Of a DNA stretch of 64,000 nucleotides, positions 1-64,000 are shown in pieces. A model generated the notes under the pieces. The model saw only the letters and a program-made list of their open reading frames with translations, was not told where the DNA came from and did no database searches. The number at the start of each line of letters is the position of its first letter. Positions within the stretch are counted from its first letter, which is position 1. The stretch is from Alphaproteobacteria bacterium (lineage in GTDB: Bacteria; Pseudomonadota; Alphaproteobacteria; Caulobacterales; Hyphomonadaceae). The position numbers and the translations under genes are program-made. The DNA lies in assembly GCA_018222605.1 (NCBI GenBank), contig JAAEZZ010000009.1:150682-214681 (forward strand). Reading direction: 5' to 3'.

Positions 1-102
1 TTTCCCTTTCTGCAGCTGATATGGGTTTGGCTGCCCAGAACGGCAATCACGGTCTTGCGATCTGCATGGTCATCCGCTATTGGCCTCCATTCTGCTGAGC
101 GC

Positions 103-192
103 GGTGAGGTGGCCGAGTGGTCGAAGGCGCACGCCTGGAAAGTGTGTAGGCTAGCAATAGTCTCCAGGGTTCGAATCCCTGTCTCACCGCCA
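103..192 (+). tRNA. tRNA-Ser(GGA)
   Basis: A complete class II tRNA. The acceptor stem GGTGAGG pairs with TCTCACC (last pair G-U), followed by discriminator G and an encoded CCA. The anticodon stem CACGC/GTGTG closes a 7-base loop CTGGAAA with anticodon GGA, which reads UCC/UCU serine codons. A long variable arm follows, as expected for serine, then the T-arm GGGTTCGAATCCC. It stands alone, upstream of the CoA-transferase gene. Confidence 0.96.
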
Positions 193-356
193 GCAGATCT
201 TTCAGACAGGATATGGCTTGTTGTCACTGCATGCGCCGGGCCCATCGATCTGCAATTGTGCATACCTGCCAGTAGATGACAAAGCCTATCCGGCGTGCTC
301 TCAGGCTTGGTTCGAAATTCTGCCATATCATCGGTAAAGTATGCCCAGCCGGGTAG

Positions 357-1898
<1,542 letters not shown>

Positions 1899-1979
1899 GA
1901 CACCGGCTGAACCTGTCCGCTATTGAATTGGGCGTGCAAAGATTAATCTGTGGCAGGGAAAATACTTTACGGATTTTGA

Positions 1980-1991
1980 GTTAATATTAAC
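1980..1991 (+). promoter_or_regulatory. perfect 12-bp palindrome upstream of the secreted protein gene
   Basis: GTTAATATTAAC is fully self-complementary and sits in an AT-rich patch 54 bases before the start codon of the next gene. It could be a regulator site or part of the promoter. No regulator can be assigned from the sequence. Confidence 0.3.
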
Positions 1992-2045
1992 GATTTGGGT
2001 GAATTCTGGGCATCTATCTATCAAGCCCTTGCCAAGGATTTTGCC

Positions 2046-2528
2046 ATGCTGAAGCGTGTCGCCGCCTCTCTTGCCGGAACCCTCATGATCGGACTTCCAG
2101 CCTTCGCTCAGGATCTGGTCGTAGAGCAGACTGTTGAACGCGCCATCGTGATTGAAGACGAGGAAGGCGGTGTCGAAATGGAATTGCTGCCTGCGGACGA
2201 AGTGAAACCTGGCGAGCAGCTTTTCTACTCAGTCACCTATATCAATGATAGCGAACAGCCCGCGACGGATGTTGTTCTGACTCTGCCTGTGCCGGAAGAT
2301 GTCAGCCTGCTGGAAGACTCCGCGGTTGCGGAATATGACGAAGCCTTTGTGGATTTCTCGGTCGATGGCGGCAAGACATATATTTCCGGTGCGCGCCTGG
2401 TGTCTGACAGTGCCACGCCGGCGCATCTGGAAATTCCTGAAGAGATTACGCACATGCGCTGGACCTTCAGCCAGGAAATCGCGCCGAAGGATTCCGGGCG
2501 TATTTTCTTCGCAGCGATCCTTAAATAG
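2046..2528 (+). CDS. secreted DUF11-like protein of unknown function
   Basis: 160 residues. The ORF opens further upstream, but the ATG at 2046 gives a clean signal peptide (MLKRVAAS..., cleavage after 'AFA' before QDL), so I take that start. The mature part, with 'VKPGEQLFYSVTYINDSEQPATDVVLTLPVP', resembles the DUF11 / conserved-repeat beta-sandwich found in cell-surface proteins. In that family, threonine- and asparagine-rich strands carry 'Y.i...N.g...a..v.l.d.lP'. There is a single domain and no anchor, so it is probably periplasmic or exported. No catalytic motif is visible. It lies between the CoA-transferase and trpF, with its own AT-rich upstream region. Confidence 0.7.
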   Translation: MLKRVAASLAGTLMIGLPAFAQDLVVEQTVERAIVIEDEEGGVEMELLPADEVKPGEQLFYSVTYINDSEQPATDVVLTLPVPEDVSLLEDSAVAEYDEAFVDFSVDGGKTYISGARLVSDSATPAHLEIPEEITHMRWTFSQEIAPKDSGRIFFAAILK

Positions 2529-2589
2529 ATTTCTGGATTTAACCATGGGCAATTGACCCGCAGGCCCTGCCTGACGTAACGCCCTTGCC

Positions 2590-3219
2590 ATGACCCAGGT
2601 AAAGATTTGCGGCTTGACCGATCCGGACCTCGTGCGCTTTGCTGCGCAGAAGGGGGCAGATTGGATCGGCTTTGTGTTCGTTGAGGCGAGCCCCCGTTAT
2701 GTGACAGAGGCGGCCGCCGCGACATTGCTTATGCAGGCCGGCCGCTCTGTGCCCGTCGCGCTTCTGGTCAATCCCGATGATGCCCAGATTGAGCGGATCG
2801 TTGCGCTGGGTATCCGCACCTTGCAGCTGCACGGATCAGAAACGCCTGACCGTGTGGCGGAGATCAAGTCGGCAACGGGTGCAGAGGTCTGGAAAGCCAT
2901 GGGCGTAGCAACGTCTGAGGATCTGGAGCGGGCCGCACTCTATACGGCGGCAGATCGCCTGCTCATTGATGCCAAACCGCCAGAAGGCGCTGACCGCACT
3001 GGCGGTCATGGCCTCGCTTTTGACTGGACGCTTATGCAAGGCTGGGGTGCGCCGAAGCCGTGGCTGCTGGCCGGCGGGCTGACGCCGGATAATGTGGGCG
3101 AGGCCATCCGGTTAACCGGCGCGCCAGCCGTCGATGTCTCTTCAGGTGTCGAGCGGCTGAAGGGTCTCAAGGACCGCGCGCTGGTACAGACCTTCATTGA
3201 GGCGGCGAAAGCGCAATAG
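2590..3219 (+). CDS. trpF: phosphoribosylanthranilate isomerase
   Basis: 209 residues, the normal length for TrpF. This (beta/alpha)8 enzyme converts N-(5'-phosphoribosyl)anthranilate to CdRP in tryptophan synthesis. The N-terminal 'VKICGLTDP' carries the catalytic cysteine, and 'LLIDAKPP' carries the catalytic aspartate. 'GGLTPDNV' and 'AVDVSSGVE' are the phosphate-binding loops. It begins the trpF-trpB-...-trpA-accD-folC run on this strand; trpB follows about 100 bases on. That order is common in alphaproteobacteria, apart from the genes inserted after trpB. Confidence 0.96.
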
Positions 3220-3317
3220 GAAAGCCGGTCTGTCGCAGCCGGGTTTCATCGCTGCGCTTTCCTTGGCCAGCCCTTCGGTCTAAGTACACACGCGTGATTG
3301 CAAGGAAAGCAGGACAA

Positions 3318-4529
3318 ATGGATTTGCGGAATACATGGGACCAATGGCCTGACGTGAATGGCCGTTTTGGAGAGTTTGGCGGTCGGTATGTGGCCGAAAC
3401 GCTGATGCCGCTCATCCTTGAGCTGGAGGCCGAGTACCGCAAGGCCAAGGAAGATCCGGCCTTCAAGGCCCAGATGGACGATTTGTGGACCCATTATGTC
3501 GGCCGCCCGTCTCCGCTTTACTTTGCCGAGCGTATGACCGAGCATTTCGGCGGCGCGAAGATCTACTTCAAGCGCGACGAGCTGAACCATACCGGCGCGC
3601 ACAAGATCAATAACTGCCTGGGCCAGGTTCTGCTGGCCATGCGTATGGGCAAGACGCGCATCATTGCGGAGACCGGGGCAGGCCAGCATGGCGTTGCCAC
3701 GGCAACCATCTGCGCGCGCTTTGGCCTGAAATGCGTGGTCTTCATGGGCGAAACCGATGTTGAGCGCCAGAAGCCGAACGTCTTCCGCATGCGTCTGCTG
3801 GGTGCCGAGATCGTGCCTGTCTCTTCCGGCACCGGAACGCTGAAGGACGCAATGAACGAAGCCCTGCGTGACTGGGTGACGAATGTGGAAGACACATTCT
3901 ACTGCATCGGCACGGCGGCAGGGCCTCATCCGTATCCGGAACTGGTGCGTGATTTCCAGAGCGTGATCGGCAAGGAAGCGCGGGCCCAGATTCTTGAGCG
4001 GGAAGGCCGCCTGCCGGATGCCGTCATGGCGTGCATTGGCGGCGGGTCCAATGCGATTGGCCTTTTCCATCCCTTCCTGGAAGACGAAAGCGTTCGCCTG
4101 CTTGGGGTTGAAGCGGCGGGCCACGGCATTGAAACCGGCGAGCATGCGGCGGCCCTGAATGGCGGCAAGCCGGGCATTCTGCATGGCAACAAGACCTACC
4201 TTCTGCAGACGGATGACGGCCAGATCGTGGATGCGCATTCCATCTCTGCCGGTCTCGACTATCCCGGGATCGGGCCGGAGCACGCCTTCCTGCGGGATAC
4301 AGGACGAGCTGAGTATCTTTCTTGTACTGACGCTGAGGCGCTTGAGGCGTTCCAGCTTTGCACGCGCCTTGAGGGTATCATTCCGGCGCTTGAGCCTTCT
4401 CACGCCATTGCGCGCGTGGGTGAGGCCGCCAAGGAGCTGGGGCCGGACGGCCTGATCATTCTGAATATGTGCGGCCGGGGCGATAAGGACGTGTTCTCCG
4501 TCGCCAAGGCGCTCGGTGTAGATATGTGA
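3318..4529 (+). CDS. trpB: tryptophan synthase beta chain
   Basis: 403 residues. The ORF is open eight codons further upstream, but ATG 3318 has AGGA close in front and gives the family N-terminus. TrpB is the PLP enzyme that joins indole and serine. 'HTGAHKINN' holds the PLP lysine (residue 96 in this numbering), and 'GGGSNAIG' is the phosphate-binding loop. The usual C-terminal 'SHAIA' and 'CGRGDKD' motifs are present. In most bacteria trpA follows directly so that the alpha2beta2 complex is made in balance; here trpA is 2 kb away behind four other genes. Confidence 0.97.
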
Positions 4530-4537
4530 CTCCATAC

Positions 4538-4557
4538 ATCAATCATTTTTGATTGAT
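4538..4557 (+). promoter_or_regulatory. 8-bp inverted repeat ATCAATCA-TTTT-TGATTGAT
   Basis: A perfect dyad just after the trpB stop codon. It is AT-rich with no terminal T-run after the stem, so it is more likely a protein-binding site than a terminator. The same ATCAAT half-site recurs twice in the larger dyad 12 bases downstream. Confidence 0.5.
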
Positions 4558-4568
4558 ATTTGAAGTGT

Positions 4569-4612
4569 CATCCATAATTGATTGATTCTTGCATATCAAT
4601 CGATTATGGATG
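4569..4612 (+). promoter_or_regulatory. 18-bp inverted repeat in front of the SatD-like gene
   Basis: Arms CATCCATAATTGATTGAT (4569-4586) and ATCAATCGATTATGGATG (4595-4612) match at 17 of 18 positions around an 8-base loop. The single mismatch would be a U-G pair in RNA. The right arm ends four bases before the GTG start at 4617 and so covers the ribosome-binding region. It could be an operator for the HTH-bearing SatD-like protein, an mRNA hairpin that limits its translation, or both. Confidence 0.6.
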
Positions 4613-4616
4613 ATTT

Positions 4617-5288
4617 GTGGACCTTCAACGCCCTTACTATCTCGTCTTGGGAGACCTCAAACGGTCTACCCAACCTGCTGGAAAGATCGCCCCTGTGGCG
4701 ATCAACCGCCTGATTCAGGCTGTATCCCAGGTGTCGCAGACTTATGCGGCAGATCTCGTTCTGCCTATGGAAGTCAATTATGGCGACGAGTTTGCTGGCC
4801 TGTTTCACACACCGGCCCGGATTTATGACGTTATAGACCATTTGAGGGATGCCTTGCGCGGAGCCACGGAGTTTCGTGTGGCAATAGCTTATGATCACAT
4901 TGGCAATGCAGCCGATACGATGAGGCAAATGGGCGGCCCGGCCTTTCAAACCGCGAATGATGCCTTGCTGGAGCTTAAGAAGCGCGATGCATTTTGCACG
5001 TGGCATGTCGCAAGCGCACTGGAAGATCAGACCCTGACCGTACTGGCGAATGCGGCGGACGGATTGCGCCAGGCTATGACGGACTACCAGTATGAGGTGT
5101 TTCGGCTTCTAGGTAGCGGAATGTCGCAGATTGATATTGCCCGGCGGCTTGAAAAGTTCGAGCAATCAATCTCCACGGCCGCAAAGCGGGGGCAGGCCGA
5201 CCTTGCCCTCGCGCTGGATTTGACTTTACGTCAGCGCTTGAAAGCCTTGCAGGAGGGCGCTCTTGGTCATGCCGATGGATCTGTTTGA
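4617..5288 (+). CDS. SatD-family protein with C-terminal helix-turn-helix
   Basis: 223 residues. GTG is the only possible start because TGA lies two codons upstream in frame. Residues 1-130 fit the SatD family: 'YYLVLGDLKRST' at the N-terminus, 'YGDEFAGLF' near residue 60 and 'GGPAFQTANDALLEL' near residue 105. The spacing of the two Asp-bearing strands recalls nucleotidyl-cyclase/GGDEF folds; that is my inference. Residues about 155-200 ('VFRLLGSGMSQIDIARRLEKFEQSISTAAKRG') look like a helix-turn-helix, which suggests DNA binding. It overlaps the following membrane protein gene by 26 bases. The pair interrupts trpB-trpA. Function is unknown, and an autoregulatory role with the dyads upstream is plausible. 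Confidence 0.65.
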   Translation: MDLQRPYYLVLGDLKRSTQPAGKIAPVAINRLIQAVSQVSQTYAADLVLPMEVNYGDEFAGLFHTPARIYDVIDHLRDALRGATEFRVAIAYDHIGNAADTMRQMGGPAFQTANDALLELKKRDAFCTWHVASALEDQTLTVLANAADGLRQAMTDYQYEVFRLLGSGMSQIDIARRLEKFEQSISTAAKRGQADLALALDLTLRQRLKALQEGALGHADGSV

Positions 5289-5724
5289 AGTTGCTCGCTT
5301 GCTGCTGGCAGGCGGCGTGTGTCTGGTGGCCAGCTTTGTTCTTTCGACGCTGATCATCCGCATCGGGATTCCAAAGCTGGATGACGGCACGCGTCCCGGA
5401 GCTCCGGGCACGCAGCAACACCCTGTCTTACACGGCATGCTGCCAGAAAGCTCGTCAAAAGCGGTTTTCGACATCAAATCTACGGGCTTCTGGATCGGAT
5501 TTTGTGAGACGCTGCTGATCTTCGTCCTGGTCTTTGCGGGGGCTTTCAGCGCATTGGCGATTATCATCGGTGCCAAGCAATTTGTCCGGAAGGAAGAGAT
5601 CAAGGCGCGGCCGTCCTACTATTTGTTGGGAACATTGGTGAACCTCTGCTGCGCTGTATTATTTGCGTCGCTGGCGCGCGTCTGGGTGACCGGGACAATG
5701 TTCGCCGGGCCTACAGGGTTCTGA
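5263..5724 (+). CDS. small membrane protein paired with the SatD-like gene
   Basis: 153 residues with about four hydrophobic segments: roughly residues 8-30, 75-100, and two near 115-145. A polar loop with 'DDGTRPGAPGTQQHP' lies between the first and second. I recognise no family. The TTG at 5263 has AGGAGG six bases upstream and is preferred over ATG 5269. It starts inside the end of the SatD-like gene, so the two are probably translationally coupled. SatD proteins elsewhere often sit beside a membrane protein, so this may be the functional partner. Confidence 0.6.
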   Translation: MVMPMDLFEVARLLLAGGVCLVASFVLSTLIIRIGIPKLDDGTRPGAPGTQQHPVLHGMLPESSSKAVFDIKSTGFWIGFCETLLIFVLVFAGAFSALAIIIGAKQFVRKEEIKARPSYYLLGTLVNLCCAVLFASLARVWVTGTMFAGPTGF

Positions 5725-5760
5725 GGGCTCTGGTAAGAACGCCATAAAAGGGAAAGAGAT

Positions 5761-6156
5761 ATGATCTCCCACATTACGCTCGGTACGAATGATCTAGATC
5801 GCGCGATCGCGTTTTATGAGCCGATCATGCAGGCGCTTGGTCATGTGCGCGTGCCGTTTGAGCGTTCGGACCCTTTCACTATGTGGAAGGGTCCGGACAT
5901 GGACCGGCCATTGATTGCGCTGACACGGCCAACCAATGGCGCGCCGCATGAACCCGGAAATGGCCAGATGGTCGCCTTTCTTGCACCGACGCGTTCTGCA
6001 GTTGACGCGGTACACGCTCTGGCCATAACCGCGGGGGGGCAGGATGAAGGCACGCCGGGTTTGCGCCCGCTCTATCATCCGAACTATTACGGCGCGTATT
6101 TTCGGGATCTGGATGGCAACAAGATTTGTGTCGTCTGCCATGACGCGGTGGACTGA
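5761..6156 (+). CDS. VOC family (glyoxalase/bleomycin-resistance fold) protein
   Basis: 131 residues, a standard single VOC domain. It begins 'ISHITLGTNDLDRAIAFYEPIM' and ends 'AYFRDLDGNKICVVCHD', the two halves of the beta-alpha-beta-beta-beta repeat with the usual metal ligands (His near the N-terminus, Glu/Asp region near the C-terminus). A good AAAGGGAAAGAG site precedes ATG 5761. Substrate cannot be assigned; relatives are often annotated as glyoxalase-like. It lies in the cassette between the SatD-like pair and cutA. Confidence 0.85.
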   Translation: MISHITLGTNDLDRAIAFYEPIMQALGHVRVPFERSDPFTMWKGPDMDRPLIALTRPTNGAPHEPGNGQMVAFLAPTRSAVDAVHALAITAGGQDEGTPGLRPLYHPNYYGAYFRDLDGNKICVVCHDAVD

Positions 6157-6211
6157 GACGGTGTAAGATGCTCACTGTATTTCATCTGAATGAAGTCTCT
6201 GGGGGATTGAT

Positions 6212-6532
6212 GTGACAGACCTTCTTCTCATTCGCATTACCTGTCCCTCTCGCCGCGTGGCCGAAGAGATTGGCGATGCTGCGATAGAGCATCGGCTGGC
6301 AGCCTGCGCAAATCTGGAAGGGCCGGTGTCTTCCACCTATCGCTGGAAAGGTGTGGTGGAACAGGCGTTTGAGTTCATTCTCTGGCTGAAAGCGCCCAAA
6401 GCGAACTGGGACCGTGTTGAAGCACTGGTCCTGACACACCATCCTTACGATGTGCCTGCAATGGTGGCTTTGCCTTGCATTCAGGCGAATGCGCCTTATG
6501 AGGCGTGGGTTCACGAGAACACGGACACCTGA
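6212..6532 (+). CDS. cutA: divalent-cation tolerance protein CutA
   Basis: 106 residues, the normal CutA length. This small trimeric protein of PII-like fold is linked to copper and divalent metal tolerance, though its true role is debated. 'RVAEEIGDAAIEHRLAACANLEGPVSSTYRWKGVVE' and 'THHPYDVPAMVALP' are diagnostic. The start is GTG 6212, with GGGGGA five bases ahead. Its TGA overlaps the trpA ATG (ATGA at 6530-6534 region), so the two are translationally coupled. That makes cutA the immediate partner of trpA here. Confidence 0.93.
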   Translation: MTDLLLIRITCPSRRVAEEIGDAAIEHRLAACANLEGPVSSTYRWKGVVEQAFEFILWLKAPKANWDRVEALVLTHHPYDVPAMVALPCIQANAPYEAWVHENTDT

Positions 6533-7359
6533 TGCCTACTTCCCGAATTTCTGATGCCTTCGCCCGAGCCAAGGGCGAGAACCGCGCCGCTTTGGTCACT
6601 TACATCATGGCCGGCGATCCTGATCTGGAAACCAGTTTCGAGGCGATGAAAGCGCTGCGCGACAATGGTGCGGACATTATCGAGCTTGGCGCCCCGTTCA
6701 CCGACCCCATGGCCGATGGTGCGTCCATCCAGAAAGCCGGCCTGCGTTCGCTGGCCAATGGCACGACACTGCGCGACACGCTTAAACTGGCTGCGCGTTT
6801 TCGTGAGGAAGACCAGACGACCCCACTGATTTTGATGGGCTATGCCAATCCTGTTTTCCGCATGGGCTATGGCGAATTTGCCAGCGCGGCAGCGGAATCG
6901 GGCATTGATGGTACGATTCTGGTGGATTTGCCGCCCGAAGAGGATGGCGAGCTGCGTGAGGAATACGCAAAGCACGACCTGTCTGTCATCCGCTTGGCGA
7001 CACCGACAACCCACGAAGCCCGCATGGCAAAAGTCGCCGAAGGAGCGAGTGGTTTCCTCTATTTTGTTGCTGTGACGGGGGTCACCGGGGCGGGAAGCGC
7101 TGATCCGAAAGCGATTTCCGGGAACATCGAAATGGCTAAACGCGTTTCAGGACTGCCTGTCTGCGTTGGTTTTGGGGTCAAAACTGGCGTACAGGCTGCA
7201 GAAATGGCTAAAATAGCCGATGGGGTTGTCGTAGGCTCCGCTTTCGTGGACCATGCTGAAAAGGCCCACGAGTCAGGGAATTTTTCCAGTGCGCCGCGGG
7301 GAATGGGCGCTCTGGCACAAGAGTTAAGCTTGGCAATAAAAACGATTGCCAAGCCCTAA
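6532..7359 (+). CDS. trpA: tryptophan synthase alpha chain
   Basis: 275 residues. The alpha subunit cleaves indole-3-glycerol phosphate and channels indole to TrpB. Catalytic E51 ('IIELGAPFTDP') and D62 ('MADGASIQKAG') are eleven residues apart, as in Salmonella E49/D60. The phosphate-site motifs 'TGVTGAGS' and 'CVGFGVKT' are intact. The track start at 6505 is an N-terminal extension into cutA; ATG 6532 overlapping the cutA stop is the better start. It is split from trpB by four genes and followed by accD after 28 bases, with GAGGAGG ahead of accD. Confidence 0.96.
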   Translation: MPTSRISDAFARAKGENRAALVTYIMAGDPDLETSFEAMKALRDNGADIIELGAPFTDPMADGASIQKAGLRSLANGTTLRDTLKLAARFREEDQTTPLILMGYANPVFRMGYGEFASAAAESGIDGTILVDLPPEEDGELREEYAKHDLSVIRLATPTTHEARMAKVAEGASGFLYFVAVTGVTGAGSADPKAISGNIEMAKRVSGLPVCVGFGVKTGVQAAEMAKIADGVVVGSAFVDHAEKAHESGNFSSAPRGMGALAQELSLAIKTIAKP

Positions 7360-7387
7360 TAATGAATGCCGCCGAGGAGGTTGAGGC

Positions 7388-8368
7388 ATGAACTGGATTA
7401 CCAAGGTCACCCCGCCGGGCCTGAAGACCATGCTCGCAAAGAAGGACACGCCCGACGATCTGTGGGTGAAATGTCCTATTTCCGGAGAGCTCGTCTACAA
7501 GACCGATCTGGAGGAAAACTGGTATGTCACGCCCGCTGGCGCGCATTTGCGTATCAGCCCGCGTACACGGTTCCGTATCCTGTTCGATGATGAGCGTTGG
7601 GAGCCGATCGAGCTGCCTTCCGTTCCGCATGATCCGTTGAAATTCAAGGATGACAAGCCTTATCCGTCCCGCCTCAAAGCGGCGAAGGCGAAGATTGCTG
7701 CGCGCGAAAAGAAGGAAACAGAGCAAGGCGGGGCTCCGCTCTTGCAGGATGATTGCATGGTGGCGGCCTATGGCAAGATCGGCGGTGTGCCGACAGTGGT
7801 TCTGGTTCAGGACTTTGCCTTTATGGGTGGTTCTCTCGGCATGGCGGCAGGGGAAGGCTTCATCGCAGCCGCGCAAATGGCGCTGGCGCGCAAGGCCGCT
7901 TTTGTTGTCTGCACCGCATCCGGTGGCGCGCGCATGCAGGAAGGCACACTCAGCCTGATGCAGATGCCGCGCACGACCCTGGCGATCAATGAACTGGCCG
8001 AGGCCAAGCTTCCTTATGTGGTCGTCCTGACAGACCCGACCTCCGGCGGCGTTTCCGCCTCCTATGCGATGCTGGGCGACGTTCACATTGCCGAGCCGGG
8101 CGCAATGATTGCGTTCTCGGGCCCACGCGTTATCGAACAGACGATCCGGGAAAGCCTGCCGCAAGGCTTCCAGAGGTCTGAATTCCTCCGCGAGAAAGGC
8201 CAGGTCGATATCGTCTGCGATCGCCGCAAGCTGAAAGAGACCGTGGCCCGCGTGCTGAGCCTGCTTCTGCCAAGCACACGCCGGCGCGAAGATCGCATTC
8301 CGGCCTCGTTGACGCCGCCTAAAACGCATGAGACGAAGGCGGCGAAAGGGAAGGGCAGCACTGCTTGA
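7388..8368 (+). CDS. accD: acetyl-CoA carboxylase carboxyltransferase subunit beta
   Basis: 326 residues. AccD with AccA transfers CO2 from biotin to acetyl-CoA to make malonyl-CoA for fatty acid synthesis. The crotonase-fold core is well kept: 'TASGGARMQEG', 'VVLTDPTSGGVSASYAMLGD' and 'RVIEQTIRESLPQGFQ'. The N-terminal zinc ribbon, normally C-x2-C-x15-C-x2-C, is degenerate. The positions are C29, S32, T48 and G51 ('CPISG', 'VTPAG'), so only one of four metal ligands is left although the spacing is preserved. A Lys-rich tail ends the protein. Its TGA overlaps the TTG start of folC. Confidence 0.95.
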   Translation: MNWITKVTPPGLKTMLAKKDTPDDLWVKCPISGELVYKTDLEENWYVTPAGAHLRISPRTRFRILFDDERWEPIELPSVPHDPLKFKDDKPYPSRLKAAKAKIAAREKKETEQGGAPLLQDDCMVAAYGKIGGVPTVVLVQDFAFMGGSLGMAAGEGFIAAAQMALARKAAFVVCTASGGARMQEGTLSLMQMPRTTLAINELAEAKLPYVVVLTDPTSGGVSASYAMLGDVHIAEPGAMIAFSGPRVIEQTIRESLPQGFQRSEFLREKGQVDIVCDRRKLKETVARVLSLLLPSTRRREDRIPASLTPPKTHETKAAKGKGSTA

Positions 8369-9618
8369 TTGGGAACAGTCCAGCCCTGGCGGAGGCGTTG
8401 GGGCGGTTCGAGGGGCTCTATCCTGAAACGATCCACCTCTCCCTCGACCGTGTTCTGAACGCGCTTGAGGCGATGGGGCGGCCTCAAGACAGATTGCCGC
8501 CTGTCATCCACGTTGCCGGTACAAATGGCAAAGGCTCTACCTGTGCCTTCATGCGCGCGATGATGGAAGCCGCAGGCCTGAGAGTACATGTCTTCAGCAG
8601 TCCGCATCTGGTGCGCTTCAATGAGCGTATTCGGCTGGCAGGAGAGATTGTTGATGATGAGCGTTTGATTTCCTGGCTGGAACGGACCTATGAGGCCATC
8701 AATGGCCTTGAGATCACACATTTTGAAGCCACCACAGCGACCGCCTTGCTTGCCTTCTCTGAAGTATATGCAGATGTGCTGATCCTCGAAGTGGGCCTGG
8801 GCGGCAGTTATGACGCGACCAATGTGATTGATGCGCCTGCGCTCAGCGTGATTACGCCCGTCGATTTCGATCACAAGGCCTTCCTCGGGTCAGACCTGCG
8901 CAAGATTGCGGGGGAGAAGGCCGGCATTATCAAGGCAGGATGTCCGGCGGTGACGGCGATCCAGCGCAAGGTTTGCGATCAGGTTATCGCCGCACGGGCA
9001 GAAGAACTGGGCGCGCCGCTCTATCGCATGAAGGCGCATTTCATTGACGCCATGCCAGAAGATCTGGGCCTTATCGGAGAGCACCAACGTGCAAATGCGG
9101 CGCTCGCAGCGATGGCGGTGCAACTGTTCGGCAATTCGATCCGCATCAGCCAGGAAGAAATCTTTGCCGGGGCTCGCAATGCCAGCTGGCCTGCCCGCAT
9201 GCAAAAGCTGAAGCCGGGACCGGTGACCGCACTGGCCGAAGGACGGGATGTCTGGCTGGATGGCGGACATAATCCGCATGCCGCGCGGGCGATCGCCCGG
9301 CATCTTCAGAAATTGCCCGGCAAGACCGCGCTCGTCTCCGCCATGCTTGCCTCTAAGGATGCGACAGGCTTCTTTATGCCGTTCCGGCAGGTGCGCCCGC
9401 AGGTTTTCACCTTGCCAAATGCACCAGGACATCAAGGGGCAGAGCCGCAGGATCTGGCCGAGGCGGCAACAACCGCAGGCCTGGAAGCTACAGGCTGCGA
9501 AAGCCTGGAAGACGCCATGGAAGCCGCTGTCGAATCCGGTGCAGACCGTATTCTGATTTGCGGATCGCTCTATCTTGCCGGTGAGGTATTGGCCCGTAAC
9601 GGTGAGCCACCAAACTAG
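8365..9618 (+). CDS. folC: bifunctional folylpolyglutamate synthase / dihydrofolate synthase
   Basis: 417 residues. This Mur-ligase-type ATPase adds glutamate to dihydropteroate and folates. 'HVAGTNGKGST' is the P-loop, 'FSSPHLVRFNERIR' the folate loop, 'LEVGLGGSYDATN' the metal region and 'WLDGGHNPHA' the C-terminal domain motif. The only suitable start is TTG 8365, inside the accD stop codon (TTGA overlap), so it depends on translation of accD. It is the last gene of the trp-acc-fol run and ends 5 bases from the convergent coaBC. Confidence 0.95.
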   Translation: MIGNSPALAEALGRFEGLYPETIHLSLDRVLNALEAMGRPQDRLPPVIHVAGTNGKGSTCAFMRAMMEAAGLRVHVFSSPHLVRFNERIRLAGEIVDDERLISWLERTYEAINGLEITHFEATTATALLAFSEVYADVLILEVGLGGSYDATNVIDAPALSVITPVDFDHKAFLGSDLRKIAGEKAGIIKAGCPAVTAIQRKVCDQVIAARAEELGAPLYRMKAHFIDAMPEDLGLIGEHQRANAALAAMAVQLFGNSIRISQEEIFAGARNASWPARMQKLKPGPVTALAEGRDVWLDGGHNPHAARAIARHLQKLPGKTALVSAMLASKDATGFFMPFRQVRPQVFTLPNAPGHQGAEPQDLAEAATTAGLEATGCESLEDAMEAAVESGADRILICGSLYLAGEVLARNGEPPN

Positions 9619-9623
9619 GCGCG

Positions 9624-10856
9624 TTATTCTGCGGCGAGTCTCACGCCTGCGCCATCGCCGCCAAGGGTTTCGGCAATACGTGTTGCCAGTTGGCGGGCGA
9701 CATCTTGCTTGCCCATGCGCGGCCAGCGTTCAGACCCTTCGCGCGTGATCAGGACGATCTCATTCTCAGCGCCGCCCATGACATCTCCAGAAACGTCATT
9801 GGCGACGATCCAGTCGCAATTCTTCCGGGTGAGCTTTGCCTCGGCATGTTCTTCGACATCATGCGTCTCAGCCGCAAACCCGATGACCAGGCCCGGTCGG
9901 TTCTTGCGCTTGTGGGCGATTGTTTTGAGGATGTCCGGGTTCTCGGTCAGCTCCATGGAAGTATGTTCACTGCCAGCGCCCTTGATCTTCAGTTTTTTCG
10001 TTGCCGCACGCGCCGGGCGCCAGTCCGCGACTGCGGCGACCGAGATAAAAACGTCTGCAGGCAGAGCGTCTTCGCACGCCTTCAGCATCTGCCGGGCGGT
10101 TTCGACAGGCACGAACTCAATGCCCGGTGGTGGCGTCAGAGCGACGGGGCCGGAGACGAGTGTGACTTTCGCGCCGAGTTTGACCAGTGCCTCGGCAATG
10201 GCATAGCCCTGACGGCCAGAGGAATGGTTGGAGAGGAACCGAACAGGGTCCAGCGGTTCGCGCGTGGGGCCCGCGGTGACAAGGGCGTGCACACCGTTCA
10301 GAGCGCCTGCAGTATTGCCCTCCAGGGCGCGCTCGATCCCGGACACGATGGCAGGAATTTCAGGCAGGCGGCCCGGGCCGAACTCGCCACAGGCCATGGC
10401 GCCTTCATCCGGGTCCATCACGGTTATGCCATCTGCGCGAAGGGTCTCGATATTGCGCTGTGTAGCGGGATGTTGCCACATACGGACATTCATCGCAGGC
10501 ACAATCAGAACCGGTTTGTCGGTTGCCAGCAAGGTTGTCGAAGCGAGATCATTGGCAAGGCCTGCGGCCGCCTTGGCCATCAGATCTGCCGTTGCCGGGC
10601 AGACAACGACAAGGTCAGCCGAGCGCGATAGCTCGATATGGCCCATCTCGGCTTCTTCATTCAGGTCAAACAGCTCAGTATAGACCTTGTCGCATGACAG
10701 GGCGGAGACAGACAGAGGCGTCACGAACTCCTGTCCAGCCTTGGTCAGGATGCACCGGCAGGCAATATCCCGCCGGCCCAGCTCGCGGATCAGCTCCAGG
10801 CTCTTATAGGCGGCAATACCGCCGGATATGATCAGGAGGATACGTTTCTGTGTCAT
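9624..10856 (-). CDS. coaBC: phosphopantothenoylcysteine decarboxylase / phosphopantothenate-cysteine ligase
   Basis: 410 residues from the ATG at 10856 (MTQKRILL); the 26 upstream ORF residues are not family-like. This fused enzyme makes 4'-phosphopantetheine for CoA. The N-terminal flavodoxin-like CoaC domain has 'ISGGIAAYKSLEL' and the 'PAMNVRMWQHPATQRN' motif, followed by 'GEFGPGRLPE' near residue 155. The C-terminal CoaB domain has 'VTAGPTREPLDPVRFLSNHSSG' and 'NDVS', 'ENPDIL'. It follows ubiB on the minus strand in the order ubiE, ubiB, coaBC that is typical of alphaproteobacteria. Confidence 0.96.
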   Translation of the reverse strand: MTQKRILLIISGGIAAYKSLELIRELGRRDIACRCILTKAGQEFVTPLSVSALSCDKVYTELFDLNEEAEMGHIELSRSADLVVVCPATADLMAKAAAGLANDLASTTLLATDKPVLIVPAMNVRMWQHPATQRNIETLRADGITVMDPDEGAMACGEFGPGRLPEIPAIVSGIERALEGNTAGALNGVHALVTAGPTREPLDPVRFLSNHSSGRQGYAIAEALVKLGAKVTLVSGPVALTPPPGIEFVPVETARQMLKACEDALPADVFISVAAVADWRPARAATKKLKIKGAGSEHTSMELTENPDILKTIAHKRKNRPGLVIGFAAETHDVEEHAEAKLTRKNCDWIVANDVSGDVMGGAENEIVLITREGSERWPRMGKQDVARQLATRIAETLGGDGAGVRLAAE

Positions 10857-10983
10857 CTTCCGCGCTCTAGGTCTGGGCCTGTTTATCGCAAATTTCTTGC
10901 CGTTACCCCATGAAAACCCTGTGAATGTCGGCACTGCGTTAAGGAATGCCGGGCTTTCAGCAGGATTTGGGGTCTAACAGGGC

Positions 10984-12498
10984 TTATTTGAAGGCCCAGA
11001 CGGCCAGGCCGGCAAGAATGGCAATTAGGCCGAACCAGCCCCACCAGGGCGCAAACCTACGTGGCAGCGGGGCAGGTGGTGGTGGAGGCTCAAGAGACGC
11101 TTCGAAGCGGTCCATCACTTCCGGCAGACGTTTCAGGCGGTTTGTTACTTCGCGCAGATTGCTGGAGATGAGTTTTGCCGCGCCTTCCGGGCCAAAGCTC
11201 TTGCGGATCCATCCGCCGACGACCGGTTCAGAGGCAGTCCAGATGTTGTGGGACGGGTCAATCGCCCGCGCGACGCCTTCCACCTGTACCATGGTTTTCT
11301 GCAACAGAACGAGTTCTGGCCGCAAAGACATGCCGAATGTGTGCGTATAGTCGAACAGCTGCAGCAAGATGCGACCCATGGAGACATCCTCGGCGGGTTT
11401 GCCGTGCACAGGCTCCCCGATAGAGCGCAGGGCCTGAGCAAAATCGCCGACAGACTGATGCGTGGGCACATAGCCTGCCTCGAAATGCACTTCGGCGATG
11501 CGCTTATAGTCGCGCTTCAGGAAGCCCCACAGGATTTCCGCCAGGAAGCGGCGCTCTGTCAGTCCGATGCGGCCAATGATACCGAAATCGACCAGCGCAA
11601 TCTTGTTCTCTGGCGTAATGATAATGTTGCCTTCATGCATGTCCGCATGAAAGACGCCGTGTTCAATGGCGTGGGTCAGGAAGCCCTGCGTGATGTCATT
11701 TGCCAGCTTCTTGCGATCAATGCCGGGCCGGTCGAGTGCTGCCGGATCTGTCAGTGGTGTCCCGTCGATCCAGTCTATGGTCAGCACGCGGCGACCTGTC
11801 CGGTCCCAATCAACCTTGGGAACAATGAAATGGCCCGATTTCAAGCTGATTTCGCGCATTTCGTCCGCGCCGCCTGCTTCAAGGCGCAGATCGGTTTCGC
11901 GCATCATGGCGGCGGCGATTGTTTCGGTGAAGGCGACAGGCTTCAGGCGCTGGCTCTCGGCTGAGATGCCTTCAATCGTGCGAGCCGCGCGCTTCATGGC
12001 AGACAATTCTGTGCTGAGACGCTTTTCGATGCCCGGCCGGAGGATTTTCACGGCACGGTCGCCATCTGGCAGACTCATGCGGTGGACCTGTGCGATGGAG
12101 GCTGCGGCAATGGGGTTGGATAATTGGTTGAACAGCCGCTCGGCATCTTCCGCGCCGAATTCTTCTACCAGTGCAGCCCGCGCGGCCTTCATGGAGAAGG
12201 GGGGCAGTTTGTCCTTCAGGCGGCCAAGATCGCCTGTCACTTCGGCGCCAAATACATCGGGCCGCGTCGCAAGGAACTGGCCCAGTTTGATATAAGCGGG
12301 CCCCAGCTTTTCCAGGGCAATTGCCAGACGCTCACCCGGTCTGCCCTTTGCGCCTCCGCCGAAGACACGCAGCGTGCGACCGGCGATACGTGCTGGTAGG
12401 GGCAGACGGCTCTGGTAAGCACCTGGCAGGATTACATCATGACGCGCAAGCGCGATGCCGGCGCGCATCAGGCGGCGATAGTCTGAAATCACGCCCAT
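10984..12498 (-). CDS. ubiB: UbiB, atypical kinase of ubiquinone biosynthesis
   Basis: 504 residues. UbiB is an ABC1/ADCK-family membrane-anchored ATPase needed for coenzyme Q assembly. The family's 'KxGQ' motif appears as 'PAYIKLGQFLATRPD'. The alanine-rich nucleotide loop follows in 'PIAAASIAQVHR', then the catalytic 'HADMHEGNI' and metal-binding 'LVDFGIIGR'. The C-terminus is proline-rich then hydrophobic ('WWGWFGLIAILAGLAVWAF'), giving one or two membrane helices. It lies between coaBC and a small oppositely oriented gene that separates it from ubiE. Confidence 0.95.
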   Translation of the reverse strand: MGVISDYRRLMRAGIALARHDVILPGAYQSRLPLPARIAGRTLRVFGGGAKGRPGERLAIALEKLGPAYIKLGQFLATRPDVFGAEVTGDLGRLKDKLPPFSMKAARAALVEEFGAEDAERLFNQLSNPIAAASIAQVHRMSLPDGDRAVKILRPGIEKRLSTELSAMKRAARTIEGISAESQRLKPVAFTETIAAAMMRETDLRLEAGGADEMREISLKSGHFIVPKVDWDRTGRRVLTIDWIDGTPLTDPAALDRPGIDRKKLANDITQGFLTHAIEHGVFHADMHEGNIIITPENKIALVDFGIIGRIGLTERRFLAEILWGFLKRDYKRIAEVHFEAGYVPTHQSVGDFAQALRSIGEPVHGKPAEDVSMGRILLQLFDYTHTFGMSLRPELVLLQKTMVQVEGVARAIDPSHNIWTASEPVVGGWIRKSFGPEGAAKLISSNLREVTNRLKRLPEVMDRFEASLEPPPPPAPLPRRFAPWWGWFGLIAILAGLAVWAFK

Positions 12499-12579
12499 AT
12501 CGGCCCCTTTTTCTGTCTGGGAACCCGAAACCGCTTAAGGCGTTTCCACACTGATGAAATATAGCAAAAGGAGGCTGTC

Positions 12580-12753
12580 ATGGCCGATATAAAATCGTCT
12601 GGAAACAACGGGTTGATGTATTTTCTGGCTGGTGGCCTGTTGGTGGGTCTGATCGCCTCTGCAGCCTATTACTATGCCGAACACGCGTCGGCAAATAAGG
12701 CGGATGTGACCATCTCTGTAAGTGAGAATGGCATCGCGATTGATGGCAATTAA
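12580..12753 (+). CDS. 57-residue single-pass membrane protein (not in the ORF track)
   Basis: ATG 12580 follows a strong AAGGAGG (12568-12574) at five bases, and the frame ends at TAA 12751-12753. The protein is MADIKSSGNNGL, then a membrane helix ('MYFLAGGLLVGLIASAAYYYAE'), then a short polar tail rich in Val/Ser ending 'AIDGN'. I recognise no family. It is divergent from ubiB and convergent with ubiE (12 bases between stops), so it sits antisense inside the usual ubiE-ubiB unit. Expression is supported by the ribosome-binding site only. Confidence 0.65.
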   Translation: MADIKSSGNNGLMYFLAGGLLVGLIASAAYYYAEHASANKADVTISVSENGIAIDGN

Positions 12754-12765
12754 GGCCGTCTTGCA

Positions 12766-13554
12766 TCAGACGGCCCAGCCAAAATGCAGGGCGGCGATGC
12801 CTCCGGAATAATTGGTTACGGAAACGCGGGAAAATCCCGCGTTTTCTATTTCCTGCCGGAAGGTTTGCTGGTCCGGGAATTGCCTGATGGATTCTACCAG
12901 ATACTGATAGCTTTCCTGATCCCCGGCGACGAGGCTGCCGAGGCGGGGGATGACGTTGAAACTGTAGGTGTCATAGGCCTGTTGAAGGGCGGGCGCGGTC
13001 ATGTGGCTGAACTCCAGAACGCCGAGGCGTCCGCCGGGCTTAAGCACGCGCCGAAATTCCTTCAACCCGGCCACACGGTCTGCGAAATTGCGGATTCCGA
13101 AGGATACAGTGACGGCATCGAAGGTGCGATCAGGATAGGGTAGTTTCTGGCCGTCGGCGCAGACCCAGTCGAGTCGGCCTGCCCATTTGTCATTGTCGCC
13201 GCGTGCCTTGCCGGCTTCCAGCATGGCGTCATTGATGTCGCAGACAATTGCGGTCGCGGGCGTGTCGACGCCGCGGCGCTTGCCAGCCTTGTCAGCCAGT
13301 TGCAGGAAGGCGCGGGCCAGTTCGCCTGTACCGCCAGCCACATCGAGATGCTTCTCGCCGGGCTGTGGGTTGATCTGGTTCATGGCATCATGTTTCCACA
13401 AGCGGTGTACGCCTGCGGACATCAGGTCATTCATCAGGTCATAGCGCGAGGCGACCGAGCGGAATACGCCCTTCACCCGGGCGACCTTCTCGGATTCCGT
13501 TACTTCCTGAAAGCCGAATGAGACTTTGCGTTCTGTATTGCTGCCGTTGGACAT
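12766..13554 (-). CDS. ubiE: demethylmenaquinone/2-methoxy-6-polyprenyl-benzoquinol methyltransferase
   Basis: 262 residues from ATG 13554 (MSNGSNTERK); the track adds ten residues upstream that overlap the mutM promoter region. UbiE is the SAM-dependent C-methyltransferase of ubiquinone synthesis. 'LDVAGGTGELARAF' is SAM motif I, 'VSFGIRNFADR' and 'FRRVLKPGGRLGVLEFS' are the UbiE signatures, and 'YSGGIAALHFGW' is its typical C-terminus. The nearest downstream gene on the same strand is ubiB, with the small plus-strand gene between. mutM is divergent from it with 48 bases between start codons. Confidence 0.96.
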   Translation of the reverse strand: MSNGSNTERKVSFGFQEVTESEKVARVKGVFRSVASRYDLMNDLMSAGVHRLWKHDAMNQINPQPGEKHLDVAGGTGELARAFLQLADKAGKRRGVDTPATAIVCDINDAMLEAGKARGDNDKWAGRLDWVCADGQKLPYPDRTFDAVTVSFGIRNFADRVAGLKEFRRVLKPGGRLGVLEFSHMTAPALQQAYDTYSFNVIPRLGSLVAGDQESYQYLVESIRQFPDQQTFRQEIENAGFSRVSVTNYSGGIAALHFGWAV

Positions 13555-13602
13555 GCACGCCACCATAGTTACCTGATCAGCCATAGACTATATGCGATAA
13601 CG

Positions 13603-14448
13603 ATGCCTGAATTACCCGAAGTAGAGACAGTTCGCCGCGGACTGGCCCCCGTCATGGAGGGGCAGCGTATTGAACGCCTTGTTCAGAACCGCGCCGATCT
13701 GCGATTTCCCTTTCCGGATGGCTTCGCTGAGCGGCTGACAGGCGCTCGCATAGACCATATGGGCCGCCGCGCCAAATTTCTGACGCTGACCCTTTCCACG
13801 GGCGAGATGCTGGTGATGCACCTCGGCATGACGGGCCGCTTCACCGTGGGCGGCAGTCAGCTAGGTGAGTTCCATCATGAAACGGGCACGGATGCCCGGC
13901 ATGATCATGTCGTGTTTCATCTCGATAGTGGCGCAACGGTTATCTATAATGATCCGCGCCGCTTCGGCTTCATGGAACTTTGGCCCGCCGAGACGTTTCA
14001 GGCGTATCCAAGGCTTATGCGCATGGGGCCGGAGCCGCTGTCCAACGCATTCTCTGCCGCCTATCTGGATGAGGCCTTGCGCGGACGAAAGACGCCTATC
14101 AAGGCGGCCTTGCTCGATCAGTCGATCATTGCAGGGCTCGGCAACATCTATGTTTGTGAAGCGCTGTGGCGGTCCGGCATTTCCCCCAAGCGGATGGCGA
14201 CGACTGTGCCCGGCCAGCGTGCCGCGCGGCTCGCGCCTGCGATCAATGAGGTGATTGCCGAAGCGATTGAGGCTGGCGGGTCTTCCATATCGGATTTTGC
14301 CAGCACGAGCGGAGAGCTTGGTTATTTCCAGCATTCTTTCGCTGTGTATGACCGGGAAGGGCAGGCCTGTCGGAATTGCGATGGGCCTATCAAGCGCCTG
14401 GTCCAGTCTGGCCGCTCCAGTTTTTACTGCAGCATCTGCCAACGCTAG
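13603..14448 (+). CDS. mutM: formamidopyrimidine-DNA glycosylase
   Basis: 281 residues. MutM removes 8-oxoguanine and FaPy bases and nicks the strand. The N-terminal 'MPELPEVETVRRGL' supplies the catalytic Pro2 and Glu3. 'GRRAKFL' carries the conserved lysine, 'LLDQSIIAGLGNIY' is the helix-two-turn-helix, and 'CRNCDGPIKRLVQSGRSSFYCSIC' is the C-terminal zinc finger with all four Cys. It diverges from ubiE and ends with a 4-base overlap against the convergent XRE-family gene. Confidence 0.97.
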   Translation: MPELPEVETVRRGLAPVMEGQRIERLVQNRADLRFPFPDGFAERLTGARIDHMGRRAKFLTLTLSTGEMLVMHLGMTGRFTVGGSQLGEFHHETGTDARHDHVVFHLDSGATVIYNDPRRFGFMELWPAETFQAYPRLMRMGPEPLSNAFSAAYLDEALRGRKTPIKAALLDQSIIAGLGNIYVCEALWRSGISPKRMATTVPGQRAARLAPAINEVIAEAIEAGGSSISDFASTSGELGYFQHSFAVYDREGQACRNCDGPIKRLVQSGRSSFYCSICQR

Positions 14449-14867
14449 ACCTGCGCATCTCTGTCCGGGCCCGGCTTCATGGCGTTCAACAGATGAACGG
14501 CCGCCTTAAGGTCGTCAGGGTCAGCCATGTTTGAGATTAGCTTGCGGGCCTTGTGCTGTAGGTCTTTCACCTTGGCGCGCAGCTCCGCATCGGTATTCTC
14601 TTCGGCTTTCAAATCGATCGGCTCATAGAAAAAGTCGATCGATTTGCGCAGGACGATGGCAATTTCGCGCAAGCGCCCGGCTGTCAGACGACTATGCCCC
14701 GCTTCATATTTCTGGATCTGCTGAAAAGTGAGGCCCAATTGGCTGGCGAGGCCTTCTTGGGTAAGGCCTCTCTGCTTGCGGGCTTTGCGCACCTGGCGGC
14801 CTGTATAAAGATCCGCGCTGCTAGGCCTGCGCGCCACACTGCCGGAAAGTTCATTTCTTGTTGCCAT
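14445..14867 (-). CDS. XRE/Cro-family transcriptional regulator
   Basis: 140 residues from ATG 14867 (MATRNELSG); the longer track ORF runs into the repeated motif region upstream. Residues about 24-78 form the HTH ('VRKARKQRGLTQEGLASQLGLTFQQIQKYEAGHSRLTAGRL'), the type found in many alphaproteobacterial one-domain repressors, with 'SIDFFYEP' after it. The C-terminal part is helical with 'DADLKAAVHLL'-like segments. Its target is unknown. Three GCAGATT-type motifs in the 180-base upstream region suggest autoregulation. Its 3' end overlaps mutM by 4 bases. Confidence 0.85.
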   Translation of the reverse strand: MATRNELSGSVARRPSSADLYTGRQVRKARKQRGLTQEGLASQLGLTFQQIQKYEAGHSRLTAGRLREIAIVLRKSIDFFYEPIDLKAEENTDAELRAKVKDLQHKARKLISNMADPDDLKAAVHLLNAMKPGPDRDAQV

Positions 14868-14949
14868 GGCGTGTCCACGGGCTGAGATCATGGGCAGGCT
14901 GCGCAGTCGAGCCCGGCCTTCCACCCTTGCGTGCTTTATAGGCTCAAAT

Positions 14950-15025
14950 GCAGATTGTTTGCAACTAATGGTGGCATTTTGATGCGCAGATTTGAGAATC
15001 GCATAAGGCCATGAGGACAATCTGC
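14950..15025 (-). promoter_or_regulatory. three GCAGATT-type motifs upstream of the XRE gene
   Basis: GCAGATTGT at 14950-14958 and its exact reverse complement ACAATCTGC at 15017-15025 flank a further GCAGATT at 14986-14992. The set occupies the otherwise empty region in front of the XRE gene. It is a candidate operator array; no other use is evident. Confidence 0.35.
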
Positions 15026-15048
15026 GCTTTTTTGCAGAAGAGGCCTAA

Positions 15049-15414
15049 TTACTTCTCGGGGTCCAGACGGATGATATCATCCTGGTTTTGCGGTTCTGAC
15101 GCCGAGGATGAGTCATTCAGGTTCAGCTCCAATTGCGGAGCATCCTGAAAGTTACCGCCACCAAAACCTGACCGACCCACCATGAGGCCGCTGTCATCAC
15201 TCTGCCCAATCCGCAGGTTGAGCGTGCCCGTGCCTGCCTGATCGGAAGCGGATGTGCTTGGCAGGTTCAAATTCAGCGTGCCGGTATACTCATCCTGCAC
15301 GGCGTCTGTCTGGGCAGTCGCCTCGGCGGAGGCCGTGTCTTGAGGCTTCGGCTCTGAACAGGCAACCCCCGCAACAGTCAGGGACATCAGGGCCAGCGCA
15401 GTCGTCAGTTTCAT
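15049..15414 (-). CDS. small predicted lipoprotein
   Basis: 121 residues. The ATG at 15414 is preferred over 15420 because AGGGG lies about seven bases before it, while it abuts the other. A lipoprotein signal ends in 'VAGVAC' (Cys lipid site near residue 19). The mature part is acidic, low-complexity and unstructured, with an internal repeat 'GTLNLNLP' / 'GTLNLRIG' and glycine-rich 'GRSGFGGGNF'. No family recognised. It follows gshB on the same strand with 27 bases between. Confidence 0.7.
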   Translation of the reverse strand: MKLTTALALMSLTVAGVACSEPKPQDTASAEATAQTDAVQDEYTGTLNLNLPSTSASDQAGTGTLNLRIGQSDDSGLMVGRSGFGGGNFQDAPQLELNLNDSSSASEPQNQDDIIRLDPEK

Positions 15415-15441
15415 GTTCATCCCCTGATCTTGCAGCGGGCT

Positions 15442-16392
15442 TTAACGGCTCGCAAGTTTCTCTTGCACACCGTCCCAGAAAATTTCCGTGATATCAATGC
15501 CGCTTAATTTTTTGATGGCCTGCAGACCCGTTGGCGATGTGACATTGATCTCCGTCAGGCGTCCGCCAATCACGTCGATTCCCGTCAGCACCAGGCCGCG
15601 CCGACGCAATTCCGGGCCAATGGTTTCGCAGATTTTCTTGTCGGCTTCGCTCAGCTCCGTTGCTTCGGCTGTCCCGCCGACCACCATGTTGGAGCGGATC
15701 TGCCCATCTTTCGGGCGACGATTCAGTGCGCCTGCTGCCACGCCGTCGATCAGGATGATTCGCTTGTCGCCTTCGCTTACGGCCGGCAGGAAGGCTTGCA
15801 CCATCACAGGTTCGCGGGAACGGGTGAGAAAGATTTCTGTCAGTGAGTCGAAATTGGAATCATCTTCCTTCAGGCGGAAGACACCCGCGCCGCCATGTCC
15901 GTAGAGGGGCTTGATGATAATGTCTTTGTGCTTTGCACGGAAGGCTTCGATGGCCGCAATGTCGCGGGAGACCAGCGTTGGCGGCATCAGCTCCGGGAAC
16001 ATCAGGGGGAATATTTTTTCCGGGCTTGAGCGCACGCCGCCGGGGTCGTTTAGCACCAGCGTCTCGCCGGAGATTCCCTCCAGCAGGTGACAGGCGGTGA
16101 TATAGCCCATGTCGAAGGGGGGGTCCTGACGCATCAGGACGACATCGACATCCTTTGACAGATCCAGTGTGACGGCCTCTTCGAAGATGCCAGGCGTTCC
16201 CTTGACGCGCTGGACCTTAGCCGGGCGGACGCGGGCGGTGACGCGGCCCGCCTCATAGCTCATGTCCTGCGGGCCATAGACGAACAATTCCATGCCCCGT
16301 GCCTGAGCCGTTTCAGCCAGGGCGAAACTGGTATCGCTGTCAATGTTTACAGATTCCAGCGGATCCATCTGGATCGCGACGCGAAGACTCAT
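15442..16392 (-). CDS. gshB: glutathione synthetase
   Basis: 316 residues, the standard length of bacterial GshB. It is an ATP-grasp ligase that adds glycine to gamma-glutamylcysteine. 'MRQDPPFDMGYI' and 'NDPGGVRSSPEKIF' are N-terminal signatures. 'IIKPLYGHGGAGVFRL' is the ATP-grasp lysine/glycine loop and 'LTEINVTSPTGLQ' holds the metal-binding residues. It begins 48 bases after the stop of the BON-domain lipoprotein gene on the same strand. Confidence 0.96.
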   Translation of the reverse strand: MSLRVAIQMDPLESVNIDSDTSFALAETAQARGMELFVYGPQDMSYEAGRVTARVRPAKVQRVKGTPGIFEEAVTLDLSKDVDVVLMRQDPPFDMGYITACHLLEGISGETLVLNDPGGVRSSPEKIFPLMFPELMPPTLVSRDIAAIEAFRAKHKDIIIKPLYGHGGAGVFRLKEDDSNFDSLTEIFLTRSREPVMVQAFLPAVSEGDKRIILIDGVAAGALNRRPKDGQIRSNMVVGGTAEATELSEADKKICETIGPELRRRGLVLTGIDVIGGRLTEINVTSPTGLQAIKKLSGIDITEIFWDGVQEKLASR

Positions 16393-16440
16393 GCCGTGCG
16401 CTCCTGTTTCGGGATCGCAGCGCTGTCGGCCCCGATCCCC

Positions 16441-17124
16441 TTAATAACTTGCGCCGATGAGTTCAGCATCGGCCCCAGTGTCATATGAGGCATCAGGTGT
16501 GGTTTGGGTAGAGGGGGACTTCTGTGTTGTTGGTGCAGCGCGTCGCACATTGTCTCCGCGAATGCGCACATAGGAGACAACCTGCTTTACGCCGCCGACG
16601 ACGCTGGCCTCTTCTGCGGCACGTTTCAGCTCTTCGGCAGAGCGTGCAATCCCCATAAGATAGACGACGCCATCATAGGTCTCGACATTGAAGTTCAGGC
16701 TTTTGACCGTGCTGGAGCCGATCAGACGGGCGCGTACGCGGCCGGTGATGATCTCATCGGAGACATTGGCCAGAAACCCGCCTGGCGGCTCAATACGAAT
16801 CTCGTTGGCGACATCCTGCGTGCGGGTGGACGTCCATGCGATACCTTCGGCCTTTACGCGCTCTTCGGGTGTATTCACCCGACCTGACAGCAGCACCAGC
16901 CCGCCGGTGACTTCAACGTCCACTTCGCCAAAGCTGTTTGCGCTTTCAGACAGAAGTTTGCTTTTGATCTCGTTAGAGGCCGTGGCGTCGTCAACGGCTT
17001 CACCCATGGTCTTTTCCTGAGCAGCCGTCAGCCCGACGGCGCCAGCTGTTCCAATAGCGGCGACAGCGCATCCAGTCAGAGGCAGGGACAGAAGAAGGGC
17101 GGCAATCGCGAGACGCTTTTGCAT
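16441..17124 (-). CDS. BON-domain lipoprotein (DolP-like)
   Basis: 227 residues from ATG 17124 (MQKRLAIAALL). The signal ends in the lipobox 'LTGC', so it is probably lipid-anchored. Two BON domains follow: residues about 50-115 ('SNEIKSKLLSESANSFGEVDVEVTGGLVLLSGRV') and about 125-190 ('TGRVRARLIGSSTVKSLNFNVETYDGVVYLMGIARS'). This is the layout of DolP/YraP, which keeps the outer membrane intact. A Thr/Ser-rich tail ends the protein. The longer ORF start at 17220 lacks a signal sequence. Confidence 0.88.
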   Translation of the reverse strand: MQKRLAIAALLLSLPLTGCAVAAIGTAGAVGLTAAQEKTMGEAVDDATASNEIKSKLLSESANSFGEVDVEVTGGLVLLSGRVNTPEERVKAEGIAWTSTRTQDVANEIRIEPPGGFLANVSDEIITGRVRARLIGSSTVKSLNFNVETYDGVVYLMGIARSAEELKRAAEEASVVGGVKQVVSYVRIRGDNVRRAAPTTQKSPSTQTTPDASYDTGADAELIGASY

Positions 17125-17246
17125 GAAACTATACTCCATCAGCGGGATCTGATCTGTCTGTGTGCCAGCAGGATACGGCGAAATTCTGGCAAAAAGGCCG
17201 TTCTTTGCACGCCAGCCCATCTTTTAAACATGCGTAAGCTGCGGGT

Positions 17247-17723
17247 TTGCCCGCAATTGGCTGGTTGTTTGGGCCTTCAGATTCCATTATCTTGTCGGGG
17301 CAAGCTATAGAAGGAATTGAAACCCTGACTTCCAGCGCTCCGCGGCTCCAGTCCGCAAAGCCGGCCACTCTCGAAGAAATCCGTGCCGTGGCCGAAACAC
17401 TCGCCCAGGCACTTGAGGATGACAAGGCCGAGGACATTCTGTTCATCGACCTGGAAGGCAAGTCTTCCCTTGCCGATTTCATGATCATCGCTTCCGGCCG
17501 TTCAGGTCGTCATGTTGCGGCTCTTGCAGATCATATTTCACAGGACGTGAAAAAGCTGACCGGCAGACCGGCCAGCGTCGAAGGTATGCCGAATGCAGAC
17601 TGGGTGCTTATCGACACCGGGGATGTGATCATCCACCTGTTCCGTCCGGAAGTGCGTGAGTTCTACAATCTGGAAAAGATCTGGGCTTCCCAGACCCCTT
17701 CCTCGTCCCCATCCGTCAATTAA
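17247..17723 (+). CDS. rsfS: ribosomal silencing factor RsfS
   Basis: Up to 158 residues. RsfS binds L14 of the 50S subunit and blocks subunit joining in starvation. The domain runs from 'TLEEIRAVAETLAQALEDDKAEDILFIDLEGKSSLADFMIIASGRSGRHVAALADHI' to 'VIIHLFRPEVREFYNLEKIW', the full-length family core. There is no ATG before the domain. Candidates are TTG 17247, TTG 17292 and CTG 17325 (GAAGGA lies shortly before the last), so the N-terminus is uncertain. It is followed after six bases by rlmH, the usual pairing. Confidence 0.9.
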   Translation: MPAIGWLFGPSDSIILSGQAIEGIETLTSSAPRLQSAKPATLEEIRAVAETLAQALEDDKAEDILFIDLEGKSSLADFMIIASGRSGRHVAALADHISQDVKKLTGRPASVEGMPNADWVLIDTGDVIIHLFRPEVREFYNLEKIWASQTPSSSPSVN

Positions 17724-17729
17724 CAGGCC

Positions 17730-18194
17730 ATGCGCCTGATCTTTCTTGTCGTGGGCAGGCTGAAGTCTGGCCCGGAGCGCGAATTGGTGGATGAATATAT
17801 CAAGCGCGCGGCGCCAATTGCCCGGTCTCTCGGCTTTCGGGGTCTGGAAGAAATCGAAGTCGCCAGTGGTGGCGGGCTGGATGCAGAGGCCGAGCGCATT
17901 CTTGCGAAAATTCCCTCAGGCGCGAAATGCATCCGCCTCGATGAATTTGGCCGTTCTCTGAAATCCACTGACTTTGCAGACCGGCTCGGCACATGGCGCG
18001 ATCAGGGCATTCCGGATCTCGTTCTGCTAGTTGGGGGTGCCGAAGGCTATGGGGAGGCGGTGCGCTCACAAGTATCTGATACGATGGCCTTCGGTCCGCA
18101 GACCTGGCCGCACCGTCTGGTGCGCGCCATGTTGGCAGAACAGGTCTACAGGGCAGTCTCCATCCTCGCGGGCACGCCTTATCACAAGGCTTAA
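17730..18194 (+). CDS. rlmH: 23S rRNA (pseudouridine1915-N3)-methyltransferase
   Basis: 154 residues, the normal size of this SPOUT methyltransferase, which methylates pseudouridine 1915 of 23S rRNA. 'LVGGAEGYG' is the SAM knot motif, and 'TWPHRLVRAMLAEQVYRAVSILAGTPYHK' is the characteristic C-terminus. 'IRLDEFGRSLKSTDFA' is also diagnostic. It follows rsfS directly in what must be one transcript; a small minus-strand ORF ends just after it. Confidence 0.96.
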   Translation: MRLIFLVVGRLKSGPERELVDEYIKRAAPIARSLGFRGLEEIEVASGGGLDAEAERILAKIPSGAKCIRLDEFGRSLKSTDFADRLGTWRDQGIPDLVLLVGGAEGYGEAVRSQVSDTMAFGPQTWPHRLVRAMLAEQVYRAVSILAGTPYHKA

Positions 18195-18200
18195 GGGCGT

Positions 18201-18314
18201 TTAGCCAGCGTAAAGGGACGGTTGTGGGGCCAGGATCATGGCAAACACGGCTGCGGCCAGAATACCCATCACTGCGACAGATACACATCTGCTGATCGTG
18301 ATTGGGTGGTTCAT
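18201..18314 (-). CDS. 37-residue predicted membrane protein (not in the ORF track)
   Basis: On the minus strand, ATG 18314 is preceded by AAGGAG at six bases; the frame ends in TAA at 18201. The product begins MNHPITISR, then has one hydrophobic segment ('CVSVAVMGILAAAVFAMILA'), then the short tail 'PQPSLYAG'. No family recognised. It fills the gap between rlmH and the TAXI gene, which is otherwise without ORFs. The region upstream of its start (18315-18482) holds only a short CCGGG/CCCGG hairpin. Confidence 0.5.
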   Translation of the reverse strand: MNHPITISRCVSVAVMGILAAAVFAMILAPQPSLYAG

Positions 18315-18482
18315 TGTGGTCTCCTTGCCGTGCTGTGGCTCTCTATCTTGAGCGCCGATAACGAGAAATGAACCATCCCCGGCGGAATAGGTTCCATGCC
18401 CATTCCGTATGAGGTCATTTCAAGGCAGGGCCGACACTTTGTTGATCCGGGCTCGAACCCGGCTTACAGCTGAAAGTCAGAT

Positions 18483-19805
18483 ATGTTGCGCAGGGTGGAG
18501 GCGCTATCTATGTCGAGCTTGCGGGATTTCCTGAAAGTCTACTGGCCGCTGGCCGTCATCGCGCTTGGGGGCGTATTGCTTGCGCTGATCCTGATGGATC
18601 CGGCGCCGCCCAAGAAAATCCGTTTTTCAGCGGGGCCTGAGGACGGGGCGTATTATGCGTTTGCGGAACGCTATCAAAGGCTTCTGGGAGAGCAGGGGGT
18701 TGAAGTCATCCTGATTGAGACGGCCGGCTCGATCGACAATCTCCGTATGCTTGAAGACAATGATGTGGATGTCGGCCTGGTCCAAGGCGGTCTGGCAAGG
18801 CCAGCAGACGCTAATGAATTACGCTCTCTGGGCGGCCTGTTTCCTGAACCCTTCTGGGTTTTCGTCGGGCAGGACGTGCAGGCAGAGAATTTCGGCGCCC
18901 TGCGCAGCAGCCGTGTTTCAATCGGCGGATCAGGCTCCGGCAGCCGTATCCTCGCGATCCAGCTGCAGGCTGAATATGGGGGCGACTGGTTGGAAACGAC
19001 ACGTCTGGATCTTTCCGGAAATGAAGCGGCTGATGCCCTGATGAACGGGGATCTCGACGCAGCCGTTTTCGCCGCGTCCATTCAGGCGCCCTATATCGAA
19101 AGGCTGCTCGATACGCCGAATGTGCGCTTGCTGCCCTTTGAGCGTGCTCCGGCACTCGCCCGCCGCATGCAGGCCCTGTCTGCCGTCACCTTACTGCGCG
19201 GTGTCGTGAATCTGGGAGACGATATCCCGTCTACAGATATTCCTCTCGTTGCCCCCGTTGCACAGCTGGTTGTGAACAAGCATTTGCACCCAGCGATCGA
19301 AGCACTTCTGATTGATGCGGCCTCGCAAATTCATTCGGAAGGGACGCTTCTGGCCGAGGCGGGGATTTATCCTGATCCTGACATCACAGACTTGCCTGTG
19401 TCAGAGCAGGCCCGGCGGTATTATCAGGATGGGCCGTCCTTCCTGCGCCGCTACTTTTCTTTCGATGTCGCCAATTTTCTTGAGCGTGCCTGGGTGCTGG
19501 CGATCCCGCTTCTGACCCTTCTGTTCCCGCTGGTCCGCGCGGCCCCGCCGATTTATCGCTGGCGCGTCCGCCGCAAGATCTATGTCTGGTATGCTGACAT
19601 AAGGGATCTTGAACGGCGTGGGCGATCTGCCGAAGGAGAGGAGGCGCGCGACAAGGTGCTGGAGGATCTTGAGCGTCTGCAGGCTGAGATTGGGCAAGTG
19701 GAGGTTCCGCTGTCCTATACGGATGATCTCTACCGCTTGCGGAGCCATGTCGAGTTTGTGAAGCAGCTGGTTCGCAACAGAAACCCTGTGAAAGTTGCAG
19801 GCTGA
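18483..19805 (+). CDS. TAXI-family solute-binding protein, membrane-anchored
   Basis: 440 residues. A membrane helix near residues 18-37 is followed by a periplasmic TAXI domain: 'IRFSAGPEDGAYYAFAERYQRLL', 'LIETAGSIDNLRMLEDNDVDVGLVQGG', 'VSIGGSGSGSRILA'. A second membrane segment follows ('RAWVLAIPLLTLLFPLVRAAPP', about residues 340-362). The C-terminal tail is charged and partly coiled-coil. Classical TAXI proteins bind ligands such as glutamate or other anions for TRAP transporters and are secreted. This one is anchored at both ends and no TRAP DctQM-type gene is near, so it may be a sensor or scaffold rather than a transporter subunit. ATG 18510 is an alternative start. Confidence 0.85.
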   Translation: MLRRVEALSMSSLRDFLKVYWPLAVIALGGVLLALILMDPAPPKKIRFSAGPEDGAYYAFAERYQRLLGEQGVEVILIETAGSIDNLRMLEDNDVDVGLVQGGLARPADANELRSLGGLFPEPFWVFVGQDVQAENFGALRSSRVSIGGSGSGSRILAIQLQAEYGGDWLETTRLDLSGNEAADALMNGDLDAAVFAASIQAPYIERLLDTPNVRLLPFERAPALARRMQALSAVTLLRGVVNLGDDIPSTDIPLVAPVAQLVVNKHLHPAIEALLIDAASQIHSEGTLLAEAGIYPDPDITDLPVSEQARRYYQDGPSFLRRYFSFDVANFLERAWVLAIPLLTLLFPLVRAAPPIYRWRVRRKIYVWYADIRDLERRGRSAEGEEARDKVLEDLERLQAEIGQVEVPLSYTDDLYRLRSHVEFVKQLVRNRNPVKVAG

Positions 19806-19827
19806 TTGCCCACAGGATGATTTTTGT

Positions 19828-21024
19828 ATGTCCCTGAATATTGCCATAGCCGGGGCCGGTATCGGCGGATTGGCGGCGGCTATCCTACTGTCGCGGGATG
19901 GGCATAGGGTAACAATATATGACCAGTTCGATGCGCCGCGCCCGGTCGGGGCAGGGTTTATCCTGCAGGAAACGGGTCTAACCATTCTGGGCGAGTTGGG
20001 GCTGCGCGAACAGGTAGAAGCTCTGGGGGCCAGTCTGACCCGGCTACACGGTATCTCTGCGGACAATCAGCGTACCGTCCTGAATGTTCGCTACACCGCC
20101 CTGCGAAAACGGCTGTGCGGTGTGTCCCTGCAGCGCTGTGCCTTGTTTGACCTGCTCTACAATACCGCTTTGTCAGAGGGCGCTGAGATCGTGTCCTCCG
20201 CGCGCATCATCACCGCGATCCCTTCAACCGGGCACCTGACAAGGGGTGACGGACAGACGACAGGCCCGTATGATCTGCTGATTGATGCGCTTGGTGTGCG
20301 CTCCCCTCTATCTTCTCGTTCACGGCATCCCCTCACTTTCGGGGCCTTGTGGGCGACGCTGGACTGGCCGGATGAGAGCGCGTTTGACGCAGGCGCGCTG
20401 GAACAGAGATATCGGCGGGCGCGGCAGATGGCAGGTGTCATGCCTTCCGGCCAATTGACGCCGGATGGGAAACAGACTCTGACTTATTTCTGGTCCATTC
20501 GGGCAGATGCTCACACTGACTGGAAAAAGGCACCGCTGGATGACTGGAAGAAGCAGGCGATTGCTCTCTGGCCCGAGACTGAGCTCCTGCTGGAGCAGAT
20601 CACCTGTCACGACCAGTTGACCTTTGCGCGATATGACCATCGTACACATTCGCCAGTTGTCCGTGAGCGGCTCGTCCATATCGGGGATAGTTGGCACGCT
20701 GCCAGTCCGCAGTTGGGGCAGGGCGCCAATATGGCCCTCCTGGATGCCTATGCACTGGCATATGCCTTGCGCGATCATCCGGATATCGACGTGGCCTTGA
20801 AGGCTTATGTGAAAATGCGCCGAGGACATGTCCGCCTGTTCCAGGCGATGAGCTGGATGTTCACGCCGGTCTATCAGTCTGAATCTGTTGTGCTCGCCTG
20901 GCTGAGGGATTGGCTTGCCGCACCGCTCAGCCGTATCCCGCCTGCGCCGCAGATACTGGCAGGCATGGTGTCTGGGGCAATCGGGCGGCCCCTGAAAAGG
21001 CTCGGCCTGAAACCGGGGGATTAG
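19828..21024 (+). CDS. FAD-dependent monooxygenase (PHBH/UbiH-like fold)
   Basis: 398 residues from ATG 19828; the track start is eleven codons earlier inside the TAXI gene. '[29 protein letters not shown]' is the N-terminal FAD Rossmann motif, '[10 protein letters not shown]' the mid motif and '[29 protein letters not shown]' the second FAD motif. The family hydroxylates aromatic or quinone substrates with NAD(P)H. The substrate is unknown and no pathway gene lies beside it. It converges on mutS with a 4-base overlap of stop codons. Confidence 0.88.
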
Positions 21025-23720
21025 TCCCGGGAGAGCGCCTTCAGGCGGTAGAGCACGTCCAGTGCCTCACGCGGCGTCAGCGCGTCCGGATCAACCTGCT
21101 GCAGTAATTTATCTGCCTCGGAAGGTTCTGCTTGAAGTTCGGGCGCGTCTTCATCTGTTGCCGGAGAAAATCCGGCCGCGGCAAACAGGGGCAGGCTTTC
21201 CGGTGCGCTTGGCTCGGCCTCAAGTTGTTTGAGAATTTGTGCGGCGCGCTTGACGGCTTTCTTGGGCAGGCCGGCCAGGCGGGCAACCTGCACGCCATAG
21301 GATTTGTCTGCCGGGCCGGATTGCACCTCATGGAGGAAGATTAGGTCGTCTTTCCATTCCTTTGCCCGTAGCGACGCGTTGGCTGCGCCTGACAAGTCAT
21401 CCACAAGCTTGGTCAGTTCATGATAGTGCGTGGCGAACAGGGCGCGGGCCTTGTTCACCGAGTGCAAATGTTCCACCGCAGCCCAGGCAATGGCCAGGCC
21501 ATCCCAAGTGGATGTGCCGCGCCCCACTTCATCCATAATGACAAAGCTACGCTCCGTAGCCTGATTGAGGATGGCAGCGGTTTCCACCATTTCCACCATA
21601 AAGGTCGATCGACCTCGGGCCAGATCATCAGAGGCTCCAACCCGAGAGAATACGCGGTCAGTCAGGCCCAACGTCAGGGATCGTGCGGGCACGAACAGGC
21701 CGGCCTGAGCCATGATGACGGCCAGTGCTGCCTGTCGCAAATAGGTCGACTTACCCGCCATATTGGGTCCGGTAACCAGCAAGAGGCGCGTGGCGGCATT
21801 ATCTGTTGCTGACAGGCTGAGATTGTTGGCGGTGAAGCCTTGCCCCTCTTTCTTCAGGGCGGCCTCTACAACAGGATGGCGCAGGCCGTCAGCTTCGAAC
21901 ACAATGCTGTCTGACAGGGCAGGGCGTACAGCGTCTGCGACAAAAGCCCATTCTGCTGTGGCGGCGGCCACGTCCAGTTCGGCGATGGCGTTCGCTGTAT
22001 GGGCAAGCGTGCTGCTCAGCGATTCGATCCGTTCACAGAACTGGTCGAAAATGGCAATCTCGCGAGAGCGTGCTTCATCTTCTGCACGGGAGATGCGACC
22101 AGCCAGTTCTGACAGTTCCTGTGTGGAAAAACGTACATTGCTGGCCAGGGTCTGGCGATGGATGAATGTCTCCGACAGCGGCGCCTTCATCAGCGGGTCG
22201 CCATGGCGGGCCGGCACATCCACGAAATAGCCAAGTACATTGTTAAACTTGATCTTCAGCGCATTGATGCCGGTCAGTTCGGTATATTTCGCTTGCAATC
22301 CGGCAATGATCTGCCGGCTGTCATCGCGTAGTCCTTGTGCTTCATCGAGGGCACTGTCCCAGCCTTTGCTGATGAAGCCGCCTTCGCGCGCCAGTGTAGG
22401 CGGATTCTCTATGATAGCGGTTTCCAGATCATCTGCCAGCTGACGAAGGTCCAGGTTATTGGAGAGGTTCAGGGCCTCTGCTGCGTTAGCAATCTTGCCT
22501 GGCAAAGCCGAGATGTCCTCGCCCAAAAGCGCCGCGGCCTCGTGTGCGGCGATCAGGGCGCGCGAGATTGCCGCCAGGTCTCTCGGGCCGCCGCGCCCCA
22601 GTCGTAGACGTGTGCGGGCGCGCTCAAGATCTGGCGCGGCCTTCAGGCTGGCACGTACGGAGTCCACCATGTCGCGACCGTCCGCAAACCAAGAGGCGGC
22701 ATCAAGGCGCGCTTCTATCTCCGCGTGGTCAACGGAAGGCCGCGAAAGTCGCGCAGATAACAGGCGTGCGCCTGGTGCGGTCACGGTCCGGTCGATCGTA
22801 CCCAGCAGTGAGCCGTCTCGCTCGCCCCGCATGGAGCGGTCAATCTCGAGGCTCGTCCGGGTCGCCGGGTCAATGGCGAGGTGCCCATTGGCCTGTGTGC
22901 GGATGGGCGGATCCAAACGTATGTCCGCGCCCGCCTGAGTCAGCTTCACATAATCCAACAGCAGGCCGATCGCCGCGAGTTCTGTGCGGGTAAAATCTCC
23001 AAAGGCTTCCAGAGCAGACACGCCGAAGGTTTCCTTCATCAGCGTCTGGCCAGACATGTGAGAGGCGGCGCGTGCTGGCCGGAATGTCACGGGCGCAGCT
23101 GAGGCGGCGACGGCATTTGCTATGGCGGGCTTGTCGAGGTCCCCCTCCGAAACGAGCAGTTCTGAGAGAGGGTATGCCATCAGCGTATCGGCCAGCGCAT
23201 CTGCGGCGAGGGCCGAGACATCAAACCGTCCGGTTGAAACGTCACACACGGCAATCGCTGCTTCCGTGCCGCCTGCGCCCAGGCTGACGGCGCACAGGGC
23301 CTGGCCCTGACGGGCGGGCAGCAGGGCGTCTTCAGTCAGCGTGCCGGGGGTAACGATACGAACGATATCACGGTTAACGATGGCCTTTGACCCGCGTTTT
23401 TTCGCTTCGGCCGGGCTTTCCGTTTGTTCGCATACGGCGACTCTGCAACCGGCCTTGATGAGACGCGCCAGATAGCCTTCCGCAGCGTGATAGGGCACCC
23501 CCGCCATAGGAATGGGTTTACCATCATACTCGCCCCGCGCCGTGAGGGTTATGTCAAGGATGTCAGCCGCCTGAACGGCATCTTGAAAGAACAATTCATA
23601 GAAGTCGCCCATCCGGAAAAACAGCAAGGCGTCTTCATGCCTGGCCTTGATGGACAGGTATTGCGCCATGAAAGGGGTCGGTGCGGACGCAGGTTTCTGA
23701 GGAGATGCGGTGTCAGCCAT
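21021..23720 (-). CDS. mutS: DNA mismatch repair protein MutS
   Basis: 899 residues from ATG 23720 ([10 protein letters not shown]), the usual start region. The 65 residues upstream in the track are an unsupported extension into the divergent region with maeB. Domains in order: mismatch-binding domain with the conserved '[18 protein letters not shown]' (the Phe-x-Glu wedge), connector, lever/clamp, and an ATPase with Walker A '[13 protein letters not shown]', then '[19 protein letters not shown]'. The C-terminal tail carries the dimer/tetramer region. It diverges from maeB. Confidence 0.97.
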
Positions 23721-23889
23721 AACGCCGGACGCTAGCGATTGCGCAAGAGATTCGCAAAGTCTCAAACCAGCTATGACGCGACAAACTGCGCAATAGGACA
23801 AGATTAGTTCCCTTTTGCGGTTGGCAGGCTGTACGCACCGGCCTAGTTTGCCGGCCAATTCAAAATTTTGCAGACGGATTTCCCGCGAT

Positions 23890-26166
23890 ATGACTAGCAA
23901 ACGGCCCAGCTTCACAGATGAAGAAGCTCTGGATTTTCACTCCCAGCCTCATCCAGGCAAGATTTCCATGGTGCCAACCAAGCCGATGGGGACTCAAAGG
24001 GACCTGTCGCTGGCATATAGTCCAGGTGTTGCCATTCCTGTTCTTGCGATCTCCGAAGATGAAGACAAAGCCTATGATTACACTTCAAAGGGCAATCTTG
24101 TTGCCGTAATTTCCAACGGCACAGCCATCCTTGGTCTTGGTAACCTTGGGCCTATGGCTTCCAAGCCGGTGATGGAAGGTAAATCCGTTCTCTTCAAGCG
24201 TTTTGCGGATATCGACAGCTTCGATATCGAGGTCGACACGACCGATGTCGAAGAGTTCATTTCCACAGTGCGTAATATCGGCTCCACTTGGGGCGGCATC
24301 AACCTTGAGGATATTTCCTCACCTGACTGCTTCATTATCGAGAGTCGCCTGCGCGAAGAACTCGATATCCCGGTCTTCCATGATGACCAGCATGGTACGG
24401 CAATCATTGCCGCTGCGGGTCTGATCAATGCCTGCCACATCACGGGGCGTAATATGGAAGACTTGAAGGTTGCCGTCTCCGGTGCCGGCGCTGCAGGTCT
24501 TTCTGTTGCAGGCCTTATCCGCCATCTCGGCGTCAAGGCCGAGAACATTGTGATGTGCGACTCCTCCGGCGTGGTCTATGAAGGTCGCACCGAGAAGATG
24601 GACCAGTTCAAGTCTGCTTTTGCGATAAAAACATCGAAGCGCACGCTGGCGGAAGCGTGCGAAGGCGCTGACTGCCTGCTTGGCCTCTCCGCCAAAGGTG
24701 CGGTGACCAAGGACATGGTGAAGTCCATGGCCAAGGACCCGATCATTTTCGCGATGGCCAATCCGGACCCGGAGATTACACCGGAAGATATCAAGTCTGT
24801 TCGGGATGATGCCATCATCGCGACAGGCCGGTCGGATTATCCCAATCAGGTCAACAATGTGCTGGGCTTCCCGTACATCTTCCGTGGGGCTTTGGATGTC
24901 CGTGCACGGGGCATCAATGAAGAAATGAAGGTTGCAGCAGCTCACGCCATTGCCGAACTTGCGCGTGAGGATGTGCCGGACGAGGTGGCCGCCGCCTATC
25001 ATGGTGCCCGCCCGAGCTTCGGCCGTGAATACATCATTCCGACACCATTCGACCCGCGCCTGATCAGCTTTATTCCGCCTTTCGTGGCACAGGCTGCGAT
25101 GGATACCGGCGTGGCTCGCAAGCCGATCAATGACATGGAAGCTTATCGCCACTCGTTGGCACGCCGGGCGGATCCTTCTGCGGCGTTCATTCAGGGCGTT
25201 CAGGCGCACTGCAAGGAAAACCAGCGTCGTATCGTGTTTGCGGAGGGGGAAGAACCGGCCGTTGTCCGCGCCGCGTTCAGCTTCAAGAACCAGGGCCTTG
25301 GCCATCCGATCCTGATTGGCCGCGAAGCCCAGGTGCAGCGCGCCATGGAGCAGATGGGCATCCAGCCCGGCTCGCTCGAAATAATCAATGCGCGTCTGTC
25401 AGACAATAATCCGCTCTATACGGATATGCTGTATTCCCGCCTTCAGCGCGATGGATATCTGAAGCGTGACGCCCAGCGTCTGGTCAATCAGGACCGGAAC
25501 GTATTCGGCTGCTGCATGCTGAAAAATGGCGATGCCGATGGCATGGTCACCGGCGTGACGCGGAACTACGACGTTGCGCTCAATGACGCGCTTCTGGTTC
25601 TGGACCCAATTCCAGGGCAGGCCATTATCGGCATGTCCATGGTCATCAACCGTGGCCGCACCGTTTTCATCGCCGATACCAGCGTGACTGAGCTGCCCCA
25701 GGGCCAGGATTTGGCAAATATTGCCATCGAAGCAGCGCGCGGCGTGCGTGCGCTCGGCTTCACGCCGCGTGTGGCCTTCCTGTCCTACTCGACCTTCGGC
25801 AACCCGATGGGCGAACGTGGGGAGAAGGTCCGCGAGGCGGTCGCGATTCTGGATAGCATGAAGAATATCGATTTCGAGTATGAGGGCGACATGAACGCCG
25901 ATGTGGCCCTGAATACCGGCCACAAGCTGCTCTACCCGTTCTCCCGCCTGACGGGGCCGGCCAACGTGCTTGTCATGCCGGCCATTCATGCCGCGTCGAT
26001 CTCGACCAAGCTGCTGGAATCGATGAGCCGCGCGACGGTTATCGGGCCGATGTTGCTGGGTCTGGAGAAACCGGTCCAGATCGCCTCTCTCGGGGCAACT
26101 GTGGGTGATATCGTCAATCTGGCGACCATTGCCGCCTTTGACGTGGATGATGTTCATACCAGTTAA
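23890..26166 (+). CDS. maeB: NADP-dependent malic enzyme with phosphotransacetylase-like C-terminal domain
   Basis: 758 residues from ATG 23890 ([13 protein letters not shown]), the family length. Residues about 1-430 are the malic enzyme: 'YSPGVAIPV', '[20 protein letters not shown]', 'DDQHGTA' and the NAD(P)-binding 'SGAGAAGLS'. Residues about 440-758 are the Pta-like domain ('[22 protein letters not shown]'), which in E. coli MaeB is regulatory rather than catalytic. It decarboxylates malate to pyruvate and supplies NADPH. Convergence with acetate metabolism fits the ethylmalonyl-CoA genes nearby. Divergent from mutS. Confidence 0.95.
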
Positions 26167-26234
26167 ACAAAAGGCGAGTTCCGGCGCAGAGTGAAATTCC
26201 CTCGCGTCAGGACTCGCAGCTGAGCGGTGCCGCC

Positions 26235-26265
26235 CCTATAGTCTATAGTGACTATGGACCATAGG
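26235..26265 (+). promoter_or_regulatory. near-palindrome of four CTATAG-like boxes before the aldehyde dehydrogenase
   Basis: CCTATAGTCTATAG (26235-26248) and CTATGGACCATAGG (26252-26265) face each other across three bases. They pair at 12 of 14 positions, with one further wobble. The right arm runs into the GGGAGG ribosome-binding site, and the ATG is at 26280. It looks like an operator or a translation-blocking hairpin for that gene. Confidence 0.5.
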
Positions 26266-26279
26266 GAGGCCCGAACAGC

Positions 26280-27710
26280 ATGAAAGAGTATCTCAAATTC
26301 TACATCAACGGCGAATGGGTTGATCCCGTTGAACCGCGCACGCTCGAAGTCGAGAATCCGGCGACCGAGGAAAGCTTTGCGGTTATCTCCATCGGCTCGC
26401 AAGCCGATGTTGACAAAGCCGTGGCCGCTGCCAAGGCGGCTTTCCCGGCCTTCTCCCAAACCAGCGTCGAGTATCGCGCCGAGCTTTTGGAAAAGATTGC
26501 CGAAGGCATGAAGACACGTTTGCCGGAGCTGGCTGAGGCCGTTTCCAATGAAATGGGCGCGCCGATGTGGCTCGCCAATGCGGCGCAGGTTCCGGCGGGA
26601 ATGGGACATTTCGGTGCCGCAGCCGCGATCCTGCGGGAATACAAGTTTGAAGAACTGAAGGGCACGACCCTTCTGCGCAAGGAACCCATTGGGGTTTGCG
26701 GCTTCATCACGCCCTGGAACTGGCCGATCAACCAGATCGCCTGCAAGGTTGCCCCGGCTATCGCTGCGGGCTGCACGATGGTGCTGAAGCCTTCCGAGAT
26801 TGCCCCGCTTGACGCCATGATCCTGACGGAGATCATGCATGAGGCTGGCGTCCCGAAAGGTGTCTTCAACCTCGTCAATGGCGACGGCCCAGGCGTGGGC
26901 GCATCACTGTCCGCGCACCCGGATGTCGATATGATGAGCTTCACAGGTTCCACCCGCGCTGGCGTGCTTGTCGCTCAAGCGGCCGCTCCCACGGTCAAAC
27001 GTGTGGCCCAGGAACTTGGCGGCAAGAGCCCGAACATCGTTCTGCCATCCGCTGACCTGAAAAAAGCTGTCGGTGGCGGCGTCATGCAGATGATGACCAA
27101 TTCCGGCCAGTCCTGTAACGCTCCGTCACGTATGTTCGTACAGAAGGACCAGCAGGAAGAGGCCATTGCCATCGCCAAGGCGACAGCGGAATCCATCAAG
27201 GTGATGATGCCGGCCGAAGCTGAGCCGGGCGCAATTGGCCCGATCTCCAATGGCAATCAGTACCAGAAAGTTCAGGACCTGATCCAGAAAGGTATTGAGG
27301 AGGGCGCGACCCTTGTTGCAGGTGGCCCTGGTCGTCCGGAAGGTTTCAACAAAGGCTATTTTGCCCGTCCAACCGTGTTCGCGAATGTCACCAATGACAT
27401 GACCATTGCACGGGAAGAGATCTTCGGCCCTGTGCTCGTGATGATCCCGTATGAGGATGTCGATGACGCTGTCGAGATGGCCAATGACACGGTTTACGGC
27501 CTTGCCGGCTATGTGCAGGGACCGGAAGATGAAGCCCGCAAAGTGGCGAACCGCATCCGTGCTGGCCAGATTCAGGTCAATGGCGCACGCCCTGACTTTA
27601 CCGCACCGTTCGGTGGCTATGGCCAGTCCGGTAATGGCCGTGAATGGGGTGAGTACGGCTTTGAGGAGTTCCTCGAAGTCAAAGCGGTGATCGGCTACAA
27701 GGCCGCCTGA
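26280..27710 (+). CDS. NAD(P)-dependent aldehyde dehydrogenase
   Basis: 476 residues, typical of the broad ALDH family, which oxidises aldehydes to acids. Catalytic Cys is residue 279 in 'NSGQSCNAPSRM' and the general-base Glu is residue 245 in 'AQELGGKSPN'. 'FITPWNWPINQIACKVAPAIAAGCTMVLKPSE' is the coenzyme site. The C-terminal 'GGYGQSGNGREWGEYGFEEFLEVK' is standard. The substrate is unknown. GGGAGG precedes the start, overlapped by a near-palindrome, and a good terminator follows at 27734, so it is probably monocistronic. Confidence 0.93.
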   Translation: MKEYLKFYINGEWVDPVEPRTLEVENPATEESFAVISIGSQADVDKAVAAAKAAFPAFSQTSVEYRAELLEKIAEGMKTRLPELAEAVSNEMGAPMWLANAAQVPAGMGHFGAAAAILREYKFEELKGTTLLRKEPIGVCGFITPWNWPINQIACKVAPAIAAGCTMVLKPSEIAPLDAMILTEIMHEAGVPKGVFNLVNGDGPGVGASLSAHPDVDMMSFTGSTRAGVLVAQAAAPTVKRVAQELGGKSPNIVLPSADLKKAVGGGVMQMMTNSGQSCNAPSRMFVQKDQQEEAIAIAKATAESIKVMMPAEAEPGAIGPISNGNQYQKVQDLIQKGIEEGATLVAGGPGRPEGFNKGYFARPTVFANVTNDMTIAREEIFGPVLVMIPYEDVDDAVEMANDTVYGLAGYVQGPEDEARKVANRIRAGQIQVNGARPDFTAPFGGYGQSGNGREWGEYGFEEFLEVKAVIGYKAA

Positions 27711-27733
27711 CCTCACGCGGAATATTTGCTTCG

Positions 27734-27763
27734 AAAAGGGCGGCCTGTCAGGTCGCCCTTTTT
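27734..27763 (+). terminator. intrinsic terminator after the aldehyde dehydrogenase gene
   Basis: AAAAGGGCGGCCTG and CAGGTCGCCCTTTT pair with one mismatch (G opposite T, at the GGC/GTC position), followed by TTTTTG. The stem is GC-rich at its core and ends in a T-run 23 bases after the stop, a standard Rho-independent form. Confidence 0.85.
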
Positions 27764-27877
27764 GTATCCTGCAATCTGGATGGGGCGGCTCGGCAAATCG
27801 TGAAGTGAATTCAACTGGTGTTCAGGTGGTTTCATCCATACATTACTAGGGAACTCATATTCGGAGGGTAATGATTC

Positions 27878-28474
27878 ATGCCCAATCTCAAGACTCTTGC
27901 TGGGGCAGCTGCGCTTGCCATTCTGGCAGCTTGTGCCACCGCAACGCCTTATCAGGCGGCAACCGACTCCAATCGCGGCTATTCGGAACAGCAGATCGAA
28001 GCGAACCGTTTCCAGGTCCAGTTTTCCGGGAACAGCCTGACAGACCGCAAGACGGTCGAGACTTATCTGCTCTATCGCGCGGCCGAACTGACGCGTGAGC
28101 ACGGCTTTGACTATTTCCGCGTCGTGCGCCGGGATACCGATGCCGAGAGCCGTCTGGTGCCGGTTGGCGGCAGACCATACTCGCCTTTCTACGATCATTT
28201 CTATCTGGACTATATGTATTATGGCCCGCACGCGCCGTATTATCGTGATCCCTTCCTGCGGTCCAGATATCCCTATTCATGGAATGTCTCCCCGTTTGGC
28301 TATTATGATCCATATTGGGGAGGCCCGGCAGAATATCGCGAGCGGACGAGCTATGTCGCGTCTGCGGAGATCCTGATGGGCAAGGGCGAAAAGCCTGACG
28401 ACGCAGCCTTTTTTGATGCAGAGCAGGTATTGTTCAATCTCGGCAACAACATCCTGCGGCCTGAGCCGCAATAA
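27878..28474 (+). CDS. CC0125/CC1285-type lipoprotein
   Basis: 198 residues. The signal ends in the lipobox 'ILAACA' (Cys at about residue 20). The mature domain begins 'TPYQAATDSNRGYSEQQIEANRFQVQFSGNSLTDRKTVETYLLYRAAELTREHGFDYF', the hallmark of a Caulobacter-type lipoprotein family with no known function. The second half is strikingly Tyr/Pro-rich ('YDHFYLDYMYYGPHAPYYRDPF'). It stands alone between two terminators, so it has its own transcript. Confidence 0.82.
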   Translation: MPNLKTLAGAAALAILAACATATPYQAATDSNRGYSEQQIEANRFQVQFSGNSLTDRKTVETYLLYRAAELTREHGFDYFRVVRRDTDAESRLVPVGGRPYSPFYDHFYLDYMYYGPHAPYYRDPFLRSRYPYSWNVSPFGYYDPYWGGPAEYRERTSYVASAEILMGKGEKPDDAAFFDAEQVLFNLGNNILRPEPQ

Positions 28475-28496
28475 AGCCTTTGCAGATATGCAACCC

Positions 28497-28525
28497 AGCC
28501 CCGCCCGTCAGGGTGGGGCTTTTTT
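28497..28525 (+). terminator. intrinsic terminator after the lipoprotein gene
   Basis: AGCCCCGCCC and GGGTGGGGCT pair around a 4-base loop GTCA with one G-T pair, then six T residues follow. It begins 23 bases after the lipoprotein stop codon. The downstream exporter gene therefore needs its own promoter. Confidence 0.9.
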
Positions 28526-28603
28526 GTGTGACCAAGACTGGTCATTTCATATCGAGTGCCCCAGATAGGCGGCTCATCCGATTATAGAAAGGCATCAGGG
28601 CGT

Positions 28604-29872
28604 ATGCCGGATAGCGAACCAATTCCCGTACAACCCGTGAAAAGCGTCGGCGCCCATGGGCGTCCTGTGCCAGGGCGTATGGAAATGGTGATCATGGTCG
28701 CAGGCCTGATGGCGCTCAACGCGCTAGCCATCGACATCATGCTTCCGGCCCTTGGCCAGATCGCCGAGTCCATTGGTCTCACTGGCACCTCCCCGGAAGA
28801 TGCCAACCGCCAGCAGCTGATCGTCTTTTCCTATGTTCTCGGTTTTGGTGCGCCCCAGCTTGTCTGGGGGCCGATTTCGGACCGGTTTGGCCGACGTGGA
28901 CCGCTCTTTGTGGGTCTGGTCGGCTATGTCCTGATGGCGTTGCTGTGCATTACCATAAGGGAATTCCACGCCCTTCTGGCCGTACGCTTCATGCAGGGCG
29001 TCTTTGCCTCCGGCGCACGTCTGGTGGCGGTGTCCGTTGTACGTGACCTCTATGCGGGCCGTCGCATGGCAGGCTTCATGTCGCTAGTCATGACGATCTT
29101 CATGGTCGTACCGATGATTGCGCCAGCCATTGGCCAGCTCATCCTGTTCGTTGCGCCATGGGAGTGGATTTTTGCTGTGCTGGCCGTGTTCGGTTCAGCC
29201 TTGCTGGTGTGGACATGGCTTCGCCTTCCCGAGACCCTTGCCCCGGAGAACCGTAATCCCCTCAATTTGGGCGCTGCTGCCCGCAGCTACATGGCGGTGA
29301 TCCGCAATCGCACGACTTTCGGGTATATGTGCGCGTCCGGTGTGATCTTTGGCGCACTGTTTTCCTTCATTGGCTCGTCCGAGCAGATCTTCCGGGATGT
29401 TTTCAAACAGGAAGAAACCTTCGCCTTCTGGTTTGCCGGTGTCGCGAGTGCGTTGGCCTGCGCCAATTTCTTCAACTCCCGCATGGTGGAGAAGATTGGC
29501 ATGCGCCGGATCAGCCATGCGGCGATGATCTTTTTTACGCTGATGTCTGTCTCTCTGGCGCTCGTCACCTATATATTTGGCGAAAGCCTGCTCTGGTTCT
29601 TCCCCATGTTCGCGATGACGTTTGCCTGCTTTGGCCTAATGGGGGCGAACTTCTCTGCGCTGGCGATGGAGCCCTTGGGCAAGATCGCAGGTACAGCCTC
29701 GGCGGCGTATGGCTTTGCCACGACAACCGTCTCCAGCCTGATCGGCATCATGATCGGCCGGTTCTATAATGGCTCCACCTTGCCGCTGATCATCGGCTTT
29801 GCGTGTCTCGGCATTGTGTCCCTCATCATTGTCCTGGTGACGGAAGAGGGAAAGCTCTTCAGTTCGCGCTGA
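28604..29872 (+). CDS. MFS exporter of the Bcr/CflA type
   Basis: 422 residues from ATG 28604; the track opens 16 codons earlier without support. Twelve membrane segments are visible. The first is '[27 protein letters not shown]', a hallmark of drug-proton antiporters of the Bcr/CflA group. The loop 2-3 motif '[13 protein letters not shown]' is the MFS signature. Likely a drug or metabolite exporter in the inner membrane. Its stop overlaps the 3' end of the convergent fused RimB-RimK gene by 14 bases. Confidence 0.9.
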
Positions 29873-31286
29873 GCTGTCGGGCGCGTCGCCGCGTTTTCGC
29901 GGCAGGCTCGCGGACACGCGACAATGGCCGCACCTGGCTTTCCAGATGAGAGATGATCAGTCCGGCAATATCCTTGCCCGTGGCCGTCTCGATGCCTTCC
30001 AGGCCGGGTGAGGAGTTCACTTCCAGAACTTTCGGCCCGTCCTTGGTCTGCAGTAGGTCCACGCCTGCCACTCTCAGGCCCAGCACGCGGGCGGCTTCGC
30101 GGGCGGTGTCGCGCTCTGCCTTGCTGAGCTTGACGGCGGATGCCGTACCGCCGCGATGGAGGTTCGAGCGGAACTCCCCCTTTTGCGCCTGGCGTTTCAT
30201 GGAGCCGACAATCTTGTTGCCGACGACGAAGGCACGCACATCGGCCCCAGCGGCTTCCTCGACGAATTCCTGCACAAGGAAGTTCGCTTCCAGTCCCCGG
30301 AACGCATCGACCAGGCTCTCGGCCGCCTTGCGTGTTTCAGCCAGCACAACACCTTTGCCTTGTGTGGAAGAGAGCAGCTTCACGACAACCGGCGCGCCGC
30401 CAGCCAGAGATATCAGGCCCTTGGTATCCTTCGGACTATGGGCAAAGGCCGTGATGGGCATACCGATCTTGGCGCGGGCCAGCATCTGGTGGGCCAGCAA
30501 TTTGTCCCGCGAGCGGCCTATGGAGCCTGCGCCATTCAGGCAGAAGGCCCCGGTGTTTGAGAATTGCCGCAGAACGGCCAGGCCATAATCGGTAATTCCG
30601 GCCCCGATGCGCGGGATGACCGCATCATAGCGGGGCAGGGCTTTGCCATCATAATGGACTTCCGGGTCCAGCGTGCCGATCTGCATGTAGCAGCGGGCCG
30701 TATCAATGGCCTCAATGACGTGCCCGCGCTCTTCGGCGGCTTCGATCAGGCGGCGGCTGGAATAATTGTTCGGCTCCCGTGTCAGCAGGGCGATGCGCAG
30801 CGGGCGTTTGACGGGCTTTTTCTTCGGCAGGCCGGCATAGGCCTCGTACCCCAGCTCCGGCTGCTGGAAGGAGGCATTGGCGTCGACAATCATATCCGGC
30901 TGGATTGCGCCGCGTCCAAACAGCATGCGATAGCTCATCGTCTCGCGATTGGTTAGCGTCAGCTGAATCGGCCAGCGGCGCTCGCCCATCTGCACGTCCG
31001 TTTGGATCACATAGCGCAGCTCTGTGTCGCCATTGGAGCTGGTGACTTCCCGCCGGTCGACGACTGGCGCCGAGCAGGTGATCTCAAGTCCCGGATCGGA
31101 TGGGTCCGGCTGGATCAGGAAGCGAACTTGCGGCGCATCAGGCGGGCCGAACGTCTCGATAACGCTCGCATGGAGGGCGGAGGTGCGCGCGCCGGTATCC
31201 ACCTTTGCCTTGATTGCAGGCAAGCCAAGATCCGGCAGCGACAGCCACTCTTCCCAGCCGAGTTCGAACGGTTCTGCATGCGTCAT
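29859..31286 (-). CDS. fused RimB-like protease and RimK-like glutamate ligase
   Basis: 475 residues from ATG 31286 ([10 protein letters not shown]); the longer ORF starts upstream without support. Residues about 5-160 are the RimB / ATP-dependent zinc-protease-type domain, with the retropepsin-like '[16 protein letters not shown]' and '[16 protein letters not shown]'. Residues about 175-460 are a RimK ATP-grasp ligase: '[16 protein letters not shown]', '[17 protein letters not shown]' and '[12 protein letters not shown]'. RimK adds glutamate to ribosomal protein S6 in bacteria, and RimB trims those tails in Pseudomonas. Here the two activities are in one polypeptide, so self-limiting tail editing is possible. 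Arg-rich C-terminal tail. Confidence 0.8.
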
Positions 31287-31366
31287 GAGCCAAAGCCTTC
31301 TTGCCAGTTTGCGCCCGATAGAGGCGAACAGGTTAGCATTCAATCATGACAGTGCAGCAGAATGTG

Positions 31367-33361
31367 TCAGGCAGGCGTTAGCCACGCATTTTCCGCGATT
31401 TTCACGACATCCCCCATGATCTCCGTAATCCTGAAATCTTTGGGTGTGTAGACGCGGGCAATGCCCATTTGCTTCAGCGCCATGGCATCTTCCGGCGGGA
31501 TGATGCCGCCAATGATGACCGGCACATCGTCGAGGCCCAGCTTGCGAAGTTCTGCCAGTGTTTCACGCGCCAGGTCCAGATGGCTGCCGGAGAGAACCGA
31601 CAGGCCAACAACATGGGCCTTGGCCACTTTGGCTTGCTCTGCAATCTCTGCAGGCGTGAAGCGGATCCCCTCATAGACGACATCCATGCCGACTTCCCGT
31701 CCGCGCGCCGCAATCTGTTCCGAGCCGTTGGAGTGTCCATCCAGGCCCGGCTTGCCGACCACATAGGTCAGGCGGCGGCCCAGCGCTTCGGACACCCGGT
31801 CGACTTCCTTGCGGACGGCATCAATGTCTTCGCCGACATCGCCGCGCGCAATCGTGGCGACGCCGGTTGGGGCGCGATACTCACCGAACACTTCGCGCAT
31901 CACATGGCCCCACTCGCCGGTTGTGACCCCGGCTTTGGCGCAGGAGATGGACGGCTCCATGATGTTGCTGCCATCGCTCGCGGCCTTGCGAAGGCCCTCC
32001 AGGGCGGCATCGACCGCGGCTTGGTCGCGGGATTTGCGCCATTCCTTCAGGTCGCGCACCTGGGCGGCCTCTTCTGCCGGATCGACCGTCTGGATGGAGC
32101 CCTCACCAGCGCCCAGCGGGCTTGCCTCGGATTCAGTGTAGCGGTTCACGCCCACGACGGTCAGGTCACCGCTCTCGATCGCCTTGATGCGGTCGATATG
32201 CGCGCCGACAAGGCTCTCCTTCATATAGTCGATGGATTGTGTCGCGCCGCCGCGCGCATCAATGTCGGCCAGTGTTTTGCGGGCCAGTTCTTTCAGCTCA
32301 TCGGTCTTGGACTCGATCACATGGCTGCCATCGAAGATGTCTTCATATTCCAGCAGGTCTGTCTCATAGGCCAAAATCTGCTGCAGGCGCAGAGACCATT
32401 GCTGGTCCCATGGGCGCGGCAGACCAAGGGCCTCATTCCAGGCAGGCAATTGCAGCGCGCGGCAGCGGGCCTTCTTGGACAGCGTTACGGCCAGCGACTC
32501 GATCAGGATGCGGTAGACATTGTTCTCTGGCTGCGGCTCTGTCAGGCCCAGCGAGTTCACTTGGACGCCATAGCGGAACAGCAGCGCCTTGGGATCGGTC
32601 ACGCCATAGCGCTTGCGACCAATCTCTTCCCAGAGTTCCACAAAAGCACGCATTTTGCAGAGTTCTGTAACGAAACGCACGCCTGCGTTCACGAAGAAGG
32701 AAATGCGTCCGAAGACGGTTTCAAAGTCTGATTCCGGAACTTGTCCGCCAGCTTTCACCGTATCCAATACAGAAATCGCGGTCGCCAGCGCATAGGCGAG
32801 TTCCTGTTCCGGCGTTGCGCCCGCTTCCTGCAAATGGTAGGAGCAGACATTCATCGGATTCCATTTGGGAACTTCCGTATAGCACCAGCTCACCATGTCA
32901 GAGATCAGGCGCAGGCTCGGTTCTGGCGGGAACACATAGGTGCCGCGGGAGAGATACTCCTTCACGATGTCGTTCTGCGTCGTGCCGCGCAGTTCCTTGC
33001 GGTCATCGCCGCGCTCATCGGCCAGTGCCACATACAGCGCCAGCATCCAGGCGGCCGGCGCGTTGATCGTCATGGAGGTGTTCATTTCCTCCAGCGGCAA
33101 ATCAGCCATCAGCGCGCGCATATCGCCCAGATGCTTTACCGGCACACCGACCTTGCCGACTTCGCCGCGCGACAGCACATGATCGGCATCATAGGCCGTC
33201 TGGGTCGGCAGATCGAAGGCGATCGACAGGCCGGTCTGGCCTTTCGCCAGATTGCCGCGATACAACGCGTTCGATTTCTCTGCAGTAGAGTGCCCGGCAT
33301 AGGTGCGGAAAATCCACGGCCGGTCTGGCTTGTGCTGATATGATTTATCCATGTCTGCCAC
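31367..33361 (-). CDS. ecm: ethylmalonyl-CoA mutase
   Basis: 664 residues. This B12-dependent mutase of the ethylmalonyl-CoA pathway converts (2R)-ethylmalonyl-CoA to methylsuccinyl-CoA. The N-terminal 'FRTYAGHSTAEKSNALYRGNLAKGQTGLS' is the Ecm version of the mutase signature (methylmalonyl-CoA mutase has 'QYAGF'). The C-terminal B12-binding domain has 'GKPGLDGHSNGSEQIA' (DxHxxG) and 'SVLSGSH'. The length matches Ecm and not the longer MutB. The start is GTG 33361 with GGGAG six bases ahead; ATG 33352 is less well placed. ccr, the preceding pathway enzyme, is about 2 kb away. Confidence 0.93.
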   Translation of the reverse strand: MADMDKSYQHKPDRPWIFRTYAGHSTAEKSNALYRGNLAKGQTGLSIAFDLPTQTAYDADHVLSRGEVGKVGVPVKHLGDMRALMADLPLEEMNTSMTINAPAAWMLALYVALADERGDDRKELRGTTQNDIVKEYLSRGTYVFPPEPSLRLISDMVSWCYTEVPKWNPMNVCSYHLQEAGATPEQELAYALATAISVLDTVKAGGQVPESDFETVFGRISFFVNAGVRFVTELCKMRAFVELWEEIGRKRYGVTDPKALLFRYGVQVNSLGLTEPQPENNVYRILIESLAVTLSKKARCRALQLPAWNEALGLPRPWDQQWSLRLQQILAYETDLLEYEDIFDGSHVIESKTDELKELARKTLADIDARGGATQSIDYMKESLVGAHIDRIKAIESGDLTVVGVNRYTESEASPLGAGEGSIQTVDPAEEAAQVRDLKEWRKSRDQAAVDAALEGLRKAASDGSNIMEPSISCAKAGVTTGEWGHVMREVFGEYRAPTGVATIARGDVGEDIDAVRKEVDRVSEALGRRLTYVVGKPGLDGHSNGSEQIAARGREVGMDVVYEGIRFTPAEIAEQAKVAKAHVVGLSVLSGSHLDLARETLAELRKLGLDDVPVIIGGIIPPEDAMALKQMGIARVYTPKDFRITEIMGDVVKIAENAWLTPA

Positions 33362-33378
33362 GGAATTCTCCCCTGATT

Positions 33379-33395
33379 ATGTTGCGCTGCAACAT
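33379..33395 (-). promoter_or_regulatory. dyad ATGTTGC-GCT-GCAACAT upstream of ecm
   Basis: A perfect 7-bp inverted repeat with a 3-base centre, 18 bases before the ecm start codon. Its reverse complement shares the 12-base core TGCAGCGCAACA with the site between dat and ccr, so one regulator may bind both. Confidence 0.55.
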
Positions 33396-33473
33396 GCCGC
33401 GTGAGACGTAACAAGGCAAGCATTCCGTGCTTGCCGCTGCCCGCCTGAACAACCACATGACCTGAAACAGGAA

Positions 33474-34007
33474 ATGAATGTGATACAGTCTTCTTCTCCC
33501 CTCAAGACCGTTCTGATCTTGCGGCTCATTGCCCTGCTGGCTTTCCCGGCGGGCGTCGTTCTGGCCGCCATATTGGAACGCAGCGCGCTGATGGTGGTGG
33601 TGCTGGCCCTCGGCATGCTCGGGGTCAGCTGGGTGGAAAGATTGCGCCTTATCCACCTTGCGGGAAATGACGATCGGCCTGATTTTTCAGGACTTTTACC
33701 TGGCCTTGCCTGGCGCACCGGCTTGCTGGCGGGCGTCTTTATTCTCAGCCTCGGCATCCTAGCCCTGTTCCGGGATGTGTCATTGGCGCGCGGATTGGGC
33801 CTTACGGATATGGTCCTTCTGCTTGCTGCAGCAGGTGTTGCGCTTGCCGCAAACCGGGTCAGCGCATCTATTGCGGGGCGCGAGATGGAAGGAGCTCTGG
33901 CGCAGGTTAATGCGGCGTTTGGTACCAGCAGTGCGAACGATAATTCCGGTCGTGGCCAGTCTGGAAATGGCGACATCATCGAAGGTGAAGTCATCGACCG
34001 CGATTGA
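33474..34007 (+). CDS. membrane protein of unknown function
   Basis: 177 residues with four hydrophobic segments: about 11-33, 37-55, 80-100 and 110-125. A short acidic, Gly/Ser-rich tail ('GQSGNGDIIEGEVIDRD') follows. No family recognised. It diverges from ecm; the dyad upstream of ecm also lies about 80 bases before its start, so it could share that regulation. The SemiSWEET gene follows after 65 bases. Confidence 0.65.
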   Translation: MNVIQSSSPLKTVLILRLIALLAFPAGVVLAAILERSALMVVVLALGMLGVSWVERLRLIHLAGNDDRPDFSGLLPGLAWRTGLLAGVFILSLGILALFRDVSLARGLGLTDMVLLLAAAGVALAANRVSASIAGREMEGALAQVNAAFGTSSANDNSGRGQSGNGDIIEGEVIDRD

Positions 34008-34072
34008 ATTCCGGCATTTTACCGCTACCACACATCAGCTACGTTTCATCCGACTTTGCGGAGATACAGGAT

Positions 34073-34375
34073 ATGTCTGACTCTATCGGCCTTATGGCTG
34101 CAGCCCTGACAACATTGTCTTTCCTGCCGCAGGCTTTGCTTGTGATCCGTACGCGTCAAACCAGGGGCATTTCGCTGATCATGTACATCATGTTCACGAC
34201 CGGCGTCGCGGCATGGCTGGTCTATGGCATCATGGAGCAATCCCTGCCGATGATCCTGGCCAATTCCGTCACCTTGGTACTTGCCATGATCATCCTCGGC
34301 CTGAAGGTCTGGCACTCGCTTCAGGCCAGAACCCAGGGCGCGACAGAGTCCACATCTGCGCCAATCGCCTCGTAA
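34073..34375 (+). CDS. SemiSWEET-type sugar transporter
   Basis: 100 residues from ATG 34073. It has three membrane helices in the PQ-loop/MtN3 pattern: 'IGLMAAALTTLSFLPQALLVIRTRQTRGISLIMYIMFTTGVAAWLVYGIMEQSLPMILANSVTLVLAMIILGLK'. The 'SFLPQ' proline-glutamine turn and the 'WLVYGI' helix are diagnostic. SemiSWEETs dimerise to carry sugars across the inner membrane; the sugar is unknown. The last 55 bases overlap the end of the convergent aminotransferase gene. Confidence 0.9.
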   Translation: MSDSIGLMAAALTTLSFLPQALLVIRTRQTRGISLIMYIMFTTGVAAWLVYGIMEQSLPMILANSVTLVLAMIILGLKVWHSLQARTQGATESTSAPIAS

Positions 34376-35205
34376 TAGGCCTTCTGCACCTTGCGGGTGA
34401 CGGGCCCAGGCTTGCCCATGCCGATGGGTTGCCCTTCCAGCATGATGACGGGCGCGATCATTGCTCCGGCAGATGTCGTGAAAACTTCCGCTGCGTTCAG
34501 GGCCTCGTCCGGCGTGAAGGCGCGCTCTTCTATCTTGAGCCCGGTCTTTTCAGTCAGGTGCAGAACGCCTGAGCGGGTGATGCCGGGTAAAATATCCGTG
34601 GAAAGATTGCGCGTAATCAGGCGCCCGGTGTTATCAACAATCCAGGCGTTGGCCGAGGCGGCCTCTGTCACCTTGCTGTCCTGCACCAGAAAGGCCGTGT
34701 CTGCGCCAGCCTGTTTGGCCGCGCGATAGGCGAGGGCCTGCGACAGCAATTGCACCGTCTTCATATCGCGCCGGGCCCAGCGAGTATCATGCATGAAGAT
34801 CGCGGCGATGCCGTGTTCGGCCGCTTGACCGATCAGTGGCTTGGCATCTGCATACAGGAAGACTGTCGGCTCGAACTTTTCCGGCCCGGCAAAGTCGCGT
34901 GCCTCATAGGCGCCGCCCGTGACCTGCAAATAGACGAGCCCCTCGCGGATGCCATTGGCGTCGATTAGTTCCTGATGGATGCGGGCCCAGTCTGCATCGC
35001 TGTGTGGATTGGGTAGTGCGATGCCTTCCAGGGTGCGTGCCAGACGCTGCAGGTGGCCGTCCAGATCCACGAATGTGCCATCATAGACCGCGGTCACTTC
35101 ATAGGCGGCATGGGCAAACAGAAAGCCTCTGTCGAGCGGAGAAATACGGGCCTCGGAGAACGGCACGATCTGGCCGTTAAGATGCACCTGATCGCCTATT
35201 GGCAT
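34321..35205 (-). CDS. dat: D-amino-acid aminotransferase (fold-type IV PLP enzyme)
   Basis: 294 residues from ATG 35205 (MPIGDQVHLNG). GGGAGG lies ten bases ahead of it; the other ATG at 35214 would leave only one base. The long track ORF is an upstream artefact. It is a class IV PLP transaminase: 'SPLDRGFLFAHAAYEVTAVYDG' at the N-terminus, the PLP lysine region 'RRDMKTVQLLSQALAYRAAKQ' and 'EVFTTSAGAMIAPVI'. D-alanine aminotransferases supply D-glutamate for peptidoglycan, although branched-chain relatives look alike. It diverges from ccr. Confidence 0.85.
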   Translation of the reverse strand: MPIGDQVHLNGQIVPFSEARISPLDRGFLFAHAAYEVTAVYDGTFVDLDGHLQRLARTLEGIALPNPHSDADWARIHQELIDANGIREGLVYLQVTGGAYEARDFAGPEKFEPTVFLYADAKPLIGQAAEHGIAAIFMHDTRWARRDMKTVQLLSQALAYRAAKQAGADTAFLVQDSKVTEAASANAWIVDNTGRLITRNLSTDILPGITRSGVLHLTEKTGLKIEERAFTPDEALNAAEVFTTSAGAMIAPVIMLEGQPIGMGKPGPVTRKVQKAYYEAIGADVDSVAPWVLA

Positions 35206-35230
35206 ATTTGCCATGCCTCCCTGTAAAGAA

Positions 35231-35246
35231 TTGTGCAGCGCAACAA
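35231..35246 (+). promoter_or_regulatory. TTGTGC-AGC-GCAACAA dyad between dat and ccr
   Basis: An imperfect inverted repeat in the 162-base divergent region. It shares the 12-base core TGCAGCGCAACA with the dyad upstream of ecm, so it is a candidate site for a common regulator of ethylmalonyl-CoA genes. Confidence 0.55.
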
Positions 35247-35367
35247 ACATCTTGCAAGCGAACCGCCGAGCGGCCAAGGTGGCGCGAGCCGAGAGATTTG
35301 TGAAGCCACTCCGATAAGTGCGCTCGCAGCAATTTGGCAGATACAATTGGAGGAGGGCACCCCGATT

Positions 35368-36624
35368 ATGGCGAGGGAAGTTAAGGATATTTATGAGGTA
35401 GGTGAGATTCCGCCGGAGTTTCACGTACCCAAATTCATGCACGCCTGGGCAATTCGCCGCGAGCGTCATGGCCGCCCGTCAACGGCGATGCAAATGGAGC
35501 AGGTTCCGGTTCCGGAGATCGATTCCGACGAAGTGCTTGTGCTCGTGATGGCCGCAGGTGTGAACTATAATGGCATCTGGGCTGCCCTTGGCGAGCCGGT
35601 GTCTGTTTTTGACGTTCACAAACAGGATTTCCACGTTGCCGGCTCTGACGCCGCAGGCATTGTCTGGGCCGTTGGCCGCAAGGTAACGCGCGTGAAGCCG
35701 GGCGATGAAGTCGTCATCCACTGTAACCAGGATGATGGCGATGATGAGGAATGCAATGGCGGCGATCCGATGTTCTCGCCCAGCCAGCGTATCTGGGGCT
35801 ATGAGACGCCGGATGGCTCTTTCGCGCAATTCTGCCGCGTTCAGGCCCGTCAGTGCATGCCGCGCCCGAAACACCTGACCTGGGAAGAAAGCGCCTGCTA
35901 CACGCTGACACTCGCCACCGCATACCGCATGCTGTTCGGCCACCGTCCGCACATCGTGAAACCGGCCGACAATGTGCTGGTCTGGGGCGCGTCTGGCGGC
36001 CTGGGCAGTTTTGGCGTTCAGCTCTGTGCGGTCACCGGGGCGAACGCGATCGGCGTCGTGTCCAGTGACGACAAGAAGGATCATGTGCTCAGTCTTGGCG
36101 CCAAGGGCGTGCTGAACCGGAAGGATTTCAATTGCTGGGGCCAGCTGCCCACGGTAAACGGTCCAGAATTCAAGGATTACATGCGCGAGAGCCGCAAATT
36201 CGGCAAGGCGATTTGGGAGATCACCGGCAACAAGGATGTCGACATCGTGTTCGAACATCCCGGCGAGTCGACTTTTCCGGTGTCTGTCTTTGTCGTGAAG
36301 CGCGGTGGCATGGTTGTGATCTGTGCCGGGACAACCGGCTTCAACCTGACCATGGATGCGCGTTTCCTGTGGATGCGCCAGAAGCGCGTTCAGGGCAGCC
36401 ACTTCGCAAACCTGAAACAGGCCTCTGCGGCGAATGATCTGGTCATCAACCGCCGGATTGACCCCGGCATGTCGGAAGTCTTCCCATGGGCAGACATTCC
36501 GGCTGCGCATGACAAGATGCTGGATAACAAGCACTTGCCAGGCAACATGGCTGTTCTGGTGACCTCGCCGAAGCCGGGCCTGCGCACGGTGGAAGACATT
36601 CTGGCCGTCAGCGGTCAGGGCTGA
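35368..36624 (+). CDS. ccr: crotonyl-CoA carboxylase/reductase
   Basis: 418 residues from ATG 35368 (MAREVKDIYEVGE), with GGAGGAGGG upstream. The track start 135 bases earlier is not needed. It is an MDR-family enzyme that carboxylates and reduces crotonyl-CoA to ethylmalonyl-CoA with NADPH. 'AAGVNYNGIWAALGEPV', 'IWGYETPDGSFAQF' and 'VQGSHFANL' match the CO2-binding and substrate regions of Ccr, and 'VWGASGGLGSFGVQLC' is the NADPH motif. It is followed closely by a SnoaL-like gene (13 bases). Confidence 0.95.
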   Translation: MAREVKDIYEVGEIPPEFHVPKFMHAWAIRRERHGRPSTAMQMEQVPVPEIDSDEVLVLVMAAGVNYNGIWAALGEPVSVFDVHKQDFHVAGSDAAGIVWAVGRKVTRVKPGDEVVIHCNQDDGDDEECNGGDPMFSPSQRIWGYETPDGSFAQFCRVQARQCMPRPKHLTWEESACYTLTLATAYRMLFGHRPHIVKPADNVLVWGASGGLGSFGVQLCAVTGANAIGVVSSDDKKDHVLSLGAKGVLNRKDFNCWGQLPTVNGPEFKDYMRESRKFGKAIWEITGNKDVDIVFEHPGESTFPVSVFVVKRGGMVVICAGTTGFNLTMDARFLWMRQKRVQGSHFANLKQASAANDLVINRRIDPGMSEVFPWADIPAAHDKMLDNKHLPGNMAVLVTSPKPGLRTVEDILAVSGQG

Positions 36625-36637
36625 CAGGTCTGCTGTC

Positions 36638-36991
36638 ATGGCTCGGCCTGACCCGGAAAGCTTCGCCCGAGATTGGGTCGCGGCGTGGAATGATCACGAT
36701 CTCGATGCTGTGTTGTCGCACTATGCAGACGGGATCGTGTTCCATTCCCCGCGCATCGCGCAAGTTATGGGCACGGGCGCAGACAGCATCATGGGCAAGC
36801 CAGCCCTGCGGGAATATTGGGAGAAGGCCCTCGCCATGGCGAGCGGCCTTTTCTTTGAACTGGATGACGTATTGACCGGATCGGATGCCATCACCGTGCT
36901 CTACACCAATCATCGCGGCCAGAAGGCCGCCGAGACATTTGTGTTTGATGAGGATGGCGAGATTTCCATCGCCATCGCAGCCTATCGCTGA
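36638..36991 (+). CDS. SnoaL-like/NTF2-fold protein
   Basis: 117 residues in the cystatin-like SnoaL fold: 'FARDWVAAWNDHDLDAVLSHYADGIVFHSP' and 'ITVLYTNHRGQKAAETFVFDEDGEI'. Some members are steroid-isomerase-like or polyketide cyclases, and many are uncharacterised. It follows ccr after 13 bases, so it is probably co-transcribed and could support acyl-CoA metabolism. There is no catalytic motif strong enough to assign a reaction. Confidence 0.72.
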   Translation: MARPDPESFARDWVAAWNDHDLDAVLSHYADGIVFHSPRIAQVMGTGADSIMGKPALREYWEKALAMASGLFFELDDVLTGSDAITVLYTNHRGQKAAETFVFDEDGEISIAIAAYR

Positions 36992-37018
36992 ACCTGCCGC
37001 ATTTGGCCGGGCAGGGGA

Positions 37019-37750
37019 CTAAATTTCGTCTGCCCCGCCCGGATTACGGCGGCGGCGAATCAGCCAAGTCACGCCGCGCAGATCCGAGAGGGCATCGTTC
37101 AGGCGCCCGAAATTGGTGTAGTTGGACTTGCCGGTGCCGCGTTCGCGGTGGTTCACGTCCCGATATTCCACATCAAAGCCCTCGGCCCGCATCAGCGCTG
37201 GCATGTAGCGGTGCATGTGATCGAAATAGGGCAGCTGGATATAGGCGTCGCGCTTCATCGCTTTGATACCGCAGCCGGAATCGTCGCAATCATCCTTCAG
37301 CATGCGCTTGCGGATATTGTTGGCAAAGCGGCTGCCAAAGCGTTTCCAGGCTGTGTCCTTGCGCTTGGCGCGGCGACCCATCACCATTTTCAGATTGTCC
37401 GGTGCATCGGCGCGGGTCAGCTGGCGGTAAAGGTCCGGCAGGTCTGCGGGATCATTCTGTCCGTCCCCATCCAGCGTGCCAATCACCGGGGCACGCGCGG
37501 CCAGGATACCAGAGCGAATCGCGCGGCTCTGGCCGGCATTCTTGCGGTGGCCCAGTACGCGCAGCATCGGGAATTTCCCTTTCAGCTCGGCGAGCTTGGC
37601 GCGTGTATCGTCCGTTGAGGCGTCGTCCACGAACACCATTTCGAAGGCCCGGCCATCCAAGGCCCTGGCAATCTCGGTGATCAGGGTCTCGACATTGCCA
37701 GCCTCATTATGGACGGGAACAACGACGGAAAATTCAAGTGACTGGGCCAT
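37019..37750 (-). CDS. family 2 glycosyltransferase (polyprenyl-phosphate sugar transferase type)
   Basis: 243 residues from ATG 37750 (MAQSLEFS), with AAAGG eight bases ahead. GT2 features: 'VVVPVHNEAGNVETLI', 'VDDASTDDT', the DxD in 'GTLDGDGQNDP', and 'DDSGCGIKAMKRDAY'. No membrane anchor is visible. Enzymes of this length with 'HRERGTGKSNY' build undecaprenyl- or dolichyl-phosphate sugars, the donors used by GT39/83 enzymes. Such an enzyme (37908) is divergently adjacent, suggesting a donor-acceptor pair. Confidence 0.85.
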   Translation of the reverse strand: MAQSLEFSVVVPVHNEAGNVETLITEIARALDGRAFEMVFVDDASTDDTRAKLAELKGKFPMLRVLGHRKNAGQSRAIRSGILAARAPVIGTLDGDGQNDPADLPDLYRQLTRADAPDNLKMVMGRRAKRKDTAWKRFGSRFANNIRKRMLKDDCDDSGCGIKAMKRDAYIQLPYFDHMHRYMPALMRAEGFDVEYRDVNHRERGTGKSNYTNFGRLNDALSDLRGVTWLIRRRRNPGGADEI

Positions 37751-37907
37751 GTCTGGCACCTTTCAGGCTATTCGCCCCTGATGTCATGGGGCTTGTTTTG
37801 CACGCTCATACAAAGCGTTGGCTCTCAAGGCGAGACCCGGCACGCATTTCTGGCTGCGATGCAAATTACGGGCAAAATTGCAAGACGAATGCGCCCGAAC
37901 ACGGTAA

Positions 37908-39974
37908 ATGGCTGGCATGACCTTGCTAGACCGACTTTCCACTGGCTGGAAGCCATGGGTGCTCCTGTTCGTGCTGACCTTTGGCGCCGCCGCGCCGGGC
38001 GTGTTCAACCTGCCTGCGCTGGACCGCGATGAAAGCCGTTTCGCCCAGGCCTCCAAGGAAATGCTGGAAGAGCATGACTATATCCGCATCCAGTATCAGG
38101 ATGAACTGCGGAACAAGAAGCCGGCGGGTATTCACTGGCTACAGGCGGGGGCGACGGCCGTCCTGACCGGGCCGGAAGCCAAGCAGATCTGGACCTATCG
38201 CGTCCCCAGCTGGCTGGGCGCGGCCTTCGCGACGCTGGCCTGTTTCTGGGCCGGTCTGCCCCTGATCGGGCGCCGCGCCAGCTTCATCGGTGCCGCCACC
38301 TTTGGCGCAACCCTCCTGCTGACCTCCGAAGCGCACATTTCCAAGACCGATGGCGTGCTGGTCTTCCTGACAACGCTCAGCATCGGCGCGCTCGCGCGGC
38401 TCTACATGAACAAGGACCAGTCCAAAAAGATGGCGCTGCTGTTCTGGTTTTGCATGGGGGCCAGCTTCCTGATCAAGGGGCCGGTCACGCCCATGGTTGC
38501 CGCCTATGCCGGCATTGGCGCCTGGGTGTGGACCAAGGCGGCAGACGGGAAGGGGGGCGACTGGTGGCGTGTGCTGCTCTGGTGGCCGGGGCCGGCGATC
38601 TTTGTGGCGATGGTGCTGCCCTGGTTCCTCTGGATTCAGGCGGCAACTGATGGGCAGTACATCAAGGGCGCTGTCGGCAAGGATCTGAAAGACAAGTTCA
38701 CCGGGGCCTCTGAGGGGCATGGCGGCTGGCCCTTCTACCATCTGACACACCTGCCGGCCTGGTATTTCCCAGCGACCCTGTTCCTGGTGCCAGGCTTTGT
38801 GGCCGCCTGGAAAGCGTTGAAGCCCAACGGGCCTGAAGGCCGGAAATGGATGCAGCACATCCTGTTGATCTCAGCCGTGCTGTTCGCAGGCCTTCTGGCA
38901 CTTAGTTATCTTCTGCCGCTGCTGCCGCGCCCTTCGGGCACGGGCATGGTCTCTCAAGCGGTCAATACGATTGCCACCCTGAAGCCACTGCCGGTCTGGC
39001 CCGCCTTGCTGCTGGTCACGCTCGGCTGGCTGGCCGGTCAGCCGAAATGGCAGGATCGCTGGCCCATTGGCGAAAGCGTTTCGAACGATGAGATGCGCGG
39101 CCTGCGCCTGATTGTCGCCTGGGCGGTGCTGACTTATGCCTTCTTCGAGCTGATGCCGACCCTGCTCAGTCACTATATTCTGCCGGCCTATCCCGCCTTT
39201 GGCTTGCTCGGCGGGTATGCGGCGACCAAGCTGATCGATGGCGCGAAATGGCCGGTGACGCGCTGGGTATCGATCGCGCTGTTCGGTCTGGGCGCCATCC
39301 TCCTGTTGGCGGCGTCGTATCCGGGCGTGACGACCTATTTAATGGCCGAAACAGCAGGAGACTTCACCACGGTTTCAGCCGATGAAGTGCTCGCCTCCTG
39401 GACGCAATACCGGCAGTTTCCGCTCTGGCTCTGGTGGCCCGGCTTTATCCTCTGCGGCGTGGCCATTATCGAATTCTCGCGCCGGCATGAATGCAATGCG
39501 GCGCTCTTTTCCATCCTCGCCAGCGTGCTGATCGGCTGGCATGTGCGCATCTACATGTTGCCCAGCCAGGTCTGGGCGCAGCCGACAGAAACCGCGCGTC
39601 TGGCGCTGGAAGATATCTGCGGCGTGCCGGGAGAAGACTGCAAATGGCAGGCGCCTGCGCGCATTCTGGCGCTCGGCTATGCAGAGCCCTCTTATGTACT
39701 GACGCTCGGTACACAGAATTTGCATCCACCGGAAACCCCGCTCGATCTTCCGTCGGACCCGTCCGCCTATCCGGTGGTCTATCTGATCAATTTCGAAGAC
39801 CGTAAGGCAGAGCCTCCGGTGACGGAGGAAGTCGCGCATCTGCGCCAGCAGGCCGAGCAGATGAATCTGTGCGTGACAGAGACCGAGTCCTATTACGCAC
39901 TGAACTATTCAAACGGAGACCCGGTGAATTTCCGGGCCTACCGGTTTGATCGTGGCGGCTGCCCGGAAAGCTAG
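37908..39974 (+). CDS. GT39/GT83 (ArnT-like) membrane glycosyltransferase
   Basis: 688 residues with about twelve membrane segments in the N-terminal 490 residues. Next to the first is the family motif 'PALDRDESRFAQASKEMLE', the Asp/Glu pair that binds lipid-linked sugar. 'FWFCMGASFLIKGPVTP' and 'HYILPAYPAFGLLG' also fit. A periplasmic C-terminal domain of about 190 residues with Cys pairs ('CGVPGEDC') follows. Members add sugars, such as aminoarabinose or others, to lipid A or proteins from a polyprenyl-phosphate donor. The GT2 gene opposite probably makes that donor. Confidence 0.85.
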   Translation: MAGMTLLDRLSTGWKPWVLLFVLTFGAAAPGVFNLPALDRDESRFAQASKEMLEEHDYIRIQYQDELRNKKPAGIHWLQAGATAVLTGPEAKQIWTYRVPSWLGAAFATLACFWAGLPLIGRRASFIGAATFGATLLLTSEAHISKTDGVLVFLTTLSIGALARLYMNKDQSKKMALLFWFCMGASFLIKGPVTPMVAAYAGIGAWVWTKAADGKGGDWWRVLLWWPGPAIFVAMVLPWFLWIQAATDGQYIKGAVGKDLKDKFTGASEGHGGWPFYHLTHLPAWYFPATLFLVPGFVAAWKALKPNGPEGRKWMQHILLISAVLFAGLLALSYLLPLLPRPSGTGMVSQAVNTIATLKPLPVWPALLLVTLGWLAGQPKWQDRWPIGESVSNDEMRGLRLIVAWAVLTYAFFELMPTLLSHYILPAYPAFGLLGGYAATKLIDGAKWPVTRWVSIALFGLGAILLLAASYPGVTTYLMAETAGDFTTVSADEVLASWTQYRQFPLWLWWPGFILCGVAIIEFSRRHECNAALFSILASVLIGWHVRIYMLPSQVWAQPTETARLALEDICGVPGEDCKWQAPARILALGYAEPSYVLTLGTQNLHPPETPLDLPSDPSAYPVVYLINFEDRKAEPPVTEEVAHLRQQAEQMNLCVTETESYYALNYSNGDPVNFRAYRFDRGGCPES

Positions 39975-39977
39975 GTC

Positions 39978-42218
39978 CTAGAAGTCATAACCGATCCGCA
40001 CGCCATAGGTGCGCGGGTCGGATCGGAACGTGTTATAGCCGATAAATCCATAGCCTGAGACGGCATAGTCTTCATCGGTCAGGTTTCGTCCCCATACGGT
40101 CAGCGTCACGCCTGTCTCGATAAGGCGCAGCCCCGCTTCGGCCTGCACGGTCGTGAAGCCCTTTTGCATGCGTGTGTCCAGACCTTCAGGGTCAAGATAA
40201 TAGTCGCCGCGATATTTCAGATGTGCGGATAGCGTGCCTTCCACGCCTTGCGACAGCGTATAGGCATAGCGTCCGCCCAGCGTTGTAGAGACATCCGGCG
40301 CGAAGGGCAGAGGATTGCCGTTAAATTTTGCAGAATTTCCGCCCGTATCTGAAGACTGGTCAATCTCTGTCTCCAGCAGGGTCAGGCCCGCTTCCAGCAT
40401 GAAGGCTTCCGTGGCCTGCCAGGTCAGATCGGCTTCGAGGCCATAGGACGTCGCCGCATCCAGATTGGACAGGGAGTTGGACGTGATGCTGCCGCCGCCC
40501 GGCAACTGGAAATCTACAAAGATGCGGGCCTGCGGGCTGTTATAGTCCTGATAGAAGGCGGAGATATTGTAGGCCAACGTCGCACTCGGCCGGCCCTTAT
40601 AGCCCACTTCATATGCGGTGACGGTTTCGGCATCGAACAGTCCATCATCGGCGAAATGGGTCACATTGTTCTGCACCTCGCCATTGAAGCCGCCGGATTT
40701 ATAGCTGTTGGCGATGGAGCCATAGGCTGTACCGTTTGCCATTTTGTAAGACAGCGCCAGATTGCCACTCAGCTGCGTGTCATCAATCTTGTTGCTGCCT
40801 GCAGCAAAGCCCAGGCCGTTGACATTATTATAGCCAACTGTGCCGTCATCAAAAACATGCCGTCCACTGCCAATGCCTTCTATTTCCTCATGCGTCAGGC
40901 GTGCGCCCAGCGTTGCGGTCAGGCGGTCTGACAGGTCGAACTCATTATAGGTGAAGGCGGCAAGGCTGGTGCGCTCCTGGCGGATGTCCGTCACCAGCGT
41001 CATGGCCGTGCCATCCGATATCGGATCAGGGCCCGCGCGGCTGCCCGCGCCGACATAGGCGCAACTCCCAATCAGGGTCGCCGGGTCCAGCTCTCCGCAC
41101 CAGATTGTATAGGTCTGGCTGAAATCTTCCTGAGAGGCATGAATGCCGAACAGGCTGCTGCCTCTGTCCCAATCTGTCTTGAAACGAAATTCCTGCGAGT
41201 ACTGACGGAAGTCGCGGATATAAGAGAGGTTCGCACTGAGTGTGGGGTCGCCATAGAGGGCGGCCGCGCCGTCAAAGTCAAATCCGTAATCCTGATTGTA
41301 TCCTTCAAAGGAGGTCAGGGAGGTCAGCGTCCAGCGGCCCAGTGCGCGTTCATACTCGGCAGAGATGCCGTAGAATTCATTGTCCGTATCCTGCAGGCCG
41401 TCACCGGATGAGGATATCTCGTGATCGCTGAGGTTTAGCGTATCATTGCGCGGCGTTGCGTTGACGCCATTGTCTTCTTCATAATGCGTGCGGATCAGCA
41501 GGCTGCCGCCCAGTGCGCGTTCCCAGTTCAGGCCAAGGCGCAGGCCGAACTCATCGCGCACACCGCCCGCATCTTCCGGGCCGTCTACATTGTCTAGCAC
41601 AGCATCGCGGCTCAGATACCGTCCGGCCAGGCGATAGCTGAAGCCATTGTTGAGGCTGTTGCCATAGGCGCCGTCGAGATCCACGCGATTGAAATTGCCA
41701 TAGCCTGCGCGGACATAGCGGCGCTGGTCTTCTCCGGGGCGCACGGAAATGAAATTGATCGCGCCGCCAGACGCATTGCGGCCATACAGTGTGCCTTGCG
41801 GGCCTTTCAGAACTTCGATCCGTTCCAGATCGTACAGCATCATCCCGGTCTGGACATTGGTCGCCAGATAGACGCCATCGGAATAGACGGAGGCCGCTGT
41901 CGGCGTCAGCGCCTGATGATCCACTGCGCCGATGCCGCGCATCTGGAAGGCAACCTGGGTGCCATTGGCCACGGCGGCTTCCACGCCGGTCAGCAGGTCG
42001 GTCACATCCTCTGCGCCGACATAGGCATCGGTCAGGGAAAGGTCCGCCGCACTGATGACGCTGACGGACATGGGAATGTCGCTCAGCGGCGTTTCGCTCG
42101 CGGTCGCTGTGGTGACGACCGGGTCCAGCCGGGCAGGGGCATCTTCGATCTCGGCAAAAGCCGGCGCGCCAATCGCGGCCAGGATCAGCGGTGTGGTCAG
42201 GCAGTGAAAAGTTTTCAT
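39978..42218 (-). CDS. TonB-dependent receptor
   Basis: 746 residues. The signal peptide ends 'APAFA' before EIED. A plug domain follows with 'VVTTATASETPLSDIPMSVSVISAADL' (TonB-box region) and 'RIEVLKGPQGTLYGRNASGGAINFIS', and the C-terminus 'TYGVRIGYDF' closes the beta-barrel. It is the iron/siderophore or carbohydrate type of the CirA/FecA group; the ligand is unknown. The start is preceded by a 7-bp dyad (42266-42282). The region downstream is 3 bases from the GT39 stop, so the two converge. Confidence 0.94.
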   Translation of the reverse strand: MKTFHCLTTPLILAAIGAPAFAEIEDAPARLDPVVTTATASETPLSDIPMSVSVISAADLSLTDAYVGAEDVTDLLTGVEAAVANGTQVAFQMRGIGAVDHQALTPTAASVYSDGVYLATNVQTGMMLYDLERIEVLKGPQGTLYGRNASGGAINFISVRPGEDQRRYVRAGYGNFNRVDLDGAYGNSLNNGFSYRLAGRYLSRDAVLDNVDGPEDAGGVRDEFGLRLGLNWERALGGSLLIRTHYEEDNGVNATPRNDTLNLSDHEISSSGDGLQDTDNEFYGISAEYERALGRWTLTSLTSFEGYNQDYGFDFDGAAALYGDPTLSANLSYIRDFRQYSQEFRFKTDWDRGSSLFGIHASQEDFSQTYTIWCGELDPATLIGSCAYVGAGSRAGPDPISDGTAMTLVTDIRQERTSLAAFTYNEFDLSDRLTATLGARLTHEEIEGIGSGRHVFDDGTVGYNNVNGLGFAAGSNKIDDTQLSGNLALSYKMANGTAYGSIANSYKSGGFNGEVQNNVTHFADDGLFDAETVTAYEVGYKGRPSATLAYNISAFYQDYNSPQARIFVDFQLPGGGSITSNSLSNLDAATSYGLEADLTWQATEAFMLEAGLTLLETEIDQSSDTGGNSAKFNGNPLPFAPDVSTTLGGRYAYTLSQGVEGTLSAHLKYRGDYYLDPEGLDTRMQKGFTTVQAEAGLRLIETGVTLTVWGRNLTDEDYAVSGYGFIGYNTFRSDPRTYGVRIGYDF

Positions 42219-42265
42219 CCGCTGCGCTTACCAGTCTCTGAGAATCGCTTGCAATGCTTTATCGT

Positions 42266-42282
42266 CGCATGGAAGCCATGCG
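42266..42282 (-). promoter_or_regulatory. perfect dyad CGCATGG-AAG-CCATGCG upstream of the TonB receptor
   Basis: A 7-bp perfect inverted repeat centred about 56 bases before the receptor start, in the 104-base gap after regA. There is no T-run on either side, so a regulator site is more likely than a terminator. Confidence 0.45.
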
Positions 42283-42322
42283 TCAGAGGTGAGGTCCTGT
42301 GAAAGCAGCTGTCTTGCGCGGC

Positions 42323-42895
42323 TTATCTCGGCGCGCGCTTGGCCAGAATTCGCTGCAATGTGCGTCGGTGCATGTTCAGGCGGCGGGCCGTTTCAGAGAC
42401 ATTGTGATTGCACAGCTCATACACACGCTGAATGTGTTCCCAGCGCACCCGGTCTGCCGACATCGGGTTCTCCGGCGGTGCCGGTTTCTCATCGGTAGAG
42501 GCCACCAGCGCGCGGATAATATCTTCCACATCTGCCGGCTTGGAAAGGTAATCCACGGCGCCAGCCTTTACGGCGGCCACGGCGGTGGCAATGGCGCCAT
42601 AGCCAGTCAGGATCACGGCGCGGGCATCCGGGCGGTGCTTGTGCAGCACTTCCACCACTTCCAGGCCGCTGCCATCTTCCAGGCGCAGGTCCAGAACCGC
42701 AAAGGCGGGCGGGTTCAGGCGGGCAATATCCTTGCCCTCGCTGACGCTGGAGACGGCAGAAACCACAAACCCCCGCTGCGCAAGCGCGCGTGCAAGCCTT
42801 TGCACGAACGGGCCGTCATCATCCATGACAAGGCACGAGCGATCCTCAATATCCTTGAGACTCTCATGCAGGTTTACATTTACTGGCCGATCCAT
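42323..42895 (-). CDS. regA: RegA/ActR/PrrA-type response regulator
   Basis: 190 residues from ATG 42895 (MDRPVNVN), the normal size of this family. The receiver domain holds 'LVMDDDGPF' and the phosphorylated D69 in 'AVLDLRLEDGSGLEV', with 'ILTGYGAIATAVAAVKAGAVDYLSKPAD'. A Fis-type HTH follows at the C-terminus ('WEHIQRVYELCNHNVSETARRLNMHRRTLQRIL'). RegA binds DNA to adjust photosynthesis, respiration and nitrogen or hydrogen genes in response to the redox state sensed by RegB. It is downstream of regB by 48 bases and same-stranded, unlike the common divergent layout. Confidence 0.94.
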   Translation of the reverse strand: MDRPVNVNLHESLKDIEDRSCLVMDDDGPFVQRLARALAQRGFVVSAVSSVSEGKDIARLNPPAFAVLDLRLEDGSGLEVVEVLHKHRPDARAVILTGYGAIATAVAAVKAGAVDYLSKPADVEDIIRALVASTDEKPAPPENPMSADRVRWEHIQRVYELCNHNVSETARRLNMHRRTLQRILAKRAPR

Positions 42896-42943
42896 CGCCA
42901 AAACCCCTGAACTAATCCTGAACATATAGGCCAGTTGCGCCTA

Positions 42944-44311
42944 CTATTCCAAGTCAGACACCTGCAAAAGGCGCAGCGGCCACAAAGTCTGTACGACGGC
43001 GCCCTTCTTCGGCGGTGTCCGGTTGCGGGTCGCAATACGCCCGCCAGTGCGCTCGATCAGCGTTTTTGCAATGAAAAAACCGAGCCCCATATCGCCGCCG
43101 CCAAGATGTGCTTCGCCGCGCTGGGAGACATAGGGTTCGCCCAGTTTCGGCAGCACTTCGGCGGCAAAACCAGGGCCGTCATCGCTGATTGTGACCGTCA
43201 TCTGCTCCTCGGTCCAGGTTGCGACGACATTTACGCGCGTATCGGCAAAGCTGACGGCGTTCTCGATAAAGGCGCCAAGCGCATGCAGGATTTCCGGGCT
43301 GCGTTTCAGCACGGGCGGCTTGGCGCTGCCGCCATCGGCGGGCTCGGCCCTGACCCGCACATCCACGCCGAGGCCCTTGAAGGGTGCGGCTGCCTCCGTC
43401 ACCAGAGCGTCCAGCGGGATCTGGGCATGGACAATGTCCGTCGCCTCGCGCGCCTCGCGGATCGTGGCGAGGATATTGCGGCAGCGGTCAGCCTGCTCGG
43501 CAATCAGGGTAATATCTTCTGCGCGCGGGTCTTGTTCATCGAGTTCCGCCTGCAATTCCTTGGCGACCAGATGGATCGTAGCCAGTGGCGTGCCGAGTTC
43601 ATGCGTTGTCATGGCCGACATCGCGCCGAGTGCAGACAGGCGCTGCTCCCGCGCCATCACCACGCTTGCGGCGTCCAGCGCCCGCACAAGACGCGCCTCA
43701 TCCTGGCTGACTCGTGCGGCGGATAGCGAGAAAAAGACAACGCCCACGGCCAGCGCCGAAAACTGGCCCAGCTGGAAAAGGGGCGGCAGGGAGATCGCAT
43801 TCGCCACGCCCCAGGGCAGGGGCAGGTGCAGCACCGGCATCAGCGCAGCTAGCACCAGCGCCAGCAGCGCCACCAGGGTTGCCCGGAAGGGGCTGAGGCT
43901 GAGCGCCGCCACTGTCACAGGCGCAACCAGCAGCAGCAGGAACGGGTTCGACAGACCGCCGGTCGCCGCAATCAGCGCGGCCAGCTGCATCGTGTCGAAG
44001 AAAAGTTGCAGCGTCGCTTCCCATCCGCGCGTCAGGCGCTGGCTCTGAAAGGCAAAGGACAGAAAAACATTCAGCCAGGCGGACGCGGCAATGATCGCCA
44101 GGCAAAGCGCCAGCGGTAGCGTAAAGCCAAGCCCGAAGGCGACGAACAGGACCGCTGCCGTCTGTCCGGCCACCGCCAGCCAACGCAACGTGATAAAGGT
44201 GCGCAGGCGCGTGCGGCCCAGCGCAGACTGGGCAGACCCCAGCCCTTCCGGGGGCAGGGTGAAGATCGCATCATCAAGATCGAACTGGGCTTCGCGGGAC
44301 AAATCATCCAT
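42944..44311 (-). CDS. regB: RegB/ActS/PrrB-type redox-sensing histidine kinase
   Basis: 455 residues from ATG 44311 (MDDLSREAQF); the 48-residue ORF extension overlaps the SCO start region. Six membrane segments lie in residues about 40-190. The quinone-binding heptad GGLSNPF is at 118-124. The H-box 'TTHELGTPLATIHLVAKEL' has H237. The redox Cys of RegB lies in 'AEQADRCRNIL' (C277). The C-terminal ATPase has 'ENAVSFADT' and 'GPGFAAEV'. It thus has the complete RegB sensing set. It diverges from the SCO gene with 62 bases between starts. Confidence 0.94.
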   Translation of the reverse strand: MDDLSREAQFDLDDAIFTLPPEGLGSAQSALGRTRLRTFITLRWLAVAGQTAAVLFVAFGLGFTLPLALCLAIIAASAWLNVFLSFAFQSQRLTRGWEATLQLFFDTMQLAALIAATGGLSNPFLLLLVAPVTVAALSLSPFRATLVALLALVLAALMPVLHLPLPWGVANAISLPPLFQLGQFSALAVGVVFFSLSAARVSQDEARLVRALDAASVVMAREQRLSALGAMSAMTTHELGTPLATIHLVAKELQAELDEQDPRAEDITLIAEQADRCRNILATIREAREATDIVHAQIPLDALVTEAAAPFKGLGVDVRVRAEPADGGSAKPPVLKRSPEILHALGAFIENAVSFADTRVNVVATWTEEQMTVTISDDGPGFAAEVLPKLGEPYVSQRGEAHLGGGDMGLGFFIAKTLIERTGGRIATRNRTPPKKGAVVQTLWPLRLLQVSDLE

Positions 44312-44373
44312 CTGCGCCTTATGCGGCAGCGTGACGCTTGCGCCAAGCGCCTGTTGCGTTCCATATCCCTGCC

Positions 44374-45021
44374 ATGACCAGACATATGCCTGCGCTGCTT
44401 GGCGCCTCCGCCCTTCTTGCCGTGCTTTCGGCCTGCAGCCCGTCTCCCGCCGCAACGAATGGAGAGACGAAAACCGATATTGCCGTCTCCGGCGGCGACA
44501 CCGCTGATTGCCTCAGCCGGGCCTATCCGGAAATCGGCGGGCCGATCTCGCTGACCGATCACACGGGTAAGGCCGTGACTCAGGGTGATTACAAGGGCCA
44601 GTTCGCGCTGATCTATTTCGGCTTCACTTATTGCCCGGATGTCTGCCCGATGACCCTGGTCAATGTGGAGCGCGCCTATGAGCAGTTGCCGGACGGTGTG
44701 GAGCCGCCGCAGACACTTCTGATCTCGGTGGACCCGGAACGGGATACGCCGGAGGTGCTGGCCTCCTATGTAGAGGCGCCGCGCTTCCCGAAAAACCTGA
44801 CCGGTCTGACGGGCACGCCCGAACAGATTCGCAAGGCGGCTGATGAGTTTGTGGCGGACTATTCCCGCGTCGAACAGCCTGACAGCGCCTCAGAATACAC
44901 GATGGACCACACGTCCCTCCTGTATCTGATGGACAAGGACTGGCAGCTGAAAACCTTCTTCACGCATGAGGACACGCCGGAGACTATCGCGGCGTGCCTC
45001 GGGAAAGTGCTGCAGGAATAG
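44374..45021 (+). CDS. senC: SCO1/SenC/PrrC family copper chaperone
   Basis: 215 residues from ATG 44374 (MTRHMPALLG). The lipoprotein-like signal ends 'LSACS'. 'GGPISLTDHTGKAVTQGDYKGQFALIYFGFTYCPDVCPMTLVNVE' carries the copper-binding CxxxC, and the His ligand is in 'TMDHTSLLYLM'. SCO proteins insert copper into cytochrome c oxidase and can affect RegB activity in Rhodobacter. The divergent senC-regB layout with regA is known from that group. Here it is exported or anchored to the inner membrane. Confidence 0.93.
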   Translation: MTRHMPALLGASALLAVLSACSPSPAATNGETKTDIAVSGGDTADCLSRAYPEIGGPISLTDHTGKAVTQGDYKGQFALIYFGFTYCPDVCPMTLVNVERAYEQLPDGVEPPQTLLISVDPERDTPEVLASYVEAPRFPKNLTGLTGTPEQIRKAADEFVADYSRVEQPDSASEYTMDHTSLLYLMDKDWQLKTFFTHEDTPETIAACLGKVLQE

Positions 45022-45024
45022 GCG

Positions 45025-45807
45025 CTACTGTGCGACCCAGCCGCCATCAATGGACAGGTCCGCGCCATTGATCTGATCTGCATCCGGTGAGCAAAGGAAA
45101 GCCGCAAAGCCGGCAATCTGTTCTGCCGTGACGAATTCTTTGGTCGGCTGGGCGGCCAGGATCACATCCTTCACGACCTGGTCGCGGGTCATGCCGCGTG
45201 CCTTGGCCGTATCGTCGATCTGGCCATCAACCAGTGGTGTGTGAACATAGCCGGGGCAGATAAGATTACAGCGCACACCATGCTGTGCGCCTTCCAGCGC
45301 CGTCACCTTGGTCAGGCCGGCCAGGCCGTGCTTGGCCGTGACATAGGCTGACTTGTAGGGGGAGGCGACCTTGGCGTGGGCGCTGCCGGTATTGATGATC
45401 CGGCCCCAGCCTTTTTCCTTCATCGGGCCGATCGCCATGCGGATTGTATGAAAAGCTGCGCTGAGGTTCAGCGCGATGATCAGATCCCATTTGGAGACCG
45501 GAAAATCTTCCAGCGGGGCGACATGCTGCATGCCGGCATTGTTGACCAGAATGTCTGCGCCGCCAAAATCGCGTGCGACATAGCCCATCATGCCTTCAAT
45601 GGCGTCCGGATCGGTCAGGTCCGCATTGGCATAGCCGACTTTCACGCCATGTTCTTGCTCCATGCTTTCGCGCTGGGCCTGGATGGCATCCTGGTCGCCA
45701 AAGCCGTTCAGAACGACATCACATCCCTCACGCGCGAGACGCTCGGCGATCGCTTTTCCGATCCCGCTTGTTGATCCGGTAACGAGTGCGGTTTTACCTT
45801 TAAGCAT
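45025..45807 (-). CDS. bdhA: 3-hydroxybutyrate dehydrogenase (short-chain dehydrogenase)
   Basis: 260 residues. It belongs to the short-chain dehydrogenases: 'ALVTGSTSGIGKAIAERLA' is the NAD site, 'NNAGMQHVAPLEDFP' is the BdhA signature, and the active YxxxK is in 'YKSAYVTAKHG'. The C-terminal 'LSIDGGWVAQ' is also BdhA-type. It interconverts D-3-hydroxybutyrate and acetoacetate, the last step of polyhydroxybutyrate breakdown. It converges on senC with 3 bases between stops. Assignment to BdhA rather than another SDR rests on overall resemblance. Confidence 0.88.
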   Translation of the reverse strand: MLKGKTALVTGSTSGIGKAIAERLAREGCDVVLNGFGDQDAIQAQRESMEQEHGVKVGYANADLTDPDAIEGMMGYVARDFGGADILVNNAGMQHVAPLEDFPVSKWDLIIALNLSAAFHTIRMAIGPMKEKGWGRIINTGSAHAKVASPYKSAYVTAKHGLAGLTKVTALEGAQHGVRCNLICPGYVHTPLVDGQIDDTAKARGMTRDQVVKDVILAAQPTKEFVTAEQIAGFAAFLCSPDADQINGADLSIDGGWVAQ

Positions 45808-45900
45808 GAGATGTCTCCTTGAGGCTGTGCCAAGCTATGGCTAGGGATGTGTCAGGCTCAAATGGGGCTGAGATGTCGTAGAGGAAAGAGCGAGCTCCGT

Positions 45901-46332
45901 ATGGGTGGTGAAACTCTGGCTTTTGTCGAGGCGTTTCCGCGCTTCCTTTTGTGGACTGGCGCGGCTGGCATCATGCTGGTTATCGCCAGCACGATTTATG
46001 TGCTGCTCACGCCGTGGAAAGAGCTCGCTCTTGTAAAGCAAGGAAATTCTGCTGCCGGTCTTGCGCTCGCGGGGGCCATTGCCGGCTTGGCCATTCCGAT
46101 TGCATCTTGTCTCGCCTCCAGCGTCACGCTGATCGATCTGGCGATCTGGGGCATCGTGTCACTGCTTATTCAGCTCATTGTGTATCGCCTTGTCGACGTC
46201 ATCCTGACGGACATTCCAAAACGAATCGAACAGGAAGAGGCGGGCGCAGCCATCGTCTTGATTGCCGCAAAATTATCCTCAGCTCTTATACTCGCAGCCG
46301 GTCTCTGGGACCCGGCCCTGCAGAGGTTTTGA
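45901..46332 (+). CDS. DUF350 membrane protein
   Basis: 143 residues from ATG 45901 (MGGETLAFVEA); the track's extra 18 residues have no membrane or RBS support. Four membrane helices come in two repeats. 'LALVKQGNSAAGLALAGAIAGLAIPIASCLASSVTLIDLAIWGIVSLLIQLIVYRLVD' is the diagnostic stretch, with glycines and a helix-breaking Pro. The C-terminal repeat is 'AIVLIAAKLSSALILAAGLWDP'. Family members are inner-membrane proteins of unknown function, often beside a secreted or membrane partner. It is followed after 15 bases by the protease gene. Confidence 0.88.
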   Translation: MGGETLAFVEAFPRFLLWTGAAGIMLVIASTIYVLLTPWKELALVKQGNSAAGLALAGAIAGLAIPIASCLASSVTLIDLAIWGIVSLLIQLIVYRLVDVILTDIPKRIEQEEAGAAIVLIAAKLSSALILAAGLWDPALQRF

Positions 46333-46347
46333 GAAGGGAGCCTGGCT

Positions 46348-47169
46348 TTGCGTTCGTTTGACTGGGTGATCTATGTGGCGGTTCTGGCGGTCTTCGTCTG
46401 GACGATGTTCGCGCAGGATCCGAAAGCGGATGCCCCTGAGCCTGCGCCTGCCATCATTGAGGCCGACGGGCCAACGCTGCCGCCCCCCTCTCCGTTGGAC
46501 GAACAGGTTCTGGTTCAGGTGAATGAGCCCAAGGACGGCATCGGCACGGCCTTCGCCGTCAACAAGGCAGGCCAATGGATCACCGCACGCCATGTCGTGG
46601 ATGGCTGCAATTCCGTCGGCCTGCTGGTTGCGCCCGGTCAGTATGTTCCGGTCGAGAGCATTGTCGTGGATCCGGATCACGATTTGGCGCTGCTTTCCAC
46701 AGGCCGCAGCCCGAACCCGGTCAAGTTCGATCTCGACTCTCCGCTTCGTATCGGCGCGCATGGCTATCATGTCGGCTATCCGCAGGGACGCCCGGGAGAG
46801 GTCGCGACCAAGCTGATGTCGCGCTCGAAACTGATCACGCGCGGACGCCGGGAAGGGGCCGAGCCCATTCTCGCCTGGGCAGAGATTGGCCGCACGCGGG
46901 GGCTGACCGGGTCTCTGGGTGGCATTTCCGGTGGTCCGGTCTTTGACAATAAGGGCGAAGTGCGCGGCGTGATCGTGGCTGAAAGCCCGCGCCGAGGCCG
47001 TATCTATACAGCTGCGCCGACCTCCATCGATGCCTTTCTGACCAGTTTGAGCGTAGACCGTGAAGACGGCCCGACAGAGATATTCCAAGAGGAGACCTAC
47101 GGTCCCATGTCAGACAATGCGCGCCGCCGGCTGCAGGTCGTGAAAGTTGCCTGCCGGGTAAGCCCATGA
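46348..47169 (+). CDS. trypsin-like serine protease, membrane-anchored
   Basis: 273 residues. TTG 46348 has GAAGGGAG seven bases ahead. An N-terminal membrane helix ('WVIYVAVLAVFVWTMFA') precedes a Pro-rich linker and a trypsin-like domain. The triad is His in 'WITARHVVDGC', Asp in 'DPDHDLALLS' and Ser in 'GGISGGPVFD', so it is probably active in the periplasm. It resembles a DegP-type protease without a PDZ. It overlaps pyrF by 4 bases (ATGA) and follows the DUF350 gene after 15 bases, so the three form one operon. Substrate unknown. Confidence 0.85.
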   Translation: MRSFDWVIYVAVLAVFVWTMFAQDPKADAPEPAPAIIEADGPTLPPPSPLDEQVLVQVNEPKDGIGTAFAVNKAGQWITARHVVDGCNSVGLLVAPGQYVPVESIVVDPDHDLALLSTGRSPNPVKFDLDSPLRIGAHGYHVGYPQGRPGEVATKLMSRSKLITRGRREGAEPILAWAEIGRTRGLTGSLGGISGGPVFDNKGEVRGVIVAESPRRGRIYTAAPTSIDAFLTSLSVDREDGPTEIFQEETYGPMSDNARRRLQVVKVACRVSP

Positions 47170-48065
47170 GCGATTTTGCCAGCCGCCTCATTCTGGGGAC
47201 GCGAGACCTCGGGCCCCTCTGTGTCGGTATCGATCCGCACCCCGGCCGCATTCCTGATCTCTTCGGCGGCGACACGCCAGAGGGGCTTGCCGGTTGGGGC
47301 GAGGCTGTGGTCGCAGCTGCGGCAGGCCGCGTCGCCGTGGTGAAGCCGCAAGTCGGCCTGTTTGAGCGTCATGGGCCGGACGGGATGCGCGCCTTGCAGC
47401 GTGTTTGCGAAGCCTCCCGAGATGCCGGCCTGCTTGTCATCGCGGATGCCAAGCGCGGCGACATTGGCACCACGGCCAAGGGCTATGCGGCCGCCTATCT
47501 TTCTGTGAACGCACCGTTCCCATCTGATGCCGTCACTGTGAACCCCTATATGGGCCTCGATACGCTGGAGCCTTTCCTTGAACAGGCTGAAGCGACAGGG
47601 AAGGGCGTCGTCGTACTGGCGCGCACGTCGAATCCCGGCTCTGCGGATTTCCAGGCGCGGGATCTGGAAGGTGCGCCGCTCTATGCCCGCGTAGTGGAGG
47701 CGCTTGCCCCGGCGATTGAGCGGCTGAAGGGCGCCGAAGGCTGGTCCAGCCTGATGCTGGTGGCGGGTGCAACAGGTCCGGCTGAAGCGCGCCATTTGCG
47801 CAGTCTGGCGCCGCAGGCCCTGTTCCTGGTGCCCGGCTATGGCGCGCAGGGCGGCGGCGCATCGGACGCGCTGGCGGGTTTCACCCGTATCGGCAATCGC
47901 CTCGAAGGCGGCACAGTCAACGCATCCCGCTCGGTCACTTTCCCGGCAGGCAGCGATACCTCCGTTACAAAGGCAGATTGGCGCAAACTGATCGAAACGG
48001 CGATTGATGAGGCGCAGGCTGATCTTTGCCGGCATGCTGGCCATACGGCGGTCAATGCGGGCTGA
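47166..48065 (+). CDS. pyrF: orotidine 5'-phosphate decarboxylase, long (type 2) form
   Basis: 299 residues, longer than the E. coli type-1 enzyme and typical of the type-2 form. It decarboxylates OMP to UMP. 'CVGIDPHPGRIPDLF', 'VVKPQVGLFERHGPDGM' and the catalytic 'VIADAKRGDIGTTAKGYA' (the DxKRGDI motif) are present, as is 'GYGAQGG' at the phosphate site. The ATG is within the protease stop codon, so it is translationally coupled to that gene. Confidence 0.94.
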   Translation: MSDFASRLILGTRDLGPLCVGIDPHPGRIPDLFGGDTPEGLAGWGEAVVAAAAGRVAVVKPQVGLFERHGPDGMRALQRVCEASRDAGLLVIADAKRGDIGTTAKGYAAAYLSVNAPFPSDAVTVNPYMGLDTLEPFLEQAEATGKGVVVLARTSNPGSADFQARDLEGAPLYARVVEALAPAIERLKGAEGWSSLMLVAGATGPAEARHLRSLAPQALFLVPGYGAQGGGASDALAGFTRIGNRLEGGTVNASRSVTFPAGSDTSVTKADWRKLIETAIDEAQADLCRHAGHTAVNAG

Positions 48066-48167
48066 CCTAAAGACAGGTCTCGACAATCTGCGGCCATCCT
48101 CTAGCATCTCCCCATCAAGGCGGCATCAGACCGCTCTGCATGAAAATCAACGGGGAGAGAAACGGCC

Positions 48168-50345
48168 ATGAGGAATTGGCAGTCTACCTTGATTGCGGGG
48201 GCATCGCTCGCAATCCTAACCGCCTGCGGGCAGGCAAAAACCGAAAATACACCAGAGACACCTGCCGAACCGGAGGCTTTCGCCGCTGTCGATACGGCTC
48301 GCATCGAAACCGCCAGCGGCGGCGATGAATGGCTGACCTATGGCGGCACCTATGATGAGCAGCGCCATTCCACACTGACCCAGATCAGCAAGGAAACCGT
48401 CGGCGATCTCGGCGTGGCCTGGACATATGACCTCGCCACAAATCGCGGCGTGGAGTCCACACCGATTGTCGTCGATGGCGTCATGTACGTCACCTCCGCT
48501 TGGTCCATCGTCTACGCACTTGACGCCAAGACGGGCGAAGAGCTGTGGGTCTATGACCCTGAAGTGGACAAGTCCGTCGGCGTAAATGCCTGTTGCGATG
48601 TCGTGAACCGCGGTGTCGCTGTCTATGATGGCAAGATATATGTTGGCGTCATCGATGGTCGTCTGGAAGCGCTGGACGCCAAGACGGGTGAGCGCCTGTG
48701 GAGTACGGTCACGGTCGACCAGTCTAAGCCCTATACGATCACCGGCGCACCGCGCGTCGCGAATGGCAAGGTTCTGATCGGCAATGGCGGAGCGGAACTC
48801 GGCGTACGCGGTTATCTTTCCGCCTATGATGCCGAAACCGGCGATCAGGTCTGGCGTTTCTACACCGTCCCTAATCCCGAAAAGCAGCCGGATGGCGAAG
48901 CCTCCGACTCTGCGTTTGAAGAGGTCGGCAATGTCACCTGGGGCGATGACGGCGCATGGGTCACCGATGGCGGTGGTGGTACGGTTTGGGATTCCATTGT
49001 CTATGATGATGTGAACAACCAGATCATCTTTGGTGTCGGCAACGGATCGCCCTGGAACCGCGCCTATCGTGACCCGTCCGGCGGCGACAATCTGTTCCTG
49101 TCTTCCATCGTCGCGGTGGATGCCGCGACCGGCGAATACAAATGGCACTTTCAGACAACGCCCGGCGACAATTGGGATTACACCGCTACGCAGAGCATCA
49201 TTCTGGCAGACCTCCCGGTTGGCGAAGACGGGGAAACCCGCCGCGTTGCCATGCAGGCCCCGAAGAATGGCTTTTTCTATGTGATTGATGCCGAGACCGG
49301 TGAGTTCATCTCCGGCGACGCCTATGTGCCGATGAACTGGGCCACCGGCCTTGATGAGAATGGCCGGCCGATCGAAATCGCCGACGCGCGTTATGGTGAT
49401 ACGCCCTATCTGCAGACGCCTGGCCCGCTGGGGGGCCATAACTGGCACCCGATGGCTTTCAATCCCGACCTGAATCTCGCCTATATTCCGGCACAGGAAA
49501 TTCCGCAGGCCTATGCGCGCGACAACCGCTTTGAATCAGAGCCTGTCGGCTGGAATACCGGTGCAGACTTCTCTGCCGGGGTGCCGCCGATTGCCCCGCC
49601 GGAAGTCGCCAAGATGCTGCGTTCGACCCTGAAAGGTCGTCTCATCGCCTGGGACCCGGTCGCCCGTGCCCCGCGTTGGACGGTAGAGCATGGCAATGCC
49701 TGGAATGGCGGCGTGCTCTCCACAGCGGGTGGCCTCGTCTTCCAGGGCAAGCTGTCCGGTGAGTTTGTGGCTTATGACGCGGCGACCGGCGACAAGGTTT
49801 GGAGCCATAATCTGAAAGCGGGCGGCGCCTCCGGCCCCGGCACCTACATGATCGATGGCGAGCAATACGTCACCATCACTACGGGCTGGGGCAGCGCCTT
49901 CGCACTGGCGGCAGGCTTCGGATATGACGAGGCTGTGCCTTCTACCGTTGGCAAAGTGGTCACGTTCAAACTGGGCGGAACGGCAGAGATTGCTGACCCG
50001 GACTTCCCGATGATCGACAAGACCCCGAAAGGGGAGGCGTTCGGCGATGATGCCATGATCGCGGAGGGCGCAGTCCATTTTGCCCGCAATTGTGCGGTTT
50101 GCCATGGGCCGCTTGCGGTCAGCTCCGGTGTGCTGCCTGATCTGCGCTGGTCCGCGATCACCGGCAATCAGGATGCCTTCAAGGGCGTTGTCATCGACGG
50201 AAACCTGGCTGCCAATGGCATGGTCTCCTTTGCGGACGAACTGACACCGGAACAGGCCGAAACCATTCGCGCCTATGTCTTGGCCCAGGCCTACGCCGCC
50301 CAGCCGGCTGAAGAGCCGTCCGAGAAAGACGCCGGCGAAGAATAA
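48168..50345 (+). CDS. lipidated PQQ-dependent quinohemoprotein alcohol dehydrogenase
   Basis: 725 residues. The signal ends in 'ILTACG' (lipid Cys at residue 20). The eight-bladed PQQ propeller begins 'YGGTYDEQRHSTLTQI', repeats the W-motif ('YALDAKTGEELW', 'EALDAKTGERLW'), and has the vicinal disulfide C142-C143 ('NACCDVV') and 'GDNWDY'. A C-terminal class I cytochrome c domain has 'CAVCHG' at 642-646 and the Met ligand in 'NGMVSF'. It is thus a type II quinohemoprotein (lupanine hydroxylase/qhADH group), which oxidises alcohols and passes electrons onward. The substrate is unknown. GGGGAG precedes the ATG. A hairpin follows near 50364-50390. Confidence 0.93.
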   Translation: MRNWQSTLIAGASLAILTACGQAKTENTPETPAEPEAFAAVDTARIETASGGDEWLTYGGTYDEQRHSTLTQISKETVGDLGVAWTYDLATNRGVESTPIVVDGVMYVTSAWSIVYALDAKTGEELWVYDPEVDKSVGVNACCDVVNRGVAVYDGKIYVGVIDGRLEALDAKTGERLWSTVTVDQSKPYTITGAPRVANGKVLIGNGGAELGVRGYLSAYDAETGDQVWRFYTVPNPEKQPDGEASDSAFEEVGNVTWGDDGAWVTDGGGGTVWDSIVYDDVNNQIIFGVGNGSPWNRAYRDPSGGDNLFLSSIVAVDAATGEYKWHFQTTPGDNWDYTATQSIILADLPVGEDGETRRVAMQAPKNGFFYVIDAETGEFISGDAYVPMNWATGLDENGRPIEIADARYGDTPYLQTPGPLGGHNWHPMAFNPDLNLAYIPAQEIPQAYARDNRFESEPVGWNTGADFSAGVPPIAPPEVAKMLRSTLKGRLIAWDPVARAPRWTVEHGNAWNGGVLSTAGGLVFQGKLSGEFVAYDAATGDKVWSHNLKAGGASGPGTYMIDGEQYVTITTGWGSAFALAAGFGYDEAVPSTVGKVVTFKLGGTAEIADPDFPMIDKTPKGEAFGDDAMIAEGAVHFARNCAVCHGPLAVSSGVLPDLRWSAITGNQDAFKGVVIDGNLAANGMVSFADELTPEQAETIRAYVLAQAYAAQPAEEPSEKDAGEE

Positions 50346-50398
50346 AGGCCTTTGACTTTGATGTGGCGCGGCTCTCAAGGCCGCGCTACACATGCTTG

Positions 50399-50938
50399 AT
50401 GCAAATCCTGATCCTCATATTGGGTGTACTCACGGCCATCGGGGTCTGGTCCTGGCGCATTCACATGGCGCGCCAGGGGGCCAGGGTGTCGATGGACTCC
50501 GCCCGCGCCATTGCCAATGCGCCGCGCCGCTTTGCCTTTCGTTACAAGGCCGGGCAAAAGGGCATCAGCCTGATCAGCGATCCGAGAGAAGCTGCCGCCA
50601 TCATGATGATGGAAGTGGCCCGGGCCCGCGGCGGCCCGCTGACAGAGGCCCAGGCGCGCGTCATGAATGAAGAGATCATGCAGCATTTCAACTTTACCCT
50701 GGCCGAGGCCGAGGAGCTGTCTGCCCATGCCGCTTGGGTGACAAATACGGAGCCTGATCCACGCCAGACCATGCGCAGGCTCAGCCAGCTGATTGTCAGT
50801 GCACCGCAGCTCGGCCCCAAGGAAGTGATCGATCTGGATGCCATGCTGGTTGCCGTATCAGAGGCGGAGGGCGCCCCAACGCGGGAACAGCTGGCTATGC
50901 TGCAGGTGTTCAGAGATAAGGCAGGGCTGAAGACCTGA
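50399..50938 (+). CDS. TerB-like protein
   Basis: 179 residues from ATG 50399. One N-terminal membrane segment ('ILILILGVLTAIGVWSW') precedes a cytoplasmic helical domain: 'EAAAIMMMEVARARGGPLTEAQARVMNEEIMQHFNFTLAEAEELSAHAAWVTN' and 'LDAMLVAVSEAEGAPTREQLAML'. This is the TerB/DjlA-type helical fold, found in tellurite-resistance and DnaJ-like proteins. No DnaJ domain is present. A GC-rich hairpin lies just before it, after the alcohol dehydrogenase. Function unknown. Confidence 0.75.
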   Translation: MQILILILGVLTAIGVWSWRIHMARQGARVSMDSARAIANAPRRFAFRYKAGQKGISLISDPREAAAIMMMEVARARGGPLTEAQARVMNEEIMQHFNFTLAEAEELSAHAAWVTNTEPDPRQTMRRLSQLIVSAPQLGPKEVIDLDAMLVAVSEAEGAPTREQLAMLQVFRDKAGLKT

Positions 50939-50983
50939 GGCCTTTCCTGTCGAGGCCCGTTGCCACGGCGGCCAAGGAATAAT

Positions 50984-51820
50984 ATGTCAGAGGTGATGCC
51001 AAATCGTCTCCCCGCCGAGTATCGCGCCAAGGCCTTGAATGAGGCGTGGACAAATTTCTCCATTTTGCGTCATGGCCGTTTCGACGGCATGTTGGTGACG
51101 TCCAAGAATTCCGGCACGCATTGGCTGAAATACATGCTGGCGGTGGCTTTGGCGGAAACCTATGGCATTCCGTATCCTTCCTATTTTTCAGAGAATGCAG
51201 TTCGACCTTACATTGGTTGGCCCAAGGATGATGTCACCTATCCTGAGCTTCCGCGCCTGGCATTCAGCCATACGATTCCGCATCATCTGGCAGATGTGGG
51301 CTGGGCGCGCAGCCTGGCCGGTTTGCCGCCATATGTGCTGGCCGTGCGCCATCCCATGTCCATTCTGGCCAGCCATTACGCCAAATGGGAATATGACATT
51401 CAGGTTGACTGGATCACCTATTTGAAGGGGGATCCTGGCGGATCGAGATATCGCTGCGATCTTTACTGGCTCGCCCGTTTCTGGAACCGCTGGGGGGATG
51501 TCTATGCGCGGCATCGCGACTCGATCCTGCTGGTCCATTACGAGCAGACCCAGAAAAATCCCCGCGCCATTCTTGAAGCCGTGTCTTGCCAATGGGGCCT
51601 TGATCTTACCCCCGCCGCGATTGATGCCGCTCTGGCTGCAGGCACGAAAGAGGCCATGGCGAAGAAGGTGGACCCTGAAGCAGAGCCCAATGTACTGCAA
51701 AACCGGAAAACGCCACTGGCGGAGCTGTTTAAGGGGGAGGCGATGGAGATCTATTCAGATTATGTCCAGACACTGTTCCGGCATGATCTAGGGTATGATC
51801 TGCTCAGCTTTCCGTCTTGA
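50984..51820 (+). CDS. PAPS-dependent sulfotransferase family protein
   Basis: 278 residues from ATG 50984, with AAGGA upstream. The 5'-phosphosulfate loop is 'TSKNSGTHWLKYMLA' and the 3'-phosphate motif is 'LAVRHPMSILASHYAKW', the two PAPS-binding signatures of cytosolic sulfotransferases. The His in 'FSHTIPHHLADVGWA' is a candidate catalytic base. Bacterial members sulfate lipids or glycans; the acceptor here is unknown. It converges on the GST gene with a 17-base overlap. Confidence 0.85.
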   Translation: MSEVMPNRLPAEYRAKALNEAWTNFSILRHGRFDGMLVTSKNSGTHWLKYMLAVALAETYGIPYPSYFSENAVRPYIGWPKDDVTYPELPRLAFSHTIPHHLADVGWARSLAGLPPYVLAVRHPMSILASHYAKWEYDIQVDWITYLKGDPGGSRYRCDLYWLARFWNRWGDVYARHRDSILLVHYEQTQKNPRAILEAVSCQWGLDLTPAAIDAALAAGTKEAMAKKVDPEAEPNVLQNRKTPLAELFKGEAMEIYSDYVQTLFRHDLGYDLLSFPS

Positions 51821-52484
51821 TATAGCCGCTTGAGCGTCCGTCTGCGGTGTATTTGATCCACCAGGGTTCGGCTTCTGCCTGCTTCTCCAGAATTCTGAAA
51901 TCCGCGTCTTCCAGAACCGCGTCATAATAGTCTTTCGCCGCGCCGGTCAGCTCCAGTCCATAGGTGCGAAAACGCGTGACGACGGGCAGATAGAACGCAT
52001 CCGCCGCGCTCCATTTGCCGAACAGGAAGTCTCCGCCTTCTCCATATTGCCTGCGCAAAGCGCTGAACATGCTCTGTATGCGTTCAATATCGGATTGCAG
52101 CGCATAGGTTATGTCCGGCGTGTCTTCGCGGCCGCGAATGTCCATCGGGCAGGCCTTGCGCAAGGCAGGGAAGCCGGCATGCATTTCGCCAGCCACGGCG
52201 CGGGCAATGGCGCGTTTCGTGCTGTCTTCCGGCCAGACGGCGCCGGCTGGGGCCCATTCGGCAATCCATTCCGTGATCGCCAGGCTCTCCCACACGATAA
52301 CATCATCCCAGATCAGCAGCGGCACCTTGGCCGTCGGGCTGATCTCTTTCAGCTTCGCGGACGTCTCCGGAAAATCCAGTGGGACGATCACTTCCTCCAC
52401 GGGCAGGCCCACTCTGCGGGCAACCATCATGGGACGGATCGACCAGCTGGAATAATTCAGATTGCCGAGGACCAGCTGTCTCAT
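51804..52484 (-). CDS. glutathione S-transferase family protein
   Basis: 226 residues from ATG 52484 (MRQLVLGNLN). The N-terminal thioredoxin-like domain carries 'LVLGNLNYSSWSIRPMMVARRVGLPVEEV', 'SPTAKVPLLIWDD' (the glutathione cis-Pro region) and 'WESLAITEWIAE'. The C-terminal helical domain has 'WSAADAFYLPVVTRF'. It joins glutathione to electrophiles; the substrate is unknown. It overlaps the upstream YCII gene by 4 bases, so they are co-translated. Confidence 0.92.
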   Translation of the reverse strand: MRQLVLGNLNYSSWSIRPMMVARRVGLPVEEVIVPLDFPETSAKLKEISPTAKVPLLIWDDVIVWESLAITEWIAEWAPAGAVWPEDSTKRAIARAVAGEMHAGFPALRKACPMDIRGREDTPDITYALQSDIERIQSMFSALRRQYGEGGDFLFGKWSAADAFYLPVVTRFRTYGLELTGAAKDYYDAVLEDADFRILEKQAEAEPWWIKYTADGRSSGYIKTES

Positions 52485-52777
52485 GCGGGCTTTCCTGCTC
52501 CGAGCAGCCACTTTACTTCATTGATTTGCACATCGGCGAAGACACCAGCTTTTGCGTATGGGTCCTGCTGGCCCAGTTCTTTCGCGGCTGCCAGGCTTTC
52601 GGCCTCGATGAGACAGAGGGATCCGATCATGCGACCATCTTCTGACATCAACGGGCCTGCCATGCGAATGCGCTCCCCCAAAGTGCCGGCCCATTCCAGG
52701 TGGGCCGGGCGGTTGGCTGCGCGGCGCTCTGCGCCATGGATTTCATCATCGCGGCAGTGAAAGCAGTAAAGGGGCAT
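52481..52777 (-). CDS. YCII-family protein
   Basis: 98 residues, a single YCII domain: 'MPLYCFHCRDDEI...RRAANRPAHLEWA', 'MAGPLMSEDGRMIGSLCLIEAESLAAAKELGQQDPYAKAGVFADVQINEVKWLLG'. Members are small dimeric alpha/beta enzymes with a His/Asp pocket, some with chloroperoxidase-like or isomerase activity. Its stop overlaps the GST start by 4 bases (TCAT, 52481-52484), so the two genes form a small operon, possibly for detoxification. Confidence 0.88.
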   Translation of the reverse strand: MPLYCFHCRDDEIHGAERRAANRPAHLEWAGTLGERIRMAGPLMSEDGRMIGSLCLIEAESLAAAKELGQQDPYAKAGVFADVQINEVKWLLGAGKPA

Positions 52778-52873
52778 AAGGTCATCATCTCCATGTCTAT
52801 GTCAGACCGGTCACCCGTATGGCACGAGTGGCCTCCTCTCACCAATCGTCTGAACGGAAAAAACGCGCTGAAT

Positions 52874-52886
52874 GAATCATTGATCC
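52874..52886 (+). promoter_or_regulatory. GAATCATTGATCC near-palindrome before the TetR gene
   Basis: Six-base arms with one mismatch, centred about 34 bases before the TetR start codon. The 8-mer TCATTGAT recurs after the TetR gene (53552-53559), which would fit an autoregulated operator pair. Confidence 0.35.
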
Positions 52887-52913
52887 TTCAGAAACAGAGA
52901 GTATGCTTGCGCA

Positions 52914-53528
52914 ATGAGTGACACAACAGATACCCGCCAGCAGATCCTGGAAGCTGCCATGCAGCGCATCGTTCATTATGGCTATGCCAAAACAACGATG
53001 TCCGAAATCGCCAAGGACTGTAATATGTCCGCCGGCAATATTTATCGTTTCTTTGCCTCCAAGCTGGACATCGCCGAGGCTATTGCCCGAAAGTTCAATG
53101 CTGAACTCTACCAGTCCTATGCGGGCATCTGCCGCGAGAAGACGAGCGCGGCAGACCGGTTGCGGCGATTCTTCGAGTTCAGCCTCGTGCGCACTTATGA
53201 GGCGTTGGAGGAGAAGGACAAGCTGATCGAGCTGGCCGAGACGCTGGGCGATGAGCGGCCGCTCTTCATGAATGAACAGTTGGCCCAGGAACGGGTCTAT
53301 CTGGTGCAGATTCTGGAAGAGGGCATCGAGTCCGGTGAATTCCGTCCGATTGAGCACAAGGAAGAAGTCGCGGAGATGATCCAGTCGTCTCTTATGAAGT
53401 TCCGGTTTCCGCAGATGTTCTCTCACCTCACCCTGCCCAAATTGCAGCGGGAACTGGCCGGTGTCATGAATTTGCTGCTGGCCGGATTGTCGGCCGGGGC
53501 AGTCGTGCCAGAGCGGCATATTGAATGA
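52914..53528 (+). CDS. TetR-family transcriptional regulator
   Basis: 204 residues. The N-terminal HTH is 'RQQILEAAMQRIVHYGYAKTTMSEIAKDCNMSAGNIYRFFASKLDIAEAI', a textbook TetR DNA-binding domain. The C-terminal ligand-binding half is helical and acidic ('EEKDKLIELAETLGDERPLFMNEQL'). The ligand is unknown. TetR-type sites are seen on both flanks of the gene, and a 37-residue protein follows, so one regulator may control itself and that peptide. Confidence 0.92.
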   Translation: MSDTTDTRQQILEAAMQRIVHYGYAKTTMSEIAKDCNMSAGNIYRFFASKLDIAEAIARKFNAELYQSYAGICREKTSAADRLRRFFEFSLVRTYEALEEKDKLIELAETLGDERPLFMNEQLAQERVYLVQILEEGIESGEFRPIEHKEEVAEMIQSSLMKFRFPQMFSHLTLPKLQRELAGVMNLLLAGLSAGAVVPERHIE

Positions 53529-53532
53529 CGAT

Positions 53533-53583
53533 TGAATAAAATAGAAATCATTCATTGATTTTTATTCAGGCGCTTGCTATATG
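53533..53583 (+). promoter_or_regulatory. AT-rich nested dyad and candidate promoter downstream of the TetR gene
   Basis: TGAATAAAA (53533-53541) and its exact complement TTTTATTCA (53560-53568) enclose AAATCA-TTCAT-TGATTT. TTGATT (53555-53560), a -35-like box, is 17 bases before TATATG (53578-53583), a -10-like box. The dyad would overlap the -35 and could be where the TetR product acts on the 37-residue gene that follows. Confidence 0.45.
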
Positions 53584-53637
53584 CAGGAGCATGGACGGCG
53601 CTATCTGCCGTTCACCTGCTAGAAAGTGACTTGAAAA

Positions 53638-53751
53638 ATGACCCTGTCCAAAACTGAAACGCGCCAGGCCCTGTTCTCGTTTGCCGCTGCCATTCCGATG
53701 GCTTTTGCCATGCTCGCGGCTGTCGTAGCGCTCGCAGAATACACGGTTTAA
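53638..53751 (+). CDS. 37-residue predicted membrane protein (not in the ORF track)
   Basis: ATG 53638 to TAA 53749-53751. The product begins MTLSKTETRQALF, then a hydrophobic segment ('FAAAIPMAFAMLAAVVALAEYTV') reaches the C-terminus. It starts about 55 bases after the candidate -10 box. There is no strong ribosome-binding site. It lies between the TetR gene and the convergent tsaD. No family recognised; it may be a small stress or quorum-type membrane peptide under TetR control. Confidence 0.45.
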   Translation: MTLSKTETRQALFSFAAAIPMAFAMLAAVVALAEYTV

Positions 53752-53767
53752 GCGCCGTGACGCTATA

Positions 53768-54868
53768 TCAGGCCTTGGCGCCCCGACGTCCTGTCTCATA
53801 GATGGGAGAGGCTTTCGCCGCCGCTTCATCCAGCGGCCAGCGCGGTCTCGCCCCGGCGCCAAGGTCCCCGGCCTCACCTGAGACGAGGCCCGCTGCCAGT
53901 CTTTCCGCGCCCGCAAGCGCGATCATGGCGGCATTATCCGTACAATGTCTCAGCGGCGGCGCAATCAGCCGTGCTCCGGCCTTAGCGGCAACATGTTCCA
54001 GCGCAGCCCGGATAGTCTTGTTGGCCGCAACACCACCTGCCACCACAAATCTCTTCTCCCGGCCTTCGCCTGGCTCGAATGCCTCCAGTGCCCGCGCCGT
54101 CTTTACCGCCAACACATCCGTCACCGCTTTCTGAAAGCTCGCGCAGAGATCACGCATGCGGTCCTCCGTTTGCGGTGCGTCTTCTGCGGCGCGTGCCACG
54201 GCAGTCTTCAGGCCGGCAAAGCTCATATCCAGGCCGGGCCGGTTGAGCAGGGGGCGGGGCAGGTCGAATGCGTCGGCATCGCCCCCTTCAGCAAGGCGCT
54301 CCACCGCCGGACCGCCCGGAAAGCCGAGCCCCAGCGTCTTCGCGGTCTTGTCAAAGGCTTCGCCCACGGCATCATCAATCGTGGAGCCGAGGCGCCGATA
54401 CTCCCCCAGGCCGCGCACCTCCAGAAACTGGCAATGTCCGCCGGAGACCAGCAACAGCAGATAGGGGAAAGGGCAGTCATTGCCGAGCCGGGGGCTGAGG
54501 GCGTGCCCCTCCAGATGGTTCACCGCGATGAAAGGCTTGCCCGCCGCCTGCGCGATTGCCTTGCCGGTCATCATGCCGACCAGAACGCCGCCAATCAGGC
54601 CGGGGCCAGAGGTTGCCGCTACGCCGTCAAGGTCAGCATAGGAAAGCCCGGCCTCATGCATTGCCGCCTTCACGGTCAGGTCCGCCAGTTCGGCATGCGC
54701 CCGCGCGGCAATCTCTGGCACAACGCCCAGATAGGGTGCATGCTCTTCCAGCTGCGTGCGGATCACATCAGAGATCAGCTCCGCGCGCCCATCCTGCAGG
54801 CGCAGCACAGCCGCCGCGGTTTCATCGCAGCTTGTCTCGATACCCAATATGGTCAGCGCCTTGCTCAT
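53768..54868 (-). CDS. tsaD: tRNA N6-threonylcarbamoyladenosine transferase subunit TsaD
   Basis: 366 residues from ATG 54868 ([13 protein letters not shown]). Together with TsaB, TsaE and TsaC it makes t6A at position 37 of ANN-decoding tRNAs. '[15 protein letters not shown]' is the N-terminal signature, '[13 protein letters not shown]' the metal-binding His pair, 'VSGGHCQF', and '[10 protein letters not shown]' the C-terminal nucleotide site. The 20-residue extension in the track lies outside the family. It converges on the small peptide gene and diverges from the sigma factor. Confidence 0.95.
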
Positions 54869-55013
54869 GCCGGGCATGTAAGCGCCCCGGCCCGGTTTGG
54901 AAAGTCTTCCCCGCAGGGGCCCGAACACGGTCAGCGCCTGAAAAGACCGCGCCTGATCTGCATTTTCTGCCGCAAGCGTGTAAGAAAGGGGCAGGGCAGG
55001 GGACTATTCAGAT

Positions 55014-55535
55014 ATGGAACACGCTCAGGATCAGGATGCGCTCTATCGCGAAGCGGCTGAAACATTCGGGCCCGCCATGCAGCGTCTGGCGCGCGCGACC
55101 GAGGCCAATGCCGAGCGCCAGAGAGATCTGGTGCAGGACATGCACGTCGCCATCTGGCGCAGTTTTGCGCAATTCGATGGCCGTTGCAGCCTCCGCACAT
55201 GGGTCTACCGGGTCACCCACAATGTCGCCGCCAGCCATGTAGCCCGCGAAGCGCGCCGCAATCGGGGGGCGGTCACGCTGGAGGCGATTGATCAGATGCC
55301 GGACGGGCGGAGCCTTTCGGCAGATCTCGAGCAGGCCGATGCGCTGGAGCGTCTCATGGCCTGGATACGGCGGCTCAAATCTCCTGATCGTCAGATCATG
55401 ACCCTGTATCTGGAAGACCTCAGCGCCGCAGAGATCGCCGATATTACCGGCCTCACGCCCGGCGCCATCGCCACCCGTATTTCGCGTCTCAAGACGCACC
55501 TGACCAAGGATTTTCAGGAGACGAACAATGCCTGA
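55014..55535 (+). CDS. ECF-family RNA polymerase sigma factor
   Basis: 173 residues. Region 2 is 'ANAERQRDLVQDMHVAIWRSFAQFDGRCSLRTWVYRVTHNVAASHV', with region 4 'DRQIMTLYLEDLSAAEIADITGLTPGAIATRISRLKTHL'. It is a short two-domain ECF sigma. The following gene overlaps it by 8 bases and encodes a membrane protein, the usual place for an anti-sigma or a membrane-bound partner. The cue is unknown. Confidence 0.92.
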   Translation: MEHAQDQDALYREAAETFGPAMQRLARATEANAERQRDLVQDMHVAIWRSFAQFDGRCSLRTWVYRVTHNVAASHVAREARRNRGAVTLEAIDQMPDGRSLSADLEQADALERLMAWIRRLKSPDRQIMTLYLEDLSAAEIADITGLTPGAIATRISRLKTHLTKDFQETNNA

Positions 55536-56115
55536 GCTCGACAAGCTGCAAAAACTCTGGGCCACCCAGCCGGTGGAGCCCTTCAGCCTTTCTCCGGAAG
55601 AGCTGCGCCAGCGCGCGCGTAAGTTCCAAGCCAGCCTTCGTATGCGCAATATCACGGAATACCTTGCTGCACTTCTGGTTGTCGGCGTCTTCGGCTGGAT
55701 GGCCTTTCTGATCCCTCAGCCTGTGGTGAAGCTCGGCGCGGGTCTCATTATTCTGGGCGCGCTCTATGTCAGCTGGAAGCTGCACACCTATTCCGGCGCG
55801 AACATGGCGCATGGCGGCGACACAGCGGATAGTCTGATCCGCTATCATCGCGCCGAACTGGTGCGCCAGCGCGAGGCCCTCGCCAATGTCTGGCGCTGGT
55901 ATCTCCTGCCCTTCCTTCCGGGGGCTCTCTTGTTCGTGGGCGGCGTATCCTTCGCGCCGGATACAGGACTGCCCTTCTTCGTAGCCTTGCCGGGTTTCCT
56001 GTTCAGCCTTGCCATCATGGGCGGCCTCGCCTTTGGAATTATCTGGCTGAACAATCGCGCCGTCAGACAGCTCGATGCCGAAATCGCCGAACTGGACAAG
56101 GCCGCTGAGGGCTGA
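55528..56115 (+). CDS. membrane protein coupled to the ECF sigma (possible anti-sigma)
   Basis: 195 residues. A cytoplasmic N-terminal part of about 40 residues ('MPELDKLQKLWATQPVEPFSLSPEEL') precedes four membrane helices at about 43-62, 65-82, 120-140 and 148-172, and then a short charged tail ('LDAEIAELDKAAEG'). The N-terminus has no clear zinc-binding anti-sigma motif (no HxxxCxxC). It starts inside the sigma gene (8 bases), implying coupled translation. An anti-sigma role is inferred from position only. Confidence 0.7.
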   Translation: MPELDKLQKLWATQPVEPFSLSPEELRQRARKFQASLRMRNITEYLAALLVVGVFGWMAFLIPQPVVKLGAGLIILGALYVSWKLHTYSGANMAHGGDTADSLIRYHRAELVRQREALANVWRWYLLPFLPGALLFVGGVSFAPDTGLPFFVALPGFLFSLAIMGGLAFGIIWLNNRAVRQLDAEIAELDKAAEG

Positions 56116-56360
56116 TCGCCCGCCCTCTATACGGGTTTATTTTCGCAAGCATGATGTAATTGCCGCAGTCCGCCCCATATCAGTGGACTAATCCATCAGA
56201 GTGGAAGCGAAGCTCATTCTGTTCCTGGCTGCGATGTACCGGCCGGAAGCGTTGAGAAGGCATCAGACTGCCTGCCACGTAATAGTTGCACATTGTGGGC
56301 CGTCAGGGCTGCGCTGCGCCGGGCATCTTTACTTGTGCCCCGAAACGGGACCACCCAAAT

Positions 56361-57098
56361 ATGGCTATTGGCATTTCAAGAAAGCTGTCTCAGCTGCCCC
56401 TTTCTCTTCATGACGTCCTTACCTCGCGGCCCCGCTGGGTGACGCTGCAATTCGCCTGCGTTCCGGGCCTTCTGGCCCTTTTGGCCGTCTCCTTCGCCCT
56501 GCCGGCTCGTGCGGAAGAGACGCTGCCGGAGAATTCCTCTTCCAAATCCTATGGCTCCGGCTGGGCGTGCGATATAGGCTATCGTGCCACGTCCACAGAA
56601 TGCGAGAAAGTGGTTGTTCCGCCCCATGGTTACGCCACTGATACGGCCTATGGCCGGGGCTGGGAGTGCGAGTATGGATATGTCCGCAAGGGGATGAAGT
56701 GCCAGCTGATTGCCGTGCCCGAGCATGGCTATCTCGATTCCTTCGGCACCAGTTGGTCTTGTGAGCGTGGCTATTCCTCAGACGGAACCGTCTGCCAGAA
56801 GATCCAGGTACCGGATAATGCCTATCTAACGGATACGGAATATGGCACCGGCTGGGAATGCGCCCATGGCTATGTCGCCAATCATGATCGCTGTGATGAG
56901 ATAAACGTGCCTGCCAATGGCTACCTCACCAGCAGTTCCTATGGCTACAGATGGGAGTGCGATCGCGGCTATACCAAGGAAGGCGACCAATGCGCCGCCG
57001 TCCAGGTGCCTGCGAATGCGCACATCAATTATGGCGGCGATGGCTGGACTTGCAACCGCCCCTATGAACAGGTCGGCGAGACCTGCAAACTGCCATAA
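56361..57098 (+). CDS. secreted protein with six Cys-pair repeats
   Basis: 245 residues from ATG 56361; the GTG at 56439 is an alternative. A long N-terminal region ends in a signal peptide ('LLALLAVSFALPARA'). The mature part has six tandem units of about 30 residues of the form 'VPxxGYLxxxxYGxGWECxxGYxxxxxxC', two Cys per unit (twelve in all), each likely one disulfide. The last unit is 'VPANAHINYGGDGWTCNRPYE'. The pattern recurs in surface proteins of several proteobacteria without a known function. It follows the sigma/membrane pair by 245 bases and may belong to its regulon. Confidence 0.82.
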   Translation: MAIGISRKLSQLPLSLHDVLTSRPRWVTLQFACVPGLLALLAVSFALPARAEETLPENSSSKSYGSGWACDIGYRATSTECEKVVVPPHGYATDTAYGRGWECEYGYVRKGMKCQLIAVPEHGYLDSFGTSWSCERGYSSDGTVCQKIQVPDNAYLTDTEYGTGWECAHGYVANHDRCDEINVPANGYLTSSSYGYRWECDRGYTKEGDQCAAVQVPANAHINYGGDGWTCNRPYEQVGETCKLP

Positions 57099-57296
57099 AC
57101 AGCGTAGGTGGGAGCTGAGGTGATTTCATGTCTCGTGGTTTTATACATGTCGACATTGCAAGGCTTCACGCTGGACGAGGTTGCCGTGATGGATCGCGGT
57201 CACGGCCAGCAATGGACAGCGGAAGTGTGATCCTCTTATTGGAGTTCGATGCAGCTTTAGCGCGTGCGGATCCAATAGATTGAGTGATCAAATAAT

Positions 57297-58082
57297 CTAG
57301 AAAATAGGGTTATCGCGCAGTTCTGATTGCTCAACCGGAAAATCGAAATTGTAGCGAGATGTTATGTCTTTGACGATTTCCGCAAACCAAGAGGGAGCCA
57401 AGGGGTTAATCAGGACACGATCGACAAGGTGTTTTAGATCCACCTTAAGTGCCTTGCCGATGTCTTCTTGGGATGAATCTCTCTCGCTTGTACTTCTTAG
57501 ATATTTATCTGGTTCCATATCAGCAAGTACAATCCGAACCTCCTTCTCATGTTCAAATGACTGCCGTTTGAAGAATGCGGGGCTATACGCGACTGGCGTG
57601 CTAGGAGCTACGTACGTCGCGTAGTCAATGTACTGCACCTTTCCGAATTGTGCATTCGTATTTGGTATGTAGGACTTTAGTTTTCCGCAGGTTGTTTGAA
57701 TGCAGATTGAATCTATTGTAGAGGAATAGAGTTTCCACATTGCATCGGATTCATACGCTGATAAATGCCAGCAGCTTACATACATCCCATTTTTGAACAC
57801 CGTGCTGGCCATTTTGACCATTTCCGATATATTGCTTGGAAGGCCTTTAGCGATTGAGCCTTCTGCATCAAACGTCTCAAGAAGTGGGGTAAGACCTAGG
57901 CTCTTAGGGTTTGAGCCCTCGAATGGATCGTCAAAAGCCGAGAGTGGAGGCAAGTATATGGACTGGGACCGAAGCAACGATACGTATTTGCTTAGATCCA
58001 TGTAGCGCCAGAGCTTTTCTTCGTCCTCTGGTTGTTCAATCTCGATGATATGATGAGTTTCTGACAGATTACTAATCCCCAT
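57297..58082 (-). CDS. DUF2971-family protein in AT-rich DNA
   Basis: 261 residues with the DUF2971 core: '[36 protein letters not shown]', then '[19 protein letters not shown]', '[13 protein letters not shown]' and '[21 protein letters not shown]'. The family has no settled biochemical role and often occurs in variable or defence-linked regions. The gene is clearly more AT-rich than its neighbours, suggesting recent acquisition. Its start overlaps the last 11 bases of lepA on the same strand, so it may be translated with lepA. The 198 bases after its stop hold no convincing gene. Confidence 0.82.
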
Positions 58083-59877
58083 CCATCCTTAGGGCTGCAA
58101 CGAAGGCTTCCTGCGGGATTTCCACCTTACCGAACTGGCGCATGCGCTTTTTACCGGCGGCCTGCTTGTCCAGCAGTTTCCGCTTCCGGCTGGCGTCACC
58201 GCCATAGCATTTCGCTGTCACATCTTTCCTCAGGGCGCTGAGGGTTTCGCGGGCGATCACCTTGCCGCCAATCGCTGCCTGGATCGGGATCTTGAACATC
58301 TGGCGGGGGATCAGATCCTTCAGGCGCTCGCACATCTGGCGGCCACGGCTTTCGGCGCGGTCGCGGTGCACCAGCATGGCCAGCGCGTCGACTGGGTCAT
58401 CATTCACCAGGATCTGCAGCTTGACGAGGTTCTCGGCGCGGTGGCCGATAATGTCGTAATCAAAGCTCGCATAGCCGCGGCTGATCGATTTCAGGCGATC
58501 ATAGAAATCGAATACCACTTCGTTCAGCGGCAATTCGTACTTCACCATGGCGCGCCCGCCGACATAGGACAGCTCTTTCTGAATGCCGCGCCGGTCCTGG
58601 CACAGTTTCAGAATGGCGCCCAGATATTCATCCGGCGTGTAGATCGTCGCGTCGATCCAGGGTTCGCGGATTTCCTTGATCTTGGTCACTTCCGGCATGT
58701 CCGCCGGATTGTGCAGCTCGATCTCTTCACCATCCGTCATCGTCATTTCATAGACAACGCTCGGCGCAGTGGCGATCAGGTCCAGGTCGAATTCGCGGCT
58801 GAGACGCTCCTGGATAATTTCCAGATGCAGCAGGCCCAGAAAGCCGCAGCGGAAACCCATGCCCAGCGCGGCAGAAGTTTCCATCTCCCACGTAAAGCTC
58901 GCATCATTCAGGCGCAGCTTGCCCATCGCCGCGCGCAGATCGTCAAAGTCTGCCGCGTCGACCGGGAACAGGCCGCAGAACACGACCGGTACAACTTCCT
59001 TATAGCCGGGCAGGGGCTTGTCGGCCTGGCGTTTTTCTTCCGTGATCGTATCACCGACCGCCGTGTCGGCCACTTCCTTGATCGAGGCGACCAGGAAGCC
59101 AACTTCGCCGGGGCCCAGCTCTTCCACATCAACCGGCTTTGGCCCGAACACGCCCACCTTGTCGACCTCATAGGTCGCGCCGGTACGCATCATGCGGACT
59201 TTCTGCTTCTTCTTCAGCACACCATCATGCACGCGCACGATGACGACGACGCCCAGATACGGGTCGTAATAGGCATCCACCAGCGCGGCCTTCAGCGGCT
59301 TGTCCGCCTCGCCTGATGGGGGCGGGGGCAGGCGCTTCACAATGGCTTCCAGCACATCCGGCACGCCAAGGCCGGTCTTGGCGGAAATTTCCAGCGCGTC
59401 GGAAGCGTCGAGCCCGATGACATCCTCGATCTGTTCCTTCACGCGGTCTACATCAGCCGCCGGCAGGTCCACCTTGTTGAGGACGGGCACGATCTCATGA
59501 TCCTGATCAATCGCCTGATAGACGTTGGCCAGCGTCTGCGCCTCAACCCCTTGGGAGGCATCCACCACGAGAAGAGAGCCCTCGCACGCCGCCAGGCACC
59601 GGCTGACCTCATAGGAGAAGTCGACATGCCCCGGCGTATCCATCAAGTTCAGCACATAGGTTTCGCCATCCGCGGCCGTATAGTTCAGCCGTACGGTCTG
59701 CGCCTTGATGGTGATGCCGCGCTCTTTCTCGATATCCATCGAGTCGAGCACCTGTTCCTTCATCTCTCGGTCCGTTAGGCCGCCGCAGGTCTGGATCAGG
59801 CGATCCGCCAGCGTGGACTTGCCGTGGTCGATATGGGCGATGATGGAAAAATTCCGGATTTTGTCACGTGGTGTCAT
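58072..59877 (-). CDS. lepA: elongation factor 4 (LepA)
   Basis: 601 residues from ATG 59877 ([12 protein letters not shown]). This GTPase acts in ribosome back-translocation and assembly. G1 is '[14 protein letters not shown]', the switch II region is '[14 protein letters not shown]', and G4 is 'NKVDLP'. The C-terminal LepA-specific '[71 protein letters not shown]' is intact. The 13-residue extension in the track is not family-like. It is followed by a DUF2971 gene overlapping its end. Confidence 0.97.
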
Positions 59878-60053
59878 GGGCGGGATATAGCCGTGCTTTC
59901 GGCCTGCGGGAAGCACTCTCCTTCATGCGCCGCGCGCGGAAATGCCCCGAAAGCGCGAATTCGGGCGGATTTCCATTAATAACAGGCAATTCTCGGAACG
60001 ATGCGGCGTGTCTCCCATTGATTATGTGTACGCAATCAAGAAGGAGACGCCCC

Positions 60054-60548
60054 ATGAGCATTCAGACGCTCCAAGATCTATACATCGACCAACTTCAGGA
60101 CCTTTACAGCGCCAACCGTCAATCGAAGAAAGTGACGGAACGGCTGCAGGAAAAGGCCCATAATGACGAGCTGCAGAGTGCGCTGAAGCGCGGTGTCAGC
60201 GGCATTGAAGACGGCGTCGAGGCCGTCGAATCCCTGCTGCGCCAGCACAAGGCAGACCCGAAGGGTGAGTTCTGCCAGGGCATGGAAGGCCTGGTGAAAG
60301 AGGCAAAAGCCCACGCCATTGACGCCGATATTGCCGATCCGGATGTCCGCGACGCCTCTATCATTTCGCAATATCAGCGCATGACGCATTACGCGCTCGC
60401 CGGCTATGGCACGGTTGTGGCCTATGCCCGCCGTCTCGGCTTGGAAGACGACGCCAAGAAGCTGCAGGTATGTCTCGACAATACCTATTCCGGCGACCGG
60501 GAAATGTCCCAGCTCGCCGAGGGCGGAATCAACCGCGTGGCCGCATAA
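60054..60548 (+). CDS. YciE/YciF-type ferritin-like protein (DUF892)
   Basis: 164 residues from ATG 60054, with AAGGAG upstream. It has the four-helix DUF892 pattern: 'TLQDLYIDQLQDLYSANRQSKKVTERLQEKA', 'QSALKRGVSGIEDGVEAVESLL' and 'DASIISQYQRMTHYALAGYGTVVAYARRLG'. The conserved acidic and His residues ('YQRMTHYAL') fit a ferritin-like di-metal site. Family members are stress-induced and linked to envelope or oxidative stress. Two hairpins follow it, the second a good terminator. Confidence 0.9.
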   Translation: MSIQTLQDLYIDQLQDLYSANRQSKKVTERLQEKAHNDELQSALKRGVSGIEDGVEAVESLLRQHKADPKGEFCQGMEGLVKEAKAHAIDADIADPDVRDASIISQYQRMTHYALAGYGTVVAYARRLGLEDDAKKLQVCLDNTYSGDREMSQLAEGGINRVAA

Positions 60549-60561
60549 GCCGCATGAAAAA

Positions 60562-60595
60562 TTCGATTCTCCGGAAGGCAGGCCGGTGAATCGAA
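60562..60595 (+). repeat. hairpin TTCGATTC...GAATCGAA after the YciF-like gene
   Basis: TTCGATTCtCCGG and CCGGtGAATCGAA face each other around an 8-base loop, with one T-T mismatch. There is no T-run behind it, so it may stabilise the 3' end or form a double structure with the terminator that follows. Confidence 0.55.
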
Positions 60596-60601
60596 GTGGG
60601 G

Positions 60602-60635
60602 AACCCGGTCTGGCTTACGTGTCAGACCGGGTTTT
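60602..60635 (+). terminator. intrinsic terminator after the YciF-like gene
   Basis: AACCCGGTCTG (60602-60612) and CAGACCGGGTT (60623-60633) are an 11-bp perfect stem with a 10-base loop, followed by TT. It lies 54 bases after the stop codon and between this gene and the convergent OpgC-like gene. Confidence 0.82.
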
Positions 60636-60661
60636 CCTGTCAAAAGGCAATTTTCCGGAAG

Positions 60662-61894
60662 CTAGCGGCTCGGCTCAATCCAGCGGCTGTAATGCCGGGC
60701 CACCGGGTTTGTCAGGCCGCTGACCCTTTGCGTCATGGTGCGAATAAAATCCCCCAGCCACGCGCCTGGGGCAGATTGTGGTTTGTCTTTCGCCGGGGCT
60801 TGTACGGTCCAGAAAATATAACTCTGCAGGCAGATCGCCGCGAACAGGGCGAGCGCATATATCCAGCTCATCGCCAGTGTGAGTGTCAGTTTCGGTGCCA
60901 GATACAGCAGCACGTTGCCGAATGAGAAAGTGAACAGGCTGGTTCGCCCGGCAAAGGTGACAGACTGGCCAAAAGAGGCATTCATCCGGTCATACAGCTG
61001 TATGCAGAGCATGACGCAGGCAATGGTCACCGCGCATCCGAGCGCGAAGTAGAGCGGCTGGTTGGCGTTGCGGATCTTCAGCGTCGCGATACCGGCAAAA
61101 TCCTGAAGCGGGGCCTCCCAATTCCACAGAAGCAGGGTGGCCGCGACAGCCGCAGCGAACATGCCGGTAAGCAGCCTTTTTCCCTGCGCAATCTCTTTCG
61201 GGGTTTCCCCCGCCATCATCAGCTTGATGGCCTTGCCAACGACCATTCCCCAGATAACAAAGGTCATGCCGTGCAAAACGGAAGGCCCGCCCACTTCCTG
61301 TGTTGCCATGCCTGTCAGAAAGCCCATGACAGGGCCGAGATAATCCTTCCCGGCCAGCAGGGGCGGGGTCGGCACGGCTGCGATCAGAGGGTGCGCCAGA
61401 TGGATCAGAAGGGATGCCACCACGAGAGGTGTCAGGCCCCAGCGAATGCGGAAGGCCAGCAGGGCCGGCGCGAGAGCCAATGCCAGCGCATAGAATTTCA
61501 GGATATCGGCATAAGGTGTCACCCCCATCATCAGGATGCACCGCAGCGCATAGCCGGGGGAGCTTAGCCCCACCGCGAGCATGGCCAGTATCGACACCAC
61601 ATAAAGCAGATAGCATTGTAGCGCCCGCGTCAGCAGGCGGCGTGTCGCCTGCATGTACTGGCCGTCTTCGATCCGTGCCTTGTAGACGAATTCCAGCATC
61701 GTGCCGAACAGGATGATAAAGATCGGAGGCGCCATTTGCAGCACGAAACGCATCGGGATCGCCACACTTTCAGGCGTTACTTTCAGTGTGCCTGCCTCCA
61801 CCATGGCGTGGCTGAACATGGCTAACAGGATTGCGAAAGACCGGCATATGTCTATGCCCTGGATGCGCGTCTGAGGTTTTTTGACCGTACTCAT
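60662..61894 (-). CDS. OpgC-like membrane acyltransferase
   Basis: 410 residues with about ten membrane segments. 'RIQGIDICRSFAILLAMFSHAMVEAG' is the acyltransferase-3/OpgC N-terminal motif, with the Arg and His in the first helix. OpgC succinylates periplasmic glucans in E. coli; other members of the superfamily acylate sugars or LPS. A cytoplasmic Pro/Ala-rich tail ends the protein. It diverges from the Rieske gene. The acyl group and target are unknown. Confidence 0.82.
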   Translation of the reverse strand: MSTVKKPQTRIQGIDICRSFAILLAMFSHAMVEAGTLKVTPESVAIPMRFVLQMAPPIFIILFGTMLEFVYKARIEDGQYMQATRRLLTRALQCYLLYVVSILAMLAVGLSSPGYALRCILMMGVTPYADILKFYALALALAPALLAFRIRWGLTPLVVASLLIHLAHPLIAAVPTPPLLAGKDYLGPVMGFLTGMATQEVGGPSVLHGMTFVIWGMVVGKAIKLMMAGETPKEIAQGKRLLTGMFAAAVAATLLLWNWEAPLQDFAGIATLKIRNANQPLYFALGCAVTIACVMLCIQLYDRMNASFGQSVTFAGRTSLFTFSFGNVLLYLAPKLTLTLAMSWIYALALFAAICLQSYIFWTVQAPAKDKPQSAPGAWLGDFIRTMTQRVSGLTNPVARHYSRWIEPSR

Positions 61895-62070
61895 GGGGGT
61901 TTCCCTGATTGCGCCTTGCTGGACGCGGTGTCATTCCTGTGGCTGCCTATTGTGGCGGTTGGGCGATGGGCATTATGCACGCACGTGTCCAACGGGGATG
62001 CAATATGCGTGCCCGATATGGCACATTAACCGGCCAATTGGCTGTAAATCCTGTCGGGAGACATGCAGAC

Positions 62071-63171
62071 ATGACCACTCAGGAAGCGGTAACCCCCGCC
62101 AAGACCGGCATCACGGATGACGGCTATCTGACGGATTCCTGGTATCTCGCCGCCCCGTCGGATGAGCTGAAAGCGGGAAAGCAGCATCGCATCATGGTGC
62201 TGGGAGAGCCGGTTGTTGTTGGCCGTACGCCGGCAGGGGAGGCGTTCGCCTTGCGCGACATCTGCCCCCACCGCCTGGTGCCGCTGTCTGCCGGCCAGCA
62301 AATCGAAACCGAGGGCGAGTGGACCCTGCAATGCCCGTATCATGGCTGGCGGTTCGGCACAGATGGCGGCTGCAAGCACATGCCCAGCCTGACCGATGAC
62401 AGCCCGTATGACTCCTCCCGCGTGAAAGTGCGCCGCTATCCGGTGCATGAGGCGAACGGCGCGGTCTATCTCTATGTCGCGCACAATCCGCGCAGCGATG
62501 CGCCCCCCGCCGTGCCGCCACCGGAATTCGGCCCGCTGCCGGAAAAGCCGGGCTTTGTCATCCATGACGTGTTCAATGCGCATATGGATGATGCGGTGGT
62601 CGGCCTGATGGACCCGGCGCATGTTCCGTTCGTGCACAATCAATGGTGGTGGCGCCCGCCATCGGCCGGGCTGAAGCTGAAGGAAAAGCCCTTCGTGCCA
62701 ACGGATCGCGGCTGGGCGATTGACCGTCACCAGCCAAGTTCCAATTCAAAGCTCTATCGCTGGGTGTTCGGCGGCAAGGTGGAAACCGAAATCCGGTTCC
62801 AGCTGCCCGGCTATCGCTGGGAAATCATTTCCAATGATACCGCGCGCCTCTTGACGCTCACCTGCCTCACGCCAGAAGCTCCGAAACGCACACGGATCAC
62901 CCAGTTCACCTGGTGGACCGGCGCGCCGCTGCTGCACCTCGCCGTGCCGCTTGCCAAGCCCATGGCCCGCAAATTCCTGTCGCAAGACCGCGAAATGGTC
63001 GACCTTCAGAATGAAGGCATGGCCCACCAGAAAGCCATGCTCTGGATCGACGACATCGACGTCCAGGCCAAATGGTACCAACGCCTGAAACGTGAGTGGA
63101 CAGACTGCCGAACCGAAGACCGCGCGTTTTCAAACCCGATCGAACCGCGCGTGTTGCGGTGGATGAGTTAG
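62071..63171 (+). CDS. Rieske-type aromatic ring-hydroxylating oxygenase, alpha subunit
   Basis: 366 residues from ATG 62071 (MTTQEAVTPAK); the 54-residue extension in the track is unsupported. The Rieske [2Fe-2S] site is 'CPHRLVPLS' with 'CPYHGWRFG' 17 residues on. The mononuclear iron site is 'MDDAVVGLMDPAHVPFVHNQWW'. It resembles the phenylpropionate/vanillate-type or steroid-type (KshA) oxygenases, but no beta-subunit or ferredoxin reductase gene is near, so it must use reductase partners encoded elsewhere. The substrate is unknown. Confidence 0.9.
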   Translation: MTTQEAVTPAKTGITDDGYLTDSWYLAAPSDELKAGKQHRIMVLGEPVVVGRTPAGEAFALRDICPHRLVPLSAGQQIETEGEWTLQCPYHGWRFGTDGGCKHMPSLTDDSPYDSSRVKVRRYPVHEANGAVYLYVAHNPRSDAPPAVPPPEFGPLPEKPGFVIHDVFNAHMDDAVVGLMDPAHVPFVHNQWWWRPPSAGLKLKEKPFVPTDRGWAIDRHQPSSNSKLYRWVFGGKVETEIRFQLPGYRWEIISNDTARLLTLTCLTPEAPKRTRITQFTWWTGAPLLHLAVPLAKPMARKFLSQDREMVDLQNEGMAHQKAMLWIDDIDVQAKWYQRLKREWTDCRTEDRAFSNPIEPRVLRWMS

Positions 63172-63187
63172 GGGTGGCGGATTTAAA

Positions 63188-63931
63188 ATGGGACGCATGC
63201 TTCCTATCCCACCTGAATTTAAGTCGCTCTATAAGCGACATAAGTATTTCAGAAACAGTGTTGTTTACAAATATACAACGAGTTCGGTAGCGGAGAAAAT
63301 GGTTGAGAAAGGGAGCATGAAAATTGGGTCACTTTTAGCATATAGAGAAATCGAGAGCGAAAAGCTGCGTGATCTTTCTGAAGGGAAAAATATTGCGTAT
63401 ACGGCAGAGGCGATTTCATCAGATATTGTTCATGACAGAAATATCATAAAAAGGTTGATAGAAATCGAAGAGGGGTGCACCGGCACATTTCGAAATCTTG
63501 GGGGTGAAGTAAATTTCGATTTTCCGATTATATGTTTCAGCTATGTGAATAATGAAGAAACAATGCTGTCTCTCTCTGACGAGAAGAATAACTATGACAC
63601 ATGTGTGCAAGTCTCAGATATATTAGGACTCGCAGAGAAAGTTAGTGACTATCTCAGCAATAGATTCCGTTCCCAAGCATACTTCCGATGTCTTCCTGTC
63701 TATTACCGAAATAGGATTCGACCGTTTACTGAAGGTAGTCCGCCTAATGACATGGCTGCCTTTGAAAAAGAACCTTCTTTTGAAGCCAACGCGGAATGTA
63801 GAATTTTATTTAGATGTGAGAGTATTGATGAGCATTTGATACTCAAATTTAAAGACGGTGCTACGAACGACCACATTTTTGAGTTGCCAAGCCTTAAATC
63901 TCACTTTGAAATTGTGGATATCTCAAGTTAG
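63188..63931 (+). CDS. AT-rich DUF2971-like protein
   Basis: 247 residues. The pattern 'VVYKYTTSSVAEKMVEKGSMKIGSLLAYREIESEKLRDLSEGK', 'FPIICFSYVNNEETML' and 'AFEKEPSFEANAECRILFRCE' is the layout of DUF2971 proteins (an early 'D..EG', a central 'S' and 'F...E.R'), but the match is weak. It is AT-rich like the DUF2971 gene at 57.3 kb, and unlike its neighbours. It begins 16 bases after the Rieske gene and is the last complete gene in the window. A weak hairpin (GGCAA/TTGCC) follows at 63938. Confidence 0.55.
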   Translation: MGRMLPIPPEFKSLYKRHKYFRNSVVYKYTTSSVAEKMVEKGSMKIGSLLAYREIESEKLRDLSEGKNIAYTAEAISSDIVHDRNIIKRLIEIEEGCTGTFRNLGGEVNFDFPIICFSYVNNEETMLSLSDEKNNYDTCVQVSDILGLAEKVSDYLSNRFRSQAYFRCLPVYYRNRIRPFTEGSPPNDMAAFEKEPSFEANAECRILFRCESIDEHLILKFKDGATNDHIFELPSLKSHFEIVDISS

Positions 63932-64000
63932 ATTGAAGGCAAACCTGGCTTGCCCAATGGGACTGGTCCAACCGTAAAGTTAGAGTCGGCGGTTGGTACG

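Follow-up and report, generated by a model that had tools for sequence, protein, structure and literature searches.

The occurrence of two similar inverted repeats beside ecm and ccr, both of which encode enzymes of the ethylmalonyl-CoA pathway, raises the question of whether they constitute a single operator and, if so, which regulator recognizes it. We have investigated the repeats in the window (the whole 64-kb stretch of DNA analysed, C10:150682-214681) and in the genome (3.70 Mb on 16 contigs) using whole-genome pattern searches and inspection of single stretches. Both sequences are present and share a 12-base core on opposite strands, as a preliminary description of this DNA had stated; the coordinates given there hold for the first dyad (33379-33395), while the second, given as 35231-35246, was one base short and is better delimited as 35230-35246. 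The genes and dyads concerned are as follows.

31367..33361, minus strand: ecm, B12-dependent mutase of ethylmalonyl-CoA mutase type, 664 aa, with its start ~17 bp from the operator
33379..33395, no strand assigned: ecm operator, ATGTTGC-GCT-GCAACAT, a perfect 7-3-7 dyad of predicted PhaR-box type (TGC-N3-GCA core)
34321..35214, minus strand: dat-type class IV aminotransferase (Aminotran_4), divergent from ccr and starting 16 bp from the operator
35230..35246, no strand assigned: ccr (and possibly dat) operator, ATTGTGC-AGC-GCAACAA, predicted PhaR-box type
35368..36624, plus strand: ccr, crotonyl-CoA carboxylase/reductase, 418 aa (TIGR01751, 632 bits), start ~120 bp from the operator

The ecm product is a B12-dependent acyl-CoA mutase; the genome has a separate gene pair of methylmalonyl-CoA-mutase type on contig C3, from which ecm is distinct. 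The name ecm was assigned on the basis of this distinctness and of the gene's adjacency to ccr in many genomes; it also leans on what we take to be Ecm/MeaA-type sequence features. As the dat start lies only 16 bp from the 35230-35246 operator, dat is possibly under its control as well.

The shared 12-mer, TGCAGCGCAACA, occurs at exactly two places in the window, 33380-33391 on the minus strand and 35234-35245 on the plus strand. This repeat is unremarkable alone, as 864 different 12-mers recur within the 64 kb and the number of matches to TGCAGCGCAACA at ≤2 mismatches in the window, 11, equals the shuffle expectation (11.3), and it was rejected as sole evidence for an operator. Taken at this level, the data would also suit two unrelated copies of a 12-mer with no regulatory meaning. 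The genome-wide distribution of the motif argues otherwise. A first genome search with TTGTTGCGNTGCAACAW at ≤2 mismatches returned 10 rows and the reversed control none, and the same pattern matches directly upstream of an acyl-CoA dehydrogenase gene (mcd) located on the same contig as ecm and ccr. The mcd protein aligns over nearly its full length with PDB 6es9 (labelled acyl-CoA dehydrogenase, E 3e-218), which we take to be the methylsuccinyl-CoA dehydrogenase of Paracoccus. Its best matches also include 8ciw, which is named (2S)-methylsuccinyl-CoA dehydrogenase. The half-sites seen at ecm, ccr, mcd and phaR were combined into a symmetric pattern, WTKKTGCNNNGCAMMAW, which has 12 exact sites in the genome compared with 0 in the reversed control and, at ≤1 mismatch, 38 compared with 7. 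Since the pattern was defined on these four sites, their match in one genome is not independent evidence, whereas the sites at the phasin gene, mmgR, phaZ and the thiolase gene played no part in the definition and their recovery is therefore an independent test. The sites at ecm, ccr and mcd are all exact. Sites outside the window include the following.

C6:36305, exact site: phaB-phaR intergenic region, before phaR
C15:19843, exact site: before the phasin gene
C13:96779, exact site: ~20 nt before a match to the MmgR sRNA (Rfam RF00519, 50.3 bits)
C9:108285, one-mismatch site: 17 bp upstream of the PHB depolymerase gene phaZ
C4:132768, one-mismatch site: before a thiolase gene
C9:64651, one-mismatch site: 65 bp upstream of malate dehydrogenase
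C9, about 157970, one-mismatch site: 39 bp upstream of a gene for a 100-aa protein (MFDLWLTPWRATLSL...) with no Pfam/NCBIfam match

Malate lies close to the point at which carbon leaves the ethylmalonyl-CoA pathway. In the same pattern search, six exact sites adjoin genes without an obvious PHB role, namely a UrcA-like/AMP nucleosidase-like location, a phosphonate-type ABC/RpiR location, a sigma-factor gene, a TonB receptor/glycosyltransferase pair, a 60-aa ORF and tRNA-Val; several intragenic one-mismatch sites were set aside as likely chance occurrences. Of the further pathway genes checked in the genome, neither mcl-mch nor the mutase pair on C3 has a site, and a regulon covering the complete pathway was rejected on this account. 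The preliminary description had proposed one operator common to ethylmalonyl-CoA pathway genes and had named absence from every other pathway gene, or a random scatter, as outcomes that would speak against it; what was found is a site at mcd and 12 exact occurrences against none in the control. The proposal thus stands, with its extension to further pathway genes borne out at mcd and not at mcl-mch.

Conservation was followed in 19 genomes of the Hyphomonas-type genus, in which the nearest isolate by name is Hyphomonas oceanitis (ccr 94% identical) and two MAGs are nearer. The site is observed in 19/19 genomes upstream of ecm (15 exact, 4 with one mismatch), of ccr (18 exact, 1 with one mismatch) and of mcd (14 exact, 5 with one mismatch), and is less constant upstream of phaR, where 12/19 genomes carry it at ≤1 mismatch. 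In an operator-centred alignment of the 19 genomes, conservation reaches ≥85% in 86% of the columns specified by the operator compared with 0–10% of the flanking columns, the sites forming a conserved island within diverged flanks. Exact sites total 143 across the genus compared with 3 in the reversed control. The operator pair is thus confirmed by the genome-wide behaviour of the symmetric pattern, by its 19/19 conservation and by the conserved island. Chance, with two meaningless 12-mer copies, is refuted already by conservation at three genes and by the 12 sites against 0 in the control, and we assign it practically no weight.

The company that the motif keeps points to PhaR as its cognate regulator. 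PhaR (AniA), a regulator that senses the storage polymer PHB, is encoded once in the genome (TIGR01848 equivalog, 154 bits against a 109-bit cut-off; PF07879 and PF05233). Published PhaR motifs comprise the binding sequence of Rhodobacter sphaeroides and Paracoccus denitrificans PhaR, CTGCNNNGCAG, as cited second-hand in PMC12542648, the Sinorhizobium meliloti motif WNWDDNYGCRNYGCRNHHWNW (PMC12542648) and the Bradyrhizobium diazoefficiens motif NGCN3GC[GA]N3 (PMC12542648 and PMC10888616, cited jointly for published PhaR motifs). Their TGC-N3-GCA core is present at both the ecm and ccr sites; relative to the S. meliloti 21-mer consensus, the ecm site has 1 mismatch and the ccr site 2. In addition, the S. 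meliloti phaZ site GTTTGTTGCGCTGCACAAGAA, which is EMSA-verified for PhaR and was scored 'Efficient' (PMC12542648), has its first 18 bases in common, without interruption, with the ccr operator read on the minus strand. In S. meliloti, PhaR control of phasin, phaZ and mmgR is proven (PMC12542648), and each of these has a site here. Judged by this resemblance, the motif is very probably a PhaR (AniA) box, a TGC-N3-GCA core with AT arms, and the dyads at ecm and ccr are candidate PhaR sites.

Regulators already associated with this pathway were weighed against PhaR, as the ecm, ccr and mcd sites could belong to the ScfR family (RamB, PccR) or to a TetR-type CcrR, the likeness to a PhaR box being coincidental or an overlap. 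One ScfR protein is encoded, at C14:445574, and P. denitrificans RamB senses CoA esters of the ethylmalonyl-CoA pathway (PMC10370305), a property that would suit such a regulator. The same type of 17-bp motif is, however, found at phasin, phaZ, phaR and mmgR; RamB recognizes a pair of near-identical boxes separated by an 18-bp spacer (PMC10370305) compared with one 7-3-7 dyad per promoter here, and the ScfR gene has no such site alongside. ScfR, RamB and PccR were rejected as the binder on motif architecture and gene neighbourhood, and the reading as a whole is highly improbable. This agrees with the preliminary description, which did not recognize the motif as of RamB or PccR type: the sole ScfR-family protein is encoded elsewhere.

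Sites of this type extend beyond the genus. Among 80 named ccr loci listed, 71 of them non-Hyphomonas, the 350 bp upstream of ccr contain a site at ≤1 mismatch in 22/71 of the listed non-Hyphomonas loci compared with 0.3 in dinucleotide shuffles; upstream of ecm, sites are found in 17/55 loci at ≤1 mismatch (0.27 in shuffles) and in 39/55 at ≤2 mismatches (2.5 in shuffles), all three counts being drawn from loci related to one another and so not representing independent trials. In 33 of these loci the ecm and ccr starts are divergent and within 600 bp, often with the dyad between them, an arrangement in which a single dyad could serve both genes. In Hyphomonas, dat and two small genes separate ecm and ccr and each promoter has its own site; among the loci compared, dat adjoins ccr only in Hyphomonas-type loci and in one close relative. 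Methylocystis-type loci have no site at ccr, and two Methylobacterium ccr loci have a best site with 2 mismatches. Four ecm-carrying genomes from other families of the order have sites with 1–2 mismatches before ecm, and no site was detected upstream of mcd orthologues outside the genus, including those of these four genomes. This distribution is compatible with an ancestral role, widespread among Alphaproteobacteria, of PHB-titrated PhaR in regulating the ethylmalonyl-CoA pathway. PhaR would act through a dyad between divergent ecm and ccr, kept at both promoters where other genes lie between the two in Hyphomonas, and the capacity for acetyl-CoA assimilation would be set by the amount of polymer in store in addition to a CoA ester; we give this proposal an even chance.

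The position of the operators relative to the putative promoters bears on how PhaR would act. The promoter elements, each inferred from the 19-genome alignment, are as follows.

33391..33396, minus strand: putative ecm -10, CATGTT, overlapping the left operator arm and placed by its spacing to the conserved CTTG(C/T) in 19 genomes
33415..33420, minus strand: putative ecm -35, CTTGCC, with CTTG invariant and at a fixed distance from the operator in 19 genomes
35251..35256, plus strand: putative ccr -35, CTTGCA, 4 bp downstream of the operator, with CTTGC conserved 3–5 bp past the operator in 19 aligned genomes

A generic sigma-70 promoter scan detected nothing at these operator promoters and the hexamers therefore rest on conservation only. 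At ecm, the CTTG(C/T) conserved at a fixed distance in the 19 genomes would place the -10 element on the left operator arm. In the 19-genome alignment of ccr and mcd, a CTTGC or TGAC(A/T)/ACTCG-type element follows within a few bases of the operator's end, and at mcd a TATA-like -10 lies about 17 bases beyond the -35-like element.

We consider it probable, with good confidence, that PhaR binds the ecm, ccr and mcd sites, most likely repressing these genes until PHB titrates PhaR away. PhaR would recognize the TGC-N3-GCA core of these three sites just as it does at phasin, phaZ and mmgR; in some species it also acts on its own gene. With little PHB in the cell, PhaR would repress ecm, ccr and mcd, the operator over the putative -10 blocking RNA polymerase at ecm and the operators at ccr and mcd lying just upstream of the putative -35. 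PHB and ethylmalonyl-CoA routes diverge at 3-hydroxybutyryl-CoA/crotonyl-CoA, and abundant PHB would therefore let carbon drain by way of Ccr, Ecm and Mcd. An excess of acetyl-CoA would lead to PHB granules that titrate PhaR away, and phasin, depolymerase and the crotonyl-CoA-draining ethylmalonyl-CoA enzymes would then be derepressed together. Since mcl-mch and the C3 mutase pair are without a site, control would fall on the enzymes leading from crotonyl-CoA to mesaconyl-CoA. PhaR binding to the motif and its titration by PHB are carried over here from other species, repression by PhaR and relief by PHB being described for the S. meliloti phasin and depolymerase genes (PMC12542648). For the present organism we infer the binding, its repressive sign and the physiological logic. 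Speaking against this reading are the less constant site at phaR, the six exact sites beside genes of no evident PHB function, the mismatches to the S. meliloti consensus, and the lack of a site at mcl-mch, at the C3 mutase pair, at mcd orthologues outside the genus and at ccr in Methylocystis-type loci.

PhaR could also bind with another sign or another target, activating ccr and mcd or using 35230-35246 mainly for dat. The ccr and mcd operators end a few bases before the putative -35, a position that activators also use, and rhizobial PhaR targets are both repressed and activated (PMC12542648, PMC10888616); the 35230-35246 dyad, furthermore, is 16 bp from the dat start compared with ~120 bp from that of ccr. 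Most proven PhaR target sites nevertheless mediate repression, repressing sites occur on both sides of the -35 in S. meliloti phasin promoters (PMC12542648), and ecm-ccr dyads persist outside Hyphomonas-type loci although dat is not beside ccr there. We regard activation or a main role at dat as rather unlikely, and repression of ecm, ccr and mcd by PhaR as the preferred reading.

The S. meliloti PhaR/AniA regulon resembles the one predicted here in its TGC-N3-GCA dyad with AT-rich arms, in its phasin, phaZ and mmgR sites and in extending into central carbon metabolism, but its central-metabolism targets differ, being gltA, ppdK, pdh, bkd, zwf and others, and the text of PMC12542648 makes no mention of ethylmalonyl, ccr or bhbA. 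R. sphaeroides and P. denitrificans PhaR share the core and spacing in CTGCNNNGCAG; this PhaR is known as a phasin repressor, and ecm, ccr and mcd are not reported as its targets in the literature covered. PhaR of Methylorubrum extorquens AM1, which uses the ethylmalonyl-CoA pathway, likewise alters acetyl-CoA flux partitioning, but no pathway-gene operator is described (PMC6520949). P. denitrificans RamB also governs acetyl-CoA assimilation and answers to ethylmalonyl-CoA intermediates, but differs in being of the ScfR family and in placing its two spaced boxes at the glyoxylate-cycle operon (PMC10370305). The motif and its regulator are already known, and ethylmalonyl-CoA genes as PhaR targets are the apparently new part. 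No description of PhaR control of these genes was found in the open-access literature; subscription papers and regulon databases lay outside this search and an earlier report is possible. Such a link would be welcome rather than shocking, given that PhaR already affects acetyl-CoA flux in M. extorquens (PMC6520949).

What the analysis shows directly is that the sites exist and are conserved, that their motif recurs across the PHB regulon and that PhaR is encoded in the genome. One acetoacetyl-CoA/3-hydroxybutyryl-CoA pool feeds both PHB synthesis and the ethylmalonyl-CoA pathway. The split of flux between storage and assimilation in Alphaproteobacteria is poorly explained, and PHB-sensor operators on ecm, ccr and mcd would offer a simple, testable answer. 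If this is correct, carbon storage in Hyphomonas, and perhaps in many Alphaproteobacteria besides, would be coupled through PhaR sites to a major route of acetate assimilation. The operators also name the bases to mutate for steering acetate carbon toward or away from bioplastic.

Two further observations concern the wider set of sites. With a PhaR-type site upstream of MmgR, the connection between PhaR and MmgR known from S. meliloti reaches into Hyphomonas-type genomes. The 100-aa protein on C9 (MFDLWLTPWRATLSL...) is a candidate unannotated PHB-granule protein.
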